64,000 bases of DNA from an uncultured Caulobacterales bacterium (GTDB taxonomy: Bacteria > Pseudomonadota > Alphaproteobacteria > Caulobacterales > Maricaulaceae). Position numbers and translations under genes: made by a program. Where the stretch lies: contig CALFUN010000008.1 of the NCBI GenBank assembly GCA_937929915.1, forward strand, positions 62,001-126,000, written 5' to 3'. The notes beneath the pieces are model-generated. The model was given only the letters and a program-made list of their open reading frames with translations, did no database searches and was not told the origin of the DNA. Positions 1 through 64,000 of this stretch are shown here, one piece after another; position 1 is the stretch's first letter, and each line of letters opens with the position of its first letter.

Positions 1-740
1 ACAGCGCTAGGCCGATTTTTGAGGTGCGTGATTTTTTCACCTGCGGCCATACCGCTGGCAAAATCAAAGGCCCCTGAGAAAACGATATTTGGGTCAAAGG
101 CGATGCCAGATTCTGCAAGGGCTTGTTGATAGCCTCTAAACCTTTCATGTGTGGCATTTTGATTTTCTAAGCCGCGAATAAATGCAATATGCGTATGCCC
201 CGCGTCAATTAAATGCTGCGTTGCATCGCGCGCAGCAGAGCAATCGTCAATTTTAACGGTTGTATTATCATCCTCAATATCATTCGGGCCGACACGCAGG
301 ATGGGAATCTTTAACGCATTGAAATAAGTATTGACGGCTTCGTTATTGGCGTAAGGCGGAATTAAAATAACACCATCGGGTCTTTTTTGCGACACAAGCT
401 GTTCGCACCAAGCCTTTAAATCTTTTTTATTTTCAGAAATGCTAGGGTCTAAAAATGTCCAATGTAGCGTATATCCATGGCGCTGACTGGCGGTTAAAGC
501 TCCCGATTGGATGGCGTAAATAAAGTTACTTCTAGTGTTATGGACGATAAGATGAATGGTGTAGGTGCGGCTACTACGTAGGTTGCGCGCAGATGCGCTG
601 GGAACATATCCAAGGTCTTTGACAGCCTTAAGGACACGCTCACGTAATTTGTCTTGAACATGAGGTTCATTATTGAGGACGCGAGAGACAGTTTTGATGG
701 ACACGCTCGCATGATTGGCAACGTCGATCATTTTAACCAT
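1..740 (-). CDS. LacI-family transcriptional regulator (3' end beyond window)
   Basis: Reading back from the ATG at 738-740 gives an N-terminal LacI helix-turn-helix (IDVANHASVSIKTVSRVLNN, residues 5-24) and the hinge-like YVPSASARNLRSS. A periplasmic-binding-protein-like ligand domain follows, with GVILIPPY and the HIAFIRG strand. About 246 codons are visible and the frame is open to base 1, so the C-terminus is missing. The start overlaps the 3' end of the upstream symporter gene by 8 bases, which suggests translational coupling. LacI proteins next to sugar transporters usually repress their own cluster and respond to a sugar or sugar acid. Here the ligand is inferred to be gluconate or a related compound. 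Confidence 0.9.
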   Translation of the reverse strand, partial: MVKMIDVANHASVSIKTVSRVLNNEPHVQDKLRERVLKAVKDLGYVPSASARNLRSSRTYTIHLIVHNTRSNFIYAIQSGALTASQRHGYTLHWTFLDPSISENKKDLKAWCEQLVSQKRPDGVILIPPYANNEAVNTYFNALKIPILRVGPNDIEDDNTTVKIDDCSAARDATQHLIDAGHTHIAFIRGLENQNATHERFRGYQQALAESGIAFDPNIVFSGAFDFASGMAAGEKITHLKNRPSA

Positions 741-2079
741 GTGATGTATCCCTGTTTTCAAGTTGCCTTATAATTTTAGAATGTTCATGTCGCCCTAGAG
801 GTAAGCATAAGATAGGAATGACTGTTAGGGCTAGGAAAAATGCGGGGCAAATGGCTAAAAAGAGCGTAATTTTTTCGCTATTGGCAACAAAATTGACATT
901 ATCAGATATACCGATATGTGAGAGCATCAAGCCGACAAAGACCCCCATAATGCCGCCAGATAGTTTTTGCGTTACAAGAACAGATCCAAAAACACCTGCT
1001 TCTGACCTATAGCCGCTTTGCATTTGTCCAAATTCAACGCAATCTGGTATAAAAGCCCAAAAGATAACGGCATAAGCTCCGCTACAGGCGCCAAATAAGG
1101 TGATTTGTATGGGGATGCCGTAAATGGCGGTGGTCGAGAATATGAAAAAATGCACGGCGGTTAGGACGTGGATGATTGTGACCAATATCCAGACCTTCTT
1201 GCGGCCAAGTAAATGAATAATATATGTCCAAAAAGGCACTAAGATTAGGGTCGCTATCGCATACACTGTCAAGACAACTTCTTTAGAGGCTAAAGATTCT
1301 TGTTGGGAGTCTATGTAAAATACCAATGATAGTCCTAAACATGTACTCGCCGCGGAATTAAATAAAACAACGATAAGCAACATTTGAAGCGGGCGGTTGG
1401 ATTTTACATTTTGCAACATACCCGACCATACTTTTTTATGCTGAATTGTTTTTTCAGGTAATGGAATCTCTTTGGTCAAGGCAAAGCATAATAATATAGC
1501 AAGCGTTGCCGCAACACTGCCAATAGCAGCAGCATATTGGAAGGCTATGGCTTCTGAGCCTGCCATAATTGTGAATTTTTCAACAAGCGGCGGCAAGAAC
1601 ATGGACACCATGAGCAAGCCTAGAAATGCACAAAACATACGCGCACCTGAAAAATCCGCGCGTTCAATACTGTCATAGCTAAGGCGCGATGCCATTGTCG
1701 CATAGGGTATGGCGACAAGCGTATATGTTGTACGAAAGATGAGACATATTACAATTAATATTGCGATTAAACTTATACCCTCAAATGGCGGCACCCAAAA
1801 TAGCAAAATAAATGCCGCGCCTAATACCGCGCAGCCATAAAGCAGAAATGGACGATAGGTACCAAAACGTGTGTTTACGCGCTCGGATATTGAAGCCATG
1901 ATCGGATCAGATAAGGCATCCCATGTCATGCCGATAAAAAACAAAATACCAGCAATGGCTGGGTCAAGTCCAACAACCGTTGTGTACCAGTAGACTAAAT
2001 ATAAAGATAAAGTTTTCCAGTAAATGTTCAGGCCAAAGTCGCCAATACCATACCCGAATAATTTTTTAAATTTATCCAA
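733..2079 (-). CDS. GPH-family (MelB-like) sugar:cation symporter
   Basis: A 448-residue inner-membrane protein with about twelve hydrophobic segments. Near residues 50-80 it has the glycoside-pentoside-hexuronide signature: TWDALSDPIMASISERVNTR followed by FGTYRPFLLYG. GPH proteins import sugars or oligosaccharides with sodium or protons. The start is a TTG at 2079, preceded on the minus strand by a strong AGGGGA ribosome-binding site about five bases away. It lies 29 bases after gntP and overlaps the LacI gene, so these genes probably form one transcript. The substrate cannot be read from sequence; an oligosaccharide, glucuronide or aldonate is possible. Confidence 0.87.
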   Translation of the reverse strand: MDKFKKLFGYGIGDFGLNIYWKTLSLYLVYWYTTVVGLDPAIAGILFFIGMTWDALSDPIMASISERVNTRFGTYRPFLLYGCAVLGAAFILLFWVPPFEGISLIAILIVICLIFRTTYTLVAIPYATMASRLSYDSIERADFSGARMFCAFLGLLMVSMFLPPLVEKFTIMAGSEAIAFQYAAAIGSVAATLAILLCFALTKEIPLPEKTIQHKKVWSGMLQNVKSNRPLQMLLIVVLFNSAASTCLGLSLVFYIDSQQESLASKEVVLTVYAIATLILVPFWTYIIHLLGRKKVWILVTIIHVLTAVHFFIFSTTAIYGIPIQITLFGACSGAYAVIFWAFIPDCVEFGQMQSGYRSEAGVFGSVLVTQKLSGGIMGVFVGLMLSHIGISDNVNFVANSEKITLFLAICPAFFLALTVIPILCLPLGRHEHSKIIRQLENRDTSHG

Positions 2080-2108
2080 AACGTCCCCTGACTCGCTCTG
2101 ATCTTTGT

Positions 2109-3461
2109 TTAAAGAAACTTATATAAAAGCAAAGATAATAATAAGCCTGTTAGGGATATGAGGCTTGTCATGACTGTCCAGCTTTGGAGTGTTTGTTTTT
2201 CTGTCAGATGAAATAATCGGCTAACGAGCCAGAACCCTGAATCATTGACATGCGATGCGCCCGTTGCGCCCGCTGCAATGGCTGTTGTTATGAGCGCAAG
2301 CTGCCAGCCGCTTAATGAAAACTCTATGAGAATCGGTGCAATCAATCCTGCTGCCGTAATCATGGCAACGGTCGCGCTACCTTGGACAACACGAATGAGT
2401 AAAGCAAGAAGATAAGCCAGCAAGATAGGCGTTAAGCCCCATGCCAGTAAGCTTTCTGCCATTTGCGCCCCTGCGCCCGTATTGACAAGGACTTGTTTGA
2501 AAGCGCCGCCCGCGCCTGTGACTAAAATCACAACGGCTGTGGGTTCAAAAGCTCCAGCTAAAGCTGTTTTGAACTGATTTTTGTCCGCTTCCGTTTTAAA
2601 ATTTACACAAAACCAGCTTGTGAGACAGGCAAGGATGAGGGCCGAAAAAGGATGGCCTATAATGTCTAGAGTTGTACGCAGGCCGCCTTCGGGTAAAAGT
2701 AATTTCCCAACGGTCGCAGCCATGATTAAAATAAGAGGAAATATCATCAAGCCAAGTGCCCGTGCAAAACTCACGCTTGGCGTTTGAGTATCAGATATTT
2801 CAAGCTGCGGCATGACATGTGTAGAGACGGGCAGGCGGTTTGTTTTATCAAGCCAGAGTGTGAGAACAGGCCCAGAGATAATCAGACACCCAATACTTAT
2901 TATTATGCCAATTAAAATCACTTGACCTAAATTTGCGCCAATCAGTTCTGCAATAGCTATCGGCCCGGGTGTTGGCGGGATAAAGGCGTGACCGATTGCA
3001 AGTCCTGCGCAAAGCGGCAAACCAAAAAATAAAGGAGCTTTACCAGCTTTACGAGCGAGTTTCATTATGAATGGAAGTAAGATAATCAAGGCGACATCAA
3101 AGAAAACGGGAATGGCAGCGATTAACCCCATAAACCCTGCTGCCATTGACCGATTAGTATCTGTTTTAATTCCGCTAAGACGCAGAGCCAAGATTTCTAA
3201 ATAGCCGCTTTTTTCCATAATTGCGCCAAATAATGCGCCAAGGCCAATAACAGGCGCGATAAATCCAAGCGTTCCGCCCATGCCGGATTGGACAGTGGAG
3301 AAAGCTGTTTCTGGCGTCATACCCGCGAGAAGAGCTGTTAAAATTGCGCAGCCTAATAATGTTACAAAGGCATTGGCTCGCCACCGTAAGATTAAAATAA
3401 TCAACAGTAAAAACCCAAAAAGGGACGCAAAAACGGCTTGATTATTTAAAATTAAATCCAT
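2109..3461 (-). CDS. gntP: GntP-family gluconate permease
   Basis: A 450-residue, very hydrophobic protein with the GntP/GntT pattern: the N-terminal RWRANAFVTLLGCAI helix, GGTLGFIAPVIGLGALFG, the IPVFFDVALIILLPF loop, and FIPPTPGPIAIAELIGANLG near residues 160-180. GntP permeases import gluconate, or related sugar acids such as idonate and fructuronate, with protons across the inner membrane. The gene lies directly downstream of gluconokinase with a 216-base gap, and 29 bases upstream of the symporter. The gap holds the 10-base palindrome listed separately, a possible operator. Confidence 0.9.
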   Translation of the reverse strand: MDLILNNQAVFASLFGFLLLIILILRWRANAFVTLLGCAILTALLAGMTPETAFSTVQSGMGGTLGFIAPVIGLGALFGAIMEKSGYLEILALRLSGIKTDTNRSMAAGFMGLIAAIPVFFDVALIILLPFIMKLARKAGKAPLFFGLPLCAGLAIGHAFIPPTPGPIAIAELIGANLGQVILIGIIISIGCLIISGPVLTLWLDKTNRLPVSTHVMPQLEISDTQTPSVSFARALGLMIFPLILIMAATVGKLLLPEGGLRTTLDIIGHPFSALILACLTSWFCVNFKTEADKNQFKTALAGAFEPTAVVILVTGAGGAFKQVLVNTGAGAQMAESLLAWGLTPILLAYLLALLIRVVQGSATVAMITAAGLIAPILIEFSLSGWQLALITTAIAAGATGASHVNDSGFWLVSRLFHLTEKQTLQSWTVMTSLISLTGLLLSLLLYKFL

Positions 3462-3584
3462 GCGATTGCTCTTATTTTTAGACGAAAAACTTTGTATTTA
3501 TGTGTGGTTATACAAATATATTTGGGTCAATTCGTATATGCAGTGAAGGTTTTAAGCGGGGCCAGTAGAAGGGTTGTTTATAGG

Positions 3585-3594
3585 ATAAGCTTAT
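3585..3594. promoter_or_regulatory. candidate operator palindrome upstream of gntP
   Basis: ATAAGCTTAT is a perfect 10-base palindrome with partial outer symmetry. It lies in the 216-base gap between gluconokinase and the gntP start. LacI proteins bind short palindromes with a central CG or similar step. The centre here is GC, so assignment to the adjacent LacI protein is only a guess. Confidence 0.25.
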
Positions 3595-3677
3595 ACAATA
3601 TAGCTGAATTTAGGCTTATATTTCATGATTATAAGAAAATATGTCCTACGTTGTCAATTCTTAGGAGTATTATGTAA

Positions 3678-4199
3678 TTAAGATGTTGGGCCAAGTAGCT
3701 TGGGCTGTAAAGCTGTCATAATATGAGCTATTATATCTTGCTTTGATTGTACGGCGTCAACGCCAATGCCGTCACTGGGCGGACACCAGGCGGCAAATTG
3801 ACTGGCCATTAATTCAGGCGGCATGAAGTGTTCGCGTGATTTTGCCCGTTTTAAAGCTATGTCTAAAGGTAAATCTAACTTTATCCATGTAATCGGGGCT
3901 TTGCAGCGCCGCCGTAATTCTGTTTGCACAAATTGTGTTAAGGCCGAGCATGATAATACAATATTGCCTACATTTGAATTATCTGGGTCAAATGCGTTAA
4001 TGGCGTGTGCAAGATTATGAACCCAATCTACGCGATCTTTGTCGGTTAAAGGTATATTGGATGTCATTTTTTTTATATTATGATCGGAATGGTAATCATC
4101 ACCTTCGAGAAATACGGCGTTTAATTCAGCGGCTAATAGGCGCCCAATCGTCGATTTTCCAGAGGCAGATACGCCGCAAATGATGAAGATATTTGACAT
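3678..4199 (-). CDS. gntK: gluconokinase
   Basis: A 173-residue P-loop kinase. The Walker A motif is GVSASGKST at residues 9-17. LEGDDYHSDHNIKKM follows at 31-45, and the late SREHFMPPELMASQFAAW segment is typical of the GntK family. It phosphorylates gluconate to 6-phosphogluconate, feeding the Entner-Doudoroff or pentose phosphate routes. The length is normal for the family. The gene heads the minus-strand sugar-acid cluster and is divergent from the beta-oxidation gene at 4433. The 233-base intergenic region must hold promoters for both, but no convincing boxes were recognised. Confidence 0.92.
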   Translation of the reverse strand: MSNIFIICGVSASGKSTIGRLLAAELNAVFLEGDDYHSDHNIKKMTSNIPLTDKDRVDWVHNLAHAINAFDPDNSNVGNIVLSCSALTQFVQTELRRRCKAPITWIKLDLPLDIALKRAKSREHFMPPELMASQFAAWCPPSDGIGVDAVQSKQDIIAHIMTALQPKLLGPTS

Positions 4200-4432
4200 G
4201 ATGTATAACCGTAATGTTCACAGGCTTATATGGGACATAGGCGATACGGCCAAGCGTTACTTACTGATACAGGCTCACCGATATTTTGTGAAACAGCATA
4301 AATTTGCAATGTGAGCGTAAAGTTTGGCAATGATTTTTGGCGGCGAGCTTGTTATAACGATGTACGCGCCGTGATATGCCTTATAAATTTCACGCGACAT
4401 ATCTTTAATTACAATAATATCGGGCCAGAAAT

Positions 4433-6397
4433 ATGTATGTTAAAACAGAGTTAGATGGCAACTGCCTTGTGATTTACATAACGAACCCGCCCGTGAATGC
4501 GCTCAGTCAAGCTGTGCGGCAAGCTGTGGTTGATGTCTTTAAAACTGTTGAGACAAATCTCGATATAGAGGCTGTTATCTTAACAGGACAAGGGCGTTTC
4601 TTTAGCGCAGGCGCTGATATTAAAGAATTTGGCAAAGGCGATTTATTACCGAGCCTGCCAGATGTTTTAGATTATATTGAACGCTGCCGTTTACCCGTTA
4701 TCGCCGCTTTGCCAGGGACGGCTTTGGGCGGAGGCTTAGAAGTGGCTTTAAGCTGTCGTTACCGATTATCGGTCGCCGCCGCGAAAGTCGGCCTGCCAGA
4801 AGTTAATCTTGGCCTCATCCCAGGGGCAGGGGGCACGCAGCGTCTGCCGCGCTTGATTGGTATGAAAAAAGGGGCTGAATTTGTTACGAGCGGTAAACCT
4901 GTTGGCGCCAAAGAAGCCTTAAAACTCGGGATTATTGATGAAATTGTTGAAACGGATCTTTTAGAGGCAGCCAAAGCTTTCGCGCGAAGCTTGATTGGTA
5001 CAACGGCCCGGTCTCCTATTTCTAAAATGGGGCCGCCAGAAGATTGGGATAAAGCCGCATTTGACGCGTTAATGGCCAAAACAAAAGCCAAAGCCCGGGG
5101 ACAAGTCTCACCTATCGCGGCATTAGAGGCGGTGGAAGCCGCATGTACTTTATCTTTTGAAGACGGCCTAAAAGCAGAACGCGAGATATTTAAAACTTGC
5201 TTGGAAAACCCGCAAAGGGCGGGACTTATACATGCGTTTTTTGCGCAGCGACAAGCTAAGAAAATCCCATTTCTTGAAGCAGCTGTACCTCAAGATGTGA
5301 AGTCTATTGGCATATTGGGCGCGGGCACAATGGGGAGCGGCATTGCTATTGCCTGCGCAAGCGCGGGCTATGATGTATTGTTATTTGATGCACATACAGA
5401 TGCCTTAGATAAAGGCATCACCCGCATTCACGCAGCCTTCGACCATAATATCAAAACAGGCCGCATGAGCCAGCCAGCTGCGCACAGTGCAAAAGCTTGT
5501 GTCACCCCTATTTCTGATATGCAAGACCTTGCTGATGTTGATCTGGTTATTGAAGCGATTGTTGAAAAAATGGATGTCAAACGCGCTGTGTTTGAGCAAC
5601 TTGACTCTATTTGTAAATCCGATGCGATATTGGCGTCCAATACGTCTTATTTAAATATAAATGAGATAGCTGCCGCGACGCGGCGGCCGGATCGTGTTTT
5701 GGGGATGCACTTTTTTAGTCCTGCAAACATTATGAAATTGCTCGAAGTTGTGCGCACAGAAAAAGCCAGTGCGCAAAGCTTGGCAACGGCCTTTGCTGTT
5801 GGGGCGAAATTAGGCAAGATTGCTGTTTTATCAGGTGTCTGCGATGGATTTATAGGGAACCGAATTTTAAAAACCTACCGCGCCGAAGCTGAATTTCTTT
5901 TAGAAGACGGCGCTTTACCGCAAGATATTGACCGTGTCATGCGCGAGTTTGGATTTGCTATGGGGCCATTTCAAGTCTCGGATTTAGCAGGGTTAGATAT
6001 TGCTTGGCATAATCGCCGCAAAGAAGACAGCACGCGCGATCCCAATGCACGCTATGTGGATATAGCCGATAAACTATATGACTTAGGACGCTTTGGCCAA
6101 AAAACTCAAGCGGGATGGTATGATTATAAAACTGGCGACCGAACGGCTTATCCTTCGCCATTGGTGGATGATCTTGTGATTGCGGCATCACAGGCTAAAA
6201 ATATAACCCGCCGTGATATATCTGATACCGAAATTTTAAATCGTATCATGGAGGCTATGTTATCCGAAGGGCGGGCCATTTTGGATGAAGGGATTGCGCT
6301 TAAAGCCTCTGATATTGATTTGGTAATGATACATGGTTACGGCTTCCCGAAATATCGCGGCGGATTAATGTTTTATGGCGGCATCACTGATAAGTAA
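4433..6397 (+). CDS. bifunctional enoyl-CoA hydratase / 3-hydroxyacyl-CoA dehydrogenase
   Basis: A 654-residue fusion enzyme of fatty-acid beta-oxidation. Residues 1-200 are a crotonase domain, with the oxyanion-hole segments FSAGADIKEF and GTALGGGLEVAL and the catalytic-glutamate region GLPEVNLGLIPGAGGTQRLPR. From about 290 there is an NAD-binding Rossmann motif, GILGAGTMGSGIA, then VIEAIVEKMDVK and the catalytic-histidine segment GMHFFSPANIMKLLEVV. Two C-terminal dehydrogenase helical domains follow (GFIGNRILKTYRAEA). This is the short FadJ or peroxisomal-type layout, not the longer FadB one. The thiolase partner is not in the window, and the gene appears monocistronic. Confidence 0.93.
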   Translation: MYVKTELDGNCLVIYITNPPVNALSQAVRQAVVDVFKTVETNLDIEAVILTGQGRFFSAGADIKEFGKGDLLPSLPDVLDYIERCRLPVIAALPGTALGGGLEVALSCRYRLSVAAAKVGLPEVNLGLIPGAGGTQRLPRLIGMKKGAEFVTSGKPVGAKEALKLGIIDEIVETDLLEAAKAFARSLIGTTARSPISKMGPPEDWDKAAFDALMAKTKAKARGQVSPIAALEAVEAACTLSFEDGLKAEREIFKTCLENPQRAGLIHAFFAQRQAKKIPFLEAAVPQDVKSIGILGAGTMGSGIAIACASAGYDVLLFDAHTDALDKGITRIHAAFDHNIKTGRMSQPAAHSAKACVTPISDMQDLADVDLVIEAIVEKMDVKRAVFEQLDSICKSDAILASNTSYLNINEIAAATRRPDRVLGMHFFSPANIMKLLEVVRTEKASAQSLATAFAVGAKLGKIAVLSGVCDGFIGNRILKTYRAEAEFLLEDGALPQDIDRVMREFGFAMGPFQVSDLAGLDIAWHNRRKEDSTRDPNARYVDIADKLYDLGRFGQKTQAGWYDYKTGDRTAYPSPLVDDLVIAASQAKNITRRDISDTEILNRIMEAMLSEGRAILDEGIALKASDIDLVMIHGYGFPKYRGGLMFYGGITDK

Positions 6398-6452
6398 TGG
6401 GTGTGATATTGACCGTCATCATTTAAATGGCAGCTATTTAAAAGGTATCGGT

Positions 6453-8999
6453 TTATGCTGCGCTAAATATCCGCGCAGGTTTTTGGCGTAATGTGGCAAT
6501 GCCGACGCTCATGCCTCCAAGGGCCGAAACAGCTATAGCCAAGCCTATAATCCCAAAGCTTTCTTGCCATGGGAAATGCCACTGCGCTTCGAAAAGCTGT
6601 GTGACAATCGGATAAGCGCCTGCAATCCCAATCGCTGCGCCAATGATAGCCCCCGCGCCGCCCGCAAAAGCAAACTCCGCCCCGTATAGTGCAAGGATGT
6701 TTTTGCGATCTGCACCAAAGACTTTTAATAAGGCAGATTCGGTTTGGCGTTTGCGAGCCATAGCGGCAAAAGCACCAAGCAAGACAAGCAAGCCAGCAAT
6801 GGTTACAATGGCCGCTGCGGCATTGACTGCCGTTGCTATATTGCCAAATAAACGCGCGGCTGTTGCAAGTGCGGGCCGTGTTTGAAACACAACAACATCA
6901 GGCAAGGCATCGCCTATGGCTCTGATAATAGCCGCTTCATTGTCTGCTGGAGTTTTGGCAATGGCAACATGATATGGCCGTGCAGCTTCTAATGTACCTG
7001 GTGATAGGATGAAAGCTGTGTTGGATGATACGCCAAATGTTCCCCAATCTACGCGGCGCAATGATGTTATTTTGGCTGTAATGTCTCGGCCAAAAACACG
7101 AAATCCGATTGTATCGCCAGGGGTGACATTTAAGCCTTTTGCCACATCTATTTCTACAGAGACTTGTAAGTCGCCCGTATAATCTTGCGGCCACCATGTA
7201 CCCTCTACCAAGTCGGTTTCGGGCGGTTTTTCAGATAGATATGTCAAGCTTGTCTCGCCTTGCACAACCCAGCGTTCTGACCGGGAAACTTTGTCTTTAT
7301 CGATCGGGTTTGCGTTTAAAGAGATGACGCGGCCTTGCAAAAATGGTGCACGGCGAAAGGCATCAGGGTTATTAATATCAATCTGATGGGCGCTTATAAG
7401 GGTATCAAATTGTGCGATTTCAGAATTGGGAATTTGCGAAAATACGAGTGAGGGCGCATTGCTCGGGGCTGTCTGGCTGATTTGCCGAAGTAGATTCGTT
7501 TGAACAGATGTCACAAGGGTCAATAAGGCAAGACCTAAGCCCAGTGCAGGTACGATTGTCGGTGCAAGGGAGCCTGGCCCGCTAAGATTAGAGAGCGTTA
7601 ATCGCCAAAAGCCTTTTGCCGTCTTAGCCAGACTTTGTGCCAATTTTCGGACTAAAAATGCGGCGAGTAAAAACACGCCCCATGCCAAAATCGCGCCGAT
7701 GAGTAAGGCGGCTGTTAAGATAGTATTGGCGCTTGTCAATATTGCCAGTAGGGCTAGTAAAATGGCGGCACAAAAGGCGCTGGCTGTCTCTATAAAGGGC
7801 GTTTTTGTTTTAGCGCGCTGCGTTAATTGACGAAATAATGCAGCCGGCCGCGTTGCGCGCGCGCGGCCAATCGCGGGCAGAGCAAATATAGCAGCCGCTA
7901 ACATACCAAGGGCAAAGGCTTTGAATAAGGGGGCGGGATAGACTCCTAAACTTTGCGGTAGTGGAATGCCATTGGCGGATAAGGCAATGAGCATGTAAGG
8001 CGCAGCGGCGCCTATTGCCATACCTATTAAAGCACCAATACACGCCAATATACCAAGCTGTATAATATAGGCGGTCCGAATTGTAGCCGAATCAGCCCCT
8101 AAGGCTTTGAGCGCCGCAATAGAAGCAATGCGCGTTTCTAAAAATGACGTCGTGGCTTGCGCAACGCCAACACCGCCTGCGACAAGTGATGCAATACCGA
8201 TAATGGCTAAAAAGCTATTCAATGTGGTGAGTAAGTTTTGCAAGCCGTCCACCGCATCAGACGGTTCACGAATGCGCAGGCCAGCATCTTTAAAGCTATC
8301 CTTGGCAGTTTTTTCAAGGCTCTCAAAATCTCTATTTGTATCTTCAAATTTAACGCGAAAACCAACACCGAAAATTTGTCCAGATCCAAGCCGTCCAGCC
8401 TTTTTGACGGCTTCAAGGCTTATCATGGCTTCAGGTGAAAAAGAGCCAGGCGTTCCCACACGATCAGGTGTGCCGTCAAGACGTGCGCGAATTATGGCTT
8501 TGATTTGCCCAAATTGGACGGTATCGCCGATTTGTACATCAAACGCGTCTAGAAAAGACTGACTGACTACGGTGCCCCAAAGCTCATCAGTTCTGGTCAA
8601 AGCGGTTTGAAAGTGTGGCGTATTCTCGCCTGCGTTTCCGCTTAATATGACTGTCCCGATAAGCGGATAGTTTTCATCAACTGCGCGTAAGTTAATTTGG
8701 CGGCGATGTTCGCCTGCACTGGCCATAATATCCATGCCTGCGCTTTCTGTTGCCGTGCCTAAATCTGTAATAAATGCGCGTTCTTGGGCGGTGAATTGGC
8801 GTTGGTTGAGAGAGAACATTGCATCTCCGCCCAATAATGTACGGGCTTCGCTGGCAAGACCGCGCGAAAAGACTTCAGTGACAGAGCCTGCCGAGGCAAT
8901 AGCGGCCGTACCCAGTAAGATACAGGCCAGATAAATCCCAAAACCTTTTAAGCCGCCAGATAATTCCCGAAATGCAATTTTTATCGCAACCTGGTTCAT
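6453..8999 (-). CDS. ABC transporter permease, FtsX/YbbP family
   Basis: An 848-residue membrane protein with an N-terminal anchor, a long periplasmic MacB-type domain, an FtsX core near residues 260-400 (LVAGGVGVAQATTSFLETR), a middle membrane block, a second periplasmic region, and a C-terminal FtsX core near 710-840. This duplicated layout matches YbbP. Its start overlaps the stop of the ATPase gene as ATGA (8996-8999), so the two are translationally coupled. These systems are usually implicated in moving lipids or lipoproteins, or in envelope work, rather than small-solute uptake. In many proteobacteria they sit beside tesA, as here. Confidence 0.9.
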   Translation of the reverse strand: MNQVAIKIAFRELSGGLKGFGIYLACILLGTAAIASAGSVTEVFSRGLASEARTLLGGDAMFSLNQRQFTAQERAFITDLGTATESAGMDIMASAGEHRRQINLRAVDENYPLIGTVILSGNAGENTPHFQTALTRTDELWGTVVSQSFLDAFDVQIGDTVQFGQIKAIIRARLDGTPDRVGTPGSFSPEAMISLEAVKKAGRLGSGQIFGVGFRVKFEDTNRDFESLEKTAKDSFKDAGLRIREPSDAVDGLQNLLTTLNSFLAIIGIASLVAGGVGVAQATTSFLETRIASIAALKALGADSATIRTAYIIQLGILACIGALIGMAIGAAAPYMLIALSANGIPLPQSLGVYPAPLFKAFALGMLAAAIFALPAIGRARATRPAALFRQLTQRAKTKTPFIETASAFCAAILLALLAILTSANTILTAALLIGAILAWGVFLLAAFLVRKLAQSLAKTAKGFWRLTLSNLSGPGSLAPTIVPALGLGLALLTLVTSVQTNLLRQISQTAPSNAPSLVFSQIPNSEIAQFDTLISAHQIDINNPDAFRRAPFLQGRVISLNANPIDKDKVSRSERWVVQGETSLTYLSEKPPETDLVEGTWWPQDYTGDLQVSVEIDVAKGLNVTPGDTIGFRVFGRDITAKITSLRRVDWGTFGVSSNTAFILSPGTLEAARPYHVAIAKTPADNEAAIIRAIGDALPDVVVFQTRPALATAARLFGNIATAVNAAAAIVTIAGLLVLLGAFAAMARKRQTESALLKVFGADRKNILALYGAEFAFAGGAGAIIGAAIGIAGAYPIVTQLFEAQWHFPWQESFGIIGLAIAVSALGGMSVGIATLRQKPARIFSAA

Positions 9000-9718
9000 G
9001 CGATCTCGCCGTCCAATAATTCCCCATTTTGCATGGTGACGATACGGCTTGCACGGCGAGCTAATGCAATATCATGTGTGACTAAGACCAAAGTCGTGCC
9101 GCGATTTTTAGTCATATCAAAGAGCATATCTGCAACGCCTTGCCCTGTATTTTGATCCAAATTACCCGTGGGTTCATCAGCAAATACGAGTTCTGGGTCA
9201 CTGGCTAGAGCGCGAGCAATGGCAACGCGTTGACGCTCTCCGCCTGATAATTGCCCCGGATAATGATGCAAACGATCACTGAGCCCGACATCGTTGAGAA
9301 TGGCTTTGCTGCGCGTATCAATATTTTTGAGCTTGGCAATTTCTAAAGGGACGCGGACATTGTCATAGGCTGTCATTGTCGGGAGTAAATGAAAGGATTG
9401 AAAAACCATGCTCACACGTCCGCGTCGTAATCTTGCAAGTTGATCTTCATTTTGTGAATTAATTTTTTGGCCCAATAACAAAACATCACCAGAGCTAGGC
9501 TTTTCCAATCCAGCCGATATAGACATCAAAGAGGATTTTCCAGAGCCAGACGGGCCGATAATCGCAAGGCTTTCCCCTGATTTTACGCTCAGATTTACAC
9601 TGCGCAAAATATCAACGGGGCCAGAAATCGCAGGTAAGGTTAGATCAACATTTACGAGTTTCAAGGCATGGTTTTGCGCCAAATCTGCCGCATTTTTGGC
9701 TCTCATTATTTGTGTCAC
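8996..9718 (-). CDS. ABC transporter ATP-binding protein, YbbA/LolD-like
   Basis: A 240-residue ATPase with Walker A GPSGSGKSS (residues 55-63), a Q-loop VFQSFHLLP, signature LSGGERQRVAIARAL, Walker B LVFADEPTGNLD and the H-loop VLVTHD. This is the MacB/LolD subfamily that partners FtsX-type permeases. The longest frame begins with GTG at 9718. An ATG four codons in (9706) is an equally good start. It is the upstream gene of a two-gene operon with the permease and is divergent from the tesA-like gene. Confidence 0.92.
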   Translation of the reverse strand: MTQIMRAKNAADLAQNHALKLVNVDLTLPAISGPVDILRSVNLSVKSGESLAIIGPSGSGKSSLMSISAGLEKPSSGDVLLLGQKINSQNEDQLARLRRGRVSMVFQSFHLLPTMTAYDNVRVPLEIAKLKNIDTRSKAILNDVGLSDRLHHYPGQLSGGERQRVAIARALASDPELVFADEPTGNLDQNTGQGVADMLFDMTKNRGTTLVLVTHDIALARRASRIVTMQNGELLDGEIA

Positions 9719-9810
9719 GATATGTTTATCCTTTGTGGGATTTAAAGGCGTTTCACATGCGCTATAAGTTAGGCGCGCCCCTAATCTTTCACCGTCTTCT
9801 AAGGCAATTT

Positions 9811-10530
9811 ATGAGATATAAAATTCAAGTAAGCGTGATTAGCTTTTATGCGGGTTTTATCTTGACAGCGTGCGGAAGTAGCGAGCCAAAAATAACGCCT
9901 CAAGCTACAGTTTTGGGAGATATGAGTACGCTGATAGCTACGAATGAAATTACCTCCGTTCAAACGCAAATAGACGTCATAAAAATTGTCTTTTTAGGAG
10001 ATAGTCTCACGGCAGGATTTGGCCTGCCGCAAGAGCAGGCTTGGCCTGAGCAGGTGCAAAAACGTCTTAAAGCCGCAGGCTATAAAACCGCGATCATCAA
10101 TGCAGGCGTATCTGGTGATACGACAGCCAATGGACTGGCGCGTTATGATTGGAGCGTAGGCTCTGCGGAGGCAGATATTCTTGTCCTTGCTTTGGGGGCA
10201 AATGATTTTTTGCAAGGCGTGTCTCCTGCAACAACGCGGCAAAATTTGAAAATGATTATTGAGCGCGCGCAAAATGATGGCATGGAGATCATACTGGCTG
10301 GTGTGGCCACTCCGCAGCTCGATCAACTAGGCCCGGCTGGCCGGGCTTACGCCTCTATCTACCCTGAACTTGCGGCTGAATATAAGCTGTCCTTCTTTGC
10401 TTCCATGCTTGAGGGCGTAAGCGGACGAGCTGATTTACTGCAAAGTGATGGCTTGCATCCAACTCAAGCGGGTGTTGAGATTATGGCCGATCGGTTCACG
10501 CAGCATTTGCGCAGTGAATTAGATAATTAA
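9811..10530 (+). CDS. tesA: TesA-like SGNH/GDSL arylesterase, predicted lipoprotein
   Basis: A GDSL hydrolase with block I FLGDSLTAGFGL (nucleophile Ser), block III GANDFLQG and block V DGLHPTQAG, matching TesA esterase/lysophospholipase. The ATG at 9811 is preferred. AAGG lies about seven bases upstream, and the resulting protein (239 residues) opens with MRYK, a hydrophobic stretch and a lipobox LTAC followed by GSS near residue 19-22. A longer frame back to a GTG at 9712 would bury this signal. The product is therefore probably membrane-anchored by lipid, unlike the soluble periplasmic TesA of enteric bacteria. It is divergent from its usual ABC neighbours. Confidence 0.88.
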   Translation: MRYKIQVSVISFYAGFILTACGSSEPKITPQATVLGDMSTLIATNEITSVQTQIDVIKIVFLGDSLTAGFGLPQEQAWPEQVQKRLKAAGYKTAIINAGVSGDTTANGLARYDWSVGSAEADILVLALGANDFLQGVSPATTRQNLKMIIERAQNDGMEIILAGVATPQLDQLGPAGRAYASIYPELAAEYKLSFFASMLEGVSGRADLLQSDGLHPTQAGVEIMADRFTQHLRSELDN

Positions 10531-10818
10531 TTCAGACAATACTATTTTGACCTAACTGCCATATGTAAAGCTACGGCTTTGCGATTTTTATACTGGCCAT
10601 ATTTTAGATAATGGGACCTGGGTTTGGCAGCCTAATGATTTTAGCATTAAACTGCACATCGCGGCCTGCTTGAATGTCGCGAATTTATAGCTTGCGGCTT
10701 TAAGGCGGGGTAAGAATAAGGCGCTCTGAAAGATCAATAGAGATCGATTTGGCTTGGCATCACATGGTCTTATAGCGCGAGATTCGACCTTATGGCCATT
10801 ATCGTGCAATATGCGTTT

Positions 10819-11673
10819 ATGACTGACATCATATCAGCTTTTGGGAACAGTTTAAGAGTGTCTCGCCGCCGCGTAATTATGGGTATGGGGGCGGCGAGCC
10901 TTTTGTCTATATCAACGCGAGCGAGCGAGCTTGTTGGTCTTAAAGCTGGCGAAATAGATATTGCGGCGCGGATTATTGACGGGGATGGCTGTGTGTTGAA
11001 CTCAGGGTTATCCGTGAAACTGGCGTCCATTGAAGCCCCGCACCCTGCCTCGCGGTATCAAAACCGCCTCGCTTGGCCGTTTGCAGATGAAGCGCGCGCC
11101 GCTTTGTCTGGGTTAATCAAAGGACGAAATGTGCAGCTTTTTTACGGCGGAGCAAAGCGTGATAGATATAAACGCGCTATAGCCCATATCTATACGCTTA
11201 CGCCCAGCGGCCAGCCTGATTTATGGGTGCAAGAAGAAATGGTACGGCTTGGACTGGCGCGTGTTTATACCTGGGCCAATGAAGATGTAGATAGCGCGCG
11301 GCTTTACGCGGCTGAAGGCGCGGCGCGCGCAGCAGGGCGAGGCATTTGGGGGCATGATTTCTACGCTATTCGCAGTCCAGATCCAAACGTACTGTCCCAA
11401 TATGTAGATAGCAGCCAGATTGTTGAGGGCATTATTGTGTCCGCTGCAAATGTAAGAGGACGTATTTATCTAAATTTTGGCACAGATTATAAAACAGACT
11501 TTACCATTACGATTGCTAAGAGAAATGTTAAGAGATTTACGCAAGCCAATATTGACTTATTGGGTCTTGAAGGTGCGCATGTGCGGATTCGCGGTTGGAT
11601 AGAACTTATCAATGGCCCGTCTATTTGGGCAGATCACCCCGCACAGCTTGAAATATTGCCACATAATGCCTGA
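10819..11673 (+). CDS. staphylococcal-nuclease-like domain protein, exported
   Basis: With the ATG at 10819 this is a 284-residue protein. Its N-terminus has a twin-arginine-like stretch (SRRRVIMGMGAASLLS), so export by Tat or Sec is likely. An SNase-like domain follows: RIIDGDGCVL, VKLASIEAPHP and KRDRYKRAIAHIY, then VRLGLARVY and GRGIWG. Compared with classical nucleases the core reads IEAPH where IDAPE is expected, and Lys stands in the first catalytic Arg position, so nuclease activity is doubtful. A C-terminal beta-rich extension (residues about 200-284) ends at a carD-facing terminator. An upstream in-frame ATG at 10792 is possible. Confidence 0.8.
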   Translation: MTDIISAFGNSLRVSRRRVIMGMGAASLLSISTRASELVGLKAGEIDIAARIIDGDGCVLNSGLSVKLASIEAPHPASRYQNRLAWPFADEARAALSGLIKGRNVQLFYGGAKRDRYKRAIAHIYTLTPSGQPDLWVQEEMVRLGLARVYTWANEDVDSARLYAAEGAARAAGRGIWGHDFYAIRSPDPNVLSQYVDSSQIVEGIIVSAANVRGRIYLNFGTDYKTDFTITIAKRNVKRFTQANIDLLGLEGAHVRIRGWIELINGPSIWADHPAQLEILPHNA

Positions 11674-11690
11674 GTTGAAATCGCAATAAA

Positions 11691-11723
11691 AAACCCTGCG
11701 CAAATTTACCTTTGGCAGGGTTT
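11691..11723 (-). terminator. Rho-independent terminator for carD
   Basis: Arms AAACCCTGC (11691-11699) and GCAGGGTTT (11715-11723) form a nine-base stem. Read on the minus strand the stem is followed by a T-rich tract (complement of the A run at 11687-11693), about 30 bases after the carD stop. It may also slow plus-strand transcripts from the nuclease-like gene. Confidence 0.85.
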
Positions 11724-11750
11724 AGATTAGAATATTGGTTTTAAAGATAT

Positions 11751-12380
11751 TTATGCCGCAGCGACATCGCCTTTTGTTGCATCTTCGGCATCATTGGCCT
11801 CTTCTTCAGCCGCAGCTTTTGCCGCTTGACGAGACCGTGCTTTAGAGAGTGTTTCGAGTACATCATCAAGGGCAATGCCGCGGTCTGTTTTGCGAATGGC
11901 CGCAACTTCGCGTACCATACGGTCAATCGCGCTTTCATAAAGCTGACGTTCAGAGTAACTTTGTTCAGGCTGTGCGTCTGTGCGGTGTAAGTCACGGACA
12001 ACTTCGGAAACAAGAATAAGGTCGCCAGAATTTATTTTAGCTTCATATTCTTGCGCGCGGCGTGACCACATTGTGCGTTTGATACGCGCGCGGCCTTTGA
12101 GTGTGGTAAACGCATCTTTGAGAACAAGCTCATTAGATAGTGGGCGCATACCAGATGTGGCCGCTTTGACGGTTGGAACGCGCAAAGTCATCTTATCTTG
12201 CTCAAATTTGACCACATAGACTTCGATGTCAAAGCCTGCGATGACTTCTTGTTCGATTCCGATGACCTCGCCGACACCGTGAGCCGGATAGACAATATGT
12301 TGGCCGACTTTGAAGGATTGTTTTTTCGGCGCAGATTTCTTGCCGCTGGATTTACCAGCTGCTTTTTTGGGTGTGCTCAT
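11751..12380 (-). CDS. carD: CarD-family transcriptional regulator
   Basis: A 209-residue protein. A lysine-rich tail is followed by a CarD/TRCF RNA-polymerase-interaction domain (FKVGQHIVYPAHGVGEVIGI, residues 23-42) and a helical DNA-binding part (KGRARIKRTMWSRRAQEYE, SERQLYESAIDRM). CarD binds the RNA polymerase beta subunit and stabilises open promoter complexes, notably at rRNA and growth genes. A hydrophilic Ala/Glu-rich C-terminus follows. The order helicase, S4 protein, ferredoxin, carD is a common alphaproteobacterial arrangement. Its own terminator follows at 11691-11723. Confidence 0.93.
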   Translation of the reverse strand: MSTPKKAAGKSSGKKSAPKKQSFKVGQHIVYPAHGVGEVIGIEQEVIAGFDIEVYVVKFEQDKMTLRVPTVKAATSGMRPLSNELVLKDAFTTLKGRARIKRTMWSRRAQEYEAKINSGDLILVSEVVRDLHRTDAQPEQSYSERQLYESAIDRMVREVAAIRKTDRGIALDDVLETLSKARSRQAAKAAAEEEANDAEDATKGDVAAA

Positions 12381-12543
12381 GGGAAGTGCCTTTAATCTAT
12401 TTTGCGTCCAATTTTAACGATGGACATCTATAAACAGTGAAGGGCACGTCATACGTACCCAGTTCTAATGATAATATAACACAAAAATAGGCAAAAAACT
12501 AGCCTTAGGAACAAATTTTATTCCGCAAGAGGAAATCTGTTGA

Positions 12544-12888
12544 TTATTCGTCGCCAGTGCCAGGTTTTTCGCTGAAATATTTTTCAAATTTACCCGTTTC
12601 AGATTCATATTTTTCATGATCCGCTGGCGGCTCTTTTTTGACTGTAATAACAGGCCAAAGCTCGGCATATTTTGTATTGATCGCAAGCCATTTGCCATCA
12701 GGATCATCTTCTGTGTCAGGCGTGATGGCATCTACAGGGCATTCAGGTTCGCACACACCGCAATCAATACATTCATCGGGGTGAATAACGAGCATGTTCT
12801 CGCCTTCATAAAAGCAATCCACGGGACACACTTCAACGCAGTCCATAAATTTACATTTTACGCATTCGTCTTTGACGATGTAGGTCAT
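12544..12888 (-). CDS. fdxA: seven-iron ferredoxin, FdxA type
   Basis: A 114-residue ferredoxin starting [13 protein letters not shown] at 12888. Its first cysteine set is [14 protein letters not shown], consistent with a 3Fe-4S cluster. The second is [12 protein letters not shown], a 4Fe-4S cluster. The C-terminal acidic and lysine-rich extension matches Azotobacter ferredoxin I-like proteins. A longer frame to 12951 adds 21 residues not seen in the family, and an AGGA motif lies upstream of the chosen ATG. It probably transfers electrons in the cytoplasm; the partner is unknown. It sits between the S4 gene and carD. Confidence 0.92.
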
Positions 12889-12966
12889 GGGTATTCTCGT
12901 CCTGTTTAACTTATTCAGCTGCGATGTGGCGCTATAATGGCGCGCTGTCAATATAGTCTTGTGAGA

Positions 12967-13314
12967 CTAATCACTATCTTGACTCATCTTAATGTGATTT
13001 TCGGCGATATTGGTGTAAAGTTGCCGTGCTTCGGGGGCTGGCCCGCGCCGCGTGCCTGCGCCAATCATAATGACATCTACCAAATATGTACCGCGCATGA
13101 AGGTGACGCCATCGCCTGGGCGAATAAGCGTATGCGGTTTTTTTGTGCGTTCCGTTCGGTTATTGCGGGTGATTCGGACTTTGCCTTTATTGATAAGCTG
13201 TACTGCGCTGCTACGTGTTTTTAACAAACGTGTACGATAGAGCCAAAGGTCAAGGCGGCAGGCTTCATTTTGGCGTGTCTCATCAGGTGTAATATTAGCA
13301 GATTTCTGGCGCAG
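12967..13314 (-). CDS. S4-domain RNA-binding protein (Hsp15-like), non-canonical start
   Basis: The frame encodes an S4 RNA-binding fold beginning CRLDLWLYRTRLLKTRS and continuing AVQLINKGKVRITRN, like heat-shock protein Hsp15, which binds stalled 50S subunits. The only ATG/GTG/TTG-type start in frame is a TTG at 13227, which would remove the first S4 helix. Upstream, the open frame begins after a TAA inside the helicase gene and holds no ATG or GTG. A CTG at 13314, nine bases after AAGGA and just after the helicase stop, is the best candidate and gives 115 residues. ATT is an alternative. Product assignment is firm; the start is not. Confidence 0.78.
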   Translation of the reverse strand: MRQKSANITPDETRQNEACRLDLWLYRTRLLKTRSSAVQLINKGKVRITRNNRTERTKKPHTLIRPGDGVTFMRGTYLVDVIMIGAGTRRGPAPEARQLYTNIAENHIKMSQDSD

Positions 13315-13316
13315 AC

Positions 13317-16300
13317 CTATGTGTCCTTTTTAGGCGTTTGCAACGCAGCCAAGGCGGCAAAGGGTGAATTTTCTAATTTTCGCGCGCGGTTTTGAGCTGG
13401 TTTGGCGCTTTTCTGGCGATGGTTTTGATAATCATTTTTACTGGATTTATTATGTTTGTTATATCGCGGATTTGGTTTTTTCCCTTTGTTTTGGTTAGGC
13501 TTAAATCCTTTTTGGCCGCGCGCAGGTATGAACCAATAGGTTAGATTGGGCTTAAATGTAACCGTGCCATCTTCGGCGACATCGCGAGGGGAATACGGTG
13601 TCATCCGTTTATTTGTGTCTTGTTTTTTTGGTTTCGCTGCGGGTTTGGCTGGTTCCGTCTTAATCGGCTCTGTTTGAGGCTGTTCTGTTTGTGCCGCCAT
13701 TTGTGCTGCGCCAGAGGCCGTGCCCGATGCGCTGCTATCATCAGGAATGTGCTTTTCAGGGGGTGTTTGTGACTGGAGAGGTGTATCAGCTTGCTCGGCA
13801 GTTGAAGATTTTTCGGGGCTTGTGCCAGAAATTGTTTCAGAAGTTGTCTCAGGCGTTAATTCAGGTGCCTGTGCCTGTGCCTGTTTCTGTGTGTCTGCGA
13901 CGCCTTCAAGGCTGTCTGGCGCAGACATATCTGCTGTAAGGGCAGGGGTGGGGGCATCGCTGCTTTTTGCATTTGGATGCATAATGTCTTGGGTCAGAGA
14001 GGCTTTAACGGTTTCTGATTTAAACCGTAACGCCGTTAACACGGCTTCGGCATCTTCATAGCCAGAGCCTAAAAGCGCGAGCATTTCTTGCATAAGCTGG
14101 AATTTTTGCCCGTGATTACCTGGCAAGGCTTCAGCTTTGAATTGAGCTTGGGCATCACGGATCATGAAGGCCAGACGATTAAGAATATCAAACCGAATAA
14201 TACGTGTCCCGACGGCTTTATATCCAGCCAGGGCCATAGCGCTTTGCGAGAAATTCTCAGAACTCAACGCGCCAGTATTCGGAATGGATGTAACACCTGC
14301 GAATGGAATAAACGGATTTTTATCCCCGCCCGCACCGTAAGCGATAAGCAAGCTGAGTAATCTTGCAGGCTTTGGCCGCAGCATTTCGGTCATGAAAACA
14401 TTATATTGCCCAAAGACAATACCAAGCGTGCGCAGTTCGCGCCGTATGTCAGCCCCGAGTGCGCGAATCGTTTTTAAATGCGGGTAACGCTCAATCGCGC
14501 CGTTATTCTCCAGCAAGATAAACGCAAAGCCTTTAGCTTCGGCAGACGCTGTCTCTAGGTCACAAAACTCTTTGAGCGCAATTAAAGGGGTTAACAGCAA
14601 AGCGACTTCGGCGCGCAAAAATTCACGCATTCGGTCTTCGGCTAATCTGCGCAGATTTTCATTGCCAAGTTCAGCGCCAATAATGGCGGCATCAGGCGTG
14701 AATACGGAGCCGCTTGGCGCAATTTTACCTATGGCTGTCCCGCCCCAAAGAATTTCACCTTTATCTGACAAAGTGAAGATTTGATGCGTGCCGCTACAAA
14801 GCGATGTGAGACGGCGGTCAATTTCAGGAGCGACCGTTTGCGCTGCCGTGGCTTCAAGCGCTTTGGCTTCAAGCCCTGTTGTTGTTTTGTCGATTGTGAA
14901 GCGTAAGCCATCAAGCTGCCCAATTAGGACGTCATCTACGAATACATCGCCATTATCTTTTATCGTTGCGTTCATATAGGCCTTGGCTCCCATGCCTTTA
15001 AGCAGCTTACTTGTGCGGCGGTCAACAAATCGTTCTGTTAAGCTCTCATGTAGCGCATCTGATAGCCTATCTTCAACCTCGCGCGCTACATTAATCCAAT
15101 GATTTTTTTCAATCATCCAATTTGTTTTAGATGCGCAATATGTCCAAGTGCGAATATGTGCAAGCCGAGCGGATAAAATATCAACCCCGCCCATTATATC
15201 ATCGCAGCTTTCAATTCGTTTGGCCATGAAATCATTAGGCAATTTCCCGCCGCCTTTCAGTAGCATACGGTAAATATCCTGTAAAAGCTTTACATGGGTA
15301 TCTATTGTAAGGTTACGGAAATCAGGCACTTGGCACACATCCCATAATTGTTTGACCTGCGCGCGAGTATGAAGTGTGTTGGAAATTTCGTCGATAGCCG
15401 TGAGGCGCTCCAACGCAGCTTCGTCATCTGCACCTTTAATGCGGCGTAGGCGTTTTTCTGGGCGCGGGGTATGCAATGTGTCAAAAAGCGTTTGTAATGA
15501 GGTAAAGTCAAGGTCGGAATTGCGCCATTCTGCATAATGTAGCGGCTCAAATTCATGCGTTTCAATACGTTTAATGAGTTCATCATCCATTGGCGGGCAA
15601 TCGCCTGTTGTCCCAAATGTACCATCATTGCGAAACCGTCCTGCACGACCTGCGATTTGGCCCGCTTCCATAGGTGTCAAATATCGCCGCCTGCGGCCAT
15701 CATATTTTGTTAGACCTGCAAAAGCGACATGATCTGTATCCAGATTAAGCCCCATGCCGACGGCATCCGTCGCCACTAGAAAATCAACCTCGCCACTTTG
15801 GAATAAATCGGCTTGGGCGTTGCGGGTTCGCGGCGATAATCCGCCCATAACCACAGCTGCGCCGCCGCGAAACCGTCTTATCAGCTCTGCGAGCGCGTAA
15901 ACTTGCGCCGAGGAAAAAGCGACAATAACAGAACGTTTGGGCAGGCGTGTGATTTTTGTAGCCCCAGAATAGTTTAAAACTGAAAAGCGCTCGCGATGTT
16001 CAAAGCGTATTTTCGGCACTAAAGCGGCTAAAACGGGCCGTGCAGTTTCTGCGCCTAAAAACAGCGTTTCTTCCATAGCTCGGGCATGTAAAACGCGGTC
16101 AGTAAAAATATGACCGCGTTCGTGATTGGCCATAAGCTGCACTTCATCAATCGCTAAAAAGGCGAAACGCTTTTCTACGGGCATGGCTTCGACGGTGCAG
16201 ACATAATAGCGAGCAAATGGCGGGATAATTTTTTCCTCGCCCGTGATCAATGCACAGGCCGCTTTGCCTTTTTTCAGGACAATGCGGTCATAAATTTCGC

Positions 16301-16433
16301 GTGCGAGCAGTCTTAACGGTAGGCCTATAACGCCAGAGCTATGGCCCAGCATACGCTCTATAGCATAATGCGTTTTACCCGTATTGGTCGGCCCTAAAAT
16401 TGCCTTGAGGATGGGTTGATCTTGATAGGACAT
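13317..16433 (-). CDS. SUV3-like DEAD/DEAH-box RNA helicase with long basic tail
   Basis: A 1038-residue helicase. Motif I is GPTNTGKTHYAIERM at residues 13-27, DEVQ is the Walker B box, and IAGRAGR is motif VI. The whole resembles the mitochondrial degradosome helicase SUPV3L1 and its alphaproteobacterial relatives (often named MgpS). Residues about 330-830 include the SUV3 C-terminal helical domain. From about 850 the sequence is low-complexity (Pro/Thr/Glu/Gln) and then strongly basic (KGKKPNPRYNKHNKSSKN), a likely RNA-binding tail. It heads the helicase, S4, fdxA, carD series. Its role in RNA turnover or ribosome biology is inferred from family. Confidence 0.9.
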   Translation of the reverse strand: MSYQDQPILKAILGPTNTGKTHYAIERMLGHSSGVIGLPLRLLAREIYDRIVLKKGKAACALITGEEKIIPPFARYYVCTVEAMPVEKRFAFLAIDEVQLMANHERGHIFTDRVLHARAMEETLFLGAETARPVLAALVPKIRFEHRERFSVLNYSGATKITRLPKRSVIVAFSSAQVYALAELIRRFRGGAAVVMGGLSPRTRNAQADLFQSGEVDFLVATDAVGMGLNLDTDHVAFAGLTKYDGRRRRYLTPMEAGQIAGRAGRFRNDGTFGTTGDCPPMDDELIKRIETHEFEPLHYAEWRNSDLDFTSLQTLFDTLHTPRPEKRLRRIKGADDEAALERLTAIDEISNTLHTRAQVKQLWDVCQVPDFRNLTIDTHVKLLQDIYRMLLKGGGKLPNDFMAKRIESCDDIMGGVDILSARLAHIRTWTYCASKTNWMIEKNHWINVAREVEDRLSDALHESLTERFVDRRTSKLLKGMGAKAYMNATIKDNGDVFVDDVLIGQLDGLRFTIDKTTTGLEAKALEATAAQTVAPEIDRRLTSLCSGTHQIFTLSDKGEILWGGTAIGKIAPSGSVFTPDAAIIGAELGNENLRRLAEDRMREFLRAEVALLLTPLIALKEFCDLETASAEAKGFAFILLENNGAIERYPHLKTIRALGADIRRELRTLGIVFGQYNVFMTEMLRPKPARLLSLLIAYGAGGDKNPFIPFAGVTSIPNTGALSSENFSQSAMALAGYKAVGTRIIRFDILNRLAFMIRDAQAQFKAEALPGNHGQKFQLMQEMLALLGSGYEDAEAVLTALRFKSETVKASLTQDIMHPNAKSSDAPTPALTADMSAPDSLEGVADTQKQAQAQAPELTPETTSETISGTSPEKSSTAEQADTPLQSQTPPEKHIPDDSSASGTASGAAQMAAQTEQPQTEPIKTEPAKPAAKPKKQDTNKRMTPYSPRDVAEDGTVTFKPNLTYWFIPARGQKGFKPNQNKGKKPNPRYNKHNKSSKNDYQNHRQKSAKPAQNRARKLENSPFAALAALQTPKKDT

Positions 16434-16564
16434 TGGGACGGAATAAGTGCGCTATAGAGGTTGGCCATATGTTTAGAATGGTTTGGCCAGATTAGCAATC
16501 TGTATTCCGCGAAACTATATATGTGGATATACTTAAATTACTGTATTTATTGTGTTTTCTACAC

Positions 16565-17545
16565 CTATTCCGAAGCTGTTTTATAGGCTGAATTGGGCGT
16601 TATATCAATGTCTGTGACTTTAATGACGGCCGTAATGGCACTTATCTTATAGGTAAAGCGTACGGGAATATAGAGATCTAGCTCGGGTTGGTAATGCATA
16701 TATACATTTACCGGTGTCGCGCTTTCCTCATTTTCAGGTAAGTCTTCTGGATCAAAACCTGAGACGGGCTCATAATAGGTATGACAGCGGATAGTTTCGG
16801 ACTTTTTGCCGTTAAATTTAACCCGTCTCGTGCCGATACGCTCCATACGCAGATTATAATGTTGCTTGGAGTCAAATACAGGAACGATTGCGTTGCAAAT
16901 CTCGCCGTCATTATAGTTTTTTTGCATCATAATGGCCATAATCGCAGAAACGGTGTCATGAGCTGCATAGCGCTCTGCTGGGGAGGCTGCGGGTATGCCT
17001 TGACTGCCGAGCGGCGGAACTATCGCGACATCGACTTTTTTAGCCGTATTGTCGTAATTCATTTCGACACGCCGGTTTTTCTTATCTAAATTTTGTTGCA
17101 CATGGAAATCAGGCCGAACGCCGATTTGGGCGTTATGGGTTCCGCTTGAGACAGCCCATATTTGCAGCTTTTTGAGGAGCGCGCCTAATCCGCTTGTTTG
17201 CAGATCTGCATAGGCTGTATAGTGTGTTTCATCAAACCAACCTGCATAATTGGCTTTAATCATACGTAAGCCAAAGACATAACCTTTTAGCTTGAATTTA
17301 AATTGGATTGCATCTGCACTTGGCTTGGGGGGGGTATAGGTTTTATTGCTAAGGTTTTTCACATTTAAGGTGGGGTAATAACGTTCTTGGTCAAGAATAT
17401 TAGGAGTATTGGGCGATGATGATTGTGCATGTGCTATTTGCGTTAAAAAGAGACATGCTGCGAAAATAAACCCGAACAAAGCTGCATAACATAACCAGTG
17501 TATCTTGGCCGATCGTAGCCGTATATTATTCGTGTGTCTGAACAT
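16565..17545 (-). CDS. DUF3108 exported protein
   Basis: The ATG at 17545 gives 326 residues. A signal peptide comes first (basic MFRHTNNIRLRSAK, hydrophobic LCYAALFGFIFAACLFLTQ, cleavage after AHA). A DUF3108-type beta-rich domain follows: FKFKLKGYVFGLRMIKANYA, AYADLQTSGLGALLKKLQIW and a C-terminal YIPVRFTYKISAITAVIKV. DUF3108 proteins are thought to be periplasmic or outer-membrane associated; function is unknown. The frame extends upstream to a TTG at 17665 and another ATG at 17569, but no good ribosome-binding site was seen for any. It is divergent from rpmB. Confidence 0.8.
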   Translation of the reverse strand: MFRHTNNIRLRSAKIHWLCYAALFGFIFAACLFLTQIAHAQSSSPNTPNILDQERYYPTLNVKNLSNKTYTPPKPSADAIQFKFKLKGYVFGLRMIKANYAGWFDETHYTAYADLQTSGLGALLKKLQIWAVSSGTHNAQIGVRPDFHVQQNLDKKNRRVEMNYDNTAKKVDVAIVPPLGSQGIPAASPAERYAAHDTVSAIMAIMMQKNYNDGEICNAIVPVFDSKQHYNLRMERIGTRRVKFNGKKSETIRCHTYYEPVSGFDPEDLPENEESATPVNVYMHYQPELDLYIPVRFTYKISAITAVIKVTDIDITPNSAYKTASE

Positions 17546-17683
17546 AAAAAGAATATGCCCAAGCGACATGAACGGGGCTAGTGACAAGGTGTGTTTTGCG
17601 TTATTTTTCTGGAAGTTGTGACAAAAATGCAAAAGAATTAGCTCGCAGGGCTGTATTTGCTTCAACTTAGCGAAAGAATTCTA

Positions 17684-17712
17684 TTGACGCCGCGCCCATC
17701 AAGTTCTAATCG
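17684..17712 (+). promoter_or_regulatory. possible rpmB promoter
   Basis: TTGACG (17684-17689) matches a sigma-70 -35 box. At 17 bases spacing the -10 position is a weak TAATCG. The rpmB start is 61 bases further on. Alphaproteobacterial promoters often have a good -35 and a poor -10, so this is plausible only. Confidence 0.35.
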
Positions 17713-17773
17713 GCGCTCTGATTTATGAGTCTGCCCGTGCAGGCTCTCTGTGTATTTAAAAATAGGTATTCCC

Positions 17774-18070
17774 ATGGCACGTCGTTGCGATTTACTCGAT
17801 ACAGGCCCAATGACAGGTAATAATGTCTCTCACGCCAAAAACAGAACGCGTCGTCGTTTTGAAGTCAATCTTTGTAATGTGACTTTGGCATCAGATTCGC
17901 TGGGTCAAAAATTCAAAATGCGGATTGCTGCGAAAACACTTCGTACTGTTGATTTCAAAGGCGGTCTTGATAGTTTCCTTATGGGAACAAAGAACAGCAA
18001 ATTGACGGATAAAGCTAAAAAGATCAAAAAACAGATCATTAAAAGTCAAGAGGCTATTGAAGCGGCTTAA
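17774..18070 (+). CDS. rpmB: 50S ribosomal protein L28
   Basis: A 98-residue basic protein, MARRCDLLDTGPMTGNNVSH followed by AKNRTRRRFEVNL, with the L28 core ISHAKN-like motif and a C-terminal KIKKQIIKSQEA helix. It is a structural protein of the large ribosomal subunit. The ATG at 17774 is preferred over an upstream in-frame ATG at 17750 because L28 proteins begin MARRC or MSR and AGG lies eight bases upstream. It is followed 24 bases later by a clear intrinsic terminator and stands alone, as in many alphaproteobacteria. Confidence 0.96.
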   Translation: MARRCDLLDTGPMTGNNVSHAKNRTRRRFEVNLCNVTLASDSLGQKFKMRIAAKTLRTVDFKGGLDSFLMGTKNSKLTDKAKKIKKQIIKSQEAIEAA

Positions 18071-18093
18071 ATTTAGCGAATATTTTGAAAATC

Positions 18094-18120
18094 ACCCGTC
18101 TTTATTGGCGGGTTTTTTTA
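18094..18120 (+). terminator. Rho-independent terminator after rpmB
   Basis: ACCCGTC (18094-18100) pairs with GGCGGGT (18107-18113) through a six-base loop with one G-T pair, and is followed by six to seven T residues. Confidence 0.88.
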
Positions 18121-18193
18121 TATCTTAATGTTGCGTTAACCATAAATCCTCAATCTTATATTATATGTTAGGGGCTTGCCATTCTGATAGTCT

Positions 18194-18222
18194 TTGACAA
18201 GAATGAGAGACACGAATCATAT
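18194..18222 (+). promoter_or_regulatory. candidate sigma-70 promoter in rpmB-folE gap
   Basis: TTGACA (18194-18199) is a perfect -35. At 17 bases spacing lies TCATAT (18217-18222), a weak -10. Predicted transcription would begin about 18229. It points into the otherwise unannotated 18234-18383 stretch, which suggests a small RNA or small gene there. Confidence 0.4.
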
Positions 18223-18233
18223 TAAGGGGATAT

Positions 18234-18383
18234 ATGCGCTGTAATTACGGGCAACATGCATTCAGGCCGCCCAACCGAACATCTCAGTCTTTTCAAGAGG
18301 AGGTTGTTCGTAAATTACGACGTTTGTGTCAACGATCCAGCCGCCGCGCCATCATAATTTTTCAGCAAAGCCGTAGCTTTTAG
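18234..18383 (+). CDS. candidate small arginine-rich protein (49 residues)
   Basis: The 323-base gap between rpmB and folE (18071-18393) holds the rpmB terminator, then a promoter-like TTGACA, then this frame. It has an AAGGGGA motif at 18224-18230 just before the ATG and encodes MRCNYGQHAFRPPNRTSQSF, then an Arg-rich EEVVRKLRRLCQRSSRRA segment and IIIFQQSRSF. It ends 10 bases before the convergent folE stop. No family was recognised. If the -35/-10 pair is real, the RNA start would fall near the ribosome-binding site, so a leaderless message or a small RNA is also possible. Evidence is limited to the ribosome-binding motif and an uninterrupted frame. Confidence 0.35.
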   Translation: MRCNYGQHAFRPPNRTSQSFQEEVVRKLRRLCQRSSRRAIIIFQQSRSF

Positions 18384-18393
18384 AGCATTGACT

Positions 18394-19014
18394 TTAAGCG
18401 GGTTTTATCAGGCGCAAAAACCGCTCTTGTAAGGCTGGATTTGTTTTAAACTCGCCTGTAAACTGCGTTGTAATTGTCGAAACATTGGGATGATGCACAC
18501 CGCGCGTTGACATACATTGATGCACAGCGTCAATCATGACAGCTGAGCCGCGTGGTTTGAGGGCATTATCAATCGCGTCAGCAATTTGAGCTGTCATTGT
18601 TTCTTGGGTTTGTAAACGCTTGGCGAAAGCCTCAACCACTTTCACAAGTTTTGAAATCCCGACCACTTTATCCGTGGGTAGATAGGCCACATAGGCCGTG
18701 CCTAAAAATGGAGCCATGTGATGCTCGCAATGGCTTTCCACGTCAATTTCGCGCAAAATAACCATGTCATCATAGCCTGAAACATCCTCAAATGTGCGCT
18801 CAAGCTCTGTGGCTGGGTCTATATCATAGCCGCGAAACCACTCACGATAGGCCTTGATAACGCGTTTTGGCGTGTCTTTTAGGCCTTCACGTTCTGGATT
18901 GTCCCCCGCCCATGCAATTAAAGTGCGCACGGCGTCCATGGCGGCCTCTTCTGACGGGCGCTGGATGGAATTGACGGCCTTCAGAATAGGCTTTTTGGGA
19001 GTCTCGTTTTTCAT
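18394..19014 (-). CDS. folE: GTP cyclohydrolase I
   Basis: A 206-residue enzyme making dihydroneopterin triphosphate from GTP, the first step of folate synthesis (and of queuosine-type pathways). Zinc-ligand motifs are clear: [12 protein letters not shown] and [43 protein letters not shown] is the conserved core, split by no gap. The N-terminal 25 residues are a variable tail. Length matches type IA FolE. It is convergent with the candidate small gene and follows the ClpP-fold gene in the same direction, 79 bases apart. Confidence 0.96.
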
Positions 19015-19093
19015 GGAGGTGCCTATGCAGGATTTTGAGATAAATTGCTAGAGGCAAAGCCGCGCATCTATGTATGGTGATTATACATATCAA

Positions 19094-19729
19094 TTATTCA
19101 GAGCATTCATGCGGCTCTGTTGTCAGTTTAAAGCGGCGAATTTCATCATCCGTCAGAATATGTATGTCATCGGCGCGGGCGGCGTCACGAGTGAAGACAT
19201 AGAAATCAGTGTCTATGCCCATATCGCGCAAAAACCGCTCATGAATCCCGCGGCGATCATCAAAATAGCTATCTTGCGCGTCATAAAGCTCGCCTGCGCT
19301 CCAGCTATGGACGCCAATGGCCGCGCCGCAAGCGATGGTTCTGCGAGTGCCGGCGAGAAATAAATCCACTGCGCCTGATGCGATGCGGCTACCGCTTTCC
19401 AGATGCGTTTCTATCCCGCGCCGCCTAATCTCGCGCGCGATACGTAGGTTTTGGTCAGCATCTTGTGTGCCTGACATATTTTGCAAAACCAATGTTTTGA
19501 TGTGCGGGTTATCATTAAAGAATGACTTGGCGTAGCTCACCGAGCGTGCATCCGTATAACCATTGCCGTAAGCGCGCTCCCCTTTGACGTCAAATTGCAA
19601 TAGGCCGCGCGTGCTAATAGGATTTTTTAGATTGCTAACGACTCCCACGCCCAAAATCGTTGCGACAATAAGGGCGGCGATGATGTCTGTTTGTTGGAAG
19701 TTTCTAAAAGGGCTTTTAAACATAGTCAT
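19094..19729 (-). CDS. membrane-anchored ClpP/crotonase-fold protein (COG3904-like)
   Basis: A 211-residue protein with one N-terminal membrane segment (residues 15-32) and a periplasmic domain. The order of motifs resembles COG3904 predicted periplasmic proteins of the ClpP superfamily: KTLVLQNMSGTQDADQNLRI, AREIRRRGIETHLESGSRIA, SGAVDLFLAGTRR (candidate nucleophile Ser in IASGAVD), then AAIGVHSWSAG (candidate His). Where relatives carry CxSAC, this protein has IASGA, so the usual cysteines are missing. The substrate is unknown. It is divergent from cysS with only about 21 bases between starts, so each promoter must lie close to or inside the neighbour. Confidence 0.7.
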   Translation of the reverse strand: MTMFKSPFRNFQQTDIIAALIVATILGVGVVSNLKNPISTRGLLQFDVKGERAYGNGYTDARSVSYAKSFFNDNPHIKTLVLQNMSGTQDADQNLRIAREIRRRGIETHLESGSRIASGAVDLFLAGTRRTIACGAAIGVHSWSAGELYDAQDSYFDDRRGIHERFLRDMGIDTDFYVFTRDAARADDIHILTDDEIRRFKLTTEPHECSE

Positions 19730-19750
19730 ATCTCTATAGAGCGTCTGGCT

Positions 19751-21235
19751 ATGAATGACACACCGACATTAACGCTTTATAACTCGCTGACGCGCCAAAA
19801 AGAGACATTTACGCCGCAAGATCCATCGCGCGTAACCATGTATAATTGCGGCCCTACGGTCTATAGCTACGCCCATATTGGCAATGCGCGTGCGGCGGTG
19901 GTGGCCGATGTTCTGTTTCGCGTGCTGCGCCACATTTACGGACAAGAGGCGGTGGTTTATGCACGTAATATTACCGATGTAGATGACCGCATCATTCAAT
20001 CGGCTAAAGAAACAGGCAAGCCGATTTCTGAAATTACCGAAAAATATGCCAAAATTTATAATGATGATTTGGCCGCGATAGGCTGTCTGCCGCCGACATA
20101 TCAACCCAAAGCCACAGAACATATTTCTCATATGATTGAGATGATTTCGAAGCTGATGGAGGATGGCTTTGCTTATGCCTCTGACGACCATGTGTTTTTT
20201 GATGTGTCGACATATGATGATTACGGAAAACTATCAGGCAATACGCTAGACGCGCTGCGCGGTGGTGACCGTGTGGGTGAGGGCGAAGTTGCGCGTAAGA
20301 AAAATAGCGCCGATTTTGTACTCTGGAAACCAGAGCTTGATGGTGTGGGGTGGGACGCGCCATTCGGTAGAGGACGGCCAGGATGGCATATTGAATGCTC
20401 GGCTATGGCCAAAGCGACACTGGGCGAGGTGATTGATATTCATTGCGGCGGGGTGGATTTGAAATTCCCGCACCATGAAAACGAAATCGCGCAAAGCTGC
20501 TGCGCGAATGGCCATGAAAAATTTGCCAATTATTGGGTGCATAATGAGTTCCTAAACATGGCTAAGGCTGATGGGTCGAGCGAGAAGATGTCCAAATCGC
20601 TCGGCAATGTCACGCTTGTCCATGATCTGCTCAAAGAGTGGGACGGGGAGGTGATACGCCTCGCGCTGCTCAAGGCGCATTATCGCAGCGAGCTAAATTG
20701 GTCTGAGGATTTGCTCAAGGAGAGTAAGGCGCAGTTGGATGGGTGGTATCGGAAAAAAGCTGACTACTTCCGTGTTAAAAGTCTCGGAGCTGGAAGTAAT
20801 GTGCCAACATATTTAGATGAACTTCTTGATGAGTTAAATATACCTCTGTTGCTTGCAGGTTTAGATAATGTTTCTGAATATATTGAAACTCTATACACAG
20901 CTAACAGTGAGGGAGGTATATCGAATGAACAAATGTCTGAAAATGAAGACTGGAACATATTTGTAGATTTAGACTTTATGATTAAGCGGGCCAACCTCCT
21001 CGGCTTCCTGCAAAAAGACCCAGAAGTGTGGCGTAAAGGCGGTCTTGATTACGATGTTTTAGTCGAAGAATATGACTCTGTTCGCGCGCAGGCTATCGCA
21101 GCGAAAGAGGCGGGCGATAAAGCCAAAATGGGCGAAATGTTCAAACGCTCTGACGAGATCCGCGATCAAGTTGCTGCCGAAGGTATCGTCATCGAATCTG
21201 GCCCTGACGGGAAAAGTACTTGGCGTAAGGCTTAG
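19751..21235 (+). CDS. cysS: cysteinyl-tRNA synthetase
   Basis: A 494-residue class I synthetase. It has CGPTVYSYAHIGNARAAV (zinc Cys plus HIGH-type motif, residues 30-47), HCGGVDLKFPHHENEIAQS and SSEKMSKSLGN (KMSKS). It charges tRNA-Cys. The start at ATG 19751 (MNDTPTLTLYNSL) fits the family. The longer frame to 19691 overlaps the divergent neighbour. Residues about 340-415 (bases about 20765-20995) are clearly more A+T-rich than the rest of the gene and use different codons; see findings. The frame is intact and the C-terminal RSDEIRDQVAAEGI helix is normal. Confidence 0.95.
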   Translation: MNDTPTLTLYNSLTRQKETFTPQDPSRVTMYNCGPTVYSYAHIGNARAAVVADVLFRVLRHIYGQEAVVYARNITDVDDRIIQSAKETGKPISEITEKYAKIYNDDLAAIGCLPPTYQPKATEHISHMIEMISKLMEDGFAYASDDHVFFDVSTYDDYGKLSGNTLDALRGGDRVGEGEVARKKNSADFVLWKPELDGVGWDAPFGRGRPGWHIECSAMAKATLGEVIDIHCGGVDLKFPHHENEIAQSCCANGHEKFANYWVHNEFLNMAKADGSSEKMSKSLGNVTLVHDLLKEWDGEVIRLALLKAHYRSELNWSEDLLKESKAQLDGWYRKKADYFRVKSLGAGSNVPTYLDELLDELNIPLLLAGLDNVSEYIETLYTANSEGGISNEQMSENEDWNIFVDLDFMIKRANLLGFLQKDPEVWRKGGLDYDVLVEEYDSVRAQAIAAKEAGDKAKMGEMFKRSDEIRDQVAAEGIVIESGPDGKSTWRKA

Positions 21236-21346
21236 ATGTGCGCTTTAGCTACCGCGCGCAATAAGAGGGATAATTCAGGTCAAATCATGTCTAAAACTTT
21301 GTGGGCATTAACGGTATATTAATCTATATGTTCTTATTTTGTTCTC

Positions 21347-21646
21347 ATGACAAAACACATAGTTTACATAGTAACAACACAGACATATGGCCCGATTTTT
21401 ATTGGCCATACCTCTGACCTTTTATTTCGTATGACACAGCACAGGACGGGTGGCGCGCGCAGCGCGGCTATGCGCATTGATCGCCTCGTCTATACGGAAA
21501 GTTATGATTGCCCGTTTCAAGCTCGCAAGCGCGTTAAGGCGCTTAAGGCTGCTTCGCGTGAGTGGATAGACGCACTGATTTCAGCGAAAAATCCGACTTG
21601 GCAATCGCTCATGGCTGCGCCTATACAGGATTTATGTGCGGCCTAG
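21347..21646 (+). CDS. GIY-YIG domain protein, UvrC-like (COG2827)
   Basis: A 99-residue single-domain protein, close in size to the YhbQ/COG2827 GIY-YIG family. The two signature strands are divergent: VYIVTTQTYGPIFIGHTSDL in place of the usual VYIL...LYIGVT, with conserved RMTQHRTGGAR and the late KRVKALKAASREWIDALI helix. Such proteins may be nucleases acting on structured or damaged DNA, but none is assigned a definite role here. A 111-base gap precedes it, and it is followed 33 bases later by the glutathione transferase gene in the same direction. Confidence 0.82.
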   Translation: MTKHIVYIVTTQTYGPIFIGHTSDLLFRMTQHRTGGARSAAMRIDRLVYTESYDCPFQARKRVKALKAASREWIDALISAKNPTWQSLMAAPIQDLCAA

Positions 21647-21679
21647 GCTCCTCTTAGGCGTCACAATCTGAGGCCAGCT

Positions 21680-22285
21680 ATGAAACTCTATGATTACCTC
21701 CCATCGGGCAATAGCTATAAGGTGCGCTTGCTGCTGGCTTATTTGGATATAGACTATGAGTGGGTGAATTTGAACGTTGTCCAAGGCGAAACGCGCACGG
21801 ATGACTTTAAAACGCGCAATCCTGTTGGGCAAATTCCGTTGCTTGAATTATCAGATGGTCGCCGTATCGCAGAGAGTAATGCAATTTTATATTTTCTCGG
21901 CGAAGGTACGCCCTATTGGCCGAAAAATCCCTATGACCAAGCCAAGTGTTTGCAATGGATGTTTTTTGAACAATATAAGCATGAGCCCAGCATTGCCGTG
22001 GCGCGCTTTATTCGAAATTATTTCCCAAAGGCCCGCGCAGATGAACTGCCTGCATTAACAGAGCGCGGCTATGCTGCGCTGGGTGTTATGGAGGCGCATT
22101 TGGCGGATAATGCGTGGTTTGTTGGCGGCGGGCGCACTCTTGCTGATATATCGCTTTATGCCTATACCCATGTCGCAGAGGCGGGCGGGTTTGATGTGTC
22201 GCGCTATCCGAATATTATAGCTTGGCTAGATAGGTTTAGCGATCATCCCCGCCACATATTGATTACAGATAAGCCAAAGGGATAG
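21680..22285 (+). CDS. glutathione S-transferase family protein
   Basis: A 201-residue protein with an N-terminal thioredoxin-like domain (MKLYDYLPSGNSYKVRLLLA, then NPVGQIPLLELSDGRRIAES with the cis-Pro and ESNA glutathione-binding Ser) and a C-terminal helical domain (GRTLADISLYAYTHVAEAGG). Resembles the broad alphaproteobacterial GST group that also includes Ure2-like and MaiA-like members. It conjugates or reduces substrates with glutathione; the real substrate is unknown. It lies 15 bases before the lipoprotein peptidase gene, so co-transcription is likely. Confidence 0.9.
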   Translation: MKLYDYLPSGNSYKVRLLLAYLDIDYEWVNLNVVQGETRTDDFKTRNPVGQIPLLELSDGRRIAESNAILYFLGEGTPYWPKNPYDQAKCLQWMFFEQYKHEPSIAVARFIRNYFPKARADELPALTERGYAALGVMEAHLADNAWFVGGGRTLADISLYAYTHVAEAGGFDVSRYPNIIAWLDRFSDHPRHILITDKPKG

Positions 22286-22300
22286 GATAAAGATAGAGAT

Positions 22301-23323
22301 ATGAGATATTTGATAATATTCTGCGTGGCCGTGATTTTAGCCGTGGCTTGCACGCCCAATAGGTCAGACAACAGCGCGACAGCCATGATTGACGCCTCAA
22401 GCAAACCCGTTCCAACGGCCGGGCAAGGGCGGTTTATTCCAATCTCGACCCCGAAAGGTAAGTTTAAAGTTTGGACGAAAAAAGTCGGAGATAATCCCGA
22501 TATGAAAGTCTTACTGCTGCATGGCGGGCCAGGGATGACCCATGAAATCTATGAAGTGTTTGAGGATTATTTCCCGCAAGCAGGTATTGAATTTTATTAT
22601 TATGATCAACTTGGCTCTTATTTTGCGGATCAACCTGATGAACCTGACCTTTGGCAGACGGCGCGTTTTGTTGAAGAGGTCGAGCAAGTCCGCAAGACTT
22701 TAGGCCTAACAGATGATAATTTCTATTTATTTGGCCAAAGTTGGGGCGGAATTTTAGGGATTGAATATGCGCTGAAATATCAAGACAATCTCAAAGGCCT
22801 TATCATCTCAAATATGATGGCCTCTATCCCTGCCTATAATGAGTATGCAGCTAAAGTCATGGAAGCAGGTATTGACCCTGATATTTTGGCTGAGATCAAA
22901 GGCTATGAGGCCCGCGAAGATTACGGCAATGCGCGATATTTAGACCTGCTCATAGAGCATCATTACGTCGATCATATTCTGCGTATACCTGCTGATAAAT
23001 GGCCCGATGCGATTAACCGCGCTTTTGAGCATTTAAACACGAATGTTTATATCCCCATGCAAGGCCCAAGTGAGCTTGGCGCGAGCGGTTATTTGGAAAA
23101 TTGGGACCGTATGGCGGATTTGAAAAATATCACTGTGCCCACGCTCGTTATCGGCGCGCAACATGATACGATGGATCCAGCACATATGAAATGGATGTCA
23201 CAGCAACTCCCTGACGGGCATTACGCGCTAATGCCAAATGGCTCGCATTTGTCGCAATATGACGATACTGAAAATTTCTTCCCTGCATTGATTGATTTTA
23301 TCAAAGCGGTAGATGCGCAATAG
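22301..23323 (+). CDS. proline iminopeptidase-like alpha/beta hydrolase, predicted lipoprotein
   Basis: A 340-residue S33-family hydrolase. The N-terminus MRYLIIFCVAVILAVAC followed by TPN is a lipoprotein signal with lipobox AVAC. The catalytic core is LLLHGGPGMTHEIYEVFEDY (oxyanion), YYYDQLGSYFA, nucleophile motif FGQSWGGILG, acid at HDTMDPAHM and His in GSHLSQYDD. Family members release N-terminal proline or related residues. A lipid-anchored form implies periplasmic or envelope peptide processing. The next gene is a small membrane protein 56 bases downstream. Confidence 0.88.
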   Translation: MRYLIIFCVAVILAVACTPNRSDNSATAMIDASSKPVPTAGQGRFIPISTPKGKFKVWTKKVGDNPDMKVLLLHGGPGMTHEIYEVFEDYFPQAGIEFYYYDQLGSYFADQPDEPDLWQTARFVEEVEQVRKTLGLTDDNFYLFGQSWGGILGIEYALKYQDNLKGLIISNMMASIPAYNEYAAKVMEAGIDPDILAEIKGYEAREDYGNARYLDLLIEHHYVDHILRIPADKWPDAINRAFEHLNTNVYIPMQGPSELGASGYLENWDRMADLKNITVPTLVIGAQHDTMDPAHMKWMSQQLPDGHYALMPNGSHLSQYDDTENFFPALIDFIKAVDAQ

Positions 23324-23379
23324 GCCATAAATGCATTATGCCGCATCGCAATTTTGGTATTGCGGCGTTAAGAGAGAGT

Positions 23380-23760
23380 ATGACACCCGAAACCCTACAA
23401 CGTGATTGGCTTTCGCTGCGCTGTTGGTTAATGCGCTGCGTGATGCCATCTTGTGTGATTTTATGTGTCTTGTTAATTGGACTCAAAATGATAACAGACA
23501 CGGCGCAGGCGCTCGATCATAAAGCCGTCATTGTTGGTTTCTTCACGCTTTATTTTATCCTGATACGCGGCGGGCATATTCTTATGACCCGTAGCCTGCA
23601 TATGGAATTGCAAAAGACATATACAGAGAGTTACCACGAAAAATTAGGTAATTTTACGCCAGAGACTATGAAACGCAGCAATATTGGCTTTACGCTTGCA
23701 CGGATAAAGCGTGAGTTAATTGACGAAAAGCGTGCAATGCGAGAGCAATTTAAACGCTAA
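23380..23760 (+). CDS. small membrane protein, unknown function
   Basis: A 126-residue protein (start MTPETLQRDW at 23380, with AGAGAG just before the ATG). It has two transmembrane segments, MPSCVILCVLLIGLKMI and AVIVGFFTLYFILIRGG, and a charged cytoplasmic tail rich in Lys/Arg/Glu (SNIGFTLARIKRELIDEKRA). No family recognised. An in-frame ATG at 23338 would add 14 residues. It lies between the peptidase-like lipoprotein and ileS, and is followed by the hairpin described at 23836-23860. Confidence 0.65.
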   Translation: MTPETLQRDWLSLRCWLMRCVMPSCVILCVLLIGLKMITDTAQALDHKAVIVGFFTLYFILIRGGHILMTRSLHMELQKTYTESYHEKLGNFTPETMKRSNIGFTLARIKRELIDEKRAMREQFKR

Positions 23761-23835
23761 ATCTATAGACGCATAGTTTTGCCTGTGTTACCTCGCACTT
23801 ATGTTGAATAGCGCTATCATAATACGAATTATCGG

Positions 23836-23860
23836 CCCGATACGTTAAAGACGTATCGGG
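23836..23860 (+). promoter_or_regulatory. strong hairpin in the ileS leader
   Basis: CCCGATACGT (23836-23845) is perfectly complementary to ACGTATCGGG (23851-23860) across the loop TAAAG. Outer ATTAT and ATAAT extend pairing around a small bulge. No T run follows directly, so it is not a standard terminator. It lies 42 bases before the ileS start and could be a leader element, an operator, or the end of the preceding transcript. Confidence 0.5.
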
Positions 23861-23901
23861 ATAATGACGCCTGACTCTCAACACCTTTTTTCGAGATTAA
23901 A

Positions 23902-26900
23902 ATGACCTCCACTCAAGACGATTCTAAACGCGATTACCGTGATACACTTTTCTTGCCGCAAACGGATTTCCCGATGCGAGCAGGGTTGCCGAAAAAGGAA
24001 CCTGAATGGCTCGCTTATTGGAACAAGATTGGCCTATTTGAGCGGCTACGCGAACAAAGCAAAGGTAAGCCGACTTATACGCTACATGACGGCCCGCCTT
24101 ATGCCAATGGCCATATTCACATGGGCACTGCGCTCAATAAAATCCTTAAAGACATAGTTAACCGCTCCCATCAAATGCTCGGTTATGATGCGCATTATGT
24201 ACCGGGTTGGGATTGTCACGGCTTGCCGATTGAGTGGAAAGTCGAAGAAGAATTTCGCGGCAAAGGCCGCGCCAAAGATGATGTGCCAGGCAGTGAGTTT
24301 CGGGCCCGCTGCCGTGAATATGCGGCTGGCTGGCTGGATATTCAACGCGAAGAATTTAAACGTCTTGGCGTGGTCGGGGATTGGGATAATCCTTATAAGA
24401 CCATGAACTTTCAGAGCGAAGCAGACATCTGCGCCGAGCTTTTAAAAATTGCCAAAACGGGGCAGCTTTACCGCGGTTCTAAACCGATTATGTGGAGCCC
24501 TGTCGAGCAAACAGCCCTCGCCGAAGCCGAAGTGGAATATGCGGATAGAAAAGCCACGCAGATTTATGTGAAGTTTCCTGTTCGGGAATACGGTTTGACT
24601 GATTTCTCATCTTATACAACAAATTTTGAATTAGATCATGATAATCAAGAAGCTCGTAGAAAATTACCCAATGCATCTGTTGTTATTTGGACAACGACGC
24701 CTTGGACAATACCTGCTAATCGTGCCGTTTCTTATTCGTCTAAAATTTCTTATGGCCTTTATGAGGTCATCGAAATGGAGGAAAGCGAATTTGAGCCATG
24801 GTCACAAGCAGGCGATTTGTTGATAATTGCGGATGATCTTTTGCCAGCGGTTGCAAAGGCAGGTCTGATAAAATCATTTAGACGTATTGCTAAAGTTGGA
24901 AGTTTAACTTTTGCTGATTTAACCCTCAATCACCCTCTCAAAAACATGTCCGACTCCGAAGGCAAATACGACTTCCCTGTCCCGCTCCTCGAAGGCTCTC
25001 ATGTCACGGCGGATGCGGGGACGGGGTTTGTCCATACCGCGCCGAGCCACGGTGAGGATGATTATGTCGTCTGGATTTCCAATCAGACAAAACTCGAAAG
25101 CCTAGGCATTGATCCTGCCGTTCCCATGACGCTCGATGATGCGGGCTGTTATACCGATGTCATGCCGGCCCGATTCCAAGGGCTTGATGTTATCCGCACC
25201 TCTGGCAAAAAACGCGGCCAAGACGGCAAAGCCAACGGCGAAGTTCTCAAGGCGCTCGTTGAATGCGGGAATCTGCTCGCGCGTGGGGTGATGACCTTGC
25301 GCGACGCGCATAGCTGGCGCTCTAAAGCCCCTGTCATTCGCCGCGCAACACCGCAATGGTTTATCTCTATGAGCAAAGGCGGGCTGCGCGATAAAGCGCT
25401 TGAGGCGATTGACAAAACGAGCTTTTGGCCAGACCGGGGACGTAACCGTATTAGCGCGATGGTCGCTGACCGTCCCGACTGGCTTATCTCTCGTCAGCGG
25501 AATTGGGGCGTGCCGATTACGCTCATAGTTGGCCCTGACGGACAGTTGCATACAGACCGCGCGGATGCCGATGACATTAACGCACGTATTATCGCCGCCG
25601 TTGAAAAACAAGGTGTTGATGGGTGGTTTGATACGCCGATTGAAGACTTCATGCTGGGCGATAACCCTGGCTGGGAGAAGGTCACAGATATTTTAGATGT
25701 CTGGTTTGATAGCGGCAGTACTCATGCTTTTTGTCTTAAGCGCCGCGAAGATTTGCCAAACCGCGCGAATTTGTACCTTGAAGGCTCTGACCAACATCGC
25801 GGTTGGTTCCAAAGCTCGCTACTCGAATCCTGCGCTGTATATGGCGAAGCACCGTTTGACGGGATTTTAACCCATGGCTTTGTGGTCGATGAGAAGGGCT
25901 TGAAAATGTCCAAATCACTCGGCAATACAATGAGTCCAGAGGATATTTCCAAGCAATTTGGCGCAGAGATTATGCGCATTTGGGTTGCCTCATCTGACTG
26001 GGCCAATGATTTGAAAATTGGCCGAGAGATTATCCAAACCAATGTGGATGCGTACCGCAAACTTCGCAACACACTGCGCTATATGGTCGGGGCGTTAGAC
26101 GGTTATGACGATGCGGATAAAGTTGATTATGCCGACATGCCTGCGCTGGAAAAATGGGTGCTGCACCGCCTTGCGCAGATCACATCTGAACATGCAGAAC
26201 TTGTGAAAAATCACGATCATAAAAAGATTTTCAGCACATTATTTAATTTCTGTACTGTAGATCTCTCGGCCTTTTATTTTGATATTCGCAAAGATGCGCT
26301 TTATTGTGATCCGCTAGGCAGTACGCGCCGCCGTGCCTGCCGTAGTGTGATAAATGAGGTTTTCCTGCGCCTGACAACGTGGCTCGCGCCAATTATGTGC
26401 TTTACGATGGAAGAGGTCTGGCAAGCGCGCTTTGGCGCCGAGGCAGGGTCTGTGCATTTGGAAGCGTTTAAGGATGCGGAGAAAGAATGGGGAGATGATA
26501 TTCTAGCAGCTGATATGGCGACTGTTCAAAGATTGAGAGAAGAAATTTATGCAGTGATTGAGCCCATGCGGGCTGCAAAAGAAATTGGTTCAAGCCTTGA
26601 AGCATCTGTAGAACTAGAAGTCGGGAAAAAAATTCACAATCATTTAATAAGCCTATTAGGCGCTGAATTTGATAATGAAACCTATCAATCATCTAATAAC
26701 CCTAAAGATACTTTTGCTGATTATTGCGTAGTAAGTCGTTGTATTCCCAAATTAGAAACTGATATTGTTACTGGCGGTGAACTCGATGTATTTAAAAATA
26801 TTCATGTGAGTAGTTTGGTTAAAAATCCTCACTACTGTAAATGCGAACGCTCTTGGAAATACTTTAAACCGTCTGATGATGAAGACATCACCCCGCGTGA

Positions 26901-26934
26901 TGCCGTTGCTGTGGCGGAGTTTTACGGGCCGTAA
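23902..26934 (+). CDS. ileS: isoleucyl-tRNA synthetase
   Basis: A 1010-residue class I synthetase. The HIGH-type motif is GPPYANGHIHMGTALNKILK, the editing domain has VIWTTTPWTIPANRAV and GFVHTAPSHGEDDYV, KGLKMSKSLGN is KMSKS, and PQWFISMSKGG with DVWFDSGSTHA lies between. Its C-terminal zinc-type segment is HYCKCERSWKYF. It charges tRNA-Ile and edits valine. Two A+T-rich patches (about 24570-24945 in the editing domain, and about 26490-26870 at the C-terminus) contrast with the rest; see findings. The frame is intact throughout. A hairpin lies in the leader. Confidence 0.96.
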   Translation: MTSTQDDSKRDYRDTLFLPQTDFPMRAGLPKKEPEWLAYWNKIGLFERLREQSKGKPTYTLHDGPPYANGHIHMGTALNKILKDIVNRSHQMLGYDAHYVPGWDCHGLPIEWKVEEEFRGKGRAKDDVPGSEFRARCREYAAGWLDIQREEFKRLGVVGDWDNPYKTMNFQSEADICAELLKIAKTGQLYRGSKPIMWSPVEQTALAEAEVEYADRKATQIYVKFPVREYGLTDFSSYTTNFELDHDNQEARRKLPNASVVIWTTTPWTIPANRAVSYSSKISYGLYEVIEMEESEFEPWSQAGDLLIIADDLLPAVAKAGLIKSFRRIAKVGSLTFADLTLNHPLKNMSDSEGKYDFPVPLLEGSHVTADAGTGFVHTAPSHGEDDYVVWISNQTKLESLGIDPAVPMTLDDAGCYTDVMPARFQGLDVIRTSGKKRGQDGKANGEVLKALVECGNLLARGVMTLRDAHSWRSKAPVIRRATPQWFISMSKGGLRDKALEAIDKTSFWPDRGRNRISAMVADRPDWLISRQRNWGVPITLIVGPDGQLHTDRADADDINARIIAAVEKQGVDGWFDTPIEDFMLGDNPGWEKVTDILDVWFDSGSTHAFCLKRREDLPNRANLYLEGSDQHRGWFQSSLLESCAVYGEAPFDGILTHGFVVDEKGLKMSKSLGNTMSPEDISKQFGAEIMRIWVASSDWANDLKIGREIIQTNVDAYRKLRNTLRYMVGALDGYDDADKVDYADMPALEKWVLHRLAQITSEHAELVKNHDHKKIFSTLFNFCTVDLSAFYFDIRKDALYCDPLGSTRRRACRSVINEVFLRLTTWLAPIMCFTMEEVWQARFGAEAGSVHLEAFKDAEKEWGDDILAADMATVQRLREEIYAVIEPMRAAKEIGSSLEASVELEVGKKIHNHLISLLGAEFDNETYQSSNNPKDTFADYCVVSRCIPKLETDIVTGGELDVFKNIHVSSLVKNPHYCKCERSWKYFKPSDDEDITPRDAVAVAEFYGP

Positions 26935-27028
26935 GTAAAAGCCTTAGGGACAAGTCCTAGGGTGATGATTAAAACAAATTTGTTTTATTCCGTCTTCTTC
27001 GGGCTTGTACCGAGGATATTGACTGGGC

Positions 27029-28063
27029 TTAAGCGATTGACCATGCCAATGTCTCGCCTGCATGAAACGGAATTATATCCGCGCCTGATAAATTAAGCCT
27101 ATCAGGCACATTTTGGGCTTTGCGTTCCAAGGTAATTGTCGCCTCATTGATAGGCAGGCCGTAAAATTGCGGGCCAAATAGGGAGGCAAAACCTTCAAAC
27201 CTATCCATCGCATTTTCTTCGTCAAAGACTTTGGCATAGGCTTCAATGGCATGCGGGGCGTTGAAAATACCCGCGCAGCCACACGCGCTTTCTTTGGCGG
27301 CAACAGTGTGAGGGGCCGTATCTGTACCAAGGAAAAAGCGCGAAGATCCAGATGTGGCGGCTTTTCGCAGTGCAAGGCGATGTGTTTCGCGCTTGGCAAT
27401 CGGTAAGCAGTATTTATGCGGGCGAATACCGCCTTGGAATATGGCATTACGATTAAATTCCAAATGATGCGGCGTTATTGTTGCGCCAATATTGGCATCT
27501 GCTTCGCGTACGAAATCAACGGCTTCGGATGTTGTGATATGCTCAAAAACGACTTTCAGCTCTGGCATATCGCGCAAAAGCGGGGTCATGATTGTCTCAA
27601 TGAAAACGGCTTCGCGGTCAAAAATATCTATCTGGCTATCCGTAACTTCGCCGTGGACAAGTAGTGGCATGCCAGCTTTTTGCATCGCCTCTAAAACGGG
27701 ATAGATATTTTTAATATTGGTCACGCCATGGGCTGAATTTGTTGTCGCATTGGCAGGATATAATTTGCAGGCCGTAAATACGCCCTCGCTATGCCCGCCA
27801 ATGACTTCATCAGGGGCAATATCATCAGTAAGATAACACGTGATAAGCGGAGTAAAATCAAACGCAGGATCAAGAGCTGCGATGATACGCGCGCGGTAAT
27901 CGCGGCCCGCAGTAATTGTCGTGACAGGCGGGGTGAGGTTAGGCATGACTATGGCGCGTCCAAATTGACGCGCTGTATAATTGACAACATCTTTGAGCAT
28001 CACCCCGTCGCGCAGGTGAACATGCCAATCATCAGGACGCGTTATTGTGAGGCGGTCTGTCAT
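27029..28063 (-). CDS. pyrC: dihydroorotase
   Basis: A 344-residue amidohydrolase of pyrimidine synthesis, making dihydroorotate. [16 protein letters not shown] contains the HxH metal motif, MPNLTPPV and [13 protein letters not shown] hold the carboxylated-lysine region, and [20 protein letters not shown] and FLGTDTAPH complete the metal site. The length fits type II (E. coli PyrC-like) enzymes. It stands alone on the minus strand after the ileS gene, which is convergent with it. Confidence 0.95.
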
Positions 28064-28152
28064 AATCTATCTCTTATTTTATCAGATGCGGCCTAACGTG
28101 CAGGCCCAGAATATGCAAGATGTGCTTACCTTTTCCGCATGATTTTATCAGC

Positions 28153-28557
28153 TTATTTTGTGCGGGTTAAGGTGAGCAAAACATTGTCATCTTCGCCGTA
28201 AATTTTTATCTCTGAAGGTGTGCCTTTAAATCGGCGCGCGGATTGGAGCGCCGCAAGCAGCTTCGTTTCTTCGGCCATATACGGGCCTGCTTTGCGCGTA
28301 GATGCTATCGCGCCAATGGTTAGCCTATCGGCATGCTGCGTGTAATGTCCAAAGAATTGATTACACCCACCAAAGCCTGAAATTTCTCCAGATTTAAAAC
28401 TTAATTTTTGTCTAATGTTAGATTTATTTTTAGCGGTAATCACCCAATTTGTACCTGACAAATCACCCATATCGCGATTTTTATATATGTTGGAAATGGC
28501 TTTGACTGCGCCTGTTAGGATAGCGGTGCGGATGATAAATGGCAGGGCTTGTAGCAT
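28153..28557 (-). CDS. META-domain (HslJ-like) protein
   Basis: A 134-residue protein with a short N-terminal hydrophobic stretch and a META domain: LSGTNWVITAKNK, GEISGFGGCNQFFGHY, then ADRLTIGAIASTRKAGPYM, where relatives usually read TRMAC. META proteins such as HslJ are small envelope or secreted proteins, some tied to stress resistance. Activity is unknown. It starts two bases after the TIGR02301 gene ends, so they are likely co-transcribed. Confidence 0.78.
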   Translation of the reverse strand: MLQALPFIIRTAILTGAVKAISNIYKNRDMGDLSGTNWVITAKNKSNIRQKLSFKSGEISGFGGCNQFFGHYTQHADRLTIGAIASTRKAGPYMAEETKLLAALQSARRFKGTPSEIKIYGEDDNVLLTLTRTK

Positions 28558-28559
28558 AA

Positions 28560-29045
28560 TTAACGCTGCCGAAATGGATCGCCGAGCATAGCGGCAAGGT
28601 TACGGCTATTTTCAGCCAGTGCAGCGACATCGACACCGACACTGGCAGAGCATTGGCTATGACGATCTTGTTCTTGGTAATATCCTGCATTAAAGGCGCG
28701 GATAAATTGGCTGCGGCGCGCAGAATCGTTTGCGGCCTCGACGTCCATCATGTCACTGGCGTAATTGCGCCATTTTTGATCATTCGTTCCAAAGCATAAG
28801 GTGCGTAAATAGTGAATTTGCCCAAGATTTTTGGAAAGCGCTTCGGCGATATTTGTCATATTTTGCATATCGGCTTCTATACGCAGTTCCGCCGCTTCGC
28901 GGGCCTTGAGGGCTTCTTCGCGGAGCTGTTTTTCGGTTTTAGCAGGCGTGTCTTGCGCGTCTTGGGCATAACTTATTTGCATAGGCATGGCTGTGCTTAT
29001 GACCCATAGGGCGAGCAATGAAGATATGACAAGACGCAGTTTCAC
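28560..29045 (-). CDS. TIGR02301-family exported protein
   Basis: A 161-residue protein with a signal peptide (MKLRLVISSLLALWVISTAM to about SYA), a charged coiled-coil-like stretch (residues 35-60, KTEKQLREEALKAREAAELR) and the core LGQIHYLRTLCFGTNDQKWR and RRSQFIRAFNAGYYQEQDRH. This fits TIGR02301, a small alphaproteobacterial family of unknown function. In many relatives it neighbours a NUDIX hydrolase, as here 9 bases upstream. Probably periplasmic. Confidence 0.82.
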   Translation of the reverse strand: MKLRLVISSLLALWVISTAMPMQISYAQDAQDTPAKTEKQLREEALKAREAAELRIEADMQNMTNIAEALSKNLGQIHYLRTLCFGTNDQKWRNYASDMMDVEAANDSARRSQFIRAFNAGYYQEQDRHSQCSASVGVDVAALAENSRNLAAMLGDPFRQR

Positions 29046-29054
29046 AGTCTTAAT

Positions 29055-29492
29055 TTAATCAATTTTATCCGTTTGAACAGATAATCTTTCGTAAGCTGTA
29101 AAAATAACCTCTTCGGTTTTTGGCCACATATTGAGGGAGGAAATCTCTGATATAGGAACAAATTTGGCCTGCGCGGCATCATCACCCGCACGCGGCTCGC
29201 CGCTTTCCCAAATAGCGGCATAATCATGTAGGCGGTAGTTAAACCCTTCAAATAATGCGGGAATAGTTGCAACTTTTGGACCAAGCTTTGCCCGTATGCC
29301 TGTTTCTTCAAATAGCTCGCGCAGGGCTGCGCTTTGCTCGCTCTCGCCAGCTTCTATGCGTCCGCCCGGAATTGACCATTCGCCTTTACGCGGCGGCTTG
29401 CCGCGCTGAATGATAAGCACGTCATTGCCGCGGATACATATAACACCGACACAATCTGTCGGGCGATTTGTTTTTGACGTTTCATTGCTCAT
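29055..29492 (-). CDS. NUDIX hydrolase
   Basis: A 145-residue NUDIX protein with a complete box, GRIEAGESEQSAALRELFEE followed by TGI, matching GX5EX7REUXEEXGU. The N-terminal VGVICIRGNDVLIIQRGKPP strand suggests an ADP-ribose or sugar-nucleotide pyrophosphatase subgroup. The substrate is not predictable from this. It is divergent from the SRAP gene (start about 22 bases away) and upstream of the TIGR02301/META genes on the same strand. Confidence 0.9.
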   Translation of the reverse strand: MSNETSKTNRPTDCVGVICIRGNDVLIIQRGKPPRKGEWSIPGGRIEAGESEQSAALRELFEETGIRAKLGPKVATIPALFEGFNYRLHDYAAIWESGEPRAGDDAAQAKFVPISEISSLNMWPKTEEVIFTAYERLSVQTDKID

Positions 29493-29514
29493 ATAGACTG
29501 TCTATAGCGGTTTT

Positions 29515-30207
29515 ATGTGTGGACGCTATAGCTTGGCCAAGACTTTGATGGAGATTATTGCCGCGTTTGACGCGCAGCCTAGCGATGTTGGCCGTTCTGA
29601 TAAACCTTTATGGGATTGGCAACCCAATTATAATATTGCGCCCGCCAGTGTTGTACCTGTTTTGGCTTTTGACGGGCATAAACAGCGCAAGATTGTTCCG
29701 ATGCGCTGGGGGCTGCATCCGCATTGGAAAAAAGACCCGCCCGAAGGCCGCCCGCTTTTTAACGCGCGCAGTGAAACCGCCGCAGAAAAAGCCAGTTTCC
29801 GCACACCTTATAAACGCCGCCGCGCGCTCATTCCAGCGACAGGCTGGTATGAATGGGAAGGTATAGAAAAGCCCAAAACCCCTTATTATATTCACGAAGA
29901 TCACAGTGATTTATTCGCTTTTGCGGGCCTATGGGATAAATGGCGCGTGGATGAGGGCATAGAGCTACTGAGCTGTACGATTTTAACAACGCCTGCAACA
30001 GACGGGTTAAAGCATTTACATCACCGCATGCCAGTACGCCTGCCAAAAGATCAATGGGATAGGTGGTTAGATTGGGAGATCGATCCTGATTTTACACTGT
30101 CGCAAAAACTCGGCGCAGGTGATTTAGAGTTTTACGAGGTGGGCCGCGCAGTTAGCTCTGGCCGCGCAAGCGGCGCAGAGTTGATTATACCGTCTATGTT
30201 TCAATAG
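29515..30207 (+). CDS. SRAP-family (HMCES/YedK) abasic-site protein
   Basis: A 230-residue protein beginning MCGRYSLAKT, with the catalytic Cys2 that cross-links to abasic sites in single-stranded DNA. Other SRAP residues are present: NARSETAAEKASFR, RRALIPATGWYEWEG (catalytic Glu region), TILTTPATDG and the active-site His in HHRMPVRLP. It protects stalled replication forks at abasic lesions. Its 3' end overlaps the convergent YihY gene by 14 bases. Confidence 0.94.
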   Translation: MCGRYSLAKTLMEIIAAFDAQPSDVGRSDKPLWDWQPNYNIAPASVVPVLAFDGHKQRKIVPMRWGLHPHWKKDPPEGRPLFNARSETAAEKASFRTPYKRRRALIPATGWYEWEGIEKPKTPYYIHEDHSDLFAFAGLWDKWRVDEGIELLSCTILTTPATDGLKHLHHRMPVRLPKDQWDRWLDWEIDPDFTLSQKLGAGDLEFYEVGRAVSSGRASGAELIIPSMFQ

Positions 30208-31159
30208 GTGTTGTGTCTGCGACATAATCCGCCATTGCTGCGCCGCGTTGCCCGATGGGGCGGTCAGGCCCGCGTGTTGTGTCATGGCTCGTATGGCGCT
30301 CCATTTCGCCGTTAATTTCGGCCCCGACAATAATCACTAGATTTGTCAGCCATAACCAAACAAGTAGCACAATCACCGCGCCAAGACTGCCGTAAGTTTT
30401 ATTATAGGTGCCAAAGGCTGCGACAAATTTCGAAAACCCAGCGGAAATTATCAGCCAAGAAAGTGTTGCAAATATAACCCCCGGTATCACCCAGCGTAAT
30501 TTGGCAGGTCTGCGGGTTGGGCCATATCGATATAAGAATGTACAAGAAAAGCTAAAGGCAAATATCAATAAACTCCACGGTAAGATTTTGGTGAGCTTGG
30601 CTATAATGCCGTCTAATTTTAAAACCATTAGTACAGAAGGTACGCCAATAATCACTGTTAAAGAGATCAGCGTCATTAAAATTGTGCCTATCGTAAAAGC
30701 AGCTGCGAGAGCAGAGTTCTTTAAAAAATGCCGATTATTCGTTTCTCCATAAGCAATGTTCAATCCGCGTATCATTGCGCGAATGCCAGCGCCTGCGGCC
30801 CAAAGCGCTGCAAAAATACCCAGTGCAATCTTAAAGCCTATCGCTGTGTTCGATGCGCTTGTAACAGCTTGAACTTGGTCGTTAATTAAGACCCAGACAT
30901 CTTCGGGTAAGATGTCCGAAACTGCGTAGAGCTGTTCTTGCGCGATGGCGGGATCTGCGAAAAATCCGTAAATAGATAGGCCCGCTGTTATCATTGGAAA
31001 TATCGCAAGCATGGAGAAAAAAGCCACGCCCGCCGCAACAATGGAAACATTGTCTTGCTCGATTTCGGCATAACTTAGCCGCGTAATAATCCACCAGTCT
31101 TTCAGGGAAAACCCAAGCGGGCTTGTCGCGCAGCAACCATGTGTTTCATCCGAGTTCAA
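30194..31159 (-). CDS. YihY/BrkB-family inner-membrane protein
   Basis: A membrane protein with about six hydrophobic segments and the YihY core: SYAEIEQDNVSIVAAGVAFF, GLNIAYGETNNRHFL, FLYRYGPTRRPAKLRW and AFGTYNKTYGSLGAVIVLLV. Its frame extends back to an ATG at 31243 inside the yaaA gene. A TTG at 31159 gives MNSDETHGCCATSPLGFSLK, about 23 residues before the domain and just 20 bases after yaaA, which fits better. BrkB/YihY function is unclear; these are not the RNase BN once claimed. Converges with the SRAP gene. Confidence 0.85.
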   Translation of the reverse strand: MNSDETHGCCATSPLGFSLKDWWIITRLSYAEIEQDNVSIVAAGVAFFSMLAIFPMITAGLSIYGFFADPAIAQEQLYAVSDILPEDVWVLINDQVQAVTSASNTAIGFKIALGIFAALWAAGAGIRAMIRGLNIAYGETNNRHFLKNSALAAAFTIGTILMTLISLTVIIGVPSVLMVLKLDGIIAKLTKILPWSLLIFAFSFSCTFLYRYGPTRRPAKLRWVIPGVIFATLSWLIISAGFSKFVAAFGTYNKTYGSLGAVIVLLVWLWLTNLVIIVGAEINGEMERHTSHDTTRGPDRPIGQRGAAMADYVADTTPIET

Positions 31160-31178
31160 AGCAAAATCTTTATTAGCT

Positions 31179-31961
31179 CTATTTTTTGGGCGGCTGTGGC
31201 CGCGTGAAAACAAGCTCGGTATCACTGGAAACAGATGCGTCAAAGCTATAACCGTCCAGATTAAAGGCTTTCAAATCACGCGCATCTTCTATGCGGTTTT
31301 GCATAATCCAGCGCGCCATAAGGCCTCTGCCATATTTGGCGTAATACATCAGCGCGCGAGCTTGGCCATCTTTGATGTTGAGAAATTTGGCTGAAATGAC
31401 GTTGGATTGTAGGCTATTTTTATCGACAGCTTTGAAATATTCATTTGATGCCAGATTGACGATAGTTTGGTCGGCATGCGCTGCAAGCGTTGCGTTGAGC
31501 GTATCGGCGATTCGCGTACCCCAGAAATCATATAGTGATTTTCCGCGTGAATTGGCGAGCTTAGTGCCCATTTCTAAGCGGTAAGGCTGTATTGAATCCA
31601 GCGGGCGCAGAACGCCGTACAGGCCTGACAAAATCCGAAGATGATCTTGGGCATAAGCCAAATCAGCCTCTGACAGGCTTTTGGCTTCAAGTCCCCAATA
31701 GACATCCCCGTCAAAGGCTAGCCCTGCGGGCTTGGCGCTATTACTTTGGTTGTTAAGGTTAAAGGCTTGAAATCGCTGTGCGTTTAATTCTGCGAGTTTG
31801 TCCGAAATATGCATTAGGCGTTTTAAGTCATCTGCGCTTTGCGTTTTGGCGAGCTTGGCGAGTTCGCGCGTGTCTTTGTCCAAAACAGGCTGCGTGATGT
31901 CTAGCGATATGGCTGCTGGCTCCATATTTAATTTTTTAGCAGGGGAGAGTAATGTCAACAT
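31179..31961 (-). CDS. yaaA: YaaA peroxide-stress protein (DUF328)
   Basis: A 260-residue protein starting MLTLLSPAKKLNMEP, with the conserved LSPAKK motif, FDGDVYWGLEAKSLS, HLRILSGLYGVLRPLD and IQPYRLEMGTKL in order. In E. coli YaaA limits intracellular free iron under hydrogen peroxide stress and binds DNA. It is followed by the YihY gene and stands 155 bases from the FAD oxidase stop. That gap holds the tandem repeat at 32104-32136. Confidence 0.94.
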   Translation of the reverse strand: MLTLLSPAKKLNMEPAAISLDITQPVLDKDTRELAKLAKTQSADDLKRLMHISDKLAELNAQRFQAFNLNNQSNSAKPAGLAFDGDVYWGLEAKSLSEADLAYAQDHLRILSGLYGVLRPLDSIQPYRLEMGTKLANSRGKSLYDFWGTRIADTLNATLAAHADQTIVNLASNEYFKAVDKNSLQSNVISAKFLNIKDGQARALMYYAKYGRGLMARWIMQNRIEDARDLKAFNLDGYSFDASVSSDTELVFTRPQPPKK

Positions 31962-32103
31962 AGGAAACTCCTGTCCTCATAACATCGGCGCAAGATATTC
32001 GCGCCCGTATGCGTGGGTATATGTTGGTGATGATATAATTTACGGCTTTGGAATTTTCAAGCCGCTTATGCCGATGAGTGTGATTGTTGTGAGCTATAAT
32101 TTA

Positions 32104-32136
32104 AATCATAACTCAATCATAACTCAATCATAACTC
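32104..32136. repeat. three tandem 11-base repeats across a stop codon
   Basis: The unit AATCATAACTC occurs three times in perfect tandem (32104-32114, 32115-32125, 32126-32136). The last copy and part of the second lie inside the 3' end of the FAD oxidase gene and span its stop. Confidence 0.85.
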
Positions 32137-33532
32137 TGGGGTTCATAATATTATCCGGGTCGAGCGCGTGTTTAAGTGCCTTCATGAGCGCAATTTTCAC
32201 AGGATCAGCGCGGCGGGCAAGATCATCTTTTTTCATAATACCAATGCCGTGTTCCGCTGAAATAGACCCGTTAAGGCTGTCAACAATATCAAAAATGGGT
32301 TGAGATAATGCGTCCCAATTTTGTAAAAATGTCTCGCGGTCCGCCCCTTCGGGTTGAGCGATATTATAGTGGATATTGCCATCGCCAAAATGTCCAAACC
32401 CAACGGGGCGGCAATTTGTAATAATGTCTTGCACGGCTTTATTTGCGCGTTTGAAAAATTCAGGGATTTTGTCAATCGGGACTGTGATGTCATGTTTAAC
32501 CGAACCGCCAAGGAATTTCTGCCCCGCCGACATATTCTCGCGAATGGCGAGTAAGTCTTGGGCTTGGCTGTCTGATTGTGCGATAACGGCATCGCGTATC
32601 ACGCCTGTATTCAAATGCGGCGCTAGAAGAGACTCGGCCAAAGCTTGACCCTTGGCATGGCTATCAACATCCCAATCGACCAGTAAATACCAAGGATGCG
32701 CCTTGGTAAAAGCGTCACGAATAGATGCAATATTATCGACAACCGCGCGGTAACCAATGGCTGGCATCACTTCGAACATGGATAAGCGCCCGCCCGCGCG
32801 CAAGGGTTCAAGCAAATTGACCGCCGCCTCTGCGCTCTCTATCGCAATAAGGGCGCGCTGCGTGTGATTGGGTTTTGGAAAGAGTTTGAGACTCGCGGCT
32901 GTTATAATACCAAGCGTGCCTTCTGCGCCAAGCAGTAAACGGTTTAAATCATATCCTGTATTGTCTTTGCGAAGATTGGTTAATCCGTTAAATACATCTC
33001 CATTGGCCAATACGGCTTCAATTCCGAAAACCAGTTCTTTGGTTGTACCATATTTGAGGACATGATTTCCGCCTGCATTGGTGGATAAAATCCCGCCAAC
33101 TGTACAACTGCCTTGCGATGAAATCAGCATAGGAAAAATCTTATTATGCGGTGTTACAGCGTCATGTACCGTTTGTACCGTTGCGCCAGCTTCGATGATA
33201 ATAGAATTTGCGATAGGGTTTATGTCCCGAATCTGGCGCATTTTTTTCAGAGACATTAAAATTTCGCCTTGCGGAGTATTGCCGCCAACAAGTCCTGTAT
33301 TCCCGCCTTGCGGCATAATTTTTAACCCATATTGCGCGCATATTTTAACGGCCGTTACAACCTCTGCTGTTGTGCGGGGGGTCAGCATAATTGGGGTTTT
33401 GCCGAAATATTTATCTCGCCATTCGCTTAGATGCGGAGCGATAATATCTGTATCTTGCGTCCAAGCTTGCGCGGGCAGAGCGGCTTTGAGCGCGTCTATA
33501 CCATCCGTTTCATGAGGCTGGCGCGCGGCCAT
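32117..33532 (-). CDS. FAD-linked oxidase, D-2-hydroxyglutarate/glycolate/D-lactate dehydrogenase family
   Basis: A 471-residue PCMH-type flavoprotein. It has PQGGNTGLVGGNTPQGEILM, IIIEAGATVQTVHD, GSCTVGGILSTNAGG, LLGAEGTLGIITAASLKLF, then a C-terminal HFGDGNIHYNIAQP and SAEHGIGIMKKDDL. This places it with GlcD and D2HGDH-type dehydrogenases; which 2-hydroxyacid it oxidises cannot be told. The ATG at 33532 shares a base with the tsaC stop (TAATG), so the pair is translationally coupled. A TTG at 33544 is a less likely start. The 3' end carries a tandem repeat. Confidence 0.88.
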   Translation of the reverse strand: MAARQPHETDGIDALKAALPAQAWTQDTDIIAPHLSEWRDKYFGKTPIMLTPRTTAEVVTAVKICAQYGLKIMPQGGNTGLVGGNTPQGEILMSLKKMRQIRDINPIANSIIIEAGATVQTVHDAVTPHNKIFPMLISSQGSCTVGGILSTNAGGNHVLKYGTTKELVFGIEAVLANGDVFNGLTNLRKDNTGYDLNRLLLGAEGTLGIITAASLKLFPKPNHTQRALIAIESAEAAVNLLEPLRAGGRLSMFEVMPAIGYRAVVDNIASIRDAFTKAHPWYLLVDWDVDSHAKGQALAESLLAPHLNTGVIRDAVIAQSDSQAQDLLAIRENMSAGQKFLGGSVKHDITVPIDKIPEFFKRANKAVQDIITNCRPVGFGHFGDGNIHYNIAQPEGADRETFLQNWDALSQPIFDIVDSLNGSISAEHGIGIMKKDDLARRADPVKIALMKALKHALDPDNIMNPRVMIEL

Positions 33533-34170
33533 TAAAACTGCCAATCTATGTCAAAACTTGCAAAATCAGCGGCCGTCATGGCCCCGCGCCGCAAGAGTGT
33601 GGCTTTGCGCTCATTCAGGGCCAAGATAGTTGAAGGTGTGCCGCGGCAAGTGTTTTTGTCTTGAAATATGCCGTCAACCTGTGTGCCAAATATTGCATAG
33701 GCTGCGTCAAAAGATGTTGCATCTGCATCGCCAGAACGGTTTGCACTGGTCAGGGCGAGCGGCATTGTTTGGCACTGTGCGGGCCAGCTTGTCTGCGCGC
33801 AGCGCAAAGCAATGGTTGGTTGGCCGTCAGGATTTTGCCCGTAAATGCGCTTATCAAGCGCTAAGGGCATTTTTGCTGTCATGACAAGCGTTAATGGCCC
33901 GGGCCAGAAAGCTTGCGCCAAAGCCTGTGCTAGGGGCGACCATTGCACCAAATCTTTATAATGCTTTTCATGGGCGACACAAAGCGCGAGTGGTTTGTTA
34001 AAGTCACGGCCTTTCAGAGCGTAAATTTTGTCGATTGCGGCGGTATTTTTAGGCTGGGCGGCAAGGCCGTAAACGGTTTCCGTTGGCACAATGGCAACGC
34101 CGCCGCGCGCGAAAATGTCATCCAACGCCTTATAGTCTTGGATATGATTATGCGCGCGGTTTTGGGTCAT
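33532..34170 (-). CDS. tsaC: L-threonylcarbamoyladenylate synthase, TsaC/Sua5 family
   Basis: A 212-residue protein with the YrdC fold: GGVAIVPTETVYGLAAQPKN, YALKGRDFNKPLALCVAH, FWPGPLTLVM and PLALTSANRSGDADAT. It makes threonylcarbamoyl-AMP, the precursor for the t6A modification of ANN-decoding tRNAs. It lacks the extra Sua5 C-terminal domain, so it is the short TsaC type. It is coupled to the FAD oxidase gene by the TAATG overlap and follows the YceI gene by 20 bases. Confidence 0.93.
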   Translation of the reverse strand: MTQNRAHNHIQDYKALDDIFARGGVAIVPTETVYGLAAQPKNTAAIDKIYALKGRDFNKPLALCVAHEKHYKDLVQWSPLAQALAQAFWPGPLTLVMTAKMPLALDKRIYGQNPDGQPTIALRCAQTSWPAQCQTMPLALTSANRSGDADATSFDAAYAIFGTQVDGIFQDKNTCRGTPSTILALNERKATLLRRGAMTAADFASFDIDWQF

Positions 34171-34190
34171 GTTTTTAAAAGGGGATAAAG

Positions 34191-34820
34191 CTATGGGTTG
34201 GTTTCGTTAAATTCGGCTTCAATGCGTAATGTCACAATATCGCCTATACCGAAATTGGAAAGATAGCCCATATCAAATTCCGACCGTGTTAATTCGCTTG
34301 TCGCTGAAAAGCCGAGTGTTTTACCAGGGTTGCCAAAGGATTTACCTGCTCCGTTATAGGTAACATCAAGCGTTATGGGTTTTGTGACGCCTTTTAATGT
34401 GAGATTGCCCGTGACTTGGCCTGTATTCTCACCCGTTTTGACAGATTGCGTGGAGACAAACAAAATATCTTTGTGGCTGCCGCTATCAAAATATTTTCCG
34501 TCCGTTGAGAGTTCTTCGTCAAAGGCTGGCAATCCCGTACTCACGCTCGCAGGGTCAATGCGGATGTTCAGGCGGCTATTTTCCGGATTATCGGGCGTAA
34601 AGTCCAATGACCCGCTGATCGTTTCAAACCGAGCTGTATATTGTGATAATCCCGCATGAGAGAGCGACCAAGTAACGCTCGCATGGGTTGGGTCAAGCGT
34701 ATAGGCGCCTGCTGGCGCTGCCGTAACTTCCAGAACAGGTGCCGTTGCACAGCTCATCAGGGCTGTTGAAAAAAGGCTTGTTATGATAAGGATTTTTATT
34801 TCTGACTTCATATGTATCAT
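34191..34820 (-). CDS. YceI-family protein, predicted lipoprotein
   Basis: A 209-residue protein starting MIHMKSEIKILIITSLFSTA at 34820, with GAGG five bases before the ATG. A lipobox-like LMSC followed by ATAP gives a probable lipoprotein. YceI core strands are present: AYTLDPTHASVTWSLSHAGL, RFETISGSLDF, TGNLTLKGVTKPITLDVTYN and FNETNP end. YceI binds isoprenoid or fatty-acyl lipids in a beta-barrel and is common in alphaproteobacteria. It is divergent from lepB with a 64-base gap. Confidence 0.88.
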   Translation of the reverse strand: MIHMKSEIKILIITSLFSTALMSCATAPVLEVTAAPAGAYTLDPTHASVTWSLSHAGLSQYTARFETISGSLDFTPDNPENSRLNIRIDPASVSTGLPAFDEELSTDGKYFDSGSHKDILFVSTQSVKTGENTGQVTGNLTLKGVTKPITLDVTYNGAGKSFGNPGKTLGFSATSELTRSEFDMGYLSNFGIGDIVTLRIEAEFNETNP

Positions 34821-34884
34821 TATAACCTCGTAATAGCGCAAAGAAAGTGTTGAAACTGCTGCGCTCTTACGCCATTCCCGCATT

Positions 34885-35682
34885 ATGAGTGATACACAAC
34901 ATAGTGAGCCGCTTCAAGAAAGCGAAAAAAGTCAAAAGGGTGATGTTGCAGCGAAATCCTTGAAAGCGCGTATTGTTGAAGAAGCAAAGTTTTTTGCAGG
35001 TTTGGCTGCTATTATGCTGACCTTGCTCACATTTGTATGGGGGCATTTTAAAATACCATCAGAAAGCATGTTACCGACACTAGAAGTCGGGGATCATCTA
35101 TATGTGTCAAAATTTGCTTATGGCTATTCCAAACATTCTTTGCCGCTCGGCATGCATCATATTCCAGGCTTGCCAGAAGGTAAGATATTTTCTCGTATGC
35201 CAAAGCGCGGGGATGTGGTTGTGTTTCGAAACCCGAATGCAGGGATTATTATGATTAAGCGTGTCACGGGTCTGCCGGGCGATAGAATAAGGGTTCTACG
35301 CGGGCGTTTATATATTAATGATGTGATTGTGGAGCGTGAAAATATAGGTAATTATTTATACCGAGAGCATTTGGGCCGAAAAACTGGCGTAGATGTCTAT
35401 AAAGAACAATTACCGGGCGAGAAACACGCTCACGAAATTTATGAGCAAACTGATCTGGGTGCGCTTGATGATACGGATGTATTTACAGTGCCAGAAGGAC
35501 ATGTGTTTTTCATGGGAGATAATCGCGATAATTCAACAGATTCGCGCGATCCGCGCGGGCCAGGATTTGTGCCAGCCGACTATCTGATTGGCCGCGCTGA
35601 TTTGATGATGTTCTCGTTTAAACGTTGCAAAAAAGAAGACGGGCTACGTTGCCCGCCTTTTCGTGCGTTAAAACCCCTTTAA
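34885..35682 (+). CDS. lepB: signal peptidase I
   Basis: A 265-residue S26 peptidase. A cytoplasmic tail and one membrane segment (FFAGLAAIMLTLLTFVWGHF) come first. The catalytic serine follows in IPSESMLPTLEVGDHLYVSK, and the lysine in IMIKRVTGLPGDRI. The C-terminal FFMGDNRDNSTDSRDPRGPG box is conserved. It removes Sec and Tat signal peptides at the periplasmic face. It is divergent from the YceI gene and heads the plus-strand block of isoprenoid genes. Confidence 0.95.
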   Translation: MSDTQHSEPLQESEKSQKGDVAAKSLKARIVEEAKFFAGLAAIMLTLLTFVWGHFKIPSESMLPTLEVGDHLYVSKFAYGYSKHSLPLGMHHIPGLPEGKIFSRMPKRGDVVVFRNPNAGIIMIKRVTGLPGDRIRVLRGRLYINDVIVERENIGNYLYREHLGRKTGVDVYKEQLPGEKHAHEIYEQTDLGALDDTDVFTVPEGHVFFMGDNRDNSTDSRDPRGPGFVPADYLIGRADLMMFSFKRCKKEDGLRCPPFRALKPL

Positions 35683-35753
35683 TGGCTCTGTTAATTGGCC
35701 TTTGCGTATGAATATGCTCGACTCATTGACGTGATTTCACATAAATAGATTCA

Positions 35754-36347
35754 ATGTCTCATGATACGATCATCATAGCGCGGCATGGAAAGCCCGCCCT
35801 CTCGCGTAAGGTCAGATTGACATGGCGTGAATATCGCCAATGGTGGAAATTATATGATGCTGGCGGAATTATCCCTGACCAAAAAGTCCCGGTAAAACTT
35901 AAAAAATTGGTAGAAGGGGCCGATGTTCTCATTTCTAGCCCGCTTTTACGCGCGCGTGAATCGTTAGAGCTTGCCACAGGCAGAAAAGCAGATCTTATTT
36001 TAGAGGATTTGATTGAAGCGGCTTTACCTTCGCCAAATTTTGGGCCGTTAACTTTGCGCCCGAAAAGCTGGGGAACATGGTCACGAATTGTTTGGTATGT
36101 TGGCTGGTCTGACGGGATGGAATCGCATAAAGACGCGCGTATTCGCGCTAATAAAATGGCGCAAAGACTATCCGAAGAAGCGGCAGGCGGCAAAATCGTT
36201 TATGTATCGGCGCATGGATGGTTCAACCGCATGGTCAAAGGCTCTTTGCTAAAACAAGGCTGGAAATGTGTGAGTCAAAATGGTGATTTGCATTGGAGCC
36301 ACAGACGTTTTACTCGGCCTACAAATTTAGGGAATGAAACCAAATGA
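35754..36347 (+). CDS. histidine phosphatase family protein
   Basis: A 197-residue protein with the phosphoglycerate-mutase-like signature ARHGKPALSRKV near the N-terminus and a late catalytic His in VYVSAHGWFNRMV. The middle LISSPLLRARESLELATGRK and GWSDGMESHKDAR parts fit the histidine phosphatase fold, but the protein is not a recognisable CobC or GpmA. The substrate is unknown. Its stop overlaps the xseB start as ATGA (36344-36347), so it is translationally coupled to that gene. Confidence 0.82.
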   Translation: MSHDTIIIARHGKPALSRKVRLTWREYRQWWKLYDAGGIIPDQKVPVKLKKLVEGADVLISSPLLRARESLELATGRKADLILEDLIEAALPSPNFGPLTLRPKSWGTWSRIVWYVGWSDGMESHKDARIRANKMAQRLSEEAAGGKIVYVSAHGWFNRMVKGSLLKQGWKCVSQNGDLHWSHRRFTRPTNLGNETK

Positions 36348-36580
36348 GTGATGTGAAAATTGAAGATATGAGTTTTGAAGCGGCCCTCGCAGAGCTGGAA
36401 ACGATTGTTGAGCGTTTAGAGCGCGGCGATGCCCCGCTGGAGGCCAGTATTGAAATTTATCAACGCGGCGCAAAATTAAAAGCCCATTGTGAAGGCAAGC
36501 TTAAAGACGCGCAGATGAAAGTTGAAAAAATTGTTTTGGATGGTCAAGGCCAAGCAAGTACAGCGCCATTTGATAATTAA
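36344..36580 (+). CDS. xseB: exodeoxyribonuclease VII small subunit
   Basis: A 78-residue protein with MSFEAALAELETIVERLERG followed by DAPLEASIEIYQRGAKLKAH, the canonical XseB helices. Several copies bind XseA to form exonuclease VII. It stands next to ispA and dxs, the arrangement usual in proteobacteria. The xseA gene is not in the window. Coupled to the upstream phosphatase gene by ATGA. Confidence 0.95.
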   Translation: MSDVKIEDMSFEAALAELETIVERLERGDAPLEASIEIYQRGAKLKAHCEGKLKDAQMKVEKIVLDGQGQASTAPFDN

Positions 36581-36610
36581 GATATTCAGATTTAATAGGT
36601 TTTGACAGAT

Positions 36611-37495
36611 ATGAATTTTGAAATGCATCTTAAATCTGTGGCAGGCGATGTTGAGACTGCGCTCTCAGATTTACTTCCAGAGCCCAGAGGTCATCAAGCC
36701 GTCATAATGGAGGCAATGCGCTATGCTACGCTTGGCGGCGGTAAACGTTTGCGGCCATTTCTAATGATAGAAACTGTGCGTATGCTTGGCGGGAATTTGG
36801 ATAATGCGATGGTCGCGGGCTGTGCGTTAGAATGTTTGCATGTTTACTCACTGATCCATGATGATTTACCGTGTATGGATGATGATGATTTGCGCCGCGG
36901 TAAACCCACAGTCCATAAAGCCTATGATGAAGCCATGGCTGTTTTAGCGGGAGATGGCCTACTGACCTTGGCATTTGAATTGCTGGCCAGCGAAGCGGCG
37001 CATAGTGATCCAAGCGTGCGTGTGCGCCTTGTCGCTGAACTTGCCAAAGCCAGCGGGCATAGCGGTATGATTGGCGGACAAGTTGTGGATATAACGGTTG
37101 TTGAAGGCGAGCGCGACGAGAGGCTTATCACAGAGCTACAAGCCATGAAGACGGGCGCTTTGATTGATTTTTCTGTCCGCGCGGGCGGTATCATATGCGG
37201 TGTTGATGATACAGCTTTAGAGCAACTCTCGGCATATGCGCGCGATATGGGGATCGCTTTCCAAATTCAAGACGATATTTTGGACATAGAAGGCGATGTT
37301 GAATTAATGGGCAAAGCTGTGGGGAAAGACCAAGACCTTGGAAAAGCCACATTTGTATCAATTTTAGGCCTTCAAGGTGCGAAAGATAGGGCAAAAGCTT
37401 TGGGCCGCGCGGCGAAGGGTCACCTTGCCGCTTATGGTGATAAAGCGCAGATTTTGTGCGAGACGGTGGATTTCGTACTTGAACGGACACATTAA
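36611..37495 (+). CDS. ispA: (2E,6E)-farnesyl diphosphate synthase
   Basis: A 294-residue prenyl transferase. The first aspartate-rich motif lies in HDDLPCMDDDDLRRGKPTVH and the second in FQIQDDILDIEGD. The substrate-binding GGKRLRPF lies near residue 45, with KTGALI mid-protein. It makes farnesyl diphosphate for quinones and peptidoglycan carrier lipids. The ATG at 36611 is chosen; a TTG nine bases upstream (36602) is also possible. It is part of the xseB-ispA-dxs-tlyA operon. Confidence 0.95.
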   Translation: MNFEMHLKSVAGDVETALSDLLPEPRGHQAVIMEAMRYATLGGGKRLRPFLMIETVRMLGGNLDNAMVAGCALECLHVYSLIHDDLPCMDDDDLRRGKPTVHKAYDEAMAVLAGDGLLTLAFELLASEAAHSDPSVRVRLVAELAKASGHSGMIGGQVVDITVVEGERDERLITELQAMKTGALIDFSVRAGGIICGVDDTALEQLSAYARDMGIAFQIQDDILDIEGDVELMGKAVGKDQDLGKATFVSILGLQGAKDRAKALGRAAKGHLAAYGDKAQILCETVDFVLERTH

Positions 37496-37538
37496 ATAAA
37501 ATGTGTCTTTGACGAAACTTAAGGTGTTTGGCATTTAT

Positions 37539-37557
37539 ACCATATAATAGATATGGT
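37539..37557 (+). promoter_or_regulatory. inverted repeat overlapping a -10-like box before dxs
   Basis: ACCATAT (37539-37545) pairs with ATATGGT (37551-37557) around AATAG. A perfect TATAAT overlaps the left arm at 37543-37548. No good -35 is found at 16-18 bases. It may be an operator, an internal promoter, or a hairpin limiting access to the dxs start. Confidence 0.4.
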
Positions 37558-37586
37558 GGATGTCAGACCAAAAGAGAGAGATGAAA

Positions 37587-39497
37587 ATGGTTGATACGCC
37601 TTTACTGGACACGGTTAAAATTCCAGCGGACATGCGCGGCTTTACACGTAATCAACTCAAACAACTGGCCGATGAAGTCAGGTCTGAAGTTATTAGTGCT
37701 GTCTCTGTGACGGGCGGACATTTGGGCGCGGGGCTGGGCGTTGTTGAGCTAACAGTCGCTATTCACCATATTTTTGATACACCCAATGATAAGCTAATCT
37801 GGGATGTTGGGCATCAATGTTACCCGCATAAAGTCTTGACGGGACGACGAGATCGCATTCGTACATTGCGTAAAGGCGGCGGGTTGTCTGGGTTCACCAA
37901 GCGCGCTGAGAGCGAGTATGATCCATTTGGCGCAGCCCATAGTTCCACCTCTATTTCTGCGGGTATGGGTTTTGCGACGGCGCGAGATTTAGCTGGCAAA
38001 GACGGCCATGTGATTTCCGTGATTGGTGATGGTTCAATTACGGCCGGTATGGCCTATGAGGCGATGAATAATGCAGGCGCAACCGATAGCCGCCAAATCG
38101 TCATCTTAAATGATAATGATATGTCAATAGCGCCGCCTGTTGGCGCGATGAGCCATTTGCTTGCGCGCACAGTGAGTAGTAGCGGCTATCAAGCCATTCG
38201 CGGTGCGGCCAAATCCATGGTCAGTCATGCGCCAAGGCCGATAAAATCAACTGCCAAGAAAACTGAAGAATATACACGCGGTATGTTTACGGGCGGGACA
38301 TGGTTTGAAGAACTTGGCTTCTTTTATGTCGGCCCTGTCGATGGTCATGATTTAGATGCGCTTGTGCCTGTTTTGGAGAATGTGAAAAACATGAAAAATG
38401 GCCCTGTGCTTGTTCATGTTGTGACACAAAAAGGTAAAGGCTATGCGCCTGCAGAAAAATCTGCTGATAAATATCATGGCGTGTCCAAGTTTAACGTTGT
38501 TACAGGTGAGCAATCTAAACCCGTCGCCAATGCGCCAAGCTATACCAAAGTCTTCGCGCATAGCTTGATTGAAGAAGCCCGCAAAGACGATAAAATCGTT
38601 GGGATTACGGCAGCTATGCCGGGCGGAACAGGCATGAAAGAATTTGGCCAAGTCTTCCCAGACCGTATGTTTGATGTTGGCATTGCCGAGCAACATGCGG
38701 TGACATTTGCTGCGGGTATGGCGGCGGATGGATTTAAGCCCTTTTGCGCGATTTACTCGACTTTCCTGCAGCGCGGCTATGACCAAGTTGTGCATGATGT
38801 TTCCATCCAAAACCTACCTGTACGCTTTGCGATGGACAGGGCAGGGCTTGTCGGGGCGGACGGGCCAACACATGCGGGCGCATTTGATGTAGCTTATCTG
38901 GGTTGCCTGCCCAATATGGTCTTAATGGCCGCAGCCGATGAAGCGGATTTAAGGCGCATGGTCGCAACGGCTGTGGCTTATGATAGCGGGCCAATGGCGT
39001 TTCGTTATGCCCGCGGCGAGGCAACAGGTATTGAGATTCCAGATGACCCAGCTCCGCTCGACATCGGTAAAGGGCGTATCATGAAAGAGGGCTCGCGCAT
39101 TGCTGTGCTGTCTTATGGCACGCGCCTTGGCGAAGCTATGCAAGCCGCGCAGCAGCTTGATAGGCTTGGCTTATCCACAACCGTGGCCGATGCGCGCTTT
39201 GCCAAACCGCTCGATATAGATTTGGTTAAGAGACTCGCAGATGAACATGAAGTGCTGATAACCATCGAAGAAGGCTCTGTGGGCGGGTTTGGAGCCTTTG
39301 TGTTACATGGTCTGGCGGATGCTGGCCGTCTTGATAATGGCCTGAAGGTGCGGACAATGACCCTACCTGATATTTATATCGATCATGACAGCCCCGCTTT
39401 GATGTATAAGCAAGCAAAGCTTGATGCAGATTCGATTGTTGAAACAGCGTTTAAGGCTCTGGGCCGCGACTTTAACGCCCAAGCGCATTTGGCTTAA
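37587..39497 (+). CDS. dxs: 1-deoxy-D-xylulose-5-phosphate synthase
   Basis: A 636-residue thiamine-diphosphate enzyme of the MEP isoprenoid pathway. TPP-binding segments are [40 protein letters not shown] and [15 protein letters not shown]. The pyrimidine domain has [20 protein letters not shown] and a transketolase-like C-terminal part. Start [10 protein letters not shown] at 37587 matches the family and has GAGAG upstream. An in-frame ATG at 37560 ([10 protein letters not shown]) is the alternative. It supplies ispA in the same operon. Confidence 0.95.
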
Positions 39498-39508
39498 TTT
39501 GCGCAAAT

Positions 39509-40231
39509 ATGCGCGCTGATATTTATCTGACCGAACATGGCTATTATGAGTCGCGCGCGCGGGCGCAGGCGGCGATTAAGGCGGGATTGGTCACGGTTAA
39601 TGGTAAGGCTCTTAAGAAGCCTTCTGATAAGATATTCGCCGGCGTCGTCATCAAAGCTGGGCAAGAGCATCCTTGGGTGTCGCGCGGCGGGGTAAAGCTC
39701 TCTTACGCTTTAGATATTTTCGGTATAGCCGTCACAGATAAGATTTGTCTGGATGTGGGCGCGTCTACGGGCGGGTTTACGGATGTCCTGATTCAAAACG
39801 GCGCGAGGCATGTCTATGCAGTTGATGTTGGCCATGGGCAATTTCACAAATATTTGCAGGGCCATGCAAAAATTACCGCAATGGAAGGGCAAGATGCGCG
39901 TGATTTAAAGCCCAGCCATTTTACCCATCCGCCAGAACTAATTGTCTGTGATGCGAGCTTTATTTCTGCCACCAAAGTGCTGACGGTGCCGCTATCATTA
40001 GCGAAACAGGGCGCTGATGTGATGACGCTGGTCAAGCCGCAATTTGAAGTCGGTAAATCGGGTATTGGCCGCGGCGGTATTGTTAAAAGCGAAGCTTTGG
40101 CCCTAGAAGCGTTAAGCGCCGTTAAAACTTGGATGGCAGCTCAAGGCTGGCAGGTTTTGGGTATAGATATATCGCCAATAAAGGGCGGCTCTGGGAATAT
40201 AGAATATGTACTCCATGCCCGTAAATCTTAG
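39509..40231 (+). CDS. tlyA: TlyA-family rRNA 2'-O-methyltransferase / hemolysin A homologue
   Basis: A 240-residue protein with an N-terminal S4 domain (ADIYLTEHGYYESRARAQAA, KAGLVTVNG) and an FtsJ/RrmJ-like SAM domain with motif I DVGASTGGFTDVLIQNGA, then DASFISATKVL and KPQFEVGK. TlyA methylates ribosomal RNA in mycobacteria; the family is also called hemolysin A. It ends the xseB-ispA-dxs-tlyA run. It overlaps the convergent dioxygenase gene by four bases at the 3' end. Confidence 0.92.
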   Translation: MRADIYLTEHGYYESRARAQAAIKAGLVTVNGKALKKPSDKIFAGVVIKAGQEHPWVSRGGVKLSYALDIFGIAVTDKICLDVGASTGGFTDVLIQNGARHVYAVDVGHGQFHKYLQGHAKITAMEGQDARDLKPSHFTHPPELIVCDASFISATKVLTVPLSLAKQGADVMTLVKPQFEVGKSGIGRGGIVKSEALALEALSAVKTWMAAQGWQVLGIDISPIKGGSGNIEYVLHARKS

Positions 40232-41397
40232 CTGATGAGATTAGCCCGTGTTTCATCGCGGTGCTTTTTGAGATATTTCATAAAGGGCGTTCCGCCCGTG
40301 CCGACATCCGTATCATTGCCAGCGGCTTTTTTTCCCTGTTTATTGATATAGCTAGCCGCATATTCTAGGTGCCGTGTGCGAAAATCGGCCACGGCCTGCA
40401 CAACAGCGTTATACGCTTCAATGAGGCCTTTTTCCCTTGATGTTTGGGCATAGCTGCGCAGCTGGCTATGGCTGCGAACATCGTCAATAAAACGACGATG
40501 GGCGGGCGGGCGGTAAATATGTAATTGGTCTAGATATTCACGCAATGGGTCTGGCGCATGACCAATGCCCAAAAGGGCGTCCATAGACGGAACGATAGAG
40601 GATTGTGAGCCTGTTTGTCCGCGAAAGGCTTGAGCTTTGCCGCCATAACGTGTGCCTTCGTAAATGATACCCTCTGGCAAAGCAGGATTATCGCGCCAGC
40701 CATGAATATAAGGCCGAACGCGTTCAAAATAGATATAGGGATCACAGCGCTCTGGCATACGGTCAAACAGAGCGTTTATCTGCCCCCAAACCTCTGTCAT
40801 GGTCATGAGCCTGGCGTGGATAGTTTGGTTGTCTTCGTCTTTTACGGCTTGAATAATATCTCCCATTAAATCTAAGGCGGCGCCAGCTTGGGCTTCAATC
40901 GCGACATGGATGAGAACGAACCAAGCTTCATCTTGCCCGCCAAGGAAGTGTTGAATCATGTAAATATTATCTAAATCAATCGGCCCTGTTGGGTCGAGCT
41001 TGCCCCAATTATCTAGAACGTAACCGCTATAGGGCAATAATGGCTGCTGGCCTAAATGATCGGCAAGGGCGACTATGGGGCGGGCTAGGCAGCGCGGTAG
41101 TTTTGCAGGCGGGGTTGGCTCCCCCCAAACATAAGCTTGTACCATGAAAGAATAATGCACCATCGCCATGCGTATGGCTTCATCGGATAAGGCGTTAAGC
41201 TCGCTGTCTAAATCTATATCGGGAAGATGATGTTCTAAATAGTGCCGCACACGGCCCGATGGCAGGATTTGCGGCAGGCGCATCGCAATCTCGCGAATCT
41301 TTTTGAGACTGCCTGATAGTTCAATATCATTCGCATTATGCTGGCAGAGAAATCCTCGATCGGCTGACATGCCATAATGGCTTAACTCTATGCGCAT
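40228..41397 (-). CDS. indoleamine 2,3-dioxygenase-like heme dioxygenase
   Basis: A 389-residue protein with IDO family features: VWGEPTPPAKLPRCLARPIV early on, FLGGQDEAWFVLIHVAIEAQ, VRPYIHGW, the active-site FRGQTGSQSSIVPSMDALLG, and the proximal heme-histidine segment PPAHRRFIDDV, then GTGGTPFMKYLKKHRDET. IDO opens the indole ring of tryptophan to N-formylkynurenine. In bacteria IDO-like genes are less common than tryptophan 2,3-dioxygenase. It is divergent from an Lrp/AsnC regulator, which probably controls it. No kynurenine-pathway partner is in the window. Confidence 0.85.
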   Translation of the reverse strand: MRIELSHYGMSADRGFLCQHNANDIELSGSLKKIREIAMRLPQILPSGRVRHYLEHHLPDIDLDSELNALSDEAIRMAMVHYSFMVQAYVWGEPTPPAKLPRCLARPIVALADHLGQQPLLPYSGYVLDNWGKLDPTGPIDLDNIYMIQHFLGGQDEAWFVLIHVAIEAQAGAALDLMGDIIQAVKDEDNQTIHARLMTMTEVWGQINALFDRMPERCDPYIYFERVRPYIHGWRDNPALPEGIIYEGTRYGGKAQAFRGQTGSQSSIVPSMDALLGIGHAPDPLREYLDQLHIYRPPAHRRFIDDVRSHSQLRSYAQTSREKGLIEAYNAVVQAVADFRTRHLEYAASYINKQGKKAAGNDTDVGTGGTPFMKYLKKHRDETRANLIS

Positions 41398-41421
41398 TTT
41401 TTACCCTTATACTTATTTTTT

Positions 41422-41436
41422 GCAATAATAGATTGC
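41422..41436. promoter_or_regulatory. Lrp-type 15-base palindrome in the IDO/AsnC gap
   Basis: GCAAT-AATAG-ATTGC, a 15-base inverted repeat, lies 25 bases before the dioxygenase start. Lrp-family sites are often 15-base imperfect palindromes. Confidence 0.5.
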
Positions 41437-41438
41437 CA

Positions 41439-41468
41439 TAAGCGCAATTAACGTGTTTTATGCGCTTA
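41439..41468. promoter_or_regulatory. second inverted repeat in the IDO/AsnC gap
   Basis: TAAGCGCA (41439-41446) is the exact inverse complement of TGCGCTTA (41461-41468), spaced by 14 bases. It lies between the divergent dioxygenase and Lrp-family genes and is a likely regulator site. Confidence 0.5.
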
Positions 41469-41493
41469 AATGCGATATATTGAGCAATAAATC

Positions 41494-41943
41494 ATGGAAA
41501 TAGATGCTATAAATAACACTATATTGTCTGTATTAGAGATAGACGGGCGGATCAGTAATATTGATCTCGCGCAGCGAGTCGGCCTTTCGCCATCAGCATG
41601 TTTGCGCCGCGTTCAAGAATTAGAGCGTTCGGGGTTTATTACGGGATACCGTGCTGTTTTAAATCGTTCCAAATTGGGTGTGGGGATTACGGCTTTTGTG
41701 ATGGTTGGCTTATCTGCGCATTTAAAGAAAGATTCTCTGGCATTTGAACGGGCTATGGAGGCCTCGCCAGAAGTGCGCGAATGTCATAATATTACGGGAT
41801 CTGTTGAATACCTTTTACGCGTCGAAGCTGTTGATTTGGCGGCATATAAAGATTTCCATTCTAATACATTGGGAACCTTGTCTCAAGTTGGCAGTATTAC
41901 CTCGCATATTTCTCTTGGGTCGCCCAAAGATAGGCGCGCATAA
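41494..41943 (+). CDS. Lrp/AsnC-family transcriptional regulator
   Basis: A 149-residue protein with N-terminal winged helix-turn-helix (ILSVLEIDGRISNIDLAQRV followed by GLSPSACLRRVQELERSGFI) and a C-terminal RAM ligand domain (TAFVMVGLSAHLKKD, VRECHNITGSVEYLLRVEAV). Members sense amino acids. Divergence from the dioxygenase, with palindromes between, suggests tryptophan- or kynurenine-responsive control. A terminator for the opposite-strand glycine-zipper gene begins at its stop codon. Confidence 0.9.
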   Translation: MEIDAINNTILSVLEIDGRISNIDLAQRVGLSPSACLRRVQELERSGFITGYRAVLNRSKLGVGITAFVMVGLSAHLKKDSLAFERAMEASPEVRECHNITGSVEYLLRVEAVDLAAYKDFHSNTLGTLSQVGSITSHISLGSPKDRRA

Positions 41944-41964
41944 AAAAACCCCGCATATGCGAGG
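41942..41964 (-). terminator. Rho-independent terminator for glycine-zipper gene A
   Basis: On the minus strand CCTCG and CGGGG pair around CATATG, followed by a run of seven T residues (complement of 41942-41948). It lies about 34 bases after the stop of the 41998-42597 gene. Confidence 0.75.
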
Positions 41965-41997
41965 CTTTATGGGGTGAATAAGCTCAGCTAGAGCGGC

Positions 41998-42597
41998 CTA
42001 ATAGCGCCGTCCACGATGACCTCTGCGAAACCCTCTGTGACCTCGATTAAAACCACGATTGCCTCTAAAGCCGCGATTTCTTCTAAAACCACGATGTCCT
42101 CTGAACCCGCGATGTCCATTATGAAATCTGCGATGGCCTCTAAAGCCGCGATTATAACCTGTGCCTATGTTGATGTTTACAGACGAACGGGGCTGGGTGT
42201 AATATCCGTTATTGTTGTAATAAGGCTGTGAATACCCGCCATTATAATATCCGCCACCATTACTGTAATAGGGCTGCGAATATCCGCCGCCATTATAATA
42301 GCCCCCATTATAGTTTTGACCATTGCCTTGTCCTGCAATGGCTGCGCCTGCTACGCCGCCAACGACTGCGCCTATAATTGCGCCTTCTGCGCCGTCCCCT
42401 CTGCCAGCGACTTGATTGCCGATAAGTGCGCCAACTCCTGCGCCGACGAGGCCGCCTGCGACTTGATTATTAGCATTGTTGTTTTGGACTTGGCCCTGAT
42501 GTCGATGCTGAAAATTTGTATTATGGGCTGAGGCTGTGATAGGCGCGAGCGTTACCGTTGCGATGGCTGCTAGCGCGATTCCAAATTTAAAAGTCAT
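41998..42597 (-). CDS. secreted glycine-zipper protein A with RGFRGHR-rich tail
   Basis: A 199-residue protein. A Sec signal peptide (MTFKFGIALAAIATVTLAPI, cleavage near ASA) is followed by a glycine-zipper membrane segment VAGGLVGAGVGALIGNQVAG then GDGAEGAIIGAVVGGVAGAA. Next come Tyr/Gly/Asn-rich GGYYNGGGYSQPYY repeats and an Arg/Gly/Phe/His-rich end (NGHRGFRGHRGFRRNRGFRG, NRGHRGFRRGHRG). Similar to surface-antigen-like Rickettsia 17 kDa domain proteins in the zipper only. It has a strong AAAAGGAG ribosome-binding site and a dedicated terminator, so it is its own transcription unit. Function unknown. Confidence 0.82.
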   Translation of the reverse strand: MTFKFGIALAAIATVTLAPITASAHNTNFQHRHQGQVQNNNANNQVAGGLVGAGVGALIGNQVAGRGDGAEGAIIGAVVGGVAGAAIAGQGNGQNYNGGYYNGGGYSQPYYSNGGGYYNGGYSQPYYNNNGYYTQPRSSVNINIGTGYNRGFRGHRRFHNGHRGFRGHRGFRRNRGFRGNRGFNRGHRGFRRGHRGRRY

Positions 42598-42716
42598 GAG
42601 GGACTCCTTTTCTAAATTATGCCTTTACAATATAGGATGAACCTGAACGAAATCTGACAAAATACGGTTTTAATGATAATTAACACTCTTTTAAGTTGTA
42701 AATCCAATCACAAAGA

Positions 42717-42751
42717 GAGGACTATCCCGTGATTTGCACGAAATCGTCCTC
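42717..42751. promoter_or_regulatory. stacked hairpin between glycine-zipper genes A and B
   Basis: GAGGAC (42717-42722) pairs with GTCCTC (42746-42751), and inside it GATTT (42731-42735) pairs with AAATC (42741-42745). It lies 50 bases after gene B ends and upstream of gene A. No T run follows, so a protective or regulatory fold is as likely as termination. A second short stem, AGCGCC/GGCGCT, sits at 42769-42784. Confidence 0.35.
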
Positions 42752-42800
42752 ATATTTACCTTTATGGTAGCGCCTTTTGGCGCTCGCTATGTGTCAGTTT

Positions 42801-43856
42801 TTAGTTGTGACACTGATTATGATGGCCTTTTGAAATATCATGTCCCCATTGATCATAACGTTTGGAGCTGCCTTGATAGCAATATGTATTCGTTGGCTGA
42901 TGCGTAATAACAGTATCAACATGTTGCCGCTCTACCCAAGTCGTAGGTTGGGGCGCAGCTGTAACATGGGCTGTGCGGTCAATATGGGTCACTGTAGACG
43001 TTAAACATGTACCGTCCGCTTGCTTGACGCTATCGCTTGGGCAAGGTGCATGACGGCTACTTGTTGAGCGTTGCTGGGCAGGGTTCACATATTGTGTGAC
43101 ATGACGGTCAAGGCATGTACCGTCCGCTTGCGGAGTTGTATTTGACGGACAACTTGCCATTTGAGGGGCTGGCACGATAACGCGCTGCACTTGAGGGGCA
43201 GGCGCAGGGCGTTGCACGTAAACGGTACGCTGGACATAAACAGGCTGAACAGCTGGCTGTACATAACGTGTTACAGGGACAACAGGGCCAGCGATATATT
43301 GACCAGAATTTACATATTGCGGCGCTGCATAGAGCGGCGCGCTATTATAAATTGGGCCTGACGTATATTGCGGGGCATATTGGCCTTGTACAGGATATCC
43401 TCCATGAACAGGGCCGCCAGCATAACGGCTCGCAGAGCGGCCGTTGAAATTTCGCCCGCGCGGTGCAAAGGCATTTCCAGCCACACCGCCAAGAGCCGCG
43501 CCCAGCAGAGCGCCTTCTACATTATTACCGCGTCCAGCGATAAGTGCGCCAACGCCCGCGCCCGCGCCAGCTCCTATAAGCGTACTATTTGTTCGGTTGT
43601 TACCAAATCCGCCGTTAAAGCCTTGGTTTTGAGGCGTAAATGCACTACCCGCTACGCCGCCAAGAGCTGCGCCCAGCAGAGCGCCTTCCACGTTATTGCC
43701 TTGTCCCGCAATTAGTGCGCCAATCCCAGCGCCCGCACCTGCGCCAGTTAAAATACCAGCGGTTGAATTATTGCCAAAACCACCAAATTGGGCATATGCC
43801 AAAGTTGGTGTGAATGTGATTGCAGCGATAGCTGCACTTGTTAGTAAAATTTTCAT
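42801..43856 (-). CDS. secreted protein B with duplicated glycine zipper and Cys-repeat tail
   Basis: A 351-residue protein. A Sec signal (MKILLTSAAIAAITFTPTLA, cleavage near AYA) is followed by two copies of a 47-residue glycine-zipper unit, residues 27-73 and 84-130, each containing LIAG, GNNVEGALLGAALGGVAG and SAF or NAF. The middle is rich in Tyr/Ala/Gln/Val/Pro, with repeats like GPVHGGYPVQGQYAPQY. Near the C-terminus two CPS...ADGTCL units and a final CYQG...NQCHN give paired cysteines. A GGAG ribosome-binding site is present. No match to a known enzyme; probably outer membrane or surface associated. Confidence 0.8.
   Translation of the reverse strand: MKILLTSAAIAAITFTPTLAYAQFGGFGNNSTAGILTGAGAGAGIGALIAGQGNNVEGALLGAALGGVAGSAFTPQNQGFNGGFGNNRTNSTLIGAGAGAGVGALIAGRGNNVEGALLGAALGGVAGNAFAPRGRNFNGRSASRYAGGPVHGGYPVQGQYAPQYTSGPIYNSAPLYAAPQYVNSGQYIAGPVVPVTRYVQPAVQPVYVQRTVYVQRPAPAPQVQRVIVPAPQMASCPSNTTPQADGTCLDRHVTQYVNPAQQRSTSSRHAPCPSDSVKQADGTCLTSTVTHIDRTAHVTAAPQPTTWVERQHVDTVITHQPTNTYCYQGSSKRYDQWGHDISKGHHNQCHN
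43467..43778 (-). repeat. internal duplication in glycine-zipper gene B
   Basis: Codons for residues 27-73 (43638-43778) and 84-130 (43467-43607) encode nearly the same 47-residue unit at a 57-residue spacing. The DNA copies have diverged at many third positions, so the duplication is old. Confidence 0.85.
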
Positions 43857-44010
43857 AAGCCTAAGCTCCTTAGTGCCGAATATTGTGTCTTAATTCGGGA
43901 GCCTAAAAGGTACTCCCCCACCATAAGTTTATTAAGCCTGCTTTATGCAAGTCTTGTACCACTCTTATAACATATAAGATGAATAGAAGCTGCCTTCAAA
44001 GTTATTCGCT

Positions 44011-44045
44011 TAAAACACGAAAACCCCAGCCTATAAGGCTGGGGT
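44011..44045 (-). terminator. Rho-independent terminator for glycine-zipper gene C
   Basis: ACCCCAGCC (44023-44031) and GGCTGGGGT (44037-44045) form a perfect nine-base stem. On the minus strand it is followed by TTTTCGTGTTTT, and lies about 33 bases after the gene C stop. Confidence 0.85.
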
Positions 44046-44077
44046 CGTAATGTGCGCCAAAACTGGGGGTTATCCGC

Positions 44078-44788
44078 TTAATGCGTGGCGTAACACGCAT
44101 TAGATCCGTGATAATGTGCGCGGCGGCGGATGTTACGCTTTTTGCGCTTTAAGAACCGACGACGATCTTTTAACTCATTGATCTCATAGTCGATTTGCAC
44201 AAGACGATCTTTCAAATATGGATCATAGCCATTATATTCGAGTGCGTCACGAATATCTCTTTTCTCATGCTTTAGGGCATCAATCCGATAATCTACCTTA
44301 TCGATCTTGTAATAGAGATTGGCAGATCTACGCTGACCATATCCATTACGGTGATTGTGGCCTCGATTATATCCATAATTGTTATACCCTCGATTATGAT
44401 GGACAACGCGGGTCGTAAACCCACTATTTCTAAATCCGCGATTGTTGTTAAAGCCGCGGTTGCGGGTCTGACTAAAGCGGCGATTTGAACGACGACTTGT
44501 CTTATTATCGCTTGCGATACCTTCGCCAACCGCTGCGCCAGCTACGCCGCCAATAATCGCGCCTAGAACTGCGCCTTCCGTACGATTACCACGGCCTGCG
44601 ATTTCTTCGCCAAGAATAGCGCCAAGTGAGCCGCCGATTAGGCCGCCAGCAATCTGCGCGCCAGCATCATTATTATTGTTTCGGTGCTTAGAATAAGTCT
44701 GTGCAGATGCAGCCAGAGGTGAAACGAGCGTTGCCGCCGCTAAAGTGAGGGCTACAAGGTTCTTTTTATGAAATACAATATTTTTCAT
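44078..44788 (-). CDS. secreted glycine-zipper protein C with basic coiled-coil tail
   Basis: A 236-residue protein with a Sec signal (VALTLAAATLVSPLAASA, cleavage near ASA), the same zipper as its neighbours (AQIAGGLIGGSLGAILGEEI and GNRTEGAVLGAIIGGVAGAA), then an Asn/Arg/Gly/Tyr-rich linker. The C-terminal 80 residues are a charged helix (VDYRIDALKHEKRDIRDALE; KDRRRFLKRKKRNIRRRAHY) with an end ACYATH. GGAG lies before the ATG and the gene has its own terminator. The tail looks like a nucleic-acid or polymer binder, not seen in genes A and B. Function unknown. Confidence 0.8.
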   Translation of the reverse strand: MKNIVFHKKNLVALTLAAATLVSPLAASAQTYSKHRNNNNDAGAQIAGGLIGGSLGAILGEEIAGRGNRTEGAVLGAIIGGVAGAAVGEGIASDNKTSRRSNRRFSQTRNRGFNNNRGFRNSGFTTRVVHHNRGYNNYGYNRGHNHRNGYGQRRSANLYYKIDKVDYRIDALKHEKRDIRDALEYNGYDPYLKDRLVQIDYEINELKDRRRFLKRKKRNIRRRAHYHGSNACYATH

Positions 44789-44959
44789 GTGTGTCTCCTA
44801 TTTAAGCAACGAAAGGGAAAATGCCCGTCCGATGAAACCTATCTAGGCAGATGGCTTTGAATACTCTCTGACTTTGAAATTCATATTTCGTTCAGAAAGG
44901 CAAATATTTAAGATAAAGTATTGATTTATAATTATAAATTCAAATAAAAATAAATAATT

Positions 44960-46036
44960 TTAGTTTGAAGACCCCATTTGGCCGCGATGACGCAGCTTAT
45001 GGTCGGCCAATATACAAGCTAGCATAGCTTCGGCAACAGGCACTGCGCGAATCCCGACGCAAGGGTCATGACGCCCTTTTGTGCGCACATCAATTTCATT
45101 GCCCTTCGCGTCAATAGATTGGGTTTGCGTCAAAATTGATGAGGTCGGTTTGATCGCCACACGCACAATGATCTCATCGCCATTGCTTATACCCCCTAAA
45201 ATACCGCCAGAATTATTTGATAGGAATTTTGGCGCGCCGTTTTCCATGCGCATTTCATCGGCATTTTCTATGCCTGTTATGCGCCCTGCGGCAAAACCAG
45301 TGCCGATTTCTACGCCTTTGGCGGCGTTAATAGACATCATACCCATGGCAATATCGCTATCGAGTTTACCGTAAACAGGTGCGCCCCAACCTGCAGGGAC
45401 ACCTGATGCACGGATTTCAATAATTGCGCCAACAGAATTTCCGGATTTTCGAATCCCGTCTAGATAATCTTCCCAAGTCTTAGCAGCTACTTTATCAGGA
45501 CACCAAAATGGGTTTTGACGGGTTTGTTCCCAATCCCAATTATCTGGATTAATATTTTGGGTGCCAAGGCTTATCACGGCGCCGCGTATAGTCACGCCAG
45601 TCAGTATTTTACGCGCGATAGCACCAGCGGCGACTCGGTTAGCAGTTTCGCGCGCAGAACTGCGCCCGCCGCCGCGATAATCACGAATGCCATATTTAGC
45701 ATCATACGTCATATCAGCATGGCCCGGGCGATACCGATCTTTAATTTCAGAATAATCGCGGCTGCGTTGATCCGTATTTTCAATCAATAAGCTAATTGGC
45801 GCGCCCGTTGTTTGGCCTTCAAAGACGCCCGATAGAATTTTTACGGCGTCTGGCTCTTTGCGTTGGGTAACAAAGCGTGATGTGCCAGGTTTGCGCTGAT
45901 CAAGATAAGTTTGAATATCGGCTTCGGATATATCAATGCGCGGCGGGCAGCCATCAATCACGCAGCCAATAGCAGGGCCATGGCTCTCGCCCCATGTGGT
46001 AAACCGAAATAAGTGACCGAAACTATTGTGTGACAT
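44960..46036 (-). CDS. aroC: chorismate synthase
   Basis: A 358-residue enzyme that ends the shikimate pathway, making chorismate from EPSP using reduced FMN. The signatures [40 protein letters not shown] and [20 protein letters not shown] are all present, with [13 protein letters not shown] and [18 protein letters not shown]. It lies downstream of the mini J-domain gene. A hairpin covers its ribosome-binding region (46037-46053). Confidence 0.96.
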
Positions 46037-46053
46037 AGCGCTCTCTTAGCGCT
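46037..46053 (-). promoter_or_regulatory. aroC: hairpin over the aroC ribosome-binding site
   Basis: On the minus strand AGCGCT-AAGAG-AGCGCT immediately precedes the aroC ATG. The loop and one arm contain the purine-rich AAGAGAG expected to bind the ribosome, so folding could reduce translation. Confidence 0.45.
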
Positions 46054-46074
46054 GTTATAGCGTTTCTGCTAGGT

Positions 46075-46290
46075 TTAAAAACTACGTGAACCTGCACGGA
46101 CGCGGTAAGCTTGCGGCGCAGGAGGGATGAGGGTTTCAAACGCATTTTTTGCCTGCATGAAGGCACCAATATTGGCATAGGGGCTATCGGGATGGAAGAA
46201 TTTAGCTTTCTTGCGCCATGCTGCGCGAATATCAGCTTCGCGTGCAGACATGGATACACCTAAAGTCATGAGTGCGTCTTGCCGTGTCAT
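46075..46290 (-). CDS. small J-domain (DnaJ-like) protein
   Basis: A 71-residue protein almost wholly made of a J domain: QDALMTLGVSMSAREADIRA, then AWRKKAKFFHPDSPYANIGA with the HPD motif, and MQAKNAFETL. It would stimulate an Hsp70 ATPase. AGGGGA lies seven bases before the ATG. It begins 38 bases before aroC on the same strand and is probably co-transcribed. Stand-alone J proteins of this size occur in alphaproteobacteria; the target is unknown. Confidence 0.85.
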   Translation of the reverse strand: MTRQDALMTLGVSMSAREADIRAAWRKKAKFFHPDSPYANIGAFMQAKNAFETLIPPAPQAYRVRAGSRSF

Positions 46291-46346
46291 TCAAAGTCCC
46301 CTAATCACCATTTTCTAAACTATACATATATATAGCCTAGATTTTG

Positions 46347-46381
46347 GTTAATAGAGCCCTCACAAATATAGTTAATAGAGC
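46347..46381. repeat. direct repeat upstream of pdxH
   Basis: GTTAATAGAGC occurs at 46347-46357 and again at 46371-46381 (spacing 24 bases start to start), between the divergent J-domain gene and pdxH. It could be a tandem regulator site. Confidence 0.5.
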
Positions 46382-46397
46382 GTTTTTTAGGATTTTT

Positions 46398-47063
46398 ATG
46401 ACGTCTGAGCCCAAAAATGTAATTCCGCCAACACCAACGCGGGCGCAATATCTTGAAACAGGGGACCGGCCAATGGGATGGCTGGAAGCGGATGAGCCGA
46501 TAAGTCTGTTTGAAAAATGGTTGTCAAAAGCAGGGGAGACAGAGCTTAACGATTCAAATGCAATGAGCCTGGCCACAGTTGATGCTTCGGGTCGTCCTGA
46601 TGTGCGGATTGTCTTGCTCAAGGGTTTGGATAAGCGCGGCTTTGTCTTTTACACGAATAGCCAAAGCGCAAAAGGCGAGCAATTAGCACATTCTGGACAG
46701 GCGGCCTTGTGCTTTCACTGGAAAAGCCAAAAACGGCAAGTCCGCATACGCGGGGCGGTGGAAATTGTGAGCGCAGCCGAATCAGATGCTTATTTTAACG
46801 CGCGTGCGCGCGGGTCACAAATCGGCGCTTGGGCGTCTCAGCAATCGCGTCCCGTGGAGAGCCGCGCGGCTATGGTGGATGCTGTGGAGGTCGTAGACGG
46901 GCAATTTGAGGGCCAAGATGTCCCGCGTCCCGATCATTGGTTTGGATGGCGCGTCATAGCTGAGACGATAGAGTTTTGGCAAGACGGAGCGTTTCGTCTT
47001 CATGACCGTCTTGTGTTTACACGGGACGCTGATAAATGGCAACGCAGACGGCTCTTTCCTTAG
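46398..47063 (+). CDS. pdxH: pyridoxamine 5'-phosphate oxidase
   Basis: A 221-residue FMN flavoprotein, with the N-terminal MTSEPKNVIPPTPTRAQYLE tail, then NAMSLATVDASGRPDVRIVL and LKGLDKRGFVFYTNSQSAKG (FMN-binding loop), HWKSQKRQVRIRG and the C-terminal WRVIAETIEFWQDG and RRRLFP. It makes pyridoxal phosphate. The ATG at 46398, with AGGA five bases upstream, is preferred over 46344. The following DUF1499 gene lies 63 bases downstream in the same direction. Confidence 0.95.
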   Translation: MTSEPKNVIPPTPTRAQYLETGDRPMGWLEADEPISLFEKWLSKAGETELNDSNAMSLATVDASGRPDVRIVLLKGLDKRGFVFYTNSQSAKGEQLAHSGQAALCFHWKSQKRQVRIRGAVEIVSAAESDAYFNARARGSQIGAWASQQSRPVESRAAMVDAVEVVDGQFEGQDVPRPDHWFGWRVIAETIEFWQDGAFRLHDRLVFTRDADKWQRRRLFP

Positions 47064-47126
47064 GGGTGCGAAGCGTTTACACAGGCCTAAGCCCTAACGG
47101 CCTTTATAACATAAAAAGAGATTATT

Positions 47127-47948
47127 ATGACAACGGCTCTGACTGAAACGAACCATGCCCCCAAAGGTACACGCCGTCAGATTATGCGTAAATGGGTGTT
47201 AAAGCTCACATTCGTTATTACGGTTTTTGCACCGCTGATATTTATGATTGGGGCGTTAGGAACTAAGTTTGGTTGGTGGAGTCTAGACTTTGGGTTTGGA
47301 ACATTAGTTCGTAATATAGGCCCAAAAATACTGATGTTATCGGGCTTATTAGGCATTGTGAGCTTGATTTTAGCGGGCGCCATTAAGCCGCGTAAGGGTT
47401 TTTTCACAGCGGCCGCTGCGTTGATTGTTGCTATGGCGGGGCTTGGTTATGCGAAAGGTGTTGGGAATAAGGTTGCTAACTTACCTTTCATCCATGACGT
47501 AACAACAGATACGCAAGATGTACCGCGTTTTACAGCGGCGATTATGGAACAACGGGCCAAGGTTCAGGGCGTGAATAGCGCAGATTATGTCGGAAAACGC
47601 GATGCGCGTGATAAAGAGCTTGTCTCTGTTCTTCAAACAAAAGCTTTTCCTGATATTCGCCCGCTCATTCTTTCTGAAGAGCCAAAGGTTATTTTTGGTA
47701 AAGCTGAAGCTATTGTTAAAGTTTTTGGCTGGGATATTGCTAGCAATGATGTGGATGCAGGCGTGATTGAAGCGACTCATACGACATTTTGGTTCGGATT
47801 TGAAGATGATGTCATTATTCGTATCCGTCCATCGGAAGGCGGGGGTACTGTTGTGGATGTGCGATCTTTATCGCGTATTGGCGGCTCGGATATTGGTAAA
47901 AACGCACAGCGAGTCCGTGCGTTTTTAAAAAAACTAAAAGCGGCGTGA
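47127..47948 (+). CDS. DUF1499 membrane protein
   Basis: A 273-residue protein with three to four N-terminal hydrophobic segments (FVITVFAPLIFMIGALG, ILMLSGLLGIVSLILAG, FTAAAALIVAMAGLGYA) and a C-terminal DUF1499 domain: DVTTDTQDVPRFTAAI, then FGFEDDVIIRIRPSEGG and VVDVRSLSRIGGSDIGKNAQ with RVRAFLKKL. Function is unknown. It follows pdxH by 63 bases and converges with the MBL gene. Confidence 0.87.
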   Translation: MTTALTETNHAPKGTRRQIMRKWVLKLTFVITVFAPLIFMIGALGTKFGWWSLDFGFGTLVRNIGPKILMLSGLLGIVSLILAGAIKPRKGFFTAAAALIVAMAGLGYAKGVGNKVANLPFIHDVTTDTQDVPRFTAAIMEQRAKVQGVNSADYVGKRDARDKELVSVLQTKAFPDIRPLILSEEPKVIFGKAEAIVKVFGWDIASNDVDAGVIEATHTTFWFGFEDDVIIRIRPSEGGGTVVDVRSLSRIGGSDIGKNAQRVRAFLKKLKAA

Positions 47949-47984
47949 TAAGCAGTTTTATTTATTTAAATTCAATCGGTTAAG

Positions 47985-48908
47985 TTAAGATGCAATTTTG
48001 TAAACCTGCCGTAAGCCATCTGTGCCTTGCGCGGCTACGCGCCCCGTTTTACGCATATGTATAAGGTGCGATAAAACACTATGCGCGGCCGCAGGATGTA
48101 GGCGTTTATCCACATCGGCATAAAGCTTGGTCACAATATCTCCGATTGATGTTATGCCGCTTTCAAGAGCACTCAGGATTTGCGCTTCTCGGGTATGACG
48201 ATGGGCTATATAAGCCTCGATAAATGGACGGACATTCGTAATGGCTGTGCCATGTGTGGGGCGCACAATATCAAAATCTCGTGCTAAAACTCTTTCAAGG
48301 CTTTCAAGATAATCGCCCATATCTCCATCGGGCGGACTTACAACGCTCGTTGACCAACCCATAATATGATCGCCAGAAAAGAGCGTGTTCTCTTCTTTCA
48401 GGGCAAAACATAAATGATTAGATGTATGGCCAGGCGTGTGTATGGCTTCGATTGTCCAGCCATCGCCTTCAATGATGTGTCCGTCGCGAATATCGACATC
48501 TGGTTTGAAGGATAGATCATCGCCCGCTTCAAGACGAATGTCGCCGCCTTTTGGCGGTACAGGTTGCACGCCATAGCCGTAAACCTTACAACCATGTTCT
48601 TCGGCAAGTGGCCGCGCCATAGGGGAGTGGTCCATATGATGATGTGTGACCAATATATGTGTCACTTTGCAATCTTTTAAGGCGTCTTTTAGAGCCGCTT
48701 TATGAGCCGGCGTTGTTGGGCCTGGGTCAATCACTGCGACATTTTTATCGCCTATAATAAAGACGCCCGTCCCCGTGAAGGTGAAAGGGCCTGGATTATC
48801 AGCGATAACGCGCTGAACAAGCGGGCTGAGTTGATCTAAACGTCCATATTCAAAGTCAAATTGTCTTACAAAGGGGATTGCCACAGATGTTACCTTATAT
48901 TGTCTCAA
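47985..48908 (-). CDS. metallo-beta-lactamase-fold hydrolase (LACTB2-like)
   Basis: A 307-residue MBL-fold protein. The zinc motif HHHMDHSP follows ILVT, with further ligands in IHTPGHTSNHLCFAL, FSGDHIMGWSTSVVSPP and RPTHGTAI. A C-terminal winged-helix-like region (GDIVTKLYADVDKRLHPAAA, then HLIHMRKTGRVAAQ) matches LACTB2-type proteins, which may act on RNA. The substrate is not determined. It stands alone between DUF1499 and the unknown secreted protein. Confidence 0.86.
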   Translation of the reverse strand: MRQYKVTSVAIPFVRQFDFEYGRLDQLSPLVQRVIADNPGPFTFTGTGVFIIGDKNVAVIDPGPTTPAHKAALKDALKDCKVTHILVTHHHMDHSPMARPLAEEHGCKVYGYGVQPVPPKGGDIRLEAGDDLSFKPDVDIRDGHIIEGDGWTIEAIHTPGHTSNHLCFALKEENTLFSGDHIMGWSTSVVSPPDGDMGDYLESLERVLARDFDIVRPTHGTAITNVRPFIEAYIAHRHTREAQILSALESGITSIGDIVTKLYADVDKRLHPAAAHSVLSHLIHMRKTGRVAAQGTDGLRQVYKIAS

Positions 48909-49094
48909 GCGCTCTATACCTTAAACTTGGATAAATGTTAGATGTAATTTTAACCATGTTGCCATTAAACTTAAGCTCAAGATGGAGTGTCGATGGTACA
49001 GGAGGGGCTTTACTCAGCCATCTGAGATGTTTGAAGTCTGGCTTCGAGACCGTTTATGATTTGAGGCTTTTGCTTTATATCAATTTTCGCGCCT

Positions 49095-49796
49095 TTATCT
49101 TACGCGTTTGACTTTCACAGCGCGGCCTTTGCCATTAACACGTAAGTTGAATGACCCAAATGAGGCTTTGGTGATTTCCGCTTGGTTTAACCGGCCATTT
49201 CGTACTTTTGGAATACGAAATTTTTCAGCATTAGTTTGCTCCCAAACTTGACCATTAGCAAGAAAGAAGCGAGTTTTGCCGCGACCAAATTCAGTTGTTT
49301 TCGCAATGTCTAACGTGACTTCTTTGACTTGCGGTCTTTCAAGAGGTTTAATGACGGATGGCGGCTTTACAGATTTTATTTTTGATTCTCTAATTTCAAC
49401 AGATTTTTGAGTATTTTTGGGGTTTGGTGCTTCAACAGGTGAGGTGAGCGGGTTCTCACGCGGTTTCGGTGTTTTTGTTTTGGCGGCTGAGTTGTCAGCT
49501 GATTTGCCGAGTCCAAAGAGACTTGGCAGTGAGGGAATGTTGAACCCAAATGCGTCGCGTTCAACCTTTTCAATATCTTTTTTATTGATTGCAACAATCT
49601 CGCCGCTCTTTTGCGCAGTAGCAAGCCTGCCCGCGGCTAGGTCGTAACATTCAAGTCTTTCTGTGGCATCAGTGATGTTTGTGCAGGCTATGACTGCCTT
49701 GAATTCATTGGGGTTTTCTTGTGCAAGCGCTGGGAAGCTTAAGGCACAAAATGTAAGGGATGATAATGCGATATAGCGGCGTTTTACGTGTAGCAT
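49095..49796 (-). CDS. secreted protein of unknown function
   Basis: A 233-residue protein with a signal peptide (MLHVKRRYIALSSLTFCALS, cleavage near ALA). It has an early pair of cysteines in AVIACTNITDATERLECYDL, resembling the N-terminal pattern of VasI-type T6SS accessory proteins. A Pro/Lys/Ser-rich middle follows, and a C-terminal beta region (TTEFGRGKTRFFLANGQVWE, SFGSFNLRVNGKGRAVKVKR). It is convergent with no gene and lies upstream of the TonB-receptor promoter region on the opposite strand. No type VI secretion gene is in the window, so that link is weak. Confidence 0.6.
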   Translation of the reverse strand: MLHVKRRYIALSSLTFCALSFPALAQENPNEFKAVIACTNITDATERLECYDLAAGRLATAQKSGEIVAINKKDIEKVERDAFGFNIPSLPSLFGLGKSADNSAAKTKTPKPRENPLTSPVEAPNPKNTQKSVEIRESKIKSVKPPSVIKPLERPQVKEVTLDIAKTTEFGRGKTRFFLANGQVWEQTNAEKFRIPKVRNGRLNQAEITKASFGSFNLRVNGKGRAVKVKRVR

Positions 49797-50076
49797 TCGA
49801 GTACCTATGTCTTAGTCATTAACTATTCTTTTATAACACATAACGATATTTTTGTGATCTGCATAGTGTTACAAGCTGTATGTTAAGCTACAAAACCTGC
49901 TTGTGTTGCTTGGTGGTAAAAATGCAACATCGAGTAAAAAAGCGTGGGCTTTTTATTGTTTTCCTGTAGAGTCCCCTTGAGTGTTTGGCCTTAATCATTT
50001 TTAATAAATAATAAGCGGACATGAATCCGTACAAAATAATTATTACACAAAAACCAGTTCGAAGGGGTTTTAATAA

Positions 50077-53000
50077 ATGAATATCACAGATAAAGCACGC
50101 CTATTACAGACGTCCATTCTATCGAGCCTGATGTTAGGCTTAGGTGGAGTTGCATACGCGCAAACACCAGACCAAGTTCCAGCCCAAGTAGATGGGTTCG
50201 AGGAAGAGGATACAATCGTTGTAACAGGCTCACGTATTCGGCGCCGTTCAATCGAAACGATTTTTCCAACAAACAGCATTAACTCAGAAGTGCTACAAGA
50301 TCGTGGTTTTACAAATATTGCTGATGCTTTGGGTGAAATTCCTTCATTTGGCGGCAACACTACTGATTTTGGCGGTCAAAATGGCGCGACAGTCGGGCAG
50401 AACTTCGTTAACTTCTTAAACTTGGGGTCGCAAAGAACGCTTGTTCTTGTTGATGGGCGTCGTTTTGTTAACTCTGCAACTGCCTCGCTACAGGGTGCGA
50501 ATGGATTACAGGTTGATTTTAATGTAATCCCTTCAGCTTTGATTGAGCGTGTCGACACAATTGGGGTAGGCGGCGCGGCTGTGTATGGTGCTGATGCGAT
50601 TGCTGGTACGGTGAATGTTATTTTGAGAGATGATTTCGAGGGCCTTGAGGCGTCATCTCAGTATACTGTGACTGAGCAAGGAGATGCAGACAACTTAAAT
50701 ATTCAACTTGTTGCGGGTGCAAATTTTGATGATGACAAGGGTAATGTGACGTTCTCACTTGAATATGAAACACAAGAAGGTTTAAGTCAGCTTGATAGAG
50801 ATTCTATTTTTGCGCCTCAACAACAAGCTTTCTTTAGTGAGTTTTTCGATGGAACTGCCGCAAATGGCTTTGAAGATCAGTTGGCTATATTTAATGGTCA
50901 AGAAATTAATATCTTCACAAATGGCGGTGTAGCTTCACCAGGTAACGTATTTATTGGTACGTTTGGAGCTGGCGCATTTCCAGTTGATGGTCTGTTACAG
51001 TTCGATGCTGCGGGTAACTTGGTCCCGTTTAATGCAGGCGCGCCAATTCCTGGGCAAAGTGCATTTTTTGCTGATGGTGGTGATGGGTCAAATTTGTTCC
51101 AAGAGGTAGGGCAACTCCAAACACCTGCTGAACGTATTGTTGGAACATCTCGGTTTAATTATAGTTTTAGTGATCGTCTGACTGCAAATGCTGAGTTCTT
51201 ATTTGCAAACACCAATGCCGATGAATTAACAAATCAAGGTGGTTTCCAGTCTTTTGCGTTTCAAGGGGGATCTGGCGGGGCTTTAACGTTTAGTGTTAAT
51301 CATCCATTGCTAACAACTCAGGCGAGAAATACTTTACTTGCAAATGGCGTAGACCCTGTAACGGGAACATTTGTAGTAAACCGTTTGAATAACGATATTA
51401 TTGACTCATCTAATGATGTTGAAACAAGTCTTTGGCGTTTTTCAGGTGGTTTCGAGGGAACGTTTGACTTTGCGGGTCGTGAGTTTTCTTGGGATGCGCA
51501 ATTCACGCATGGTGAATCCAATCTAGAACAAAATGCGAGTGCCATTAATGACTTTGCATTCTTCAACGCCTTAGATGCTGTGGTGTTGACGCAAGCTGAT
51601 GTTGATGCGGCTGGTGGCATTGATTCAATTAATGCATTGTCTGGAATAACCGTTGGTGTTGGTGATGTTGTTTGTCAATCTGTTATTGATGCCGCTATTG
51701 ACCCTGATGCTGGTGTTGCACAAGGCAATAATGTTTCCGCGAATAATAATCCATTCGTGCAAGGTTGCGCACCATTGGATGTTTTTGGTGTTAATCGTGG
51801 TTCCACAGCGGCACTTGATTTTGTTACAGGGCCATCTACAATAACAGCAGACAACACGTCTCAACAATTTGTAGCTAACCTAACGGGTAGTTTGTTTGAT
51901 CTACCTGCAGGACCTTTGGCTTTTAATATTGGCTATGAAAGACGTTTGGAATCAGGCGCTTTTCAGCCATCTTTAGCTAATCAAATTGGTTTAGGTCGTG
52001 CAGCTGCAGTTAGTGAGAACGCTGGGTCATTCAGAACACAAGAGTTTTACGGTGAGTTGTCTGTACCAATCGTCTCACCTGATCTGGATATTCCATTTGT
52101 GCGTGAATTGTCAGCTGAAGGTGCTTACAGAACGATTGAGGTAAGTACGTTAGCGAACGACACAGAAGCCTTTACGGTTGGTGGTAAATATTCACCGATT
52201 GAGGATATTACATTTGTTGGTAATTACACTGAATCAACACGTCTTCCATCAATCGCAGAATTATTCACGCCTCTGGCTGGTACTTTCTCAGGTGCTGGTG
52301 ATCCTTGTGATCCTCGGAATTTGAATCAAGCTGCTGATGTTGCCTTGCGTACGGCTAACTGTGCATCAGTTGGTTTGCCTGATCTCTTTAGTACAAACCT
52401 TGGATCAAGTACAGGAACAGGTTTATCAAATATTGTTAATGCGACAGCTTTGGGGGCCAATGGTGGTAATCCAAATCTTATCCCAGAAACAGCAGAGGCC
52501 TTTACAGTCGGTGTGATTTTAGAACCACGTTTTATTCCTGATCTTTCAGTTAAACTTGATTATATTCAAGTCAATATTGATGATGCCATTCAAGGTGTGA
52601 GTTTGACACAAAACTTAAATGCATGTTTTGATAGTCCGAATTTCCCAAATGTACCACAATGTAATACATTTACTCGCGATGCAGGTGGTCAAATTGTTGA
52701 TTTTGTAATTGGTCAGGCAAATGCGGCTACATTTGAGACACAATTCTTGCAAGCTCAGGCATCATATTTTTATGATGTATCTGATGCTTTTAATTACTTT
52801 GGTGGCCTCTTAGGAAATTCATCAACGAGTTCAGATTGGGGCAGTGTTTCTCATAATCTTACTGTGTTCTCACCTCTTCAAAGAGATAACGCTGTTGGTG
52901 ATGAAGACCCCGCACTAAATAATATTCGTGGTGGTTTTGCGGACCCGAATGTTAGTCTTAACTTTGCAACCAATTACACGAAAGATAATCTTCGTGTATT

Positions 53001-53355
53001 CTGGGGTGTATTGTGGCAAGATAACCCACTTGTAACGACTAACCCATTAAATACGGATGAGTTTTTTAATGTGTTTACACCAAATGCAGCTGATCCTGTA
53101 GCTGGTGTTGATGCTGATGGCCGGTTAAATCCAGCTAATGCGATTACTAAAGGTGATGGCGGGCAATTTATTAATAATGCATCGATCTCATATAACCTTG
53201 AGGATGTTATTGGCTCGTCCGATACGATCTTACAGTTTGGTGTAAATAATGTATTTGATCGCCAACCAAGTTTATTAGAAAATGCCTTAGGTGACTTCAA
53301 TGCTGCACAAATATTTGGGCGGACCTATAGATTAAGCATCCGCTCACGCTTCTAG
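50077..53355 (+). CDS. TonB-dependent outer-membrane receptor
   Basis: A 1092-residue receptor. The signal peptide ends near VAYA. DTIVVTGSRIRRR contains the TonB box and plug start. The plug holds GFTNIADALGEIPSF, LVLVDGRRFVNS and VGGAAVYGADAIAGTVNVIL. A long beta-barrel with many aromatic Tyr/Phe strand ends follows, ending YRLSIRSRF, whose final Phe fits the BAM signal. No N-terminal signalling (STN) domain is present, so no anti-sigma link is expected. AAGGGG lies ten bases before the ATG. The ligand is unknown; sugars or peptides are possible in these groups. A terminator follows. Confidence 0.93.
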   Translation: MNITDKARLLQTSILSSLMLGLGGVAYAQTPDQVPAQVDGFEEEDTIVVTGSRIRRRSIETIFPTNSINSEVLQDRGFTNIADALGEIPSFGGNTTDFGGQNGATVGQNFVNFLNLGSQRTLVLVDGRRFVNSATASLQGANGLQVDFNVIPSALIERVDTIGVGGAAVYGADAIAGTVNVILRDDFEGLEASSQYTVTEQGDADNLNIQLVAGANFDDDKGNVTFSLEYETQEGLSQLDRDSIFAPQQQAFFSEFFDGTAANGFEDQLAIFNGQEINIFTNGGVASPGNVFIGTFGAGAFPVDGLLQFDAAGNLVPFNAGAPIPGQSAFFADGGDGSNLFQEVGQLQTPAERIVGTSRFNYSFSDRLTANAEFLFANTNADELTNQGGFQSFAFQGGSGGALTFSVNHPLLTTQARNTLLANGVDPVTGTFVVNRLNNDIIDSSNDVETSLWRFSGGFEGTFDFAGREFSWDAQFTHGESNLEQNASAINDFAFFNALDAVVLTQADVDAAGGIDSINALSGITVGVGDVVCQSVIDAAIDPDAGVAQGNNVSANNNPFVQGCAPLDVFGVNRGSTAALDFVTGPSTITADNTSQQFVANLTGSLFDLPAGPLAFNIGYERRLESGAFQPSLANQIGLGRAAAVSENAGSFRTQEFYGELSVPIVSPDLDIPFVRELSAEGAYRTIEVSTLANDTEAFTVGGKYSPIEDITFVGNYTESTRLPSIAELFTPLAGTFSGAGDPCDPRNLNQAADVALRTANCASVGLPDLFSTNLGSSTGTGLSNIVNATALGANGGNPNLIPETAEAFTVGVILEPRFIPDLSVKLDYIQVNIDDAIQGVSLTQNLNACFDSPNFPNVPQCNTFTRDAGGQIVDFVIGQANAATFETQFLQAQASYFYDVSDAFNYFGGLLGNSSTSSDWGSVSHNLTVFSPLQRDNAVGDEDPALNNIRGGFADPNVSLNFATNYTKDNLRVFWGVLWQDNPLVTTNPLNTDEFFNVFTPNAADPVAGVDADGRLNPANAITKGDGGQFINNASISYNLEDVIGSSDTILQFGVNNVFDRQPSLLENALGDFNAAQIFGRTYRLSIRSRF

Positions 53356-53381
53356 TTTGAGATTAGATTTAAGATTAAGAA

Positions 53382-53407
53382 ACGGTCGCTTCGGTGGCCG
53401 TTTTTTT
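53382..53407 (+). terminator. Rho-independent terminator after the TonB receptor
   Basis: ACGGTCGC-TTCG-GTGGCCGT (53382-53401) forms an eight-base stem with two G-T pairs and a stable TTCG loop. Seven T residues follow. Confidence 0.85.
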
Positions 53408-53487
53408 ATGGCTGAATAGTAGCTTAGTTAGTTGTTATACGAAATCTGTCTATTTGGGCTTTGGAGAGGCGGCGTTTGAAGCTATAT

Positions 53488-54189
53488 TTATAGGGGGTTA
53501 AAGAAGCTATTTACAGTTAACCGTCCTGCAGACGGGTCATCAGATAAAGTTTTACACCCCGTTAAAACAGCATGTAAATTAATCCCAAAATAGATAACGG
53601 CACGATTATATTTCGCCTTAACTTCGTCTATCTTTTCAAAACGTTCATCACTCTTATTGAAATAGCTCGCATTAGGCGGCCCTAGCCTTTGATGTTCGGC
53701 TTCCACCGCCTTTTTGTAAAGCTCAAACTTAGCGTTAGGGACGGTTTCAAAGCCTGTCTTAATTTGCCTGTAAAAGGCAGTTCCGCCAAACTCTTCATCG
53801 CATAGATAATGTAAGAGCGCGAGTTTTCGATCATCTCCGCCATCTACATGAGGTAAGCGCTGCACCATGTTTAGACGGCTTGGCGGCGTTGTTATGAGAG
53901 AATAAAAGCATTCTTGCAGGCTGGATTGACCGTGATGATAATCAAATACGGCCTCAAACACCTCATTTAGGCCATTTATGATAGGGTTGAAATAGGCTTG
54001 AGGGGTTTTGGCTCTGATGCCTGGGTAATATGGTGCATTGGCTGAAAATGTTTTCAAGGCAGCGTCCTGAATAAGCATATCGGGCGCAGGGTAGAAATTG
54101 TCTATCACCAATAATGGTGTGTGTTCATGGCCAATATTATATAATCTAGCGTCCCACCATTTCGCTGCATTTACAGAAATAGCCTTCAT
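53488..54189 (-). CDS. DUF6445-family (2OG-Fe(II) oxygenase-like) protein
   Basis: A 233-residue protein. HVDGGDDRKLALLHYL (residues about 115-130) carries an HxD pair, followed late by GRLTVNSFFN. The fold resembles 2-oxoglutarate-iron oxygenases, and the sequence resembles DUF6445, a family often found beside TonB receptors, SapC proteins and tryptophan halogenases in Caulobacterales and relatives. Here it lies convergent with the receptor and 27 bases after the end of the SppA gene, on SppA's strand. No halogenase or SapC gene is seen. The substrate is not known. Confidence 0.6.
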   Translation of the reverse strand: MKAISVNAAKWWDARLYNIGHEHTPLLVIDNFYPAPDMLIQDAALKTFSANAPYYPGIRAKTPQAYFNPIINGLNEVFEAVFDYHHGQSSLQECFYSLITTPPSRLNMVQRLPHVDGGDDRKLALLHYLCDEEFGGTAFYRQIKTGFETVPNAKFELYKKAVEAEHQRLGPPNASYFNKSDERFEKIDEVKAKYNRAVIYFGINLHAVLTGCKTLSDDPSAGRLTVNSFFNPL

Positions 54190-54216
54190 TTGCCTTTAAA
54201 GCTTTCTGGTGTTTTA

Positions 54217-55977
54217 TTACTTAATTTCAGCAATTTCGGCTTTTAGTTCTTGGCCAATATGACTGGCTTGTCTGGCTCTTAAAGCGGCTTGCACTTCTGG
54301 TAGCGCTGTAATTTCACGTAATGTTGCGATGTCAGCTTGCATTTGCGCGGTTCCAGATAGAAGCTCTTGAAATTGCTCCTGCGTCGTTTTTTGTCGCGGG
54401 AAGGTTTTGATGCGCACCTTTGCGTCTGCTTCAAGGCCTCCCAGTTTTTTCGCCGTCGCAAGCGCACTCATAAATCCGCCAAGTTCGTCGACAAGGCCAA
54501 GCTCTTTGGCTTGCTCACCTGTCCAGACACGGCCCTTCGCGATTTCGCGAACCCGGTCAATCGGTATGTTGCGGCCTTTTGCAACACGGCCAGTAAAATC
54601 ATCATATATATCTTGTAATTGTCCATGATAGGCGGCGCGCTGAGATTCACTAAAGGGCGTGTCTGGCGAGAAAACTCCGCCATAATCCCCGCCGATTGTA
54701 ATGCCTTCAACATTATATCCGACCTTAGCGAATGTATCTTCAAGCGCAACTTTTCCGCCAAATACACCGATGGAACCTGTGATGGTTTGCGGCATAGCAA
54801 CAATATGATCGGCATGCGCGGCAACATAATATCCGCCAGAGGCTGCATATTGTCCCATACTTATAATGACAGGTTTGCCAGCGTCGCGGGCACGGTCAAG
54901 AGCAGCAAGAATTTGATCGGATGCCGATGGGGAGCCGCCAGGTGAGCTTACGCGAAAAATAATCGCTTTGACGTTTTTATCTTTAAGGGCAGCATCAAAT
55001 CCTGCTGCGACTGTATCCCCACCCATAGACACATTTGATGAAAAAGGAGAACTGCCAGATGAACTGCCTGATATGACCGCGCCTTGCCCGCCAATAAAGG
55101 CAATCGTATTGCCAGTCACAGTCCCGCCAACGCCATAGCTCGATACGGATTTGAACTTAATGGATTTCCCGCCTGCTTTGGTGCGGGCATATTCACGGGC
55201 CGTTTCCAGATGGCCAAGCTTATCAACCATGCCCATCTCTTGAGCCGTTTCGGCGCTGTGCGGTGCAGATTGCAAGATGCGCGTTATAGCCTCTATATCT
55301 AACTGACGATCTGTTGCGATCTGCGCGACGGCATTATCAAAAATAGAGGTAAGGTAGCTTGTCGTGGCTTCGCGGTGTTCATCTGTGAAACCGGACTTTA
55401 TATATGTATTAACGGCATTTTTATATTCGTGAAATTGTTCAAATTGCGGTTTTGCGCCGAATTTTTCAAACACGCCGCCGTAAAATTCTGTTTCAGAGCG
55501 TAAGCCAGATACAGCAAAACCTGTTGTATCTTGAAGCCATATCTCGTCCGAAGCTGATACGGCTTGATAGGGTAAGATAGATGTGCGCTCAAAACCTTGA
55601 GCGTGTGAGATAACAAATTTACCGCTCTCTTTGAAATCAAGGATAGCCAAACGCAATTCTTCGGCACTCGCTGGTGCCATGCCTGCATTATCAGCGCGAA
55701 TGAATAGGCCTTTAACCGTATTGTCTGTTTTGGCTCTATTTAATGCACGAACTGTGCTGACAACAGACGGGGCGCTATTGCCAAATAATGTCTCGCCCGC
55801 ATCGTGATCTGTCATGGATTTACGTAAGTCTAAAGACAATACGTAATTATCTTTAGGCTGAAATGAGGCTGATAAAGCGCCGAGCATACCGAATCCCAAA
55901 AGAATCAGAAAGCTTACAAAGAAAAAAGCAAAGATGCCTATGACTGTGCCTAGGACGGTTACAATAAAATGACGCAT
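54217..55977 (-). CDS. sppA: signal peptide peptidase SppA, 67K type
   Basis: A 586-residue membrane-bound serine peptidase made of two tandem S49 domains. The catalytic Ser lies in GQYAASGGYYVAAHADHIVA, the base Lys in the first domain segment FHEYKNAVNTYIKSG, and RVSSPGGSPSASDQILAALD supports the domain pair. It digests cleaved signal peptides. The ATG at 55977, with GAGGA upstream, is preferred to the TTG at 55989. The DUF6445 gene follows it by 27 bases. Confidence 0.93.
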   Translation of the reverse strand: MRHFIVTVLGTVIGIFAFFFVSFLILLGFGMLGALSASFQPKDNYVLSLDLRKSMTDHDAGETLFGNSAPSVVSTVRALNRAKTDNTVKGLFIRADNAGMAPASAEELRLAILDFKESGKFVISHAQGFERTSILPYQAVSASDEIWLQDTTGFAVSGLRSETEFYGGVFEKFGAKPQFEQFHEYKNAVNTYIKSGFTDEHREATTSYLTSIFDNAVAQIATDRQLDIEAITRILQSAPHSAETAQEMGMVDKLGHLETAREYARTKAGGKSIKFKSVSSYGVGGTVTGNTIAFIGGQGAVISGSSSGSSPFSSNVSMGGDTVAAGFDAALKDKNVKAIIFRVSSPGGSPSASDQILAALDRARDAGKPVIISMGQYAASGGYYVAAHADHIVAMPQTITGSIGVFGGKVALEDTFAKVGYNVEGITIGGDYGGVFSPDTPFSESQRAAYHGQLQDIYDDFTGRVAKGRNIPIDRVREIAKGRVWTGEQAKELGLVDELGGFMSALATAKKLGGLEADAKVRIKTFPRQKTTQEQFQELLSGTAQMQADIATLREITALPEVQAALRARQASHIGQELKAEIAEIK

Positions 55978-56244
55978 TATTATCCTCAATGAATTTAACT
56001 TCGCTTTACAGCATATAGGAAAATATACAAGATTTTTGTTGATAAACGATAAATGTAATTGCAGTTACAGTTTTTTCTATGCCATAAAAGAGCCTGTAAG
56101 CCGTTATATATAAGTCTTTTTGTGAAGCAGCTTTAATTCTGTGCATTATCTTGCCAAATCATGAGAAAAGACATGGAAAGCCCATTGCGTTTTTATAATA
56201 TTGCGCATAGAACGCCGCTTCAATATATACATATTTCCTATTGA

Positions 56245-56318
56245 TGGGGCGTAGCCAAGCGGTAAGGCATCGGGTTTTGATCCCGTGATCGTTGGTTCGA
56301 ATCCAGCCGCCCCAACCA
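56245..56318 (+). tRNA. tRNA-Gln (anticodon TTG)
   Basis: A full cloverleaf: acceptor TGGGGCG with CGCCCCA, D arm GCCA-AGCGGTAA-GGC, anticodon loop TTTTGAT with anticodon TTG (77-79), a four-base variable loop, T arm GTTGG-TTCGAAT-CCAGC, discriminator A and an encoded CCA. The anticodon stem's outer pair (56270 and 56286) is a T-T mismatch where relatives usually have G-C. TTG reads CAA and, with modification, CAG. Confidence 0.97.
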
Positions 56319-56572
56319 ATTCCTTATCTACCGATTTGCCGAATCTCATAATCCTGTTGCAGTCAGGGTCAGTGTTGATTTGACGCTGTTATATTACAGC
56401 TTGCCTTCTTTATTTTTATGTGATACTATAACAATATATGTATAAACTGTGAATTTTCTGAAAAAATATGATTTTAATGTCACAGTAAGGATTGATTAAG
56501 AATTTTCGTCCGTGTAAGCGACTGGGATAATAAACGCCAAAAGGCGTATAATGATTTTGGAGGACGTGAGTA

Positions 56573-57379
56573 GTGAAGCTTAACACCGCCCGTATTGCGT
56601 TTTGCGCTAGCTTGTTCATTGGGACTGCATTTAGTTCCGTTATGGCGACCGCGCAAAATAATGATAACGAAGCTAACTATGCCATGCTTTTGCAACAAAT
56701 TGCAGATACTAAGCTCGTGATTGCTCAAAAAGAAGCCTACCTAGCCACGCAACAATCGGAAATAGATGGCTTGAAGTCACAAATCGAGGCCATGCCAGCT
56801 CTCAAAGAATCTATCCGTCCGATTGTCACGCAAATGGCCGCTGAAATTGAAAAAGTCATCAATGCAGATTTACCCTTTCGTGCCCAAGAGCGTTATGCGC
56901 GGCTAGATAGTTTGAAATCTGATTTGGCAGATGCGAATGTGGGTGAAAGTGTTATCTACCGTAAGGCTATTACTTTATATGATATTGAAGCGAATTACGG
57001 GAATACTGTTGGGTCATACACAGGGGAAAACCCAGTAAACCCTAAGGGACGTCTTGAGGCATGTAAGGCAAATCTGGAGACAACGGCTTGCGCGATTACA
57101 GATGACTTGCGCGAAGCGTTAAAAGGCGGCGCGACGTTAGATCAGCTCTCTGAAGAAGGCGATCTTAATGATGGGAATTACATACATTTTGGCCGCCTCG
57201 CATTTCTATATCTGGAAATTGATAGCTCTGAAGGCTATCGTTATGATAAAGACAGCAAAGCCTGGGTTGAGTTGTCTCAGGGTGAGATTTTGGGGGTTCG
57301 CCGTTCTGTGCGTATTGCGCGCGGTGAAAGTGCAACAGGTGTTTTAACGGCCCCAATCGCGATTGACCCCGCACCATAA
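56573..57379 (+). CDS. DUF3450 periplasmic protein, first copy
   Basis: A 268-residue protein beginning at a GTG (56573), with GGAGG nine bases upstream and a signal peptide (RIAFCASLFIGTAFSSVMAT to about MATA). An early coiled coil (LQQIADTKLVIAQKEAYLAT, QQSEIDGLKSQIEAM) is followed by the DUF3450 core: PFRAQERYARLDSLKSDLAD, ALTLYDIEANYGNTVG and IHFGRLAFLYLEID. Compared with the next gene it has an extra Cys-pair insertion near residues 161-195 (GRLEACKANLETTACAITDD). DUF3450 proteins accompany TtpC-type TonB motors in marine bacteria. It is the first gene of the operon. Confidence 0.86.
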   Translation: MKLNTARIAFCASLFIGTAFSSVMATAQNNDNEANYAMLLQQIADTKLVIAQKEAYLATQQSEIDGLKSQIEAMPALKESIRPIVTQMAAEIEKVINADLPFRAQERYARLDSLKSDLADANVGESVIYRKAITLYDIEANYGNTVGSYTGENPVNPKGRLEACKANLETTACAITDDLREALKGGATLDQLSEEGDLNDGNYIHFGRLAFLYLEIDSSEGYRYDKDSKAWVELSQGEILGVRRSVRIARGESATGVLTAPIAIDPAP

Positions 57380-57449
57380 TTCAAAATTTATTAAGTTTAA
57401 GTCCAGTTGAAAGCTGGGGAAATAATTAACGCAGACCTGGAAGGAAACC

Positions 57450-58211
57450 ATGTTAAAATCTTCAATCGCCAAGCGTTTATTGCTTGCTGGTGCTGTTGGT
57501 GTGATGATGTCATCCCCCGCAAGTGCCCAACTCGAAAGCGCGTTGCAAGCCGCAAGCGCATCAACGCGAGCTTCTGCAGCGTCTCAGCAACGTATTTCTG
57601 ATCAAGATGATGCTGCGGATTCAGCTATCCGTGAATATCGCGCAGTCTTGCAGCAAAAAGACAATATTGGCTTGTTCGTCGCTCAACAAGAAATTTTCAG
57701 AGAATCACAATTTTCTGAAATTGCGAGTTTGAAGCGTCAATTAGGCACTGTGGAGCAAATTAAACAGGGCATGTCGCCTATGATGCTAAAAATGGCGGCA
57801 GCGCTAGAAGATAGCATTAATGAAGATTTGCCTTTTAACTTGAATGAGCGTTTAGCTCGTATCGAAGATGTCAAGAAAACGCTGGTCAATCCGGATGTTT
57901 CACCCGCTGAGCAATATCGCCGCGTATTAAACGCCTTCAAGATTGAGGTGTCTTACGGCCAAGGTATTGATAGTTACGAAGGCGCGCACCCTACGAAACC
58001 GGGTAATGTTGTGAATTTCATTCGCTTTGGGCGGACATCACTTGTTTATGTCTCAAAAGATGAGGCTGAATTGGCGCGTTATGATCTAGCGTCGAAATCA
58101 TGGGAAACTTTGACGGGGGGCGATGCCATTCAAATGCGCCAAGCTATTCGTATCGCCAAAGGCGAAGCGGCTCCAGGTATTGTGTACGCGCCCGTCGTGG
58201 TCGGAAATTAA
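57450..58211 (+). CDS. DUF3450 periplasmic protein, second copy
   Basis: A 253-residue paralogue of the preceding gene. A signal peptide (MLKSSIAKRLLLAGAVGVMM to about ASA) is followed by a helical hairpin (KDNIGLFVAQQEIFRESQFS) and the core MAAALEDSINEDLPFNLNER, LNAFKIEVSYGQGIDSYEG and FIRFGRTSLVYVSKD with the end AIRIAKGEAAPGIVYAPVVV. It lacks the cysteine insertion of the first copy. GGAAACC lies before the ATG. It is 71 bases from its paralogue and 15 bases before the motor gene. Confidence 0.88.
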   Translation: MLKSSIAKRLLLAGAVGVMMSSPASAQLESALQAASASTRASAASQQRISDQDDAADSAIREYRAVLQQKDNIGLFVAQQEIFRESQFSEIASLKRQLGTVEQIKQGMSPMMLKMAAALEDSINEDLPFNLNERLARIEDVKKTLVNPDVSPAEQYRRVLNAFKIEVSYGQGIDSYEGAHPTKPGNVVNFIRFGRTSLVYVSKDEAELARYDLASKSWETLTGGDAIQMRQAIRIAKGEAAPGIVYAPVVVGN

Positions 58212-58226
58212 GTTAGGTATAAGACA

Positions 58227-59618
58227 ATGAGTAAGACAATGAAAATCTTTACAAAGGCGACAGTGGCTGCCCTCGGCGCGGCTGTTCTTTTCTCGGCAAC
58301 CCCCGTAACGGCGCAAATTAGCTCTATTCCAGATCTCTTTAACAAGGTGCGTCAAGACGCGGCCAAGACTGAGCAGGAAAATCAACAGCGCGAGGCGGAA
58401 TTCCGCGCTCGGGCTAATGAGCAGCAGGCGCTTCTTTCAACAGCGCGCGGGGAGCTTGCAACATTAGAGCGCCAAGCGCAGCAAGTTGAAAATTCATTTG
58501 CAGCAAATCGCCGCGAAATCGATCAACTCGAAGGTGAATTGCGCGCGGCTCAAGGTGATTTTGGTGAAGTGTTCGGTCTGGCGCGTTCCAAGGCGGGTGA
58601 GTTTAAAGCGCTTTTGGATAGCTCTTTGATTACGTCGCAATATCCAACACGGACAACTGTTCTTGGCGAAGTGGCTAATTCTAAAGCCCTTCCAGGGTCA
58701 AATGAATTAAATGCGATTTGGCAGACAATGCTTCAAGAAATCAAGGCCCAGCGCCAGGTTGCGACATATGATGCACCTGTTGCGAATGTAAATGACGGTG
58801 CGACTCAATCTGTGACACGTGTTGGCCCATTTGCTGTTTTCACGGCCAATAGTGCTGAGTTTTTAGGGTATACTGCTCCAACGGCTGAGGGGAATTCGGA
58901 TATTCTACTCGCGAAGCTTCCAAAGCAACCCGCCGGACAAATTGCATCGGCTGCGAAGAATGTCGCAAATGGTAGCGGTCTTGTATATGCGCCGATTGAT
59001 CCGACCCGCGGTGAGCTTCTAAAATCTTTCGAGCGTGTTCCAAGCTTTAAAGAGCGTCATTGGATACAGGGCGGCCCGATTGGTAAGTTCATTATCATTA
59101 TGGCTGCTTTAGGCTCACTCTTTGGTATCTTTAATATTATTCGCTTATTCCTTGTGAAAATGGCTGTAGGTGGCCAAAAGCGTAAGGCGCAGGCTTCTAA
59201 AAGCAACCCTCTTGGCCGTGTCATGATGGCGTATGAAGGCGCGCAAAATAAGGATGCGGAAACCGTTGAGCTTAAGCTAGACGAAGCTATCTTGAAAGAA
59301 TCGCCTAAGCTAGAAACAGGTTTGAATATGCTTAAGCTTATGGCCGCGATTGCACCACTATTTGGTCTTCTCGGTACGGTTGTGGGTATGATCCAAACCT
59401 TCCAAGCTATGATGATCTACGGTACAGGTGATCCACAATTAATGGCGGGCGGTATTTCTGTTGCGCTTGTGACGACAATGCTTGGCCTATATGCCGCTAT
59501 CCCATTGTTAATTCTACATAGTTTCTGTTCGTCTATTGCACGATCTGTTCAGGGAACTCTAGAAGAGCAATCGGCTGGTATTGTTGCGCGCCACGTAGAA
59601 ACACGCGGTTCTGTTTAA
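58227..59618 (+). CDS. TtpC-like MotA/TolQ/ExbB protein with periplasmic extension
   Basis: A 463-residue inner-membrane proton-channel protein. It has a signal-peptide N-terminus (MSKTMKIFTKATVAALGAAV), a long periplasmic coiled coil (residues about 40-115, ENQQREAEFRARANEQQALL; VENSFAANRREIDQLEGEL), then membrane segment one (FIIIMAALGSLFGIFNIIRL). The TolQ/ExbB core follows, LMAAIAPLFGLLGTVVGMIQ with QLMAGGISVALVTTMLGLYA and AIPLLILHSFCSSIARS. This is the long ExbB type of TtpC systems. It is followed 44 bases later by a normal ExbB. Confidence 0.9.
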   Translation: MSKTMKIFTKATVAALGAAVLFSATPVTAQISSIPDLFNKVRQDAAKTEQENQQREAEFRARANEQQALLSTARGELATLERQAQQVENSFAANRREIDQLEGELRAAQGDFGEVFGLARSKAGEFKALLDSSLITSQYPTRTTVLGEVANSKALPGSNELNAIWQTMLQEIKAQRQVATYDAPVANVNDGATQSVTRVGPFAVFTANSAEFLGYTAPTAEGNSDILLAKLPKQPAGQIASAAKNVANGSGLVYAPIDPTRGELLKSFERVPSFKERHWIQGGPIGKFIIIMAALGSLFGIFNIIRLFLVKMAVGGQKRKAQASKSNPLGRVMMAYEGAQNKDAETVELKLDEAILKESPKLETGLNMLKLMAAIAPLFGLLGTVVGMIQTFQAMMIYGTGDPQLMAGGISVALVTTMLGLYAAIPLLILHSFCSSIARSVQGTLEEQSAGIVARHVETRGSV

Positions 59619-59662
59619 CCCCAACTGACCGAGCTTAGGCTTGGACAAGAGAGGTCATTTCG

Positions 59663-60193
59663 ATGGAAATGTTTAGCCCCATAAATACGTTTAACGGTCT
59701 CATGGAATTCCTTGAGACCGGTGGGTTTGTCTTAAAATTAATCATGGTTGCGGCCTTGTTTTTATGGACATTCATCATGGAACGTTTTGCATATTATCTA
59801 TTTGCGCATAAGCCCACTAAGGCTCGCTTGAAGGCTGAGTGGGATGCGCGTGAAGATAAGACATCATGGAAGGCCCACGCAATTCGCGATGAATTGGTCA
59901 GCCAAATTAAAGAGCGGACGGATACCAATGTAGGTATTATTAAAACGCTCGTCGCTTTAGCTCCGCTTTTGGGACTGCTTGGCACAGTAACTGGCATGAT
60001 CGAAGTGTTCGACGTTATGGCCTTGTCTGGCTCGTCTAATGCGCGCTTCATGGCGGCAGGTGTCTTTAAAGCCACTATTCCGACAATGGCGGGCATGGTT
60101 ACGGCTCTGTCTGGTCTGTATTTCTCGACTGTTCTGCCGCGCTGGAGTGCGCGCGAAACAGCCAAGTTTGCTGACGACCTTTCATTAAGTTAG
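59663..60193 (+). CDS. exbB: ExbB/TolQ-family proton channel
   Basis: A 176-residue short ExbB. It has three membrane segments (VLKLIMVAALFLWTFIMERF; TLVALAPLLGLLGTVTGMIE; AGMVTALSGLYFSTVLPRW) and the signature ALSGSSNARFMAAGVFKATI with PTMAG. Conducts protons with ExbD to power TonB. It sits between the TtpC-like gene and the first ExbD with 17 bases to the latter. Confidence 0.93.
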   Translation: MEMFSPINTFNGLMEFLETGGFVLKLIMVAALFLWTFIMERFAYYLFAHKPTKARLKAEWDAREDKTSWKAHAIRDELVSQIKERTDTNVGIIKTLVALAPLLGLLGTVTGMIEVFDVMALSGSSNARFMAAGVFKATIPTMAGMVTALSGLYFSTVLPRWSARETAKFADDLSLS

Positions 60194-60210
60194 TAAGAGA
60201 AGGATTTGAT

Positions 60211-60624
60211 ATGAGACGCGGACGCCGTAATTCTCAATCTGACGAAGCTGAAGTTGATATGACACCAATGCTCGACATTGTGTTTATCATGCTGATCTTC
60301 TTTATCGTGACAGCGACATTCCTTGATGAAACAGGGATTGACCTGACACAACCGCCGCCGCCGCCTGAAACAGAGGTGCCGCCTAATTCACCGCCTGCGA
60401 TTACTGTCTATGTGGACGCCCGAAATCAATGCGCTGTTGATGGTCGTTCAACGACTTGTGACCGTGTGACTTTGGCTGTTGAGCGTCTTTTGGCCGATAA
60501 ACCAGGGGCGTCAGTTATCTTGCGAATGGATGAGGGTGCCCAACACAAAATTCTTGTCGAGTTGAAGGATGGTTTGGATACAAATGGTCTGCCTACAAAA
60601 ATAGAAATTATTCGCGGGACTTAG
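60211..60624 (+). CDS. exbD: ExbD/TolR protein 1, with proline-rich linker and cysteine pair
   Basis: A 137-residue single-span motor protein. The membrane segment EVDMTPMLDIVFIMLIFFIV contains the proton-handling Asp (in MLDIV). The periplasmic linker is unusually proline-rich (LTQPPPPPETEVPPNSPP), then a carboxyl domain with a cysteine pair, CAVDGRSTTC, that the second ExbD lacks. A 61-base gap follows, with a palindrome. Confidence 0.93.
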   Translation: MRRGRRNSQSDEAEVDMTPMLDIVFIMLIFFIVTATFLDETGIDLTQPPPPPETEVPPNSPPAITVYVDARNQCAVDGRSTTCDRVTLAVERLLADKPGASVILRMDEGAQHKILVELKDGLDTNGLPTKIEIIRGT

Positions 60625-60638
60625 GTTAAAATTTTAAC
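60625..60638. promoter_or_regulatory. 14-base palindrome between the two exbD genes
   Basis: GTTAAAATTTTAAC is perfectly symmetric and begins one base after the exbD1 stop. It is too short for a terminator. It could be an operator, a processing site, or chance in A+T-rich DNA. Confidence 0.25.
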
Positions 60639-60685
60639 TGCTCTTTAAATTTGCAAACTGCTTAAAAGTGTGATAAGGTAACATT

Positions 60686-61081
60686 ATGGCAAGACGTAGT
60701 CGAACATCTATCCCAGAAGAGGATACAGAACTCAATATGACACCCATGTTGGATGTTGTATTTATTCTACTGATTTTTTTCATTGTTACATCTGTTTTTG
60801 TAAAAACACCTGGTTTTGATCCAACACAACCTGATGCCATTACGGATGCGGATTGGAAGCCATCTATTCTCATTGCGATTAATGCGCAAAATGAAGTTTG
60901 GATAGATAAATCACCTTATGATGTCACAGAAATTCGTCCTATTATTAAAGCGATTTTAGATGAAACGCCAAAAGCAGAAGGCATCATCAAAGCAGATAGG
61001 GACGCCGAAGTGGGGGTTGTCATGAGTGTTCAAGAACTCATGCAGGAATTAGGTGTCGATACGCGTGTTGGTACTGAATAA
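60686..61081 (+). CDS. exbD: ExbD/TolR protein 2
   Basis: A 131-residue motor protein with the membrane segment ELNMTPMLDVVFILLIFFIV (functional Asp present), then TSVFVKTPGFDPTQPDA and the periplasmic SILIAINAQNEVWIDKSPYD domain, which is more typical of ExbD than the first copy. Its linker is not polyproline. It ends 20 bases before the tonB start. Confidence 0.93.
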   Translation: MARRSRTSIPEEDTELNMTPMLDVVFILLIFFIVTSVFVKTPGFDPTQPDAITDADWKPSILIAINAQNEVWIDKSPYDVTEIRPIIKAILDETPKAEGIIKADRDAEVGVVMSVQELMQELGVDTRVGTE

Positions 61082-61101
61082 AACGGTTTAGGAGAATTAT
61101 T

Positions 61102-61734
61102 ATGAATAATAATATTGTGCGTTGGGTGGTCTTAATCCCTGTAGCTGCATTTGTCACCGTTAGTTTGTTTGTTCTTATGATGACGTTAATCGCGGATGAA
61201 TTTAAACCGCAAGATAAGCTCGAAAATGCAAGCTTTGAAATCAATCCAAAGGTTGAGGATATTAAAGTTATCCAACGCGAAACTCAAATTGATAAAGTCA
61301 AAAAAGTTGTCACGCCGCCGCCGCCGCCAACGATTGAACGGGCAAAATCTGATAAACCTTCGGAACCTATTGCGTCACTAGAAGGGGCTATTCCTGAATT
61401 TGAGGCACCTAAAATTGATCGCTCAAACTTTAAGATCGCTGTGTCAGATCGCGACGCGCAGCCTTTGGTTCGTATTCCGCCAATTATGCCAACGCGCGCG
61501 GAAAAATCTGGTCATTGTAAGGTTAGATTTGATGTGAGCCCAGAAGGTCAACCGTTTAATGTGACGGCGACATATTGCACACAAAGCTTGTTTGAGCGTT
61601 CATCGACAAAATCCGTACAAAAATGGAAGTATAATCCAAAAATCGTTGATGGCAGGGCTGTATCTCGTACAGGCGTTGAATCTAAAATTACATTCAAACT
61701 CACTGATGAACGTGGGCGTATAATACCTGAATAA
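61102..61734 (+). CDS. tonB: TonB-family protein
   Basis: A 210-residue TonB. One membrane anchor (VVLIPVAAFVTVSLFVLMMT), EFKPQDK just after, a short Pro-rich segment (KKVVTPPPPPTIERAKSD) and the C-terminal TonB fold: IMPTRAEKSGHCKVRFDVSP, NVTATYCTQSLFERSSTKSV and QKWKYNPKIVDGRAVSRTGV. Two cysteines in the fold may be bonded. It spans the periplasm and energises receptors such as the one at 50077. The next gene, 79 bases downstream, encodes the TPR protein. Confidence 0.92.
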   Translation: MNNNIVRWVVLIPVAAFVTVSLFVLMMTLIADEFKPQDKLENASFEINPKVEDIKVIQRETQIDKVKKVVTPPPPPTIERAKSDKPSEPIASLEGAIPEFEAPKIDRSNFKIAVSDRDAQPLVRIPPIMPTRAEKSGHCKVRFDVSPEGQPFNVTATYCTQSLFERSSTKSVQKWKYNPKIVDGRAVSRTGVESKITFKLTDERGRIIPE

Positions 61735-61813
61735 ACGGGTGTCAGTGTAACGAATTAGATACGTAAATTAAATTTTAGACCGACAATAACAATAACAATA
61801 GCAAGGCATTCTA

Positions 61814-63310
61814 ATGGCGAACTTATCTCTCAAAAATATCGTGACTGCGAAAGCAAAAACTCTATTGAGCGCGAGTTTTCTTGCTGTGTCTACCATCGGG
61901 GCCGTAAATATGGCGGTTATCTCGCCCGTATATGCGCAGGATCCCGAGCCACGTCAATTTTCTGCTAAGACCGGAGAAATCGTCTTAGAAGCGCAAAATT
62001 TCATGACGGCTGAGCAATATAGCGCAGCTCTTGGGAAGTTGTCTGAAGCTCTGGCGCTCCCTGAATTGAACTCATATGAAAAAGCTATTATCTATCAAAT
62101 GCAAGGCGCTTCATATTATGAACTTGATCAATATGGCCCTGCGATTAATGCCTTTGAAAATGCTGTAAATTCTGGGGGTCTTTTGCCAAATGAGGTTGAC
62201 AGTACAAAGGTTCAAATTGCGCAACTTCTCATTGGGAATGGACAATTTGCTGAAGGCGCACAAAGATTAGAGAATTATTTGAACTCTGGCGGACAAGAAA
62301 AGCCGCAATATGTTGAATTTTTAACACAAGCTTGGGTTCAAGCTGAAAATTATTCGCGCGCTCTGCCATGGGCAGAGAAATGGTTCCGTAATGCAAGTCC
62401 TAAAGAACGCAAGCATTTCGACCTGATGAACTTCTTATATAATAATCTTGGCCAGACAGGTAAGCAGGCTGATATTGTTAAGCAAATGATTAATCGTTGG
62501 CCAGAGGATAAAGCGCTTTGGGATGCGTGGGCCTCTATGCTAGCCAATGGCGGACGTGAGCAAGAAGCTTTCGAAGTGACGAAAATGCTATATCTTGGCG
62601 GCGCTTTAAATAGTGAATCTGATCTTTTGAAGGTTGTTCAATATTACAGTTTCTACGAAATGCCATATCAAGCGGCACAAATTTTGGAACGTGAAATGAA
62701 TGCTGGACGGATTTCCAGATCAACAGTTCAGTTAAAGCAATTATCTAATTTATTCCGGCAGGCCCGCGAATATAAGCGGGCTATACCTATCTTAGAACAA
62801 GCCGCTAAGAGTTCTGGCGAAGCAAAACTCTATGCTGATCTTGGCGAAGCTTTATATAATGAAGGTGATTGCTCTAAATCGGAAACAGCCTTTAAAGAGG
62901 CGATTAATAGAGGCTATGATGCTGGGAAATCATGGAGTTTGATCGCAAATTGCCGTTATGAAAAAACGCAACAACAAGCGCGACTAAATTGTGGTATGAC
63001 AGATGCGCAGATGAATGAGGCGCCGATTACGAGATCTCGCCTCTCTGCTATTGAAGCCTTCAAAAACGTACCAAGCTCATCACGTCAAAGTGGTGATGCG
63101 AAAAAATGGATCAAATTTGTTAATGCTGAGCGTGATGCGATTAATCGTCGTTGCGAATTTGAACGTTCAGTTGAAAAAGAATTATGTTTTCAAAAAATTA
63201 AAGGGGCTTATGCCGAAGAAGTCTTTGTGGGTAAGCTCATTATTCCTGAAGAATGCGCCGTTTTCAAAGAAGAATATGATACGAAGTTCCGTATCGTGAC
63301 GGTTGAATAA
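61814..63310 (+). CDS. TPR-repeat exported protein of the TonB operon
   Basis: A 498-residue protein with a signal peptide (ending near VYA) and a helical TPR-like array: SAALGKLSEALALPELNSYE, YELDQYGPAINAFENAVNSG, QLLIGNGQFAEGAQRLENYL, LFRQAREYKRAIPILEQAAK and ALYNEGDCSKSETAFKEAIN. Cysteines cluster near the C-terminus. TPR proteins end TtpC-type TonB operons in vibrios and relatives, where they are needed for efficient TonB use. The 5' leader has an AACAAT-type short repeat. A terminator follows at 63340. Confidence 0.9.
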   Translation: MANLSLKNIVTAKAKTLLSASFLAVSTIGAVNMAVISPVYAQDPEPRQFSAKTGEIVLEAQNFMTAEQYSAALGKLSEALALPELNSYEKAIIYQMQGASYYELDQYGPAINAFENAVNSGGLLPNEVDSTKVQIAQLLIGNGQFAEGAQRLENYLNSGGQEKPQYVEFLTQAWVQAENYSRALPWAEKWFRNASPKERKHFDLMNFLYNNLGQTGKQADIVKQMINRWPEDKALWDAWASMLANGGREQEAFEVTKMLYLGGALNSESDLLKVVQYYSFYEMPYQAAQILEREMNAGRISRSTVQLKQLSNLFRQAREYKRAIPILEQAAKSSGEAKLYADLGEALYNEGDCSKSETAFKEAINRGYDAGKSWSLIANCRYEKTQQQARLNCGMTDAQMNEAPITRSRLSAIEAFKNVPSSSRQSGDAKKWIKFVNAERDAINRRCEFERSVEKELCFQKIKGAYAEEVFVGKLIIPEECAVFKEEYDTKFRIVTVE

Positions 63311-63339
63311 TAAGGCGTCTGTTAAATCATAGATAGCTC

Positions 63340-63367
63340 AAACCCAGTCTTGAGGCTGGGTTTTTCT
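63340..63367 (+). terminator. Rho-independent terminator after the TPR gene
   Basis: AAACCCAG (63340-63347) pairs with CTGGGTTT (63356-63363) around an eight-base loop, then T-rich TTCTTT. It closes the DUF3450-to-TPR operon. Confidence 0.88.
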
Positions 63368-63504
63368 TTGGCTAAAGGCTTTGAGGTCTTTATACCGTAA
63401 AGCTGTATTTACACCTATGCGCTTCAATTATATTTCCTTTTTAGGTCTATATTTACCATGGCGGCTTCAAATTCTTGTTTAAAAGGAGTGAGATGGCACC
63501 TTAC

Positions 63505-63533
63505 TTTACACTGCCAGTAAATTATGTTATAAT
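63505..63533 (+). promoter_or_regulatory. sigma-70-like promoter of the second tonB gene
   Basis: TTTACA (63505-63510) is a good -35. Exactly 17 bases later is a perfect TATAAT (63528-63533). Predicted RNA start is about 63540, 23 bases before the ATG. Confidence 0.75.
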
Positions 63534-63562
63534 ATATCATTAACTGATATGGAGGACATTTA

Positions 63563-64000
63563 ATGCTACACAAAGACATGTCTGAAACCCCAAAACCAGC
63601 CATGACACAGTCGATGCGTTGGGGATTGGCTCTGCCATTCGCTGTTTTGATAACAATAGGGCTAGGGGCTGTTATGGCCAGTTTAATCGCTGCCGAATTT
63701 ATCCCGCAAGATAAGCGCGCTGTTGTTAGAGCAAATATAAACCCTGTGGCAGTGGATATTTTTCGCACTAATTGTATTGTTCCACCAAGGCACCCAAGAG
63801 AAATAGAGGTACCACCACCACCGCCAAGCTTGAGTATAGCGAAAACCGAATCCGTAAATTTGAGCATTATCACACCAAAAGACGTGGTGTTTGAGCTTGA
63901 TTGGGCGAGTATATTGCCTGAAAAAGCTGTGAGTTTGAACATAGATAGTCAGTATCAACCGATTGTGCGCGCAGCACCAATCATGCCGCTTAACGCACAC
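63563..64000 (+). CDS. second TonB-family protein (3' end beyond window)
   Basis: The ATG at 63563 has GGAGG (63551-63555) upstream. The visible 146 codons encode a short tail, a membrane anchor (PFAVLITIGLGAVMASLIAA), EFIPQDKRA as in the first TonB, a proline-rich segment (EVPPPPPSLSIAKTE) and the first part of the C-terminal fold (QYQPIVRAAPIMPLNAH) matching PLVRIPPIMPTRA of the first copy. This is a paralogue of the tonB at 61102. The C-terminal contact region is missing. Its own promoter and the terminator before it make it a separate unit, perhaps with further genes beyond the window. Confidence 0.85.
   Translation, partial: MLHKDMSETPKPAMTQSMRWGLALPFAVLITIGLGAVMASLIAAEFIPQDKRAVVRANINPVAVDIFRTNCIVPPRHPREIEVPPPPPSLSIAKTESVNLSIITPKDVVFELDWASILPEKAVSLNIDSQYQPIVRAAPIMPLNAH

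Follow-up and report, generated by a model that had tools for sequence, protein, structure and literature searches.

Why would an operon that energises TonB encode two different ExbD proteins? The question is raised by a cluster at the end of the window, by which we mean the whole stretch of 64,000 nucleotides that was analysed, from an uncultured Caulobacterales bacterium. The initial annotation described there a TtpC-type system in which DUF3450, ExbD and TonB genes each occur twice, all nine genes packed in one direction, and offered two readings of the doubling, namely two motors sharing parts or a single heteromeric motor.

Gene content of the locus

The doubled gene set is found in the window as described, and all nine genes are open and lie on the plus strand. 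The cluster begins with two DUF3450 genes, DUF3450a (TtpB-a; 56573-57379, 268 aa, GTG start, with a signal peptide apparent by eye) and DUF3450b (TtpB or TtpB-b; 57450-58211, 253 aa), scoring 131 and 202 bits against Pfam PF11932 (cut-off 32.6). They are followed by a TtpC-like long ExbB (58227-59618, 463 aa), in which a large periplasmic region precedes a MotA_ExbB domain (residues 336-442), and by a short ExbB (59663-60193, 176 aa), at 104 and 76 bits against PF01618 (cut-off 22.9). ExbD1 (60211-60624, 137 aa) and ExbD2 (60686-61081, 131 aa) come next, at 84 and 79 bits against PF02472 (cut-off 25.4), then the conserved TonB, TonB1 (61102-61734, 210 aa; PF03544, 45 bits, cut-off 24.6), and a TtpD-like protein (61814-63310, 498 aa) with matches to TPR families and, by eye, an apparent signal peptide. 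The final gene, TonB2, begins at 63563 and extends beyond the window end at 64000; it is complete in the parent contig, with 223 aa and a stop at window-equivalent 64234. Its C-terminal domain, which straddles the window end, scored 41.5 bits in the genome search, and the part inside the window gave no Pfam match. Pairwise identities within the cluster are 31% for DUF3450a/b, 30% for ExbD1/2 and 40% for TonB1/2. The NCBIfam models are stricter: the short ExbB fell below the TIGR02805 (exbB2) cut-off (31.7 bits versus 135.35), and the ExbDs, at 26-47 bits, missed the cut-offs of 123-153 of the ExbD (TIGR02803, TIGR02804) and TolR (TIGR02801) models. By domain content, the eight genes from 56573 to 63310 are a TtpB-TtpC-ExbB-ExbD-TonB-TtpD energiser plus a second DUF3450/TtpB and a second ExbD.

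Genes 1-8 lie 15-79 bp apart, whereas the interval between the TPR gene and TonB2 measures 252 bp. This interval holds an intrinsic terminator-like hairpin 3' of the TPR gene (63340-63363, plus strand, 10 pairs, T-rich tail) and a promoter-like site 5' of TonB2, TTTACA-17-TATAAT (63505-63533, plus strand, 11/12 matching, with TG before the second hexamer), so "packed" fits genes 1-8 only. Among relatives of the same family, a terminator-like hairpin was found in 20/22 TPR-TonB intervals, against 10/110 shuffles. Such hairpins follow the TPR gene in 41 of 49 cases where it precedes a TonB or an unrelated gene and in 2 of 4 where it precedes another TPR ORF; downstream of genes inside the operon they occur in 54 of 291 intervals, including 23 of the 44 that follow the short ExbB. 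Of 200 shuffles of the 75 nt around the window's hairpin, 5 fold at least as well. Over the whole region, terminator-like sites are not above shuffles (8 found, 9.7 expected), nor are promoter-like sites (17 versus 16.9), and the TonB2 site is a single consensus match. The extra TonBs of relatives are fast-evolving, have arisen repeatedly and are often absent, which together with the hairpin after the TPR gene suggests that TonB2 is probably a separately transcribed accessory TonB outside the operon, with the TPR gene as the probable last gene. TonB2 as a core part was rejected on the same evidence, a second TonB being present in just 26/45 family loci. Vibrio TonB2-type systems are iron-induced and needed for siderophore uptake; a scan of locus L004 for one Fur-box pattern returned no match.

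Conservation of the locus and its relation to known systems

We compared the cluster with loci of relatives, after dropping L117, L120, L121 and L122 as duplicates of other sampled loci. In the window's family, probably Maricaulaceae, the six-gene core is unbroken in 42 of 45 loci, TonB is directly followed by the TPR gene in 43 of 45, and two ExbDs are present in all 44 scorable loci. TonB2 does not belong to the conserved set. Glycocaulis albus (L121) carries a form of the locus with one DUF3450 gene and one TonB. An isolated or decaying arrangement was rejected, the order being conserved in the family loci and ExbD1 showing no decay. Two ExbDs are also present at most other sampled alphaproteobacterial loci, but at only 2 of 61 named gammaproteobacterial loci, 56 of which combine TtpC and short ExbB with a single ExbD. 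This one-ExbD order is seen in, e.g., Shewanella, Alteromonas, Pseudoalteromonas and Rheinheimera, and single-ExbD TtpC systems also occur in some Alphaproteobacteria (6/22 in one sample, 1/8 among named loci). Tandem ExbDs are a common feature of Alphaproteobacteria: read from gene coordinates, they occur in 16 of 54 genomes besides the window's own.

The closest published counterpart is the Vibrio TonB2 system, ttpB2-ttpC2-exbB2-exbD2-tonB2-ttpD2, which as described in PMC6957404 has the same six gene kinds in the same order. The window shares with it a DUF3450 gene at the operon head, the TtpC domain layout, a short ExbB directly after TtpC, and TonB followed by a TPR gene in last place. 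It differs in having two ExbDs instead of one, a second DUF3450 gene and an extra TonB beyond a terminator-like hairpin, and its TPR protein has 498 aa as against 425 aa. Tandem exbD genes have been published in Xanthomonas (tonB-exbB-exbD1-exbD2; PMC3551730) and in Sphingobium SYK-6 (tonB1-exbB1-exbD1-exbD2; PMC8599685), where each ExbD has Asp25 and disruption failed for both. Compared by description, both are like the window in having two adjacent, diverged ExbDs, but the passages describing them name no TtpC, DUF3450 or TtpD. DUF3450 is also listed, with no function given in the passage concerned, as an extra N-terminal domain of A subunits of MotAB-like "generic ion transporters" (PMC12505986), whose main text lacks the terms TtpC and ExbD2. 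The system is a known kind of motor for nutrient uptake across the outer membrane, here in a variant with two ExbD versions that probably act as a mixed pair.

Proton-driven motors of the 5:2 superfamily have two B subunits ringed by five A subunits. The cluster has the transmembrane Asp in the B subunit and the channel Thr in the A subunit, which it shares with Tol-Pal (TolQR), a member of the same superfamily. The genome has separate TolQ/TolR-like loci, and the TtpC-type ExbDs fall in a clade of their own. The genome's two other ExbB-type proteins exceed the TolQ cut-off of 221 bits, at 246 and 249 bits, and the single TolR scanned lies just below its cut-off (124.8 versus 127.3). Since the other ExbB-type proteins found are TolQs, the cluster is probably the cell's only Ton (non-Tol) motor and probably serves the 15 TonB-dependent receptor plugs detected, although at 91.7% genome completeness another Ton motor could be missing.

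Two diverged ExbDs with unevenly retained residues

The equivalent of Asp25 is present in 154/154 TtpC-type ExbDs, and ExbD1 and ExbD2 each keep it in 44/44 family copies. ExbD1 is not decaying; its family copies form a strongly conserved group. Of the 66 columns conserved in 95 single ExbDs, 17 are unevenly kept by the family paralogues (retention differing by 0.5 or more), with ExbD2 the main keeper of 9 and ExbD1 of 8. In one of these, for example, Lys is found in 46/46 ExbD2 and 0/46 ExbD1, and in the adjoining column Glu is found in 46/46 ExbD1 and 19/46 ExbD2. Only six of the 17 are uneven in the same way in the 20 other alphaproteobacterial pairs, a figure that becomes 5 without three relabelled loci and 4 with those loci as they stand. 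The three (L059, L060 and L062, family f6) seemingly have their ExbDs in the opposite order and were relabelled from the trees, with an SH-aLRT of 96 in one tree and 88/46 in the more careful one, where the ExbD1 clade as such is weakly supported (88/46). Excluded from the count were the single rows of L063, whose contig is cut, and of L115, one surplus ExbD at L102, both TolR-like rows from this genome, and three non-alphaproteobacterial pairs, those of L093, L178 and L179. In the window, ExbD1 has retained Asp107 as well as Asp120, an observation counted against the heterodimer account.

The careful tree was built from 8 family loci and a selection of single-ExbD named loci, with L070, L085, L100, L101, L102, L105, L111 and L115 left out. 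TtpC-type ExbDs form their own clade in it, apart from the genome's TolR-like rows. The canonical tandem ExbDs of 16 alphaproteobacterial loci, at none of which (0/16) was a DUF3450 match found, fall outside this clade, many on long branches. Uniting the second ExbDs of both system types in one clade is opposed at p-AU 8e-37, and by these trees the two tandem arrangements are separate duplications.

DUF3450 and the periplasmic region of TtpC

In the tree all 27 DUF3450a rows group together and branch with the DUF3450b rows of their sub-clade, and by this phylogeny the DUF3450 doubling is one duplication in one sub-clade of 27 loci. DUF3450 aligned with the periplasmic region of TtpC at an hhalign probability of 98.3 (E 1e-13); the C-terminal part alone scored 33.7 (probability 65), whereas 20 column shuffles gave 7.2-15.8. 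The AlphaFold2 models (pLDDT 88.8 for the TtpC-like protein, 87.9 for DUF3450b) have a common topology, predicted in DUF3450b as a 101-residue helix, two helices, five strands and one helix. Profile alignment and predicted fold both identify the periplasmic part of TtpC as a homologue of DUF3450. The TtpC-like model matched the ExbB/TolQ fold, and with Foldseek the DUF3450b model had no PDB fold match at E<=0.001. No solved structure of a DUF3450 domain was found, sequence matches outside the ExbB part being confined to coiled-coil stretches (best match an SMC coiled coil, E 5e-5; one to NccX, E 6e-4).

Residues of TtpC and the short ExbB

The positions equivalent to what we take to be the channel residues Thr148 and Thr181 hold Thr in 44/44 short ExbBs of the family and, save for 1 gap at the first position and 2 at the second, in all 196 TtpC and short ExbB rows. 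At the position of ExbB Glu176, Glu is found in 30/44 family TtpCs and Lys or Arg in 42/44 short ExbBs, jointly in 29/44 pairs. Such a pairing is a hint that both proteins sit in one mixed ring, but we gave the hint no weight because the window itself has Val in TtpC and Lys in the short ExbB, and relatives outside the family mostly lack the Glu.

Weighing the alternatives

As the best reading of the paired ExbDs we infer an ExbD1:ExbD2 heterodimer, although two ExbDs acting in separate complexes could leave a similarly uneven pattern. Of the two readings first proposed, a heteromeric motor fares better, given that uneven retention goes both ways, 9 columns to 8, and that one ExbD is the usual number in relatives carrying both ExbB types. 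Two motors in one operon, TtpC with one ExbD and the short ExbB with the other, each ring around a homodimer axle and both sharing TonB and the periplasmic parts, would fit the two ExbB-like and two ExbD-like proteins encoded. It would also fit L150 and L172, where a complete six-gene set is accompanied by a second DUF3450-TtpC-ExbD module in which no short ExbB was detected, so that TtpC may work without one. One ExbD nevertheless suffices for both ExbB types in the 56 gammaproteobacterial loci, against which the sharing of parts by two motors finds little support, and the two-way retention also speaks against it; separate motors are unlikely, and we give this arrangement a low probability.

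Could the two ExbDs instead divide labour, as homodimer axles serving TonB1 and TonB2, or signalling and transport? The uneven retention fits this too, the window has a second TonB, and Xanthomonas takes up iron without exbD2 but needs it for pectate lyase induction, as described in PMC3551730. Yet the ExbD pair, found in 44/44 scorable family loci, and the second TonB, in 26/45, do not track each other, and the Xanthomonas case may not transfer, the canonical tandem ExbDs being separate duplications; we consider this division rather unlikely. An ordinary gene-dosage duplication with no new mechanism would suit DUF3450a and TonB2, which are lineage-limited duplicates, but ExbD1 and ExbD2, at 30% identity and with each group strongly conserved in its own way, are not redundant copies, making this explanation very improbable.

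Proposed mechanism and implications

Gene content and its conservation, the DUF3450-TtpC homology, the Asp in both ExbDs, the uneven retention and the TPR-TonB2 signals are all read from the sequences. The account that we favour, and hold somewhat likely to be right as a whole, is a TtpC-type energiser with an ExbD1:ExbD2 heterodimer axle, a DUF3450 collar and an accessory TonB2. TtpC and short ExbB would form one or more membrane rings around the dimeric axle, with a proton-binding Asp25 on each ExbD, and the axle would pull on TonB1 to open TonB-dependent receptors. TtpB-a and TtpB-b would be free copies of the long periplasmic domain of TtpC that probably assemble with it as a collar or strut, so that a TonB of just 210 aa can function across the periplasm. 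TtpD may act on TonB there, and TonB2, expressed separately, may borrow the same motor, perhaps for particular receptors. The DUF3450-TtpC homology also offers a testable mechanism for TtpB, a protein on which TonB2-mediated uptake depends in Vibrio vulnificus (PMC6957404).

The two ExbDs of a Ton motor are chemically identical. In the structure described in PMC10907165, one TonB D-box strand lies between two ExbDs, running parallel with one and antiparallel with its partner, an asymmetric grip that makes their roles unequal; the ExbD helices are likewise described as non-equivalent in published structures (PMC10771500). Tentatively, the axle may even be an obligate heterodimer: an ancestral alphaproteobacterial ExbD might have been duplicated and its copies have split the two unequal homodimer roles (parallel and antiparallel D-box grip, non-equivalent Asp25 positions), inside a mixed TtpC and short ExbB ring and below a hetero-oligomeric collar made of the periplasmic domains of TtpC and TtpB-b, joined in one sub-clade by that of TtpB-a. 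That tandem ExbDs arose separately in TtpC-type and canonical TonB systems suggests that splitting the axle was repeatedly favoured. The two ExbD roles would then possibly have been split into two genes, making each role mutable on its own.

Gene content and conservation of the energiser cluster

All nine co-directional genes claimed by the initial annotation were found intact and on the same strand. Two DUF3450 genes (a and b), the genes for TtpC, ExbB, ExbD1, ExbD2 and TonB1 and a TPR gene occupy 56573-63310 on the forward strand; TonB2, the ninth gene, starts at 63563 and crosses the window end, and the parent contig (contig 8, whose positions 62001-126000 make up the window; source genome 2.49 Mb, estimated completeness 91.7%) gives a complete 223-aa protein. 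The same parts in the same order are already known from the Vibrio TonB2 type, in which the DUF3450 protein is TtpB, and tandem ExbDs are already known in systems elsewhere. Neither a TtpC system with two ExbDs, nor a second TtpB, nor homology between TtpB and the TtpC periplasmic region was described in the literature searched, which was thin on subscription papers; the accessible part of one paper does list DUF3450 among the N-terminal domains carried by MotA/ExbB-like proteins (PMC12505986).

The cluster follows a tRNA gene (56245-56315). Its upstream flank is a divergent 590-aa gene, which we take to be SppA-like, and its downstream flank is an opposite-strand 715-aa gene, presumably prolyl-oligopeptidase-like. 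Homologues of these two flank genes lie at 38/45 and 33/45 family loci, respectively, so the chromosomal site of the cluster is largely fixed. A 1092-aa TonB-dependent receptor is encoded a few kb upstream of the operon (50077-53355), with two opposite-strand genes and the tRNA gene in between.

The search of 99 family genomes, among them the window's own, gave a DUF3450 match in every one, with 98 exceeding the Pfam cut-off. Loci were fetched from 44 of the 98 other genomes and annotated by phmmer and profiles. The run DUF3450-TtpC-ExbB-ExbD1-ExbD2-TonB is unbroken in 42 of the 45 resulting family loci; the other three comprise a contig end (L051), a split TtpC (L041) and a DUF3450 gene masked by an overlapping ORF call (L023), the gene itself being open according to the search of family genomes. 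An Oceanicaulis locus was placed among the family rows in the TonB tree, and the family is probably Maricaulaceae. Four further loci (L080, L112, L114 and L115) hold a highly diverged set of apparently the same genes (DUF3450, TtpC-like, short ExbB-like and ExbD) along with two ORFs whose sizes fit TonB and a TPR protein, and two genomes with this set, G656 and G607, also carry the ordinary form (L077-L079). Two gammaproteobacterial loci (L150 and L172) have a complete six-gene TtpC system plus a second DUF3450-TtpC-ExbD module, in which a short ExbB was not detected and two unlabelled ORFs come next.

Two ExbDs with uneven residue retention

We counted ExbDs after setting aside six loci in which the profiles showed no TtpC/ExbB pair, including L051, which ends before the ExbDs, and dropping four duplicates. 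Two ExbDs are present in 44/44 scorable family loci. Among genome-set loci from other Alphaproteobacteria (n = 22), 15 have two, six have one and one is cut; among those from other Pseudomonadota (n = 30), 26 have one, one has two, two have none called and one is cut. The named loci are the best 80 among at least 580 confirmed matches, so their counts are not to be taken as frequencies: two ExbDs in 7/8 alphaproteobacterial loci (two of the eight, L118 and L119, being family members) and one in 56 of 61 gammaproteobacterial loci (another two carry two, one has none called and two are cut). Six loci from Myxococcota and from unclassified Pseudomonadota among the named records all have a single ExbD.

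In a tree of 127 ExbDs, those of TtpC type group together as a single clade (100/97) that excludes the 30 ExbDs from 16 canonical tandem loci (loci without a DUF3450 match). Within this clade the doubled forms make one group (98/92) with a few single forms also inside; the ExbD1 group is weakly supported (88/46). Placing the second ExbDs of TtpC-type and canonical tandem systems in one group was rejected (p-AU 8e-37), many canonical rows being long-branched. Tandem ExbDs are common in Alphaproteobacteria: coordinates place a pair within ~1 kb in 16/54 genomes beyond the window's own, one of which (G101) is a TtpC-type case. In canonical TonB-ExbB-ExbD-ExbD operons of other Alphaproteobacteria (L197, L201 and L202), the gene that comes next encodes a match to the TtpD/TPR profile.

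Both family ExbDs have almost invariant transmembrane segments and keep the equivalent of the proton-binding Asp25 in all 44 + 44 copies (154/154 overall). Single ExbDs (n = 95) share 66 conserved columns, and the family retains 17 of these unequally, nine chiefly in ExbD2 and eight chiefly in ExbD1. For instance, single ExbDs carry Lys-Glu directly after the membrane helix (85% and 83%); the Lys is kept in 46/46 ExbD2 vs 0/46 ExbD1, and the Glu in 46/46 ExbD1 vs 19/46 ExbD2. Likewise (numbering of PDB chain 6tyi_Y), Asp120 is present in 96% of ExbD1 vs 13% of ExbD2, and Asp107 in all ExbD2; among ExbD1, the share with Asp107 is 39% in the family and 15% in other Alphaproteobacteria. Asp107 adjoins residues 104, 106 and 112, which the available text of a Serratia study assigns to the ExbD dimer interface (PMC10771500).

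Such two-way loss is the pattern shown by subfunctionalised partners. According to the part of PMC10907165 available, two ExbDs jointly grip one TonB strand in different registers, one parallel and the other antiparallel, and because of this shared, asymmetric grip an ExbD1:ExbD2 heterodimer would be the simplest reading of the residue pattern. Two observations count against a clean split. The window's own ExbD1 has both Asp107 and Asp120, and 20 other alphaproteobacterial ExbD pairs reproduce the family's bias at only 6/17 columns (the Lys, both Asps and three Ala), a count that falls to 5 or 4 when three loci that seemingly carry the ExbDs in opposite order are handled differently.

TtpB resembles the periplasmic region of TtpC

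A profile built from 95 DUF3450 proteins matched the periplasmic region of 93 TtpC proteins with probability 98.3 (E 1e-13). As a control for coiled-coil artefacts, both profiles were trimmed to their C-terminal part, which alone scored 33.7 (probability 65) against 7.2-15.8 (probability <=1.1) for 20 column-shuffled controls. The AlphaFold2 model of TtpC has a helix at 34-131, shorter helices at 142-151 and 158-175, five strands in 178-230 and a helix at 238-248; that of DUF3450b has helices at 25-125, 131-146 and 152-169, five strands in 173-220 and a helix at 223-236. The predicted topologies of these separately made models agree in the order of their elements. Foldseek matched the ExbB/TolQ part of TtpC and returned no match for DUF3450 at E<=0.001. 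TtpB is best regarded as a freestanding copy of the periplasmic TtpC stalk and would co-assemble with TtpC.

The 27 DUF3450a copies form one clade (SH-aLRT 99) joined to the DUF3450b of the same sub-clade (99), showing a single origin. DUF3450a is present in 27/27 loci of this sub-clade (26 placed by the TonB tree, L051 by its DUF3450b) and at 0 of the 18 other family loci; absence is counted at the locus only, as some of these 18 genomes have further DUF3450 matches elsewhere.

TonB2 as a probable accessory TonB

A terminator-like hairpin of 10 pairs with a T-rich tail lies at 63340-63363, 3' of the TPR gene; the 75 nt around it have a z-score of -2.2. The region's best promoter-like match (11/12) ends 29 bp before the TonB2 start. 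Across the whole region, promoter-like and terminator-like sites are no more numerous than in shuffles, so the weight rests on conservation of the hairpin. Where TonB comes next, a terminator-like hairpin occurs within 150 nt past the TPR stop in 20/22 family loci vs 10/110 shuffles; where something else comes next, the figures are 21/27 TPR genes vs 54/291 intra-operon intervals.

A second TonB is found at 26/45 family loci. In the TonB tree, built by a quick method, extra TonBs form separate groups inside both family sub-clades, with further groups in Hyphomonadaceae, Microbulbifer and others. At loci where both TonBs were aligned, mean identity is 69% for first vs 38% for extra TonBs in sub-clade I (13 loci; same direction in 78/78 pairs); sub-clade II gives 63% vs 35% (12 loci; 66/66 pairs). 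TonB2 retains its N-terminal anchor, its C-terminal domain and an Ile-Asn-Pro stretch that could be the place of a D-box-like strand. TonB2 is accessory rather than decayed. More than one TPR ORF is present at 9/45 family loci, some being fragments. At L024, L030 and L053, the TonB and TPR genes are repeated as a TonB-TPR unit, which suggests that the TPR protein partners TonB.

Proposed working and role in the cell

Outside the cluster, a search of the genome turned up two genes of ExbB type and two of ExbD type, arranged in two pairs. Both ExbB-type proteins score above the cut-off for TolQ; of their partners, one was scanned, and it falls just below the TolR cut-off. These TolQ/TolR-like pairs, on two contigs of the window's genome (G000:C18:8723-9620, L005 and L014; G000:C30:2197-3088, L006 and L013), are very similar and not identical; either one pair was duplicated or the assembly contains a second strain.

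In the working that we propose, TtpC and short ExbB would make up a ring with an ExbD1:ExbD2 axle at its centre, and protons flowing through the ring would move TonB1, with the TtpC/TtpB stalk domains as a periplasmic extension and TtpD aiding TonB. A need for TtpB and TtpD is supported in V. vulnificus, as far as the available text goes (PMC6957404), and in Teredinibacter the tonB2 of such a cluster can act in carbohydrate uptake as well as iron uptake, per the accessible part of PMC10734418. With the other ExbB-type genes being TolQ-like and 15 TonB-dependent receptor plugs detected in the genome, the cluster probably energises all 15 receptors.
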